Below, piece by piece: positions 1 to 20,125 of a stretch of 20,125 bases of DNA. The first letter of the stretch is position 1. Each line of letters starts with the position of its first letter. The notes beneath the pieces are model-generated. The model made no database searches. It saw only the letters and a program-made list of their open reading frames with translations, and was not told the origin of the DNA. This DNA is from a virus: the IMG/VR virus record IMGVR_UViG_3300043449_000850, positions 1 through 20,125 of that record; one strand, given 5' to 3'. Position numbers and translations under genes: made by a program.

Positions 1-458
1 ATCTCATCCAACAGTGGCGCGAAGATAGCCCGTTTCGCGATGCAATCAGCGTGCCTGTCTGGCATATGCACGAGTCAATCAAGAAATTTGTGAGGCTCTG
101 CGAAGACTGGCCTCGTGTTGCGGTCGGCAGTTCTGGAGAGTATGTCACCATCGGGACGCAGCGCTGGTGGGGGAGAATATCCGAAGGCATGGAAGCGGTT
201 TGCATGGACGGGCGTCCAATCGCCAAACTCCACGGTCTTCGCCAGATGGACCCTGAAATATTTAGCGTCGTTCCCTATGCCAGCGTGGACAGCACGAACA
301 TTGCCAGAAACATCGGCATTGACCAAGCATGGACCGGATCGTACATTCCGAAGCGGAAAGAAACCAGAGCTATGCTATTACGCGACAACATCGAAAACCA
401 CGCCAGCGCCGCCCGATGGAATGGCCCAATCATGCGGAATATGGAGTTATTCGGATGA
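1..458 (+). CDS. dpdA: DpdA-like 7-deazaguanine DNA transglycosylase (3' part)
   Basis: The frame is open from the window edge (codons in phase from base 3), so this is the C-terminal part of a longer gene. It ends with TGA at 456-458. The translation contains PVWHMHES, RVAVGSSGEY, KLHGL and VDSTNIARN blocks, which I recognise from the phage DpdA branch of the tRNA-guanine transglycosylase superfamily. The VDSTNIARN stretch sits where bacterial Tgt has its nucleophilic Asp (the FDCV-PTR region), so that Asp is the likely catalytic residue. Known DpdA enzymes swap guanine in phage DNA for preQ0-derived bases, which protects against host restriction. The preQ0 synthesis genes (folE, queD/E/C) would lie upstream, outside this window. 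The next ORF begins in or just at the end of this gene. A diverged tRNA-Tgt is the alternative, but the SGEY/DSTN signatures favour DpdA. Family recognition is from memory; DNA modification is inferred. Confidence 0.75.
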   Translation, partial: LIQQWREDSPFRDAISVPVWHMHESIKKFVRLCEDWPRVAVGSSGEYVTIGTQRWWGRISEGMEAVCMDGRPIAKLHGLRQMDPEIFSVVPYASVDSTNIARNIGIDQAWTGSYIPKRKETRAMLLRDNIENHASAARWNGPIMRNMELFG

Positions 459-711
459 TGCGACCGCGGAACTACAGCGGTGCAGGGCAGCGCAAACAGC
501 CCACGCGACCTTGCTGCTGGCCGGGCACCCGGAGCAACGCGGGCTGCGGCAGGCGATTGCGGATGAGTTTGCCGAGGATCTCATTTTGAGCGGATTGGGC
601 GGCAGACCTGCGATACCGTGGCTCGGTTGTGGCTGCTGGTACTGCCGTGGGTGTCCGGGCTGGCCGAACGTCAGCATTCAAACTTCGGCAAACGCTAACC
701 GAGCCGCCTGA
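421..711 (+). CDS. Small Cys-rich hypothetical protein
   Basis: This 96-residue ORF overlaps the end of the dpdA-like gene by 38 bases. The N-terminal half reads like a natural amphipathic helix (LRQAIADEFAEDLIL). The C-terminal part has a tight cysteine cluster (CGCWYCRGC), suggesting metal binding. The start is uncertain: ATG at 421 is the only in-frame ATG near the junction and has no good ribosome site. The visible GGAG at 443-446 instead points to ATG 455 in another frame, whose 44-residue product looks like a shadow. The 3' end overlaps the convergent leftward gene ending at 678 by 34 bases. I do not recognise the family. The opposite-strand ORF here is Ser/Pro-rich and less convincing. 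Confidence 0.45.
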   Translation: MAQSCGIWSYSDDATAELQRCRAAQTAHATLLLAGHPEQRGLRQAIADEFAEDLILSGLGGRPAIPWLGCGCWYCRGCPGWPNVSIQTSANANRAA

Positions 712-821
712 ATTGCCGCCAGGTCGTGACGATTTTCGTGCCAGTGTGCCACGGCCCCGCGTTTGCCAAACTCGCGCACGATGCCACGATACCAAGCGCG
801 GCGGGCTTCAGGCGGCGTCAC
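678..821 (-). CDS. Small hypothetical protein, last gene of leftward operon
   Basis: A 47-residue ORF starting at a GTG that overlaps the TGA of the upstream membrane-peptide gene (GAGTGACG junction). The sequence is charged and helical, rich in Arg, Ala and His, with a WHENRHDLAAIQAARLAF segment. There are no Cys pairs and no membrane span. It is the last leftward ORF before the convergent rightward genes, and its stop lies inside the 3' end of the rightward ORF ending at 711. No terminator is visible at this junction. Function unknown. Support comes from translational coupling with its neighbour and a natural-looking composition. Confidence 0.5.
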   Translation of the reverse strand: MTPPEARRAWYRGIVREFGKRGAVAHWHENRHDLAAIQAARLAFAEV

Positions 822-907
822 TCGCAAAACAGCATGGGCAGTAGCGGTATCGCCGCCACTGCGAGGCCCACCAGCACGGCCAAGACGGCCATCAGCGCGG
901 CTCTCAT
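818..907 (-). CDS. 29-residue single-span membrane peptide
   Basis: A very short ORF starting at an ATG that overlaps the TGA of the gene upstream (TCATGA junction) and ending in a TGA that overlaps the GTG of the gene downstream. The product is MRAALMAVLAVLVGLAVAAI followed by PLLPMLFCE. It is an almost uninterrupted hydrophobic helix with one N-terminal Arg and an acidic end, so it should insert in the inner membrane with the N terminus inside. Phage early regions often carry such peptides, for example as toxins, superinfection-exclusion factors or lysis modulators; which applies here is unknown. The overlaps on both sides argue that it is translated. A second peptide of this kind lies at 3691-3774. 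Confidence 0.55.
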   Translation of the reverse strand: MRAALMAVLAVLVGLAVAAIPLLPMLFCE

Positions 908-1314
908 GATGCCAACTCCGCCAGCAGTTCGTCGTTTGACATCGCCAGTTCTGCGGGCGTGAGCTTCTCGAACCCCAAAAATTCCAGTTCGCCCTGAATC
1001 TCCCGCTCAATCCCGGCGACGGTAACGCGGCGCGACTCACGCTCTGCGTCTGTCTTCGCCATGCACCAGCGGGCGCGTTCATGGCCCAGTCGCGCATGGA
1101 GCGCGTCCAGATGCAGGAAATTCAGCGGGAAGACCCTGCTTTTCTGTGCGGCGCGGCACCGCTTCTCGGACGCCCGTGCCCGGCAACGCTTGCACGTCGG
1201 GTCGTCTGGCGCATGGCAAGGCGCAGGGCCACGATTGCCCCCGCCCTTGCGGGCAAGGGCTGCGTTGCGTGCGATCTCAGAGCGCCGTTCGGGTGGTAGG
1301 TTGCGGGTGCTCAT
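904..1314 (-). CDS. Hypothetical protein with Cys/His cluster
   Basis: A 136-residue protein, basic at the N terminus (MSTRNLPPERRSEIARNAAL). It has a Cys/His cluster near residues 33-53 (CHAPDDPTCKRCRARASEKRC), plausibly a small zinc-binding element. The C-terminal half is helical and acidic, ending PAELAMSNDELLAELAS. The start ATG overlaps the stop of the upstream gene at 1311-1314, and the stop overlaps the start of the 29-residue membrane peptide, so the gene sits in a coupled chain. A basic zinc protein could bind nucleic acid, but that is inference. I do not recognise the family. Confidence 0.7.
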   Translation of the reverse strand: MSTRNLPPERRSEIARNAALARKGGGNRGPAPCHAPDDPTCKRCRARASEKRCRAAQKSRVFPLNFLHLDALHARLGHERARWCMAKTDAERESRRVTVAGIEREIQGELEFLGFEKLTPAELAMSNDELLAELAS

Positions 1315-1562
1315 GCCGCCACCGCCACTAACGCCAGCGCGGCTTTAATCGACGGCCAGTCCTCCGCACAATCCAGCATCTGCGCGATGTCGCACATGGC
1401 GTCGTAGGCCGCGTCACACTCGTGGGCGTTGGCCTTGCTGCGTTCCATCCAAATGGTTAGCCCAGCCTGGGTGTCCGCCAGCCGGGATTGCATTGCAGCA
1501 AGGCGGTCAACTAGCTCCGTCATCGTGCTGCCCTGTATTTGCGTTGTCTCTGTGTTCGTCAT
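1311..1562 (-). CDS. Hypothetical acidic coiled-coil-type protein
   Basis: An 83-residue protein. The N terminus is Thr-rich, then TMTELVDRLAAMQSRLADTQ has heptad-like spacing and could form a short coiled coil. The C terminus is Ala/Val-rich. The start ATG overlaps the TAA of the upstream gene (TAATG), and the end overlaps the next gene by four bases. An internal ATG at 1523 (MTELVDRL) is an alternative start, but no better ribosome site precedes it, so the coupled ATG was kept. Function unknown. Confidence 0.65.
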   Translation of the reverse strand: MTNTETTQIQGSTMTELVDRLAAMQSRLADTQAGLTIWMERSKANAHECDAAYDAMCDIAQMLDCAEDWPSIKAALALVAVAA

Positions 1563-1774
1563 TACGCCACCACCTTGCCGTCGTGAATCGCGATGGCGAC
1601 CTGATTGGACGCGCAGGTCCTGACCGCGTGCCGCGCATCACTCGGGGCTGTCTTGCGGCCAGCTGCCGTTCCATCTACGATGCCAGCCATCAAAGCCTTC
1701 CTGATGTCAGCTTCGCGGCGATTGCCCGGTACCGTCGCCTCATACAGTGTTGCAAAATCGTAATCGTTTTCCAT
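1562..1774 (-). CDS. Hypothetical protein, first of a leftward sub-operon
   Basis: A 70-residue protein beginning MENDYDFATLYEATVPGN. ATG 1774 was chosen because GAGGAGACGAAA lies directly upstream with good spacing. The frame stays open further, to a TTG at 1825, but that start has no ribosome site. The initiation region is nearly identical to that of the gene starting at 3108: 14 bases are shared exactly. The C-terminal half (AGRKTAPSDARHAVRTC) is basic. It couples to the next gene through TAATG. Function unknown. Confidence 0.65.
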   Translation of the reverse strand: MENDYDFATLYEATVPGNRREADIRKALMAGIVDGTAAGRKTAPSDARHAVRTCASNQVAIAIHDGKVVA

Positions 1775-1910
1775 TTTCGTCTCCTCGGTGGCTGTCTGCC
1801 ACTCCTCAATATTAGCATAGCGCAATAGCGATACGCAACTACGCCGCCTTTACGGGTTGTCATGCTATGCTGAAGTTGCCTCCAAAGCGCAGCCGTAACC
1901 GGCACACCTG

Positions 1911-1957
1911 ACGCCCATGCTCCTGCCCGGAACGTGGGCGTTGGTGCGTTAGGCACC
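1911..1957 (-). other. Two stem-loops at the 3' end of the HTH gene
   Basis: Arms GGTGC (1943-1947) and GCACC (1953-1957) flank a 5-nt loop that contains the TAA stop of the HTH gene. Next in the leftward transcript, arms at 1935-1941 and 1911-1917 (TGGGCGT/ACGCCCA) form a 7-bp stem with a 17-nt loop. No U-tract follows, so this is not a classical terminator. It may act in mRNA processing or stability, or be a rho-dependent end. The rest of the 1775-1948 gap holds a TTTGGAGG at 1879-1886 with an ATG 15 nt further on (57-residue ORF, 1690-1863), which I judge unlikely to be a gene. Confidence 0.4.
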
Positions 1958-2116
1958 CGTGTCTTGTTTGCTCTGCTTGTACAGCCGCATCGCCGTGGCA
2001 ATTGAGATGCCCAAGGTGGCTGCGATCTGCTTCCAGGTGGTGGGCGTCGGGCCATCTGCCAGCCGCCGCACTTGCCCAGGCATGATGCTGACTCGAGGCC
2101 TGCCCCGGCTAATCAT
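1949..2116 (-). CDS. Stand-alone helix-turn-helix protein
   Basis: A 55-residue protein starting MISRGRPRVS, with WKQIAATLGISIATAMRLYK as a helix-turn-helix. The arrangement (GRP arm, then an HTH with the ISIATA recognition turn) resembles the C-terminal DNA-binding domain of serine recombinases/resolvases or HTH_7-type domains, but there is no catalytic domain. It may be a small DNA-binding regulator of the phage's own operators. The start overlaps the stop of the upstream gene (ATGA). The stop codon lies in the loop of a small hairpin. A longer reading in the same frame extends far upstream but would overlap two other convincing genes, so it was not used. Confidence 0.65.
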   Translation of the reverse strand: MISRGRPRVSIMPGQVRRLADGPTPTTWKQIAATLGISIATAMRLYKQSKQDTGA

Positions 2117-2355
2117 GAGGGCACCGCGAGCATCAGCCCCATCACCGTCGCCAGCGGCACGCCGGGATCTGGCACCAGATAGCCGACGCGCAACCCAGAC
2201 GGGTGCCTTAGGTCGCATATGCACGCTGCGTTTTTGGCCATGCGACGAGCCAGCGTCAGCTTTTGCACGCACTGCGCCCGGAATGCAGGCACGCCCAACG
2301 CAGGCAGGAACTGCGAATAGTACAGCGTATATACAGGCTTGCGTTTGGTCGTCAT
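2113..2355 (-). CDS. Hypothetical phage protein
   Basis: An 80-residue protein starting MTTKRKPVYTLYYSQFLPAL. The start is fixed by GGAGG plus seven bases before ATG, and by the ATGA overlap with the gene upstream. The middle has two Cys (CVQKL, ACIC) and many basic residues; the end is hydrophobic (GVPLATVMGLMLAVPS) and might associate with a membrane. The family is not recognised. It overlaps the downstream HTH gene by four bases. Confidence 0.6.
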   Translation of the reverse strand: MTTKRKPVYTLYYSQFLPALGVPAFRAQCVQKLTLARRMAKNAACICDLRHPSGLRVGYLVPDPGVPLATVMGLMLAVPS

Positions 2356-2561
2356 TGTACTGCCTCCTTGCAAACATCTGCCAGTAGCTCAAACCACAGG
2401 CGCTCAGGCACGTTTTGCGTGTCCACCGTGAAGCCGCCGTTGTGGTCGCGGCCCACGTAGCCGTGAGCCTCGAGCATAGATGCCATTGACGCCGCCTCTG
2501 CGTTAGTCGTGACATCGCCCATGCGCTCTGCCAGATGCGCGATCAGTTGATCTCTGTTCAT
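2352..2561 (-). CDS. Hypothetical protein
   Basis: A 69-residue protein beginning MNRDQLIAHLAERMGDVTTN. A GAGG lies about nine bases before the start. The sequence looks like a small helical domain (NAEAASMASMLEAHGYVGRD) followed by a strand-like part (NGGFTVDTQNVPERLWFELL). It overlaps both neighbours by four bases, consistent with translational coupling. Function not recognised. Confidence 0.65.
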   Translation of the reverse strand: MNRDQLIAHLAERMGDVTTNAEAASMASMLEAHGYVGRDHNGGFTVDTQNVPERLWFELLADVCKEAVQ

Positions 2562-2842
2562 TGTGATTTCCTCATTTCCAATTGGTCATGCGGCCCCGCC
2601 GCGAGATATTCTGCCATGCGTTCTACGTCCGCCAGTACCGCCTTAATCGCGCTGAGACGGGCTGTGTGCTGCTCTCGTGCCCGCTCCCATGCGCCAGCCT
2701 CAAGCGGATAGTAGTCGCGTGCGTTAGGGCCGTTAGCCGCCATCACCTCGAGGGCGTCCCGCAGGGCACGGGCGATGTCGCATTGGTCAGCTAACAGTTC
2801 GTCGCCGCAGGTGCCGTTGGTGTGGATCAGTGGGAATTGCAT
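2558..2842 (-). CDS. Hypothetical helical protein
   Basis: A 94-residue protein beginning MQFPLIHTNGTCGDELLADQ. The second half is strongly helical, with heptad-like runs (ERAREQHTARLSAIKAVLAD). ATG 2842 was chosen because it overlaps the upstream TGA (TGATG); longer readings upstream run through a convincing gene in another frame. It ends overlapping the next gene by four bases. Function not recognised. Confidence 0.65.
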   Translation of the reverse strand: MQFPLIHTNGTCGDELLADQCDIARALRDALEVMAANGPNARDYYPLEAGAWERAREQHTARLSAIKAVLADVERMAEYLAAGPHDQLEMRKSQ

Positions 2843-3108
2843 CACGACACCCGCTCCCCATCCTGATTGTGCAGAGTTGCGCCAAACCACTGCGCCGACA
2901 TGCTGGATCCCTGCGCTCGACCGAGACAGTGGCGGCACGATGTACCCTGCGGTCTGCCGTGCTGGCAGAACCGCCGGGTGAGCTTGGCCAGACAGGCTGT
3001 TGCCGCTTCGATAGTGCGGTGAGCGTGGCCGCAGTGCACCCGCTCCTCCCATTTCTGATAGTCCCGGCTACATGAGCCGGACTCGACAACTACGCTGTAC
3101 GTTTCCAT
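2842..3108 (-). CDS. Cys/His-rich hypothetical protein (zinc-finger-like)
   Basis: An 88-residue protein beginning METYSVVVESGSCSRDYQKW. Conserved-looking elements are CGHAHRTIEAATACLAKL and FCQHGRPQGTSCRHCLGR, giving several Cys/His pairs that could hold zinc. ATG 3108 was preferred because TTTGGAG lies nine bases upstream. An in-frame ATG at 3129, overlapping the upstream stop as ATGA, would add seven residues (MTLEKTK) and cannot be excluded. The end overlaps the next start (TGATG). A nucleic-acid-binding role is possible but unproven. Confidence 0.65.
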   Translation of the reverse strand: METYSVVVESGSCSRDYQKWEERVHCGHAHRTIEAATACLAKLTRRFCQHGRPQGTSCRHCLGRAQGSSMSAQWFGATLHNQDGERVS

Positions 3109-3125
3109 TTTCGTCTTCTCCAAAG

Positions 3126-3362
3126 TCATATGGCGCAGAACCTCGAGTTCGCCCCAACGATGGCAAGGTTCGCCACGTTCACGCGGTCGGGAAAGTCACC
3201 GTCCCACTGGATTGTTGCCAGGGTCCAGTCGGGCGCGGGGGACTCCAGAGCCACCACCACACCGCGAGCGTGCCCGATGTCGCCTGCGACCTGCCCGGTA
3301 CTGCGTAACCATTTCGCGCTATAGGCGACACGGTCGCCGACCTGAACTGTAAATGTCTTCAT
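3126..3362 (-). CDS. Small beta-barrel-like hypothetical protein
   Basis: A 78-residue protein with an SH3/KOW-like pattern. It opens TFTVQVGDRVAYSAKWL, continues with ARGVVVALES, and then TLATIQWDGDFPDRVNVANL, the alternation typical of small beta-barrel domains that bind nucleic acid or proteins. The ribosome site TAGGAACGG overlaps the stop codon of the upstream gene, seven bases away. The end overlaps the next gene's longer start by four bases. The fold suggestion is by eye; function unknown. Confidence 0.7.
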   Translation of the reverse strand: MKTFTVQVGDRVAYSAKWLRSTGQVAGDIGHARGVVVALESPAPDWTLATIQWDGDFPDRVNVANLAIVGANSRFCAI

Positions 3363-3370
3363 GTCCGTTC

Positions 3371-3619
3371 CTAATGTCCGCAGCAGGGGTAGTCTTCGCA
3401 GCGGCAGGGCGTGTTGAAATGAGCGCAGCCATAGCGGTCGGTGCCGAGATACCCCCGCGACCGTCCGCCAACTTTCCGCAGCCCCCCAGCAGCAAGGGCA
3501 GCAGCGGCAGCCGCGTTATGCTCTGGCACCATCCACGCCTTTGCCGCCTTATCCCATCGCCCGCCCAGTGCATGCAGTGCCGCCCGCACGGGATACGTGT
3601 TGCCTGTTATTGCGATCAT
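3371..3619 (-). CDS. GGRW-motif phage protein with Cys-rich tail
   Basis: An 82-residue protein. The first 30 residues, ITGNTYPVRAALHALGGRWD followed by KAAKAWMVP, match a small domain I know from many phage and plasmid hypothetical proteins, often fused to nucleic-acid enzymes. Its role is not established. The tail has a Cys/His cluster (YGCAHFNTPCRCEDYPCCGH) that may bind zinc. ATG 3619 is set by GGAGG eight bases upstream, and that ribosome site lies in a hairpin loop (3624-3640). The frame continues 19 codons further upstream, but no better start is seen there. Confidence 0.75.
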   Translation of the reverse strand: MIAITGNTYPVRAALHALGGRWDKAAKAWMVPEHNAAAAAALAAGGLRKVGGRSRGYLGTDRYGCAHFNTPCRCEDYPCCGH

Positions 3620-3623
3620 TTCT

Positions 3624-3640
3624 GGTACCTCCAAAGTACC
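3624..3640 (-). promoter_or_regulatory. Hairpin with Shine-Dalgarno in the loop
   Basis: On the leftward transcript, GGUAC, loop UUUGGAG, GUACC form a perfect 5-bp stem with a 7-nt loop. The loop holds GGAG, and GGAGG ends eight bases before ATG 3619. An identical loop with different arms (GACAC/GUGUC) and the same spacing precedes the gene starting at 5108. The conserved loop with compensating stems suggests an RNA element controlling translation. It could present the ribosome site, or be covered by a protein. Next to it, CGTTAC is directly repeated at 3641-3646 and 3649-3654. Confidence 0.6.
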
Positions 3641-3690
3641 CGTTACTACGTTACACCCTGAGATGTCAGAATGCAATCAAAAATTACTAC

Positions 3691-3774
3691 TTAGTCTGCT
3701 ATCAGATAAAAGAACGTCGTCCAGGTGACGGCTACCGCGACCCAGAGGGCCACATATGCGATGGCGCGGAGCAT
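3691..3774 (-). CDS. 27-residue single-span membrane peptide
   Basis: A very short ORF starting at an ATG that overlaps the TAA of the upstream gene (TAATG) and ending at TAA 3691-3693. The product begins MLRAIAYVALWVAVAVTWTT and ends FFYLIAD. It has one Arg near the N terminus and then a hydrophobic span rich in Val, Ala and aromatic residues. It is like the peptide at 818-907 in design, but not in sequence. An inner-membrane location is predicted; candidate roles (exclusion, lysis control, membrane remodelling) are speculative. The 3620-3690 gap after it carries the Shine-Dalgarno hairpin of the next gene. Confidence 0.55.
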   Translation of the reverse strand: MLRAIAYVALWVAVAVTWTTFFYLIAD

Positions 3775-4007
3775 TAGCTGGCCTCCCGGACGTGTGAAAC
3801 GAGGTAATCATGGTACATAACCTCCCGTGCTTCTGGGTACGCTGAAAAATACCAGCGTGCTGCACGCATCGCAAACAGCGCCGCAGTGTTAGGTGCCCCG
3901 CTGGCCACGTAAAACTTGAGGGTTAGCACTTCCAACCGTGCCATGTTGATGCAGGTGGCGCGGTATTTCTCCAACTTCGTTTCGTAGCTCGTTTTCATGT
4001 TCGTCAT
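3774..4007 (-). CDS. Hypothetical protein
   Basis: A 77-residue protein beginning MTNMKTSYETKLEKYRATCI, then helical stretches (ALFAMRAARWYFSAYPEARE). The start overlaps the TAA of the upstream zinc protein (TAATG) and the stop overlaps the start of the membrane peptide, so it is coupled on both sides. A second ATG three codons in (MKTSYETK) is an alternative start. No family recognised. Confidence 0.65.
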   Translation of the reverse strand: MTNMKTSYETKLEKYRATCINMARLEVLTLKFYVASGAPNTAALFAMRAARWYFSAYPEAREVMYHDYLVSHVREAS

Positions 4008-4303
4008 TACGCCACCGCCTTACGGCCCGTGCCGCCGCAGCGGAAGCACTCACCGCCCTTGTGGTGCGCGTAGAAGTAGACAGTGCCCGTACCGTTGCAC
4101 TTGCCACACTTCCTTGCGTCTGATTCCTTCTTGATGGCCGCAACCATTGCAACGTGGGCAGCGTGAGCCGCTTCGTTAGACCGGGCGATTTCTTCAGCCG
4201 AAAGAATAGGGGAATTGGCGAACAGTTCGGTAAGCCAGTCGTTGTTGTTTCCTGTGTTATCGTACTGGATTGGCACAACAGGCCACGATGCAAAGTTTGT
4301 CAT
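4007..4303 (-). CDS. Small CxxCxGxG zinc-motif protein
   Basis: A 98-residue protein. Its C-terminal third holds two CxxCxGxG repeats (CGKCNGTG at about 66-73 and CFRCGGTG at about 86-93) separated by an aromatic/His-rich spacer. This is the DnaJ-type zinc-centre motif, found alone in many small phage proteins. The N-terminal part is acidic and helical. ATG 4303 follows a clear GGAGACGAA ribosome site. It may bind nucleic acid or an unfolded partner, but has no J-domain and is not a chaperone by this evidence. It is coupled to the next gene through TAATG. Confidence 0.75.
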   Translation of the reverse strand: MTNFASWPVVPIQYDNTGNNNDWLTELFANSPILSAEEIARSNEAAHAAHVAMVAAIKKESDARKCGKCNGTGTVYFYAHHKGGECFRCGGTGRKAVA

Positions 4304-4338
4304 TTCGTCTCCTCATCAGTGCCGGATTGACCGGACAG

Positions 4339-4352
4339 ACGCCCGAAGGCGT
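4339..4352 (-). other. C(UUCG)G hairpin between two leftward genes
   Basis: On the leftward transcript ACGCC, UUCG, GGCGU form a 5-bp stem with the extra-stable UUCG tetraloop, in the 61-base gap between the genes ending at 4365 and starting at 4303. No U-tract follows, so it is more likely an mRNA-stability or processing element than a terminator. Confidence 0.5.
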
Positions 4353-4364
4353 TTCGGAGTTGTG

Positions 4365-5108
4365 TTACAGGCTAATCTGAATAAGCGGATTAGACCGGGC
4401 GATAACCGAGTGGTCCTGGATCACGATAGACTTCCGGCGGTCGTTTGCCGTGGTTCCATTGCAGAGTCGGCAATCAGAGCACGTCGTTTTTTTACCCGCT
4501 TCCGCAGATGCCGGACACGAGATCTCGCCGACAAGCTTAGAAGTGTCACCATATCCCGCAACCCGAAAATATCGCCATCCGTCCGCGACAGCGCGAACCG
4601 CATCAGCGGCACTATCGCAGCTTGCCATGACGTAGGGACGCAACCATGTAGCCGTTTGCCACTGATGCGTATATCCGGTACGACCACGCGCCACACCAGC
4701 GATAAGCTCAACTAACCATTCCGGCATCATGGCAGGGTCGCCATATGCGCCAAAACGGACTAACAGCCCGGCAAACACGCCAGCTATCTCAGATCGGTCG
4801 AGGCGACGATATCCGCCCCGTGCGTAACAGGCATGCACGCCACGCGCGCCCTTGCCCAAATTGACGTAGCAGCGTCTGGTACCGGGAATCATGACACCGT
4901 CGGTATATTTCGCACGATGGATGCAGTTCCCACAGATGGCAACATCGTTACCAGATCTGACACCATCCATAGGCGACTCATGTCGCAGGATGATGTAGAT
5001 TTGCACCATAGCGCCCGTCTTGGCGTTTGTGCTGGCATTCTTGAAACCCGTCGCGACGACAGCGATATTGTCATCCTCATGTAGAACGTAACCGTTTTTG
5101 TTGATCAT
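4365..5108 (-). CDS. Conserved Cys-rich phage protein of unknown function
   Basis: A 247-residue protein, the first and largest gene of the leftward train. Diagnostic blocks are NAKTGAMVQIYIILR (about 28-42), GNDVAICGNCIHR (about 53-65), CYVNLGKGARGVHACYARGGY (80-100, with Cys80 and Cys94) and a C-terminal CSDCRLC (210-216). I recall this pattern, a KTG-MVQ block followed by CG-C-HR and CYV, as a domain of unknown function widespread in phages (DUF7227-like). The Cys pairs suggest a metal site. ATG 5108 is set by GGAGG eight bases upstream, inside a hairpin. A CTG/TTG-type extension would run into the hairpin and was not used. Its place as first gene after the divergent control region suggests early expression. 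Confidence 0.75.
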   Translation of the reverse strand: MINKNGYVLHEDDNIAVVATGFKNASTNAKTGAMVQIYIILRHESPMDGVRSGNDVAICGNCIHRAKYTDGVMIPGTRRCYVNLGKGARGVHACYARGGYRRLDRSEIAGVFAGLLVRFGAYGDPAMMPEWLVELIAGVARGRTGYTHQWQTATWLRPYVMASCDSAADAVRAVADGWRYFRVAGYGDTSKLVGEISCPASAEAGKKTTCSDCRLCNGTTANDRRKSIVIQDHSVIARSNPLIQISL

Positions 5109-5112
5109 GTAA

Positions 5113-5129
5113 GACACCTCCAAAGTGTC
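5113..5129 (-). promoter_or_regulatory. Hairpin with Shine-Dalgarno in the loop
   Basis: On the leftward transcript, GACAC, loop UUUGGAG, GUGUC form a perfect 5-bp stem; GGAGG ends eight bases before ATG 5108. Loop, stem length and spacing are the same as at 3624-3640, while the stem bases differ but still pair. This looks like a shared translational control hairpin. The core also resembles the DNA palindromes at 8175-8216 (CACTTT...GGTG), so a DNA operator is the other possibility. Confidence 0.6.
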
Positions 5130-5199
5130 GGTTAATACTGCACAATAGCGTCAAAAATAGCTAAGTTGATTAAAAAACAGAATCATGTGATCTGTTACT

Positions 5200-5227
5200 A
5201 AGATAGCATACTGCAAGGGATATGCAA
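5200..5227 (-). promoter_or_regulatory. Weak candidate leftward promoter
   Basis: On the minus strand, TTGCAT (5227-5222) and TATCTT (5205-5200) are separated by 16 bases, the best sigma70-like pair I see upstream of the leftward genes. Both boxes are imperfect. Close by, 5178-5194 is an imperfect palindrome (CAGAATCA/TGATCTG around TG) that could be an operator. Placement is tentative. Confidence 0.25.
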
Positions 5228-5248
5228 GCTTTTTGTTTGCTTTTTTTT
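5224..5248 (+). terminator. Rho-independent terminator upstream of terS
   Basis: GCAAGC, loop TTTTT, GTTTGC form a 6-bp stem with one G-U pair, followed by eight T. It reads rightward and sits 32 bases before the terminase-small-subunit start, in the divergent control region. No rightward gene ends just upstream, so it may stop antisense transcription coming from within the leftward region, or act as an attenuator for the terS transcript. Confidence 0.6.
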
Positions 5249-5280
5249 GGGGATCGCGGAAAATAGGTAAAATCAGGGAT

Positions 5281-5754
5281 ATGGCAGGACGACCACTACG
5301 CACTCAAGGGCTGTTGGAGCTAACAGCACAGCGGGAGACTATGCATCCATATCTGTTAGAGCGAATATCGAATGGCGACAGTATGCGGGATATCGCGACC
5401 GAAGAGGGCTATACCCTGGCAGCGCTCATGGCGTTCCTGTCAGCCCCAGAGCGAAGGCAATCTCTACTTGACGCGCGCGCGAGCGCAGCAGCAGCTATGG
5501 TTTCTGATTCTATTCAGATTGCCGATAATGGGGCCGATACGTCCGCGCCGGATCCTGCCCGCGATAAACTGCGGATACAAGCTCGGCAGTGGGCTGCGTC
5601 ACGTATGGATAGAGCAAGCTGGGGCCAGCAGTCCGGGCCCTCGACCGAAATCAATGTGGCGCACCTCTATTTGGGAGCCATGCGACACGCGCAACCTATT
5701 GATACCTCAGTAGTCATCGACGCGATCGCGGAACCCGCGGAACCCGCAGCGTAG
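5281..5754 (+). CDS. terS: Terminase small subunit (candidate)
   Basis: A 157-residue protein. The N-terminal half has a helix-turn-helix-like stretch (ERISNGDSMRDIATEEGYTL, about 23-42). The second half shows SDSIQIADNG and then DKLRIQARQWAASRMDRASW followed by GQQ, matching the 'IADN ... R..aRKW..sK..P..YG' pattern of phage terminase small subunits. Such proteins bind the packaging site and load the large subunit onto DNA. ATG 5281 was chosen. The ribosome site (AGGG, close to the ATG) is weak, and a TTG start at 5233 would add 16 residues but lies in the terminator hairpin. It is separated from the large subunit by two genes and faces it on the opposite strand, which is unusual. Assignment rests on pattern memory. 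Confidence 0.65.
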   Translation: MAGRPLRTQGLLELTAQRETMHPYLLERISNGDSMRDIATEEGYTLAALMAFLSAPERRQSLLDARASAAAAMVSDSIQIADNGADTSAPDPARDKLRIQARQWAASRMDRASWGQQSGPSTEINVAHLYLGAMRHAQPIDTSVVIDAIAEPAEPAA

Positions 5755-5949
5755 CCGGGCGGTAGCCGCAGCTCTGCTCGGCCCTTCCATGCCATGCTCT
5801 GCCCTGCAGACACCCCCCCCGGCAGGGGGACCACCCCGACGGGCGCGGCCACTGGCTCTTGGTGCGTCTGCAATTTGCCATGTAAAAACTGAGGGCCGTC
5901 GAAAAAAAAGTGGCCAAAAAAAATTGGGAAGGTGTGGGAAAATCCGGGT
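5755..5949 (+). other. Non-coding gap with hairpin and C8 tract
   Basis: CCCTGC (5802-5807) pairs with GCAGGG (5822-5827) around a loop containing eight C (5813-5820). Further on are two A8 runs (5901-5908 and 5916-5923) set among GGCC boxes. A 56-codon ORF (5789-5959, starting MPCSALQTPPPAGG) crosses the gap and ends against the next gene, but has no ribosome site and a biased composition, so it is not called. The stretch could hold a packaging or regulatory site, since it follows the terminase small subunit; that is a guess. Confidence 0.3.
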
Positions 5950-6180
5950 ATGGGCTTGATGCTGCACAGGCAAGATGGGACGGTAGCGGAATGGCGGGGC
6001 GGTCGGTTGCGCTTGCCTGTTCGGGCTGTGACGCAGGACCGGCGGCGGCGATACGTGCCGGGTGATGTTGTCTCGCTGTGGAATAAGGCGGCGTATGAGG
6101 AATGGCTGGACTCTCCACAGGGGCTGGCTGATGTACGGGAGTGGCAACGGGAAATGTTGTCGCGGGTGGACGAAGCGTGA
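5950..6180 (+). CDS. Hypothetical protein
   Basis: A 76-residue protein beginning MGLMLHRQDGTVAEWRGGRL and containing RRRRYVPGDVVSLWNKAAYE and WLDSPQGLADVREWQREML. The basic run followed by acidic helices is natural-looking, but I do not recognise a family. Start choice: GGGAA lies about eight bases before ATG 5950; GTG 5932 and ATG 5959 are alternatives. The stop overlaps the GTG start of the next gene (GTGA), suggesting the pair is co-translated. Confidence 0.6.
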   Translation: MGLMLHRQDGTVAEWRGGRLRLPVRAVTQDRRRRYVPGDVVSLWNKAAYEEWLDSPQGLADVREWQREMLSRVDEA

Positions 6181-6734
6181 AATTGTCCTCTGTAACTCTG
6201 TATAAAGAAACCCTGCCAGATTTCCCGCAGGTTTGTGCGGGGAAACCCCGCAGGTTCAAGTGGGGCAAAACGGTGTCAGATGTCACGTCGCGGCGGGATA
6301 TTCCGTACAGTGCGAAGGTGCTGTTTGATGCGTTTGCTCAATGGGGTAACGGCCATGAGATTGTTGCACTTAGCCAGGTTGCGCTGGCGGATGCAATAGG
6401 CGGTGACAGGGGGACCGTACAGACGGCACTGGATGCGTTGGAGGGGGCTGGCCTGATAGTAAAACATGAAATTGCGGGAAGTCGATCTCAGGTGCAGGCT
6501 TATCGAATGCTTCACCCGGCGCTGGTTCGTCGGGATAAGTCGTTATCAGCGCCAGAAGTGCCGGCTAACAAAGGGCTGGTCAAGTGCGCCAAGGTGGTAT
6601 GCGGGAAGTTGACGCGCCCACACAAAACCGGGTGGTGCCTGAAGTGCAGGAAGGATGCAGAACTGGACGGGAAAGTTCGCCGCATCGCGCAGCAGGTGGT
6701 TGCTCATGGAGTTGCGGAGCGGCTGGCGGGCTGA
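6177..6734 (+). CDS. Winged-helix DNA-binding protein with zinc ribbon
   Basis: A 185-residue protein. Residues about 44-111 (YSAKVLFDAFAQWGN, then SQVALADAIGGDRGTVQTAL and EGAGLIVKHE) form a clear winged helix-turn-helix of the HTH_36/replication-initiator type. The C-terminal part has Cys137, Cys142, Cys154 and Cys157, a probable zinc ribbon. This domain order fits a phage replication-initiation or transcription protein. The start is the GTG at 6177, which overlaps the TGA of the previous gene and follows GGTGGA. It converges with the terminase large subunit with one base between the two stop codons, and no terminator separates them, so the two transcripts may run into each other. Confidence 0.65.
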   Translation: MKLSSVTLYKETLPDFPQVCAGKPRRFKWGKTVSDVTSRRDIPYSAKVLFDAFAQWGNGHEIVALSQVALADAIGGDRGTVQTALDALEGAGLIVKHEIAGSRSQVQAYRMLHPALVRRDKSLSAPEVPANKGLVKCAKVVCGKLTRPHKTGWCLKCRKDAELDGKVRRIAQQVVAHGVAERLAG

Positions 6735-6735
6735 C

Positions 6736-8160
6736 TCAAACTACCGCCAGTTTGCGCCGTAGCGGCTGTGACCACTTGCTGTTATAGCTGGTGCCATACA
6801 ACGCAGTTCCTGCCTCGCTGGCGAAAGTAAGGGCGACGGCGTCGGCAACGTCGGGAGAACGGCGCGAACGTGCCCGGATCTCGTCTTTCGATTCGATTTT
6901 CATCTTGGCGGACCCAGACTGAAACCCGTAGCGCACCAGCGTTAACTCGTCACGCAGGCGCTTGTCTTCAGGAAGCCGACAGTCCCGACGCTCCAGCCAT
7001 GCCTTCATCTTGAACCAAAGCTCGGCTCTCAGGTTGAGGTACGTGGTGCCCATTGCCGGGGACTCGGACACGTTGATGCCTCGGGCCGGAAGCCCCATTT
7101 CCCGCAGACGATCACAAGCGCCAGCCCCGAGGCCGATTGAATCGACAAGGATTTCCATCGGGCGCATATCAGAACTTGCGGCGTCCCATTCGGACTTGAC
7201 GACGGCGGCGGTCTGCATGAGGTCCAGCTTCGACCAGCACCGGGGCGCGTCCGCGATCACGTTTGATTGGCGCTTTACCAGACACGAGGAGTCGTCGCCA
7301 AACCGCGCAACGTCCAGTCCCCAAATGATCGGTTCGTTCGGCGAACAGATTACGTCGCGCCCGATGGCCGACTCTACCAGTTCCAGCGGAATGACGGTAT
7401 CGTCTTCAGCGCGGGGGAACTCGCCAAGCACGCGGATACGGTAAGCGTTCGAGTCGATGCCGTGCAGCGCCACGATGTCGTCAACAAATTCATGGGACAC
7501 CCTGGGGGAGTCGAGGCACGAAACGTGCATCCTGAACCATTTCTTTGCCAGATCCGGGTTTGTGTGCGTTTCGTAGAACATGCCGTTTGTGCGGAGCGGG
7601 TTGCCCAGCAGAATGGTGACGGCAGAGTGCCCGGACATGGAACCGTAGGCGGCTTGAAAGACCGATTCAGGGATACCAGACGCCTCGTCAGCGATCAGCA
7701 TCACGTTGGTGGAGTGGACCCCGGCAAGGGCTTCCGGCGTTTCAGATCGGCTGGTACGGGCAGAAATAAAGGCTTCATCTACTGCGCCAACCAAAACAAC
7801 GCGGTCGGACTTTACCTCAAGCATCCCCCGGATCAGGGGCGGCAACTTCTCAATCCATGTTTTGATTTCGGCAAACAGCGCATCGAATAATTGGCTGGCG
7901 TTCGGGGCGGTAATCACGATCTTGACCGGGATGCGCGTCAGAATGTACCAGATTACGGCCCACGAAGACACTGTAGACTTGCCGGTACCGTGGCCGGATC
8001 TAACCGTGATACGTCGCTCCCCGCGTGCGACGGCCATTAAAAACTCGTCCTGCCACTTGTCCGGGGTAGCCCCCAAAACCTCACGCACAAACAAGTCGGG
8101 GCGGTCGCGATATCGCCCTAAAAACTCAATAAACGGGTTTTCTTGCGGTTTATCTGCCAT
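6736..8160 (-). CDS. terL: Terminase large subunit
   Basis: A 474-residue packaging motor subunit: ATPase plus nuclease. Walker A is RSGHGTGKS (54-62), Walker B is VMLIADEAS (153-161), and the coupling motif is LLGNPLRTNG (184-193). The RNase-H-like nuclease has its acidic residues in GLDVARFGDD (Asp283), ILVDSIGLG (Asp340) and RSPDVADAV (Asp437/Asp440). All key residues are present and the length is normal, so it should be active. ATG 8160 follows a weak GGAA; a GTG at 8181 would add seven residues but lies inside the palindromic operator. It is encoded opposite to the virion operon and to the small subunit, with a 68-base divergent control region between it and the portal gene. Confidence 0.95.
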   Translation of the reverse strand: MADKPQENPFIEFLGRYRDRPDLFVREVLGATPDKWQDEFLMAVARGERRITVRSGHGTGKSTVSSWAVIWYILTRIPVKIVITAPNASQLFDALFAEIKTWIEKLPPLIRGMLEVKSDRVVLVGAVDEAFISARTSRSETPEALAGVHSTNVMLIADEASGIPESVFQAAYGSMSGHSAVTILLGNPLRTNGMFYETHTNPDLAKKWFRMHVSCLDSPRVSHEFVDDIVALHGIDSNAYRIRVLGEFPRAEDDTVIPLELVESAIGRDVICSPNEPIIWGLDVARFGDDSSCLVKRQSNVIADAPRCWSKLDLMQTAAVVKSEWDAASSDMRPMEILVDSIGLGAGACDRLREMGLPARGINVSESPAMGTTYLNLRAELWFKMKAWLERRDCRLPEDKRLRDELTLVRYGFQSGSAKMKIESKDEIRARSRRSPDVADAVALTFASEAGTALYGTSYNSKWSQPLRRKLAVV

Positions 8161-8174
8161 GCGTTCCAAGCGTA

Positions 8175-8216
8175 ACACCACTTTCAGGTGGTGTTGACAC
8201 TACTTCCAAGTGGTGT
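8175..8216. promoter_or_regulatory. Tandem palindromic operator between terL and portal
   Basis: Two 20-bp palindromes, 8175-8194 and 8197-8216, agree at 17 of 20 positions. The first has perfect arms (AACACCAC at 8174-8181, GTGGTGTT at 8188-8195). The second has ACACTAC/GTGGTGT with one mismatch. Their centres are 22 bp apart, about two helical turns, so two dimers would sit on one face of the DNA. They overlap the -35 box and the spacer of the portal promoter. A repressor or activator controlling both divergent genes is expected; its identity is unknown. Confidence 0.8.
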
Positions 8217-8221
8217 ATAGT
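8194..8221 (+). promoter_or_regulatory. Strong sigma70-type promoter of the virion operon
   Basis: A perfect TTGACA (8194-8199), a 16-base spacer, and TATAGT (8216-8221, five of six consensus bases). Transcription should start near 8228, one base before the portal ATG at 8229, predicting a leaderless mRNA. The -35 box falls at the junction of the two palindromes of the operator and the spacer is nearly all within the second one. Confidence 0.75.
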
Positions 8222-8228
8222 ATGCTCA

Positions 8229-10280
8229 ATGGCTCAGATGGACATTTCGGAACTCGAAGGGATCGTTTCATCGGCAATCGTTGACGCGGCCAGCTTCATC
8301 GACTCCGACGTGTCGCCGCTCAGGGCGAAGGCAACGCGCTACTACAACGCGGAGCCGTTCGGAGATGAGCGGGCAGGCCGAAGTCAGGTAATCTCGCAGG
8401 ACGTGCGGGACACGGTAAATGCAATACTGCCAAGCCTGTTGCGGATATTCTTTGGATCTGAGCAGGCCGTCCAATTCGTGCCAAAGTCGGCGGAAGACCT
8501 GCCGATAGCAGAACAGGCGACCGATTACGTTCAATACGTCATCTCCGAAGATAATCCGGGTTTTCTCACGTTTCACGGCTGGTTCAAGGACGCGCTGATT
8601 AACAAGACCGGCATTGTCAAGTATTGGGCCGACGACGCCACGCGCATCGAATCCCGCAAGTTTCACTACCTCGACGCGGATCAGGTCATGGGTTTGTTGT
8701 CCGAGGAAGGCGTAGAGCTTGTCGAATCCGAGGAGGAAAACGGCTACACCTCAATTACCGTTCGCAAGAAAACGAACGACTATCGGCTTTGCGTTGCGAA
8801 CATCCCGCCTGAAGAGTTCCTGATTTCTCGCGAAGCCAAAACACTGGAAGACGCAACCCTGGTGGCGCATCGCACCGAAAAAACGGTTTCCGACCTGATA
8901 GCAATGGGCTACACCGAAGATCAGGTTGCCGCGGCTGGCATCGGGGACACTACCCTTGAAATGAACGACGAGCGGCTGGCGCGTTCGCCGTGGAATATCA
9001 CCATCGGGGCCGAGGACTACTCGAACCCGGCGCAGCGTCGAGTTGCCTACTGCGAGGCGTTCCTCAAAGTTGATTTTGACGGCGATGGCATTGCCGAACT
9101 GCGGCGCATTTGCACGATGGGCACAACTCACAACGTGGTGCATAACGAACTTGCCGAGAGCCGCCCGTTTGCCCTGATTTGCCCGGACCCGGAGCCGCAC
9201 ATGGTGATCGGAAACTCCATCGCCGATCTGGTGATGGACATCCAGCGGATTAAGTCTCAGGTATGGCGGCTCATGCTTGATTCTCTTGGGCAGGCCATCA
9301 ACCCGCGAACTGCGGTAGTTGAGAATCAGGTAAACCTTGACGACGTGATGAACGACGAAACGGGCGGCATTATACGAATGCGTGCTCCCGGCATGGTTCA
9401 GCCGTTCAACCAGCCTTTCGTGGGCCAGAACGCCCTGCCTGTGCTGGCGTTACTGGATGAGACGAGGGAATCCCGCACAGGTATTACAAAGGCTTCACAA
9501 GGCTTAAACGCTGACGTTCTCCAAAGCACGACTAAAGCGGCGGTAGCTGCAACGGTCACGGCGGCGCAAGAGCATATCGAAATGATTGCCCGGATTTTTG
9601 CGGAAACCGGGATAAAGGATCTGTACCGGGGACTGCTCAAACTGGCGGTTCAGTGTCAGGACAAAGAGCGCATCGTTCGCCTGCGTAACAAGTTTGTCGC
9701 CGTCCAGCCTTCCATGTTCGACCCGATGATGGACGTTTCGGTTAACGTCGGGCTGGGCGGTGGAACACGCGAAGACAAGCTGGCCACACTCACCGGCATT
9801 GCGGCCAAGCAGGAAGCCATCCTGCAAACGCTTGGCCCGTCAAATCCCATTTGCACGTTGAGCCAGTATTCGGCAACCCTGCGGAAGATGGCCGAAATGG
9901 CCGGATTCAGAGACGCAAGCCAGTTTTTCAACGCAGTGCCCGCTGACTACCAGGCCCCAACTCCACAACCCGCTGAAGACCCGCAGGCAAAAACGGCAAT
10001 GATACTTGCTCAGGTTGAGCAGGAAAAGACGCGGGCCAGGATTTCAACCGACGCGGGCGAATTAGACCTGAAGCGCGACCAGATGGTGATGGACGATGCG
10101 CGGGAGCGTTACAAGATTATGGTTGACAGCCGGGTTAAACTTGCTGAACTCCAACTGAAATATGGCGCTGACATGATGTCCGTGAACGCCAAAATCGACG
10201 CAGACAACTTGCAAATGCAGCAAGACGCGCAGGCGCAGGTTAACGCCTCTAATCTACCTCAGGAGCAACCCGTCCAGTGA
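8229..10280 (+). CDS. Portal protein (P22-type)
   Basis: A 683-residue protein forming the dodecameric DNA gate at one capsid vertex. Typical P22-portal-family blocks are GRSQVISQDVRDTVNAILPS (about 51-70), AEQATDYVQYVISEDNPGF and WFKDALINKTGIVKYW near the N terminus. Further in are IPPEEFLIS and, in the core, GITKASQGLN. The C-terminal part is Gln/Ala-rich, with a coiled-coil-like barrel segment. ATG 8229 has no ribosome site; a predicted transcription start at about 8228 suggests leaderless translation. ATG 8238 (MDISELEG) is the alternative and also lacks one. It is the first gene of a rightward operon running to the window end, overlapping the next gene by GTGA. Confidence 0.9.
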   Translation: MAQMDISELEGIVSSAIVDAASFIDSDVSPLRAKATRYYNAEPFGDERAGRSQVISQDVRDTVNAILPSLLRIFFGSEQAVQFVPKSAEDLPIAEQATDYVQYVISEDNPGFLTFHGWFKDALINKTGIVKYWADDATRIESRKFHYLDADQVMGLLSEEGVELVESEEENGYTSITVRKKTNDYRLCVANIPPEEFLISREAKTLEDATLVAHRTEKTVSDLIAMGYTEDQVAAAGIGDTTLEMNDERLARSPWNITIGAEDYSNPAQRRVAYCEAFLKVDFDGDGIAELRRICTMGTTHNVVHNELAESRPFALICPDPEPHMVIGNSIADLVMDIQRIKSQVWRLMLDSLGQAINPRTAVVENQVNLDDVMNDETGGIIRMRAPGMVQPFNQPFVGQNALPVLALLDETRESRTGITKASQGLNADVLQSTTKAAVAATVTAAQEHIEMIARIFAETGIKDLYRGLLKLAVQCQDKERIVRLRNKFVAVQPSMFDPMMDVSVNVGLGGGTREDKLATLTGIAAKQEAILQTLGPSNPICTLSQYSATLRKMAEMAGFRDASQFFNAVPADYQAPTPQPAEDPQAKTAMILAQVEQEKTRARISTDAGELDLKRDQMVMDDARERYKIMVDSRVKLAELQLKYGADMMSVNAKIDADNLQMQQDAQAQVNASNLPQEQPVQ

Positions 10281-10531
10281 CCACTGAAGACCGTATTATC
10301 AGAGGCAAGAACGCCGAACAATTCCTAAGCAACCCGCTGATGGATGACGCCTTCACCTCGATTGAAGCGGAAATCGTAAACGACTTGAAGCAGAGCGGCG
10401 GATTGCCGACTGCCGACCGCGAGGCGATGTTTCTCAAACTTTCTGTACTTTCTGAAGTAAAGGCGAAGCTTGAATCTTTCATCAATGATGGCAAGATTTG
10501 CCAGAACCGCCTAAACATGAAAACCTTATGA
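10277..10531 (+). CDS. Small conserved virion-operon protein
   Basis: An 84-residue acidic, helical protein starting with GTG in the GTGA overlap with the portal stop; AGGAG lies 11 bases upstream. The pattern RGKNAEQFLSNPLMDDAFTS followed by an IVNDLKQS...REAMFLKL...KLESFI helix is familiar as the small gene between portal and scaffold in many short-tailed phages. Its role in the particle is not established. It overlaps the scaffold start by ATGA. Confidence 0.75.
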   Translation: MTTEDRIIRGKNAEQFLSNPLMDDAFTSIEAEIVNDLKQSGGLPTADREAMFLKLSVLSEVKAKLESFINDGKICQNRLNMKTL

Positions 10532-11484
10532 CCGCCACGGAAACAACCAGCGTTCTAACAGACGACACAGCCGCCTCATCCTTCGAGAAAATGCTGCTCG
10601 GCAACGCCGACACGCAGCAGGGCGAAGAGGATGAAACGGAGATCGACCCGGACGAAGAGGCTGAAGACGCTCCAGCCGACGACTCTGAAGATGAGCAGGA
10701 CTCCGACGAAGACCCCGACGAGCCAAAACCTGTTGCCGAGTTCACCGTCAAGATTGACGGCAAAGAACAGAAGGTAACAGCGGACGAACTTGTAAAGGGG
10801 TATCAACGGACTGCCGATTACACGCGGAAAACTCAGGAAGCGGCAGAATTGCGGAGGACCGCAAACGCCGAACTGGAAGCCGCCCAATCGGAGCGCGTGC
10901 ATTACCAGCAGAACCTCGAAACACTCCAGCACATGATTCAGCAATCGGCTCCGCAGGAACCGGACTGGATTCAGTTGGCAACGGAAAACCCGGCTGAATA
11001 CGTTCGCCAGCAGGCGCTCTTTGCCCAATACCGGGCAAGACAGCAATCTCTGGATCTGGAACGTCAGCAGTTGCACGAACGGGAGCAGGCAGAGCAGGAA
11101 CGCATTGCACAACAAAACCGCGCTGAAGAAAAGGTGAAGTTGTTCGATGCGATACCGGAGTGGAAGGACGTGAAGCGATTGAAGGCCGACAAAGCCGCGC
11201 TTCAGGACTTCGCCAGTTCGGTAGGGTTTACGCCGGAAGACGTTGACACGGTAGACGATCACCGCCTTTTAGTCATTCTGCGAAAAGCCATGCTCTACGA
11301 CAAGGCGGTGGCGGCACGCAGTTTGCGCCCCGTCCAGCCTATCGGCCCCAGATCTGCGACACCGGGCGCACCCGCAACGAGGTCAGGAGTTGGTAACCTT
11401 GCCCGCGCACAACAGCGTTTTCAAAAGGACCGTTCCGACGAAGCAGCAGCGGACGTGTTCCTGCACATGATGAAGCCAGCCTAA
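10528..11484 (+). CDS. Scaffolding protein
   Basis: A 318-residue protein, expected to assemble inside the procapsid and leave before packaging. It has an extremely acidic segment (Glu/Asp-rich, about residues 30-65), then VAEFTVKIDGKEQKVTADEL and a long Gln/Glu/Arg coiled coil (about 100-200). The basic C terminus (ARAQQRFQKDRSDEAAADVF) is the likely coat-binding end. Position directly before the major capsid gene supports the call. ATG 10528 overlaps the previous TGA; no strong ribosome site is seen, so coupling is likely. A TTG at 10498 could add ten residues. Confidence 0.85.
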   Translation: MTATETTSVLTDDTAASSFEKMLLGNADTQQGEEDETEIDPDEEAEDAPADDSEDEQDSDEDPDEPKPVAEFTVKIDGKEQKVTADELVKGYQRTADYTRKTQEAAELRRTANAELEAAQSERVHYQQNLETLQHMIQQSAPQEPDWIQLATENPAEYVRQQALFAQYRARQQSLDLERQQLHEREQAEQERIAQQNRAEEKVKLFDAIPEWKDVKRLKADKAALQDFASSVGFTPEDVDTVDDHRLLVILRKAMLYDKAVAARSLRPVQPIGPRSATPGAPATRSGVGNLARAQQRFQKDRSDEAAADVFLHMMKPA

Positions 11485-11497
11485 AGGAGGCATTTCA

Positions 11498-12469
11498 ATG
11501 GCAATCGTAACCAACACATTTTTGACGTTCTCTGCAGTCGGTAACCGCGAAGACCTCGCCAACACAATCAGCAACATCTCGCCCGAGAACACGCCGTTCA
11601 TGTCGAACATCGGTAAGGGCAAGGCAAGCGCCACTCTTACCGAATGGCAGACTGACGCTCTTGCTGCTGCCGCCGCCAACGCGCAGCTTCAAGGCGACGA
11701 GATGACATTCACCGCCGTCACTCCGACAGTTCGTGTCGGTAACCGCACGATGATTTCGCGCAAGACCGTCGTTGTTTCCGGCACTCAAGACGCCGTGGAC
11801 AGCGCAGGCCGCGCTCGGGAACTTTCGTACCAGATGGTCAAGATGTCGAAAGAACTCAAGCGGGATATGGAGTTCAACATCATTGGCGTCAATCAGGGCG
11901 GCGTGACGGGCGACTCCACCACGGCACCCAAAACGGCATCCCTGACAGCGTGGATCAAAACCAACGTCGCCAAGGCTTCTGGCACCGGGGCTAACCCCGA
12001 CTGGACTTCCGGCGTTCCGGCTGCGGCCAACGTTCGCTCGGACGGTACGGTTCGGGCTTTCACGGAAACCATTCTCAAAGCGGCGCTTTCGCTCTGCTTT
12101 ACTTCTGGCGCTGAACCCACGATGCTGATGACCGGGCCTTACAACAAGGGCGTGGTTTCCAGCTTTTCGGGTATCGCTACCCGCTTCCGTGACGTTTCTG
12201 CGGGCAAGCAGGCGCAGATCATCGGAGCCGCTGATGTTTATGTGGGCGATTTCGGCGAACTGAAGGTTTTTGCCAACCGGTTCCAGCGCGAACGTGATGC
12301 CTGGATTCTTGACCCGAAGATGGCGGCGGTTCTCTTCCTTCGTCCCTTCCAGTCAATTGATCTGGCAAAAACGGGTGACGCTGAGAAGAAGGCCATTCTC
12401 GCGGAATACGCGCTGAAGGTCTCCAATGAGGCCGCTCACGGTCTTTGCGCTGATCTCGTCACCAGCTAA
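11498..12469 (+). CDS. Major capsid protein (SU10-type HK97 fold)
   Basis: A 323-residue protein. Blocks include REDLANTISNISPENTPFMS (about 18-37), EWQTDALAAAAANAQLQGDE, TPTVRVGNRTMISRKTVVVS, GTQDAVDSAGRARELSYQM and LKRDMEFNIIG. These match the SU10 major-capsid family, with its characteristic 'NISPxxTPF' start, conserved 'W-TD-L' and 'GTQ-AVD-AGR' segments. It is the shell subunit. The start follows a textbook AAAGGAGG seven bases upstream, the strongest ribosome site in the window, as expected for the most abundant virion protein. A rho-independent terminator follows immediately, which would raise its expression relative to downstream genes. Confidence 0.9.
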   Translation: MAIVTNTFLTFSAVGNREDLANTISNISPENTPFMSNIGKGKASATLTEWQTDALAAAAANAQLQGDEMTFTAVTPTVRVGNRTMISRKTVVVSGTQDAVDSAGRARELSYQMVKMSKELKRDMEFNIIGVNQGGVTGDSTTAPKTASLTAWIKTNVAKASGTGANPDWTSGVPAAANVRSDGTVRAFTETILKAALSLCFTSGAEPTMLMTGPYNKGVVSSFSGIATRFRDVSAGKQAQIIGAADVYVGDFGELKVFANRFQRERDAWILDPKMAAVLFLRPFQSIDLAKTGDAEKKAILAEYALKVSNEAAHGLCADLVTS

Positions 12470-12488
12470 AGCGTGGCGTAACAACCTG

Positions 12489-12526
12489 GGGGAGGGCGTC
12501 ATCACTGGCGCTCTCCCCGTTTTTTT
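12489..12526 (+). terminator. Rho-independent terminator after the capsid gene
   Basis: GGGGAGGGCG (12489-12498) pairs with CGCTCTCCCC (12509-12518) as a 10-bp stem with one G-U pair around a 10-nt loop, followed by G and seven T. Downstream virion genes would depend on readthrough, or on a promoter I cannot see. The next ribosome site (AGGAGG, 12527-12532) begins directly at the end of the T-tract. Confidence 0.9.
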
Positions 12527-12538
12527 AGGAGGATGATT

Positions 12539-12853
12539 TTGCAATCGCGACTGGTAGACAGAGACGCCGACGCAGGAATTGAAACCTGGCATCACTTTGA
12601 CCCGATGACGTTGGAGTGTACGGTTGAAACAGTTCAGGATGTCAGCACTTTGATTGCCTGCAACAAAGCCGTTTACGCAAGCGTAGACGAACGTCAGAAC
12701 TGGCGCGATGGTCAGGGTGACCGCGTGGCCTCAATCCCTCTCAGCGTCTTCTATGACCCCAAGGTAGGCATCCAGCACGACCGGGCGCAACTTCGCAAAT
12801 GGCTCAACAATCCCGACAACCGATTTTTCCGCACAAGGCCGGGAACAATATGA
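12539..12853 (+). CDS. Conserved small virion-operon protein
   Basis: A 104-residue protein directly after the major capsid gene. The C terminus (VASIPLSVFYDPKVGIQHDR, then WLNNPDNRFFRTRPGTI) is a pattern I know from phage genes in this position; I recall no proven function, but capsid decoration or completion is plausible. Start choice: AGGAGG abuts ATG 12533 with no spacing, which is unusable in the standard way. TTG 12539 lies six bases after it and gives MQSRLVDRDADAG, so it was preferred. The stop overlaps the glycosyltransferase start (ATATGA). Confidence 0.75.
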   Translation: MQSRLVDRDADAGIETWHHFDPMTLECTVETVQDVSTLIACNKAVYASVDERQNWRDGQGDRVASIPLSVFYDPKVGIQHDRAQLRKWLNNPDNRFFRTRPGTI

Positions 12854-13524
12854 ACCGGGTAGTTATCGGCATCCCTACACGCGATGAATGCAAAGCGCGG
12901 TTTGCGTTTGATTTGGTGAAGTTGGTAGCCGCGCATCTTCAGACGGGCGATACCGTAATCCCGATGCCGTCGATGGGAACGCTGCTGGCATCTCAGCGGA
13001 CGGCCCTTGTAAAAGAGGCGCGGCGCGAGAACGCGACCCATATCCTTTGGCTCGACTCCGATATGCGGTTCCCGGCTGACACGTTGAAACGGCTGCTGGC
13101 GCATAACGTGCAGGTTGTTGGCGCGAATTGTGCCAAACGCAGGATGCCGACCGGGCCGACCGCAGCGAACTACGACCACGTAGATGGCAAGGTTCCCGTC
13201 TACACCGAAGAAGACTCCACCGGGCTGGAGCAGGTTGACATGCTCGGAACCGGGGTTCTGCTGGTGCGGATGGATGTTTTCGACAAGATCCCATTTCCGC
13301 CATTTGCCACGCCGTTCGTCCCCGACATGCAAGAGTTTATGGGCGAGGACACGTACTTTTGCATGTTACTGAAGCGGCAGAACATCCCGGTTTATGTAGA
13401 CCACGACGTTTCGCAGCAAATCGGGCACCTCGGAGAATTTGAGTTTAAGCACCTTCACACATGGGCGGTACGTGAAGGCATGAAACAGGAGGCTACATGG
13501 CCATCACAACCTTTAGCGAACTGA
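12850..13524 (+). CDS. GT-A-type glycosyltransferase
   Basis: A 224-residue protein. It opens NRVVIGIPTRDECKARFAFD, has ILWLDSDMRFPADTLKRLL with the DxD metal/nucleotide-sugar motif at about 69-71, LGTGVLLVRMDVF (132-144), and GEDTYFC (165-171) with a following His193. This is the arrangement of family-2-like GT-A glycosyltransferases often found in phages. It would move a sugar from a nucleotide-sugar donor; the acceptor is unknown. Location between capsid and neck genes hints at a virion protein as acceptor, or host surface modification. The start overlaps the previous stop; the last 28 bases overlap the adaptor gene, which has its own strong ribosome site inside this gene. Confidence 0.8.
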   Translation: MNRVVIGIPTRDECKARFAFDLVKLVAAHLQTGDTVIPMPSMGTLLASQRTALVKEARRENATHILWLDSDMRFPADTLKRLLAHNVQVVGANCAKRRMPTGPTAANYDHVDGKVPVYTEEDSTGLEQVDMLGTGVLLVRMDVFDKIPFPPFATPFVPDMQEFMGEDTYFCMLLKRQNIPVYVDHDVSQQIGHLGEFEFKHLHTWAVREGMKQEATWPSQPLAN

Positions 13525-14123
13525 AAACGGCCATTGCGGACACGCTAAACCGTGCGGATCTCACTGCGACGATCCCAAACTTTATTACGATGTGCGAGGC
13601 AAAGGGCAATCGCATTCTTCGCACGCGGGACCAGCGGACGCGGAACGCAGCGTTCACTATCTCCAGCGAATACACGGCGGTACCTGGCACGTTTCGCGAG
13701 GCTGTTAAGGTCAAGCTGACGACCTCGGCACCGACGCAGCCGCTCACGTATTGCACGCCGGAAGAAATGGACATCAAGAGCGCCGAAAGATGGGACTCTA
13801 CAGGTGAGCCAATTTGGTATACAATCGAGGGAGGATATTTGCGGGTCAATCCGACCCCGGATACAACCTACACAGCCGAACTGGTTTACTATGCGGCTCT
13901 GACGGCTTTGTCAGACGGCAATACGTCAAACTGGCTGTTGAGCAAGCACCCGGACGCCTACCTCTACGGCTCCCTGGTACACTCGGCTCCCTACCTCAAG
14001 GACGACGACCGCATAGGCATCTGGGCCGGGTTGTTCGACGCAATCATTCAGGACATCTTGCTGGAAGACCAACGCAGCAGCGTGGGCCAGCGCATTGCAG
14101 TACGAGGAAGGAGCATCGGATGA
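13497..14123 (+). CDS. Head-to-tail adaptor (neck) protein
   Basis: A 208-residue protein. The N-terminal helical part (FSELKTAIADTLNRADLTAT, IPNFITMCEAKGNRILRTRD), the central strand-rich part (GGYLRVNPTPDTTYTAELVY) and the C-terminal helices (KHPDAYLYGSLVHSAPYLKD) match the phage adaptor family that binds under the portal ring. ATG 13497 has AGGAGG four to five bases upstream. It overlaps the glycosyltransferase by 28 bases and the next gene by ATGA. Role: connects portal to tail after packaging. Identification is by motif pattern and position. Confidence 0.8.
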   Translation: MAITTFSELKTAIADTLNRADLTATIPNFITMCEAKGNRILRTRDQRTRNAAFTISSEYTAVPGTFREAVKVKLTTSAPTQPLTYCTPEEMDIKSAERWDSTGEPIWYTIEGGYLRVNPTPDTTYTAELVYYAALTALSDGNTSNWLLSKHPDAYLYGSLVHSAPYLKDDDRIGIWAGLFDAIIQDILLEDQRSSVGQRIAVRGRSIG

Positions 14124-14485
14124 AACGATTAATCGCATTGGCGTTGGTGGTAGCGGGGGCGCTCTGGAGCCAGTCGGCTACGCCGATTGTGTATCCCCCC
14201 GGCCCCGTTAACCCTACATGGCTGATGGAGCCGCAGGCTATGCCGACATCACCCACTGTCATTTTGACGGGTAGCGTGGTGGTTCTCGGCGGGTGGGTCA
14301 TGTGTACGACAGCCCGCACGGTGACTATCACGGACGGGAACGCTGTTGGCGCGATGACGGCTATCCCCGTAGCGGCAAACCAGATAGTCAGCCTTCTGGT
14401 GTTGCAGGGTGCCTACATCCCGACATCTCTGGCAATTTCTGCATCTGGCGCGGGATGCAATTACAGCATCTGGGGCCGTCGATGA
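14120..14485 (+). CDS. Signal-peptide protein in tail operon
   Basis: A 121-residue protein with a clear Sec signal peptide: MKRLIALALVVAGALWSQSA, with cleavage probably around SQSA-TP. The mature part starts with a Pro-rich segment and then alternating strands (TARTVTITDGNAVGAMTAIP, ANQIVSLLVLQGAYIPTSLA), ending NYSIWGRR. It looks like a small exported beta domain. The ATG overlaps the adaptor stop (ATGA), so it is translated with virion genes. A virion protein with a signal peptide is unusual. Options are a periplasmic or surface protein acting in the infected host, or acquired host DNA. Function unknown. Confidence 0.65.
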   Translation: MKRLIALALVVAGALWSQSATPIVYPPGPVNPTWLMEPQAMPTSPTVILTGSVVVLGGWVMCTTARTVTITDGNAVGAMTAIPVAANQIVSLLVLQGAYIPTSLAISASGAGCNYSIWGRR

Positions 14486-15915
14486 AGAATCTAATTGCCA
14501 TCCTGTTTGCCTTTGGCCTTGCTGCGCAAACACCTCCGATGATCCCGATGGCTACTGGCGGTGGGCCTGTGGGCGGGGCCACGAACCTGACCACAGTTGG
14601 CTCGGTGCCGTACGTTTCGGCCTCTGGCACACTCGATCAGGACGCTGGCCAGTTCGTCTGGGATGCCACAAACAACCGGCTGGGAATCGGTAGTAACGCG
14701 CCTATTAGTCCTTTGCACGCACAAGGTTTAGCATTCACAACATTCCCAAACAACCCGGCAACGTTGTTTATGTCGTCAACAGACGCTTACGCTGCTAATA
14801 TGGGGGCAGGCATTCTGTTTGCTGGCACTTTTCAGTCAGGTACTACGCTCAACACCTTTGCGTATATCGGCGGAGTGAAAGAAAATGCAACTTCTGGCGA
14901 TAGTGCTGGCAAACTAGTATTTGGCACACGCCAAACGGGCACAGGTGCTGTTGATATGACCAGGATGACGATTCTGTCTAGCGGCAACGTGGGTATCGGC
15001 ACGACAACGCCAGCGGCACCGCTGCATGTAAGTAAAGATCAAAACGGTCAAACTGACATTCGGTTTGATAATCCCAATGCGGGGACTGCTGCATCTGTAT
15101 TATTTGATATGAGAAACGGAGCATTGGGAGCTAATGATAGGTTACTATTTGGCGTAACGGGCACGGGATACACATCCGTCACTGGATGGGGAGATGCAGG
15201 CGTGCTTACTACGCAGGCAAATATTTCAGGGGGGCTTATTCTCAATGCCAATGCTGGCGAAATTAAGTTTGAAACTGGTGCCAATGGTTCGGCCAATCAG
15301 AGAATGGTGATTACTAATAGCGGCAGCGTCGGCATCGGCACGACAACGCCGGGAGTTACGCTAGATGTTGCAGGGCCAATAGGCGGACCAGCTTCATCTG
15401 GTTCTACTCAGACAGGAGTATTTAGGGTCAGCAACACGACGAATAACGTTGTAATGGATTTTGGTGTTTCTCCAAACGTATCTCCATTTCCAGCTTGGAT
15501 TCAAGTAACAAACAAAAGTACATTAAGCACATACTTGCCATTGGCTCTTCAACCAAACGGCGGCAACGTTGGGATCGGGACGGCAACGCCGACCGTTCCG
15601 TTAGAGGTTTTAGGTAATGTCAGATTTTACAGTTCCGTCGCAAACCCAACCATTTACATGGGCGAAGATACGACAAACGCCACCAGTGCAAGCATTGCCT
15701 ACAATCGGGGCACTGCCAATCTTGACATTACACCACGGTCTACGTATGCCACAAATTTAGTGGGTAAGTTGAAGTTCAGTATCACGAACTCAACCGGAGC
15801 GAATTCAGCCTTGCTCGGTGCAAACTCGCCCGCTACGATATTGACTGCTCCCTATACATGGATTACGGTCATCACCTCAGACGGCACAACGGGCTTCATG
15901 CCGATCTGGAAATAG
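14482..15915 (+). CDS. Tail-fibre-like protein with GIGTTTP repeats and signal peptide
   Basis: A 477-residue protein. The start ATG overlaps the previous stop (ATGA). The N terminus MKNLIAILFAFGLAAQTPPM looks like a Sec signal peptide (cleavage near AAQ). The rest is strand-rich, with repeated units: NNRLGIGSNAPISPLHA, SGNVGIGTTTPAAPLHV, SGSVGIGTTTPGVTLDV and GGNVGIGTATPTVPLEV. This repeat is common in trimeric tail fibres and in bacterial surface beta-proteins. The end (TWITVITSDGTTGFMPIWK) looks like a trimerisation or tip region; no intramolecular-chaperone peptidase domain is visible. Parts of 14700-15800 look richer in A/T than the neighbours, suggesting the distal fibre was acquired. 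Host recognition is the likely role; the signal peptide is unexplained. Confidence 0.7.
   Translation: MKNLIAILFAFGLAAQTPPMIPMATGGGPVGGATNLTTVGSVPYVSASGTLDQDAGQFVWDATNNRLGIGSNAPISPLHAQGLAFTTFPNNPATLFMSSTDAYAANMGAGILFAGTFQSGTTLNTFAYIGGVKENATSGDSAGKLVFGTRQTGTGAVDMTRMTILSSGNVGIGTTTPAAPLHVSKDQNGQTDIRFDNPNAGTAASVLFDMRNGALGANDRLLFGVTGTGYTSVTGWGDAGVLTTQANISGGLILNANAGEIKFETGANGSANQRMVITNSGSVGIGTTTPGVTLDVAGPIGGPASSGSTQTGVFRVSNTTNNVVMDFGVSPNVSPFPAWIQVTNKSTLSTYLPLALQPNGGNVGIGTATPTVPLEVLGNVRFYSSVANPTIYMGEDTTNATSASIAYNRGTANLDITPRSTYATNLVGKLKFSITNSTGANSALLGANSPATILTAPYTWITVITSDGTTGFMPIWK
14981..15590 (+). repeat. Dispersed repeats encoding GxVGIGTxTP
   Basis: Three close copies of a roughly 30-base unit begin at about 14981, 15321 and 15561 (cggcaacgtgggtatcgg-type, each followed by cac/ggac-gacaacgcc). 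They encode the GN/SVGIGTTTP repeats of the fibre; a degenerate fourth lies near 14678. High DNA identity inside a diverged gene marks them as recombination points for fibre exchange. Confidence 0.6.
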
Positions 15916-15924
15916 AACAACAAC

Positions 15925-16191
15925 ATGAAAACACTCATTGCAGGAATGTTACTGGCAAGCTCCATGTTTGCAGCAGACGCACCCAAGCTCTCAGACGCGC
16001 TCCTGAAGGAACGCTGGAAGGCGCTGGCTGGCTACCACAGCAACACAGTTAGATATATGGAGATCCAAGCTGAACTGACTAAAGCTAAGGCCGCATATGA
16101 AAAGGCTATGGCCGATATTAAGGCCGCGTGCGGCACTGACGCTGTAGACGAATCAGGCACTGAAGTGGCGTGCAAGGCGGTAGCCAAGTGA
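15925..16191 (+). CDS. Small secreted or periplasmic protein
   Basis: An 88-residue protein with signal peptide MKTLIAGMLLASSMFAADAP (cleavage after FAA or FAADA). The mature part is a charged helix (LKERWKALAGYHSNTVRYME, then ELTKAKAAYEKAMADIKAAC) with two cysteines near the end (AACGTDAVDESGTEVACKAV) that could form a disulphide. Size, export and coiled-coil character resemble outer spanins, but there is no lipobox and no inner partner is evident, so lysis is only a possibility. No ribosome site is seen before ATG 15925. It overlaps the next gene by GTGA. Confidence 0.65.
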   Translation: MKTLIAGMLLASSMFAADAPKLSDALLKERWKALAGYHSNTVRYMEIQAELTKAKAAYEKAMADIKAACGTDAVDESGTEVACKAVAK

Positions 16192-16616
16192 AACGGCTGC
16201 TGCTGGCCGCTTTGCTGGCAGCCCCGTCATTCGCTGCGTCATTCTCAATTGACCTAGTTCAGGTCGCCAAAGCGGTAAAGGCGCGACACGATCAAATCCC
16301 GGCGCGGGTAAAATGGCGCAGGGCGACGGCTGCGTTCGCAGCGGCTGCATCGGTTGGAGACATAACGACCACGTACCAGGGCATCAGGCGCGGCGGTTGC
16401 GAGTTGAACCCGTTCCTCCAGTTGGCGGACGGGTGCAGCCTCAACAAAGCACGGTTTAATCGCATGAAGATTGGTCTGTTTATCTGGCTTGGGCCGGGGC
16501 AGGAACTCATGCACAAGCTCCCACACAGCGCGTTCTGGGACCGCGAGAACATCGTGCTTAACGTAATAACCGGAGCCGTCTACACAGGCGTTACAATCAA
16601 CAACGCGAGGCAATAA
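16188..16616 (+). CDS. Membrane protein with signal peptide
   Basis: A 142-residue protein starting at a GTG that overlaps the previous TGA. N terminus KRLLLAALLAAPSFAASF is a signal peptide. Further hydrophobic stretches occur at about residues 47-65 (ATAAFAAAASVGDITTTYQG), 95-110 (MKIGLFIWLGPGQELM) and the C terminus (IVLNVITGAVYTGVTINN). The DITTTYQGIRRGGCELNPFL block resembles small bacterial membrane proteins with a D..TT....G..E.NP pattern (DUF5658-like). This suggests host origin or a lysis or exclusion role. It is coupled to the tail-fibre gene by TAATG. Function unknown. Confidence 0.6.
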   Translation: MKRLLLAALLAAPSFAASFSIDLVQVAKAVKARHDQIPARVKWRRATAAFAAAASVGDITTTYQGIRRGGCELNPFLQLADGCSLNKARFNRMKIGLFIWLGPGQELMHKLPHSAFWDRENIVLNVITGAVYTGVTINNARQ

Positions 16617-17287
16617 TGGCTGATACAACAACAACATACCTTGGGCTGACAAAACCGGAAGTTGGCGCGTCCACTGATACATGGGGGACGAAGCTAAACA
16701 CGGATCTTGACAGCATCGACGCGCTGTTCACGACCGGGCCAGTTCTGTTGCTGACGAAAGGCGGGACGGGCGCAGCAACGGCATCTGGCGCACGAACGGC
16801 CCTCGGGCTTGGCACGATTGCGACTCAGGCAGCTTCCGCGGTTGCCGTTACAGGCGGGACGGTTACCGGGCTAACATCGCTGGAAAACTCGCCTATTGGC
16901 CAGACTACGCCAGCGGCGATCAAGGGCACCATCGTCACAATCGGCACGAAGATTGTTTTCCCCGATGCGACGGAGCAGACGACATCTGCTGGCTCGTTCA
17001 CGGCTGGCTTCCAGTCAATCACCACAAACACAACGCTGACGCTAACGTATCAAGATCATTACGTGAAAGTCAGCACTGCTGGCGGCGCGGTGACGGCGAC
17101 ACTATTTACTGCGGTAGGGAATACAGGAAAACTTGTCCAAGTCAAAAAGACGACATCGGATTCAAACGCGGTTACAATAGCGACGACGGGCGGTCAAACT
17201 ATCGACGGCCAATCAACAGTAACCATCGCCAGACAGTACGACGCCTACACATTTGTTTCTGACGGCACAAACTGGGGGATTTACTAA
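16616..17287 (+). CDS. Tail fibre protein
   Basis: A 223-residue protein. N terminus TTTTYLGLTKPEVGASTDTW followed by GTKLNTDLDSIDALF is the particle-attachment-type start found in many short-tailed-phage fibres. Then come KGGTGAATASGARTALGLG, a collagen-like/fibre repeat start, and a strand-rich distal part ending DAYTFVSDGTNWGIY, also typical of phage fibres. The ATG overlaps the TAA of the previous gene. Ends one base before the next start. Probably a receptor-binding or fibre-attachment subunit. Confidence 0.8.
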   Translation: MADTTTTYLGLTKPEVGASTDTWGTKLNTDLDSIDALFTTGPVLLLTKGGTGAATASGARTALGLGTIATQAASAVAVTGGTVTGLTSLENSPIGQTTPAAIKGTIVTIGTKIVFPDATEQTTSAGSFTAGFQSITTNTTLTLTYQDHYVKVSTAGGAVTATLFTAVGNTGKLVQVKKTTSDSNAVTIATTGGQTIDGQSTVTIARQYDAYTFVSDGTNWGIY

Positions 17288-18007
17288 ATGTCATATATTT
17301 CTGGTCGAGTTCAGAAAAGCCAGACCTTTACAGCCAGCGGGACTTTCACGCCGTCTGCCGCGTTGCTTGCGGCGGGCTACGTCGAAGTCATCGCGGTTGG
17401 GGGTGGCGGTGGTGGGGGACGGGACTCTTTAGGTGGAGCGGGTGGTGGTGGCGGCTCAGTCAATCACGCTTTCGGGATAAACGTCACGGCGAACGTGACA
17501 GTCACAATCGGCGCGGGTGGCGCAGCGGGCAGTGGTGTGGGCACTGCCGGGTCAAGCACGACATTCGGGTCGCTATTGACGGCTACGGGCGGGCAGGGCG
17601 GCAGTGCAGGGGCAGCGGCAAGCGGCGGCGCATCGGGGAACTCGGTTGCAGCGTCCGCCGGCGGGCGATGGATAGATAACAACTACACCGGCGTCGGCGT
17701 GGGTTCCGGGGGCGGTGGCGGCGCAGGTGGTGCAGGGCTAAACGGATTTACGCTTCTTGCTTCAACCTCTCAAGGGCACGGGGGCGGCGGCGGAATCGGA
17801 ACAGAAGGGTACGGGGGCGGTGGTGGAGGGATGGGATCTTATACTGGCGGCGCAGGTTCATGCGGTGGCGGCAACGGTGCCACAACAACGGCATCAGGCA
17901 CGGCTGGCGCAGCCAACACTGGCGGCGGCGGCGGTGGTGGCTACAGTGCCACTTACCCGGCGGGCGCGGGCGGCTCAGGAATCGTGATCGTTCGGTGGTG
18001 GGAATAG
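17288..18007 (+). CDS. Glycine-rich tail-fibre/adhesin protein
   Basis: A 239-residue protein. After VQKSQTFTASGTFTPSAALL it holds many polyglycine stretches (VIAVGGGGGGGRDSLGGAGG and others) separated by variable loops, and ends GGSGIVIVRWWE, the classical end of Gly-rich fibre domains. Such domains form polyglycine-II bundles whose loops bind the host receptor, as in S16-like adhesins. Loops such as RWIDNNYTGVGVGSGG and NGFTLLASTSQGHG are the likely specificity points. GGGGGA about eight bases before ATG 17288 could serve as ribosome site. Confidence 0.85.
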   Translation: MSYISGRVQKSQTFTASGTFTPSAALLAAGYVEVIAVGGGGGGGRDSLGGAGGGGGSVNHAFGINVTANVTVTIGAGGAAGSGVGTAGSSTTFGSLLTATGGQGGSAGAAASGGASGNSVAASAGGRWIDNNYTGVGVGSGGGGGAGGAGLNGFTLLASTSQGHGGGGGIGTEGYGGGGGGMGSYTGGAGSCGGGNGATTTASGTAGAANTGGGGGGGYSATYPAGAGGSGIVIVRWWE

Positions 18008-18013
18008 CGATCC

Positions 18014-19492
18014 ATGTTGATCCCGCTCAAAATCCCGCCCGGAATCTACCGGAACGGCACTAACTACCAGGCGCAGGGCAGGTGGTACGATGCCTCGCTT
18101 GTGCGGTTTTTTGAGGGGACAATTCGGCCTGTTGGCGGCTGGCGGCGTCCGGTATCTGGGGCGGTGTCTGGGCTGGCTCGGGGCATGTTTCCGTGGCGCG
18201 ACTACGGCACAAACCGGTGGGTCGCAATCGGGACACACTCTGGGTTGTACATTTACAACGGCGGTTCGCTCTACAACGTGACGCCATCCGGGTTCTCGTC
18301 TGGACGCGCTGACTCTCTGCCGGGTAACGGCTTTGGTGGCGGTGTCTTCGGTACCGGAGCCTTCGGCGCTGCGCCAGTAGTAGTGGGCGTTCTGGACGCC
18401 ACAACCTGGAGTTTTGACAACTGGGGGCAATACCTTGTCGGGTGCTCGAATTTTGATGGCAAGCTCTACCAGTGGGAACTCAACACAGGAACGATTGCGG
18501 CGGTAATATCGGGCGCTCCTACCGGCTGCGTTGCCACGATGGTGACGGCGGAACGCTACCAGTTGGCGCTTGGGGCTTCCTCGAATCCGCGCCAGATTAA
18601 GTGGTGCGATCAGGAAGTTAACACGACCTGGACGCCATCAAGTACGAATACTGCGGGCGATGTTGAGTTACAGACAAACGGGCGGATTCGCTGCGGGCGA
18701 CGGCTGCCTAATGAAGTCCTGATCTGGACAGATACAGACGTTCACTCCCTGCAATACGTCGGGCCTCCCTTCATTTACGCAGTGCGGCGCGTTGGCGGGT
18801 TCTGCGGCATCGCTGGGCCGAATGCAGTGGCCGTGATTGAGGCTGGCGCGGCATGGATGGGCGGGAACGGATTCTTTTACTACGATGGCGCTCTGCGGGA
18901 TATCCCCTGCGACGTGTCGGATTATGTGTTTGGCGACATCAATCTGGTGCAGCTTGCGAAAGTCTACGCGGGTCACAATTCCAAGTTTGGCGAGGTCTGG
19001 TGGTTTTACTGTTCGTCGGCAAGCGATGAGGTGGACCGCTACGTTACTTGGAACTACCGCGAGAAGACGTGGAACATTGGGAGCCTTGCGCGAACGTGCT
19101 GGGCTGATTCCGGCGTGTTCCCGTACCCAATGGCGGTGGACTCCAGCGGTTACGTTTACGAGCATGAGTATGGATGGACAAACAACGGCACGGCCATCAC
19201 GACCGGGCGCTATGCCACTTCCGGGCCTGTGGAACTCGGTACAGGTGATCAGGTAATGGCGGTACGCCAGATGGTGCCAGACGAAAAGACATCCGGGCAA
19301 GTGAACATGACGTTCACAACCAAATTTACTCCAGAGGGCGACACGTCAAGCTATGGGCCGTATACGCCATCGGCCTACACTGATATGCGATTTACTGGGC
19401 GACAAGTTGCGATGCAGTTGCTTGGGGCGACCGATGCGGATTGGCGCGTGGGCAATATCAGGCTTGACGCGGTAGCAGGGGGGAGGCGATGA
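18014..19492 (+). CDS. Packaged-DNA-stabilisation-type/tail structural protein
   Basis: A 492-residue protein. The start (IPLKIPPGIYRNGTNYQAQG, then RWYDASLVRFFEGTIRPVGG W) is a pattern shared by a conserved family of short-tailed-phage virion proteins. The body has repeated GTHSGLYIYNGG / WAFDNWGQYLV-type strands (SFDNWGQYLVGCSNFDGKLY, AWMGGNGFFYYDGALRDIPC) consistent with a beta-propeller. P22 gp10-like plug or tail-hub function is the likely role. Gly-rich loop GNGFGGGVFGTGAFGAAPV lies at about 105-123. No clear ribosome site precedes ATG 18014, six bases after the previous stop. The stop overlaps the next ATG. Confidence 0.75.
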   Translation: MLIPLKIPPGIYRNGTNYQAQGRWYDASLVRFFEGTIRPVGGWRRPVSGAVSGLARGMFPWRDYGTNRWVAIGTHSGLYIYNGGSLYNVTPSGFSSGRADSLPGNGFGGGVFGTGAFGAAPVVVGVLDATTWSFDNWGQYLVGCSNFDGKLYQWELNTGTIAAVISGAPTGCVATMVTAERYQLALGASSNPRQIKWCDQEVNTTWTPSSTNTAGDVELQTNGRIRCGRRLPNEVLIWTDTDVHSLQYVGPPFIYAVRRVGGFCGIAGPNAVAVIEAGAAWMGGNGFFYYDGALRDIPCDVSDYVFGDINLVQLAKVYAGHNSKFGEVWWFYCSSASDEVDRYVTWNYREKTWNIGSLARTCWADSGVFPYPMAVDSSGYVYEHEYGWTNNGTAITTGRYATSGPVELGTGDQVMAVRQMVPDEKTSGQVNMTFTTKFTPEGDTSSYGPYTPSAYTDMRFTGRQVAMQLLGATDADWRVGNIRLDAVAGGRR

Positions 19493-19698
19493 GACTTCCA
19501 GACCCTGGGGCGCGTTACGTCCAGAGCGAAGAAGCACGTCGAAACCGAGAAATCGAACTGGCCGACACGCGAAACCTCAAGCGCCAACAGGACATCGAAC
19601 TGGTTTCAGGGATGCGTCTGATTATGACCTCGCCCAACGGGACGCGGTACACAATCACAGTAAGCAATGCAGGCGCAGTTTCGGGGACCGCGATATGA
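19489..19698 (+). CDS. Small conserved virion-operon protein
   Basis: A 69-residue protein. A charged N-terminal helix (EEARRNREIELADTRNLKRQ) is followed by RLIMTSPNGTRYTITVSNAG, a block I have seen in small proteins next to the propeller-type gene in related phages. The ATG overlaps the previous stop (ATGA) and follows a GGGGGAGG. It may be a small tail-assembly subunit; function not established. Confidence 0.75.
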   Translation: MRLPDPGARYVQSEEARRNREIELADTRNLKRQQDIELVSGMRLIMTSPNGTRYTITVSNAGAVSGTAI

Positions 19699-20075
19699 TG
19701 CCGATTCTCACACACGATCAGTTCAACCAGGCTGGTATTGAAGCGGCGCTCGAGCATTCCGGCGGAACTCATCGCTTCGAGCATGTTCGGGATGCGGTGA
19801 TTCGCGGGGAACTCCAGTATTGGCAAAGCGGCAATTCGTTTGTTATCACAGAATTGGAGACTTACCCGCTGAAGCGCGTCTGCCACATGTTCCTCGGTGG
19901 CGGATCACTGGATGGTATTCGGGACATAATTCGTGAGATTGAGCCGTGGGCGCTGACGCAAGGATGTTCTGCGGTAACGATGGCGGGGCGGCGCGGGTGG
20001 TTGCGGTCATTCCTCGTGGGTGACGGGTACGCGGAGCGGTGGGTGGGCATGGCAAAGGAGCTGGGCAATGGGTAA
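19695..20075 (+). CDS. GNAT-like phage protein
   Basis: A 126-residue protein. Blocks VRDAVIRGELQYWQSGNSFV, TYPLKRVCHMFLGGG and GCSAVTMAGRRGWLRSFLVG followed by AERWVGMAKEL match the 'GC..v.i.GR.GW.r.l...G......KEL' form of small GNAT-fold proteins encoded in phage tail operons. An acetyltransferase fold is likely; whether it is catalytic is unknown. The start overlaps the previous stop (ATGATG). The ribosome site of the next gene lies inside its 3' end. Confidence 0.75.
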   Translation: MMPILTHDQFNQAGIEAALEHSGGTHRFEHVRDAVIRGELQYWQSGNSFVITELETYPLKRVCHMFLGGGSLDGIRDIIREIEPWALTQGCSAVTMAGRRGWLRSFLVGDGYAERWVGMAKELGNG

Positions 20076-20125
20076 AGGTAACAAGACCACAACAAAAACG
20101 GACCAGACACAGACAAGCAACAATA
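20068..20125 (+). CDS. Start of another virion-operon gene (truncated by window)
   Basis: ATG 20068 follows GGAG seven bases upstream and runs open to the window edge, reading MGKGNKTTTKTDQTQTSNN. It overlaps the previous gene by eight bases. Thr/Gln/Lys-rich starts of this kind precede internal virion or tail proteins in related phages. Only 19 residues are visible, so the product cannot be named. Confidence 0.6.
   Translation, partial: MGKGNKTTTKTDQTQTSNN

Follow-up and report, generated by a model that had tools for sequence, protein, structure and literature searches.

The window, by which we mean the whole stretch of DNA analysed here, is a virus record of 20,125 bases from a phage whose portal protein is phrog_1216, and the features considered below belong to an operon read leftward (Table 1). 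The operon begins with the gene of a 247-aa protein, which has relatives in many phages (about 41–45% identical among the best matches listed), and also includes genes coding for a 98-aa zinc-motif protein and for an 82-aa protein, the latter having no relatives in GenBank phages. A megablast search of the window against GenBank phages gave no match, and the portal relatives in GenBank are at most 48% identical. The leftward operon is also present in two other IMG/VR records, namely L003 (3300027770_000164) and L007 (3300027754_000180), and a further record, L004 (3300009161_000786), has the same sites as L003. The zinc-motif protein of L007 (118 aa, 6909 onward) differs in its N-terminus from the 98-aa protein of the window (4303–4007), with which it shares 94% identity over its last 82 residues.

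Table 1 Features of the leftward operon in the window; SD, Shine-Dalgarno sequence; RBS, ribosome-binding site
Feature	Position	Strand	Details
Gene at the head of the leftward operon, 247 aa counted from ATG	4365..5108	−	phrog_2554
SD hairpin, 247-aa gene	5113..5129	−	Arms GACAC (5129–5125) and GTGTC (5117–5113)
247-aa gene hairpin, inner part	5118..5124 (core); 5117..5121 (GGAGG)	−	Core TTTGGAG 5124–5118, GGAGG 5121–5117
Upstream leader block of the 247-aa gene	5147..5157	−	TTTTTGACGCT; in the three genomes, shared with no leader but that of L003
Type II hammerhead ribozyme	4303..4359	−	Between the stop of the 247-aa gene and the ATG of the 98-aa gene, ending at the latter
Gene of the 82-aa protein	3371..3619	−	GGRW motif; weakly DUF5710-like (E = 1e-4, below the Pfam cut-off)
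SD hairpin, 82-aa gene	3624..3640	−	Arms GGTAC (3640–3636) and GTACC (3628–3624)
82-aa gene hairpin, inner part	3629..3635 (core); 3628..3632 (GGAGG)	−	Core TTTGGAG 3635–3629, GGAGG 3632–3628
Upstream leader block	3665..3683	−	TTTTTGATTGCATTCTGAC; promoter-like (TTGCAT-17-TAACGT-7-hairpin)
Third RBS with the same core, without a stem	3118..3126	−	ACTTTGGAG; in-operon, overlaps the upstream TGA stop

Both the 82-aa and the 247-aa gene are preceded by a hairpin that encloses the SD, and these hairpins lie on the leftward strand exactly where the original prediction placed them, the minus strand reading GGTAC-TTTGGAG-GTACC from 3640 to 3624 and GACAC-TTTGGAG-GTGTC from 5129 to 5113. They had been drawn with the SD in a 7-nt loop on a 5-bp stem, but RNAfold closes a U.G and a U-A pair inside the drawn loop in both cases, so that the predicted stem has 7 bp and a UGG triloop (−5.7 to −5.8 kcal/mol), with the SD half displayed and half paired and not in a free loop. 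A distance of exactly eight bases from the end of GGAGG to the ATG had also been claimed, and it holds at both window sites (ATG at 3619 and 5108) but not in the L007b leader, where it is seven, so a fixed spacing was dropped as a defining feature. The same core without a stem is found at the third RBS of the window and at its counterpart in L007. Neither hairpin was matched in an Rfam search at E ≤ 3.

A search of related phages had been suggested as a check on the element, and two genomes, L003 and L007, proved to have it with the paired arms kept. Altogether there are seven sites in the three genomes, two or three per record (the records may be fragments), all of them on the strand of the leftward operon and with 3–4 nt between the arm and the start codon. 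Copies of the 247-aa gene's hairpin lie at 7983 in L003 and at 6113 in L007, where the hairpin extends to 6 bp; the hairpin of the 82-aa gene has one further copy in L007 (7984) and two in L003 (10672 and 10926). In the alignment of the seven hairpins all 35 of 35 base pairs are intact, slid controls being 14–60% paired, and two of the five pairs differ on both sides between the arm types (G-C/A-U and U-A/C-G). This suggests that the pairing of the arms itself matters, since the arms change together, but as there are only two arm types and three genomes, both sides may have changed in one event, and the independent events may be few. Distant homologues of the two genes (in L005, L006, L008 and L009) have no such core at their starts.

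The genes that stand under the leaders are not the same in the three genomes. The GACAC/GTGTC hairpin precedes the orthologue of the 247-aa gene in L003, with 88% protein identity, and a gene coding for a GP88 protein (PF17338) in L007, where the latter takes the place of the 247-aa gene under the same leader. Likewise, the GGTAC/GTACC hairpin precedes the orthologue of the 82-aa gene in L007 (93% protein identity) and a 59-aa and a 68-aa gene in L003, the 59-aa gene standing in the place of the 82-aa gene; a blastn comparison of this L003 leader left a conserved stretch of only 39 bp around the leader. By this comparison, the leader is a unit independent of the gene that it serves, and it is the leader that is conserved and not the gene. 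The idea of an RNA element shared by gene starts is thus borne out by the covariation and the recurrence, whereas its supposed role in coordinating the two window genes goes further than the data: as the same leaders precede the GP88, 59-aa and 68-aa genes in the relatives, they would represent a leader cassette and would not be tied to the regulation of this one gene pair. The exchange of genes under a constant leader also makes it unlikely that a product binds its own mRNA and favours a general function.

We propose that a small phage clade has a transferable leader cassette and that the two window sites are copies of it: a hairpin enclosing a strong SD (GGAGGU) heads genes with an upstream spacer of their own and would act in cis on translation initiation. 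The cost of opening this hairpin (about 5–7 kcal/mol) would be a property of the hairpin, independent of the adjoining gene and the upstream sequence, and would be offset by strong pairing of the SD with the anti-SD (about −10 kcal/mol), the outcome being a defined, moderate translation rate. Each of the seven hairpin sites was folded twice, once including 90 nt of upstream sequence and once lacking it, and the opening cost was 5.0–6.8 kcal/mol in 13 of the 14 foldings (3.6 kcal/mol in the exception); at the two sites that have the core but no stem it was 0.9–3 kcal/mol, and the pairing of GGAGGU with the anti-SD, assumed to be the standard bacterial one, was −10.2 kcal/mol. Folding z-scores are modest for these short leaders (−0.2 to −1.6), and an alternative fold with upstream sequence is predicted for the longer win82 leader. 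A transferable leader cassette with a weak hairpin gating a strong ribosome site, resembling the start-associated sequences (SAS) of other phages in layout and in working, has in our opinion about an even chance of being the correct description. A binding protein was not found and, in the best reading, is not needed. A purely cis-acting gate would leave unexplained the conservation of the core beyond the SD (UUU and AC/GU) and the presence of the core at stem-free sites.

The core is more conserved than SD pairing requires, with ACTTTGGAGGT present in 7/7 hairpin copies, and the strength of the hairpin is uniform and near the point at which an added ligand could switch it. Both observations speak for a translational operator, where a phage RNA-binding protein would recognise the core in the hairpin and repress or activate all the carrier genes as a small regulon, and a precedent exists in phage T4, whose gp43 binds an operator hairpin located upstream of the SD of its own gene (PMC3014915). 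However, the leftward proteins that were tested gave no relevant family matches and no candidate binder, autogenous control is unlikely as the genes under the leader are swapped, and the core is also present at stem-free sites. A phage zinc protein had been named as the possible binder, but nothing found here speaks for it; the 98-aa protein resembles DnaJ-type and anti-TRAP zinc motifs only below threshold. An operator of this kind is conceivable but rather doubtful.

The leaders of T4 gene 43 and gene e, in which RNA structure at the initiation region tunes or represses initiation (PMC3014915), are comparable to the cassette proposed here in having RNA structure at that place. Unlike the latter, they are gene-specific and do not represent a shared multi-gene element; the gene 43 hairpin lies upstream of the SD whereas the window hairpin encloses it, and in gene e the SD is sequestered in long early transcripts (PMC3014915). 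There is also no correspondence to a RegA-type site, which is A+U-rich, unstructured and overlaps the AUG (PMC3014915), the hairpin sites being structured and located upstream of the AUG.

Upstream of the hairpins, and only there in the three genomes, are the blocks TTTTTGATTGCATTCTGAC and TTTTTGACGCT. The arrangement TTGCAT-17-TAnnGT exactly 7 nt 5′ of the hairpin is seen in L007a and in win82, which are distinct leaders (the latter equal to L007b here), and the 17- and 7-nt spacings are identical in both L007 leaders. Judging by their sequence, the upstream blocks may be a promoter; a consensus promoter scan of the minus strand of the window gave no match. The operon also contains putative self-cleaving ribozymes. 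The hammerhead of the window scored 36.8 bits against a gathering threshold of 37 (E = 7e-5), and its core, CUGAUGAGGAG, contains the SD of the 98-aa gene; its homologue in L003 (8988–9044) scored 38.2 bits, which is over the threshold. Twister-P5 ribozymes are located in L007 (6834–6886) and L003 (10860–10912); they overlap a stop codon or follow it directly, and an RBS comes after them. At the first operon junction the ribozyme class is swapped, with a twister in L007 and a hammerhead in the window and in L003. The L003 twister ends 10 nt 5′ of the first arm of the third SD hairpin of that genome. Both belong to known ribozyme classes. Hammerheads near phage genes have already been described (PMC3088659), and those of this operon, like the twisters, would be expected to cleave.

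These neighbours bear on the explanation that promoters start the transcript at the hairpin, which as a 5′-terminal stem-loop would shield the 5′ end from decay and keep the SD adjacent. The 7-nt distance in L007a and win82 agrees with it, and cleavage by the operon ribozymes would make new 5′ ends beside other RBSs. Still, the minus-strand scan for consensus promoters was empty, the win252 and L003a leaders deviate from the spacing, and the L003c hairpin closely follows a twister ribozyme and so does not stand at a promoter start. We consider a 5′-terminal stem-loop unlikely.

The layout of the proposed cassette could also have arisen by chance or hitch-hiking, that is, by copying of a good RBS with a flanking palindrome between leaders, the arms having no function. 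In accordance with this, the L003b and L003c leaders are near-identical, there are two arm types only, and the leaders of the 82-aa gene in the window and L007 are identical over the hairpin. Nevertheless, two different arms pair perfectly round one core, and the chance that both arm types do so is 1/64 squared, or about 2e-4 (7e-4 when the three cores of the window are taken into account). IMG/VR was scanned with the pattern ACTTTGGAGGTNNCN{3,4}ATG (ACTTTGGAGGTNNCN3-4ATG), which is blind to the 5′ arm; three further pairs were formed at 3 of at least 89 unrelated distinct sites listed, with 1.4 expected, that is, at chance level, and at 6 of 7 distinct sites in the clade phages (Fisher p about 6e-7 against the unrelated sites listed, the sites not being independent). 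These figures agree with the original judgement that an identical loop with compensated stems is improbable by chance. In 124 capsid relatives, amounting to 3.28 Mb of strand, the layout itself (5-bp arms, a 7-nt core ending in the SD, a start codon and an ORF no shorter than 40 codons) was counted 8 times, as against 2–3 in first-order Markov shuffles; about 0.1 would be expected in the window, in which there are two with one identical core. Among the 124 capsid relatives, no single genome has two layout sites with one core, and a repeated SD hairpin was not found in phiM5, MW202879 or further capsid relatives. A wider family with the TTTGGAG core was rejected, as pairing outside the clade is at chance level among the IMG/VR pattern matches listed. 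On the whole, hitch-hiking of functionless arms is decidedly unlikely.

Inverted repeats near promoters are common, and the repeat might bind a dimeric regulator as DNA beside a promoter, with the RNA pairing being incidental. In cluster K mycobacteriophages, the ESAS, a 17-bp inverted repeat or promoter-like element just upstream of many SAS copies, is thought to be such a DNA site or promoter (PMC3203893, PMC11373665). But one protein would want one half-site, whereas here there are two, different from each other and each with perfect symmetry, and the centre is asymmetric and always in the register and orientation of an RBS, making a DNA operator very unlikely. Phage T4 RegB cuts GGAG, but a target or decoy for an endoribonuclease of that type, cutting in the SD, is hardly credible, a RegB homologue (PF10715) being absent from the four clade records, which are possibly fragments.

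The leader cassette can be compared with two known groups of elements. It had been stated that no element with this loop was described, and while its sequence was indeed not found described, its layout matches that of the SAS in clusters K and EF (PMC3203893, PMC7302621). The cluster K SAS, 5′-GGGATAGGAGCCC, is present in 11–19 copies per genome in the RBS position, mostly before genes with a spacer of more than 50 bp; its function is unknown, and its GGG-N7-CCC symmetry was noted, with no SAS hairpin proposed (PMC3203893). The SAS-like motif of Microbacterium phages of cluster EF, 5′-GGGAAAGGACCCC, has about ten copies (PMC7302621). Like the cluster K SAS, the clade element is repeated at several gene starts per genome in the RBS position, which in SAS phages lies 3–9 nt before the start codon, and in one orientation, precedes genes of different families in the non-structural arm, mostly with an upstream spacer and what may be a promoter just upstream, and has symmetric arms round an SD-containing 7-nt core ending in GGAG (GGG-ATAGGAG-CCC in cluster K). 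Unlike it, the clade element has the core TTTGGAG with arms GACAC or GGTAC, which fits neither consensus, and 2–3 copies per record (the records may be fragments) against about ten or more in SAS phages; the cluster K stem is weak (3 bp, −1.9 kcal/mol) and the hosts are actinobacterial. The EF motif similarly consists of an arm, a 7-nt core with the SD and an arm before start codons (GGG-AAAGGAC-CCC), but the core differs and no sequence relation is seen. The window element thus lies outside the K and EF sequence families but has the same layout and, we think, works in the same way.

In six cluster K genomes, the ATAGGAG core precedes a possible start codon at 111 sites, not all of which are proven gene starts. 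Of the arm pairs that are off consensus in both letters, 12 can pair and 1 cannot, but breaks on one side only are more frequent (23). The EF phage AnnaSerena has one compensated copy, CCTG/CAGG. In Pixie (near the integrase) and Aminay (a 9-bp hairpin) there are apparently compensated cluster K sites, but as it is not clear that they are starts of the SAS type, they were not counted as proof. The hairpin of Aminay (L166, 12149) has ATAGGAG in its loop and is located about 50 nt upstream of a regular SAS.

We conclude that the element is real and structured and is a variant of the SAS-type layout, with the covariation as a useful new fact. Two compensated arm types round one core are direct evidence for RNA pairing of the arms and lead to a testable hairpin model, and as the role of the SAS has been open since 2011, the hairpin offers a structural explanation and suggests seeking compensated arms in other SAS phages. 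The leader here stays constant while genes are exchanged, in an operon with putative self-cleaving ribozymes at stop/start junctions. It is a speculative and rather improbable extension that hairpins which enclose the SD, and in which the 7-nt core is fixed whereas the arms are free to covary, form a convergent phage class of translation elements, invented separately in the K SAS, the EF SAS and this clade and each read by a ribosome-associated factor or the 30S subunit itself; one phage could then swap genes under a constant translational leader.

Hairpins of similar appearance are present elsewhere. Those with GTCAC/GTGAC arms at a gene start in L109 and with GATAC/GTATC arms in the large contigs L148, L151 and L155 are isolated and not claimed as members; the former, on the minus strand at about 7225–7209, reads GTCAC-TTTGGAG-GTGAC before a long ORF, directly after a terminator-like stem, and is possibly an independent case. 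A capsid relative (L187, 10475) has an 8-bp SD hairpin, GCACGCCA-ACAGGAG-TGGCGTGC, before a GTG start, and a lone SD hairpin whose core has 8 nt, CGGGC-GATAGGAG-GCCCG, precedes an HNH-like gene in the genome of L007 (L159, 13950–13975 of 3300027754_000180). An unrelated phage contig (L098) has SD hairpins at two gene starts, TTTCC-ATAAGGA-GGAAA at 9863 and TTTTC-GTAAGGA-GAAAA at 11030.
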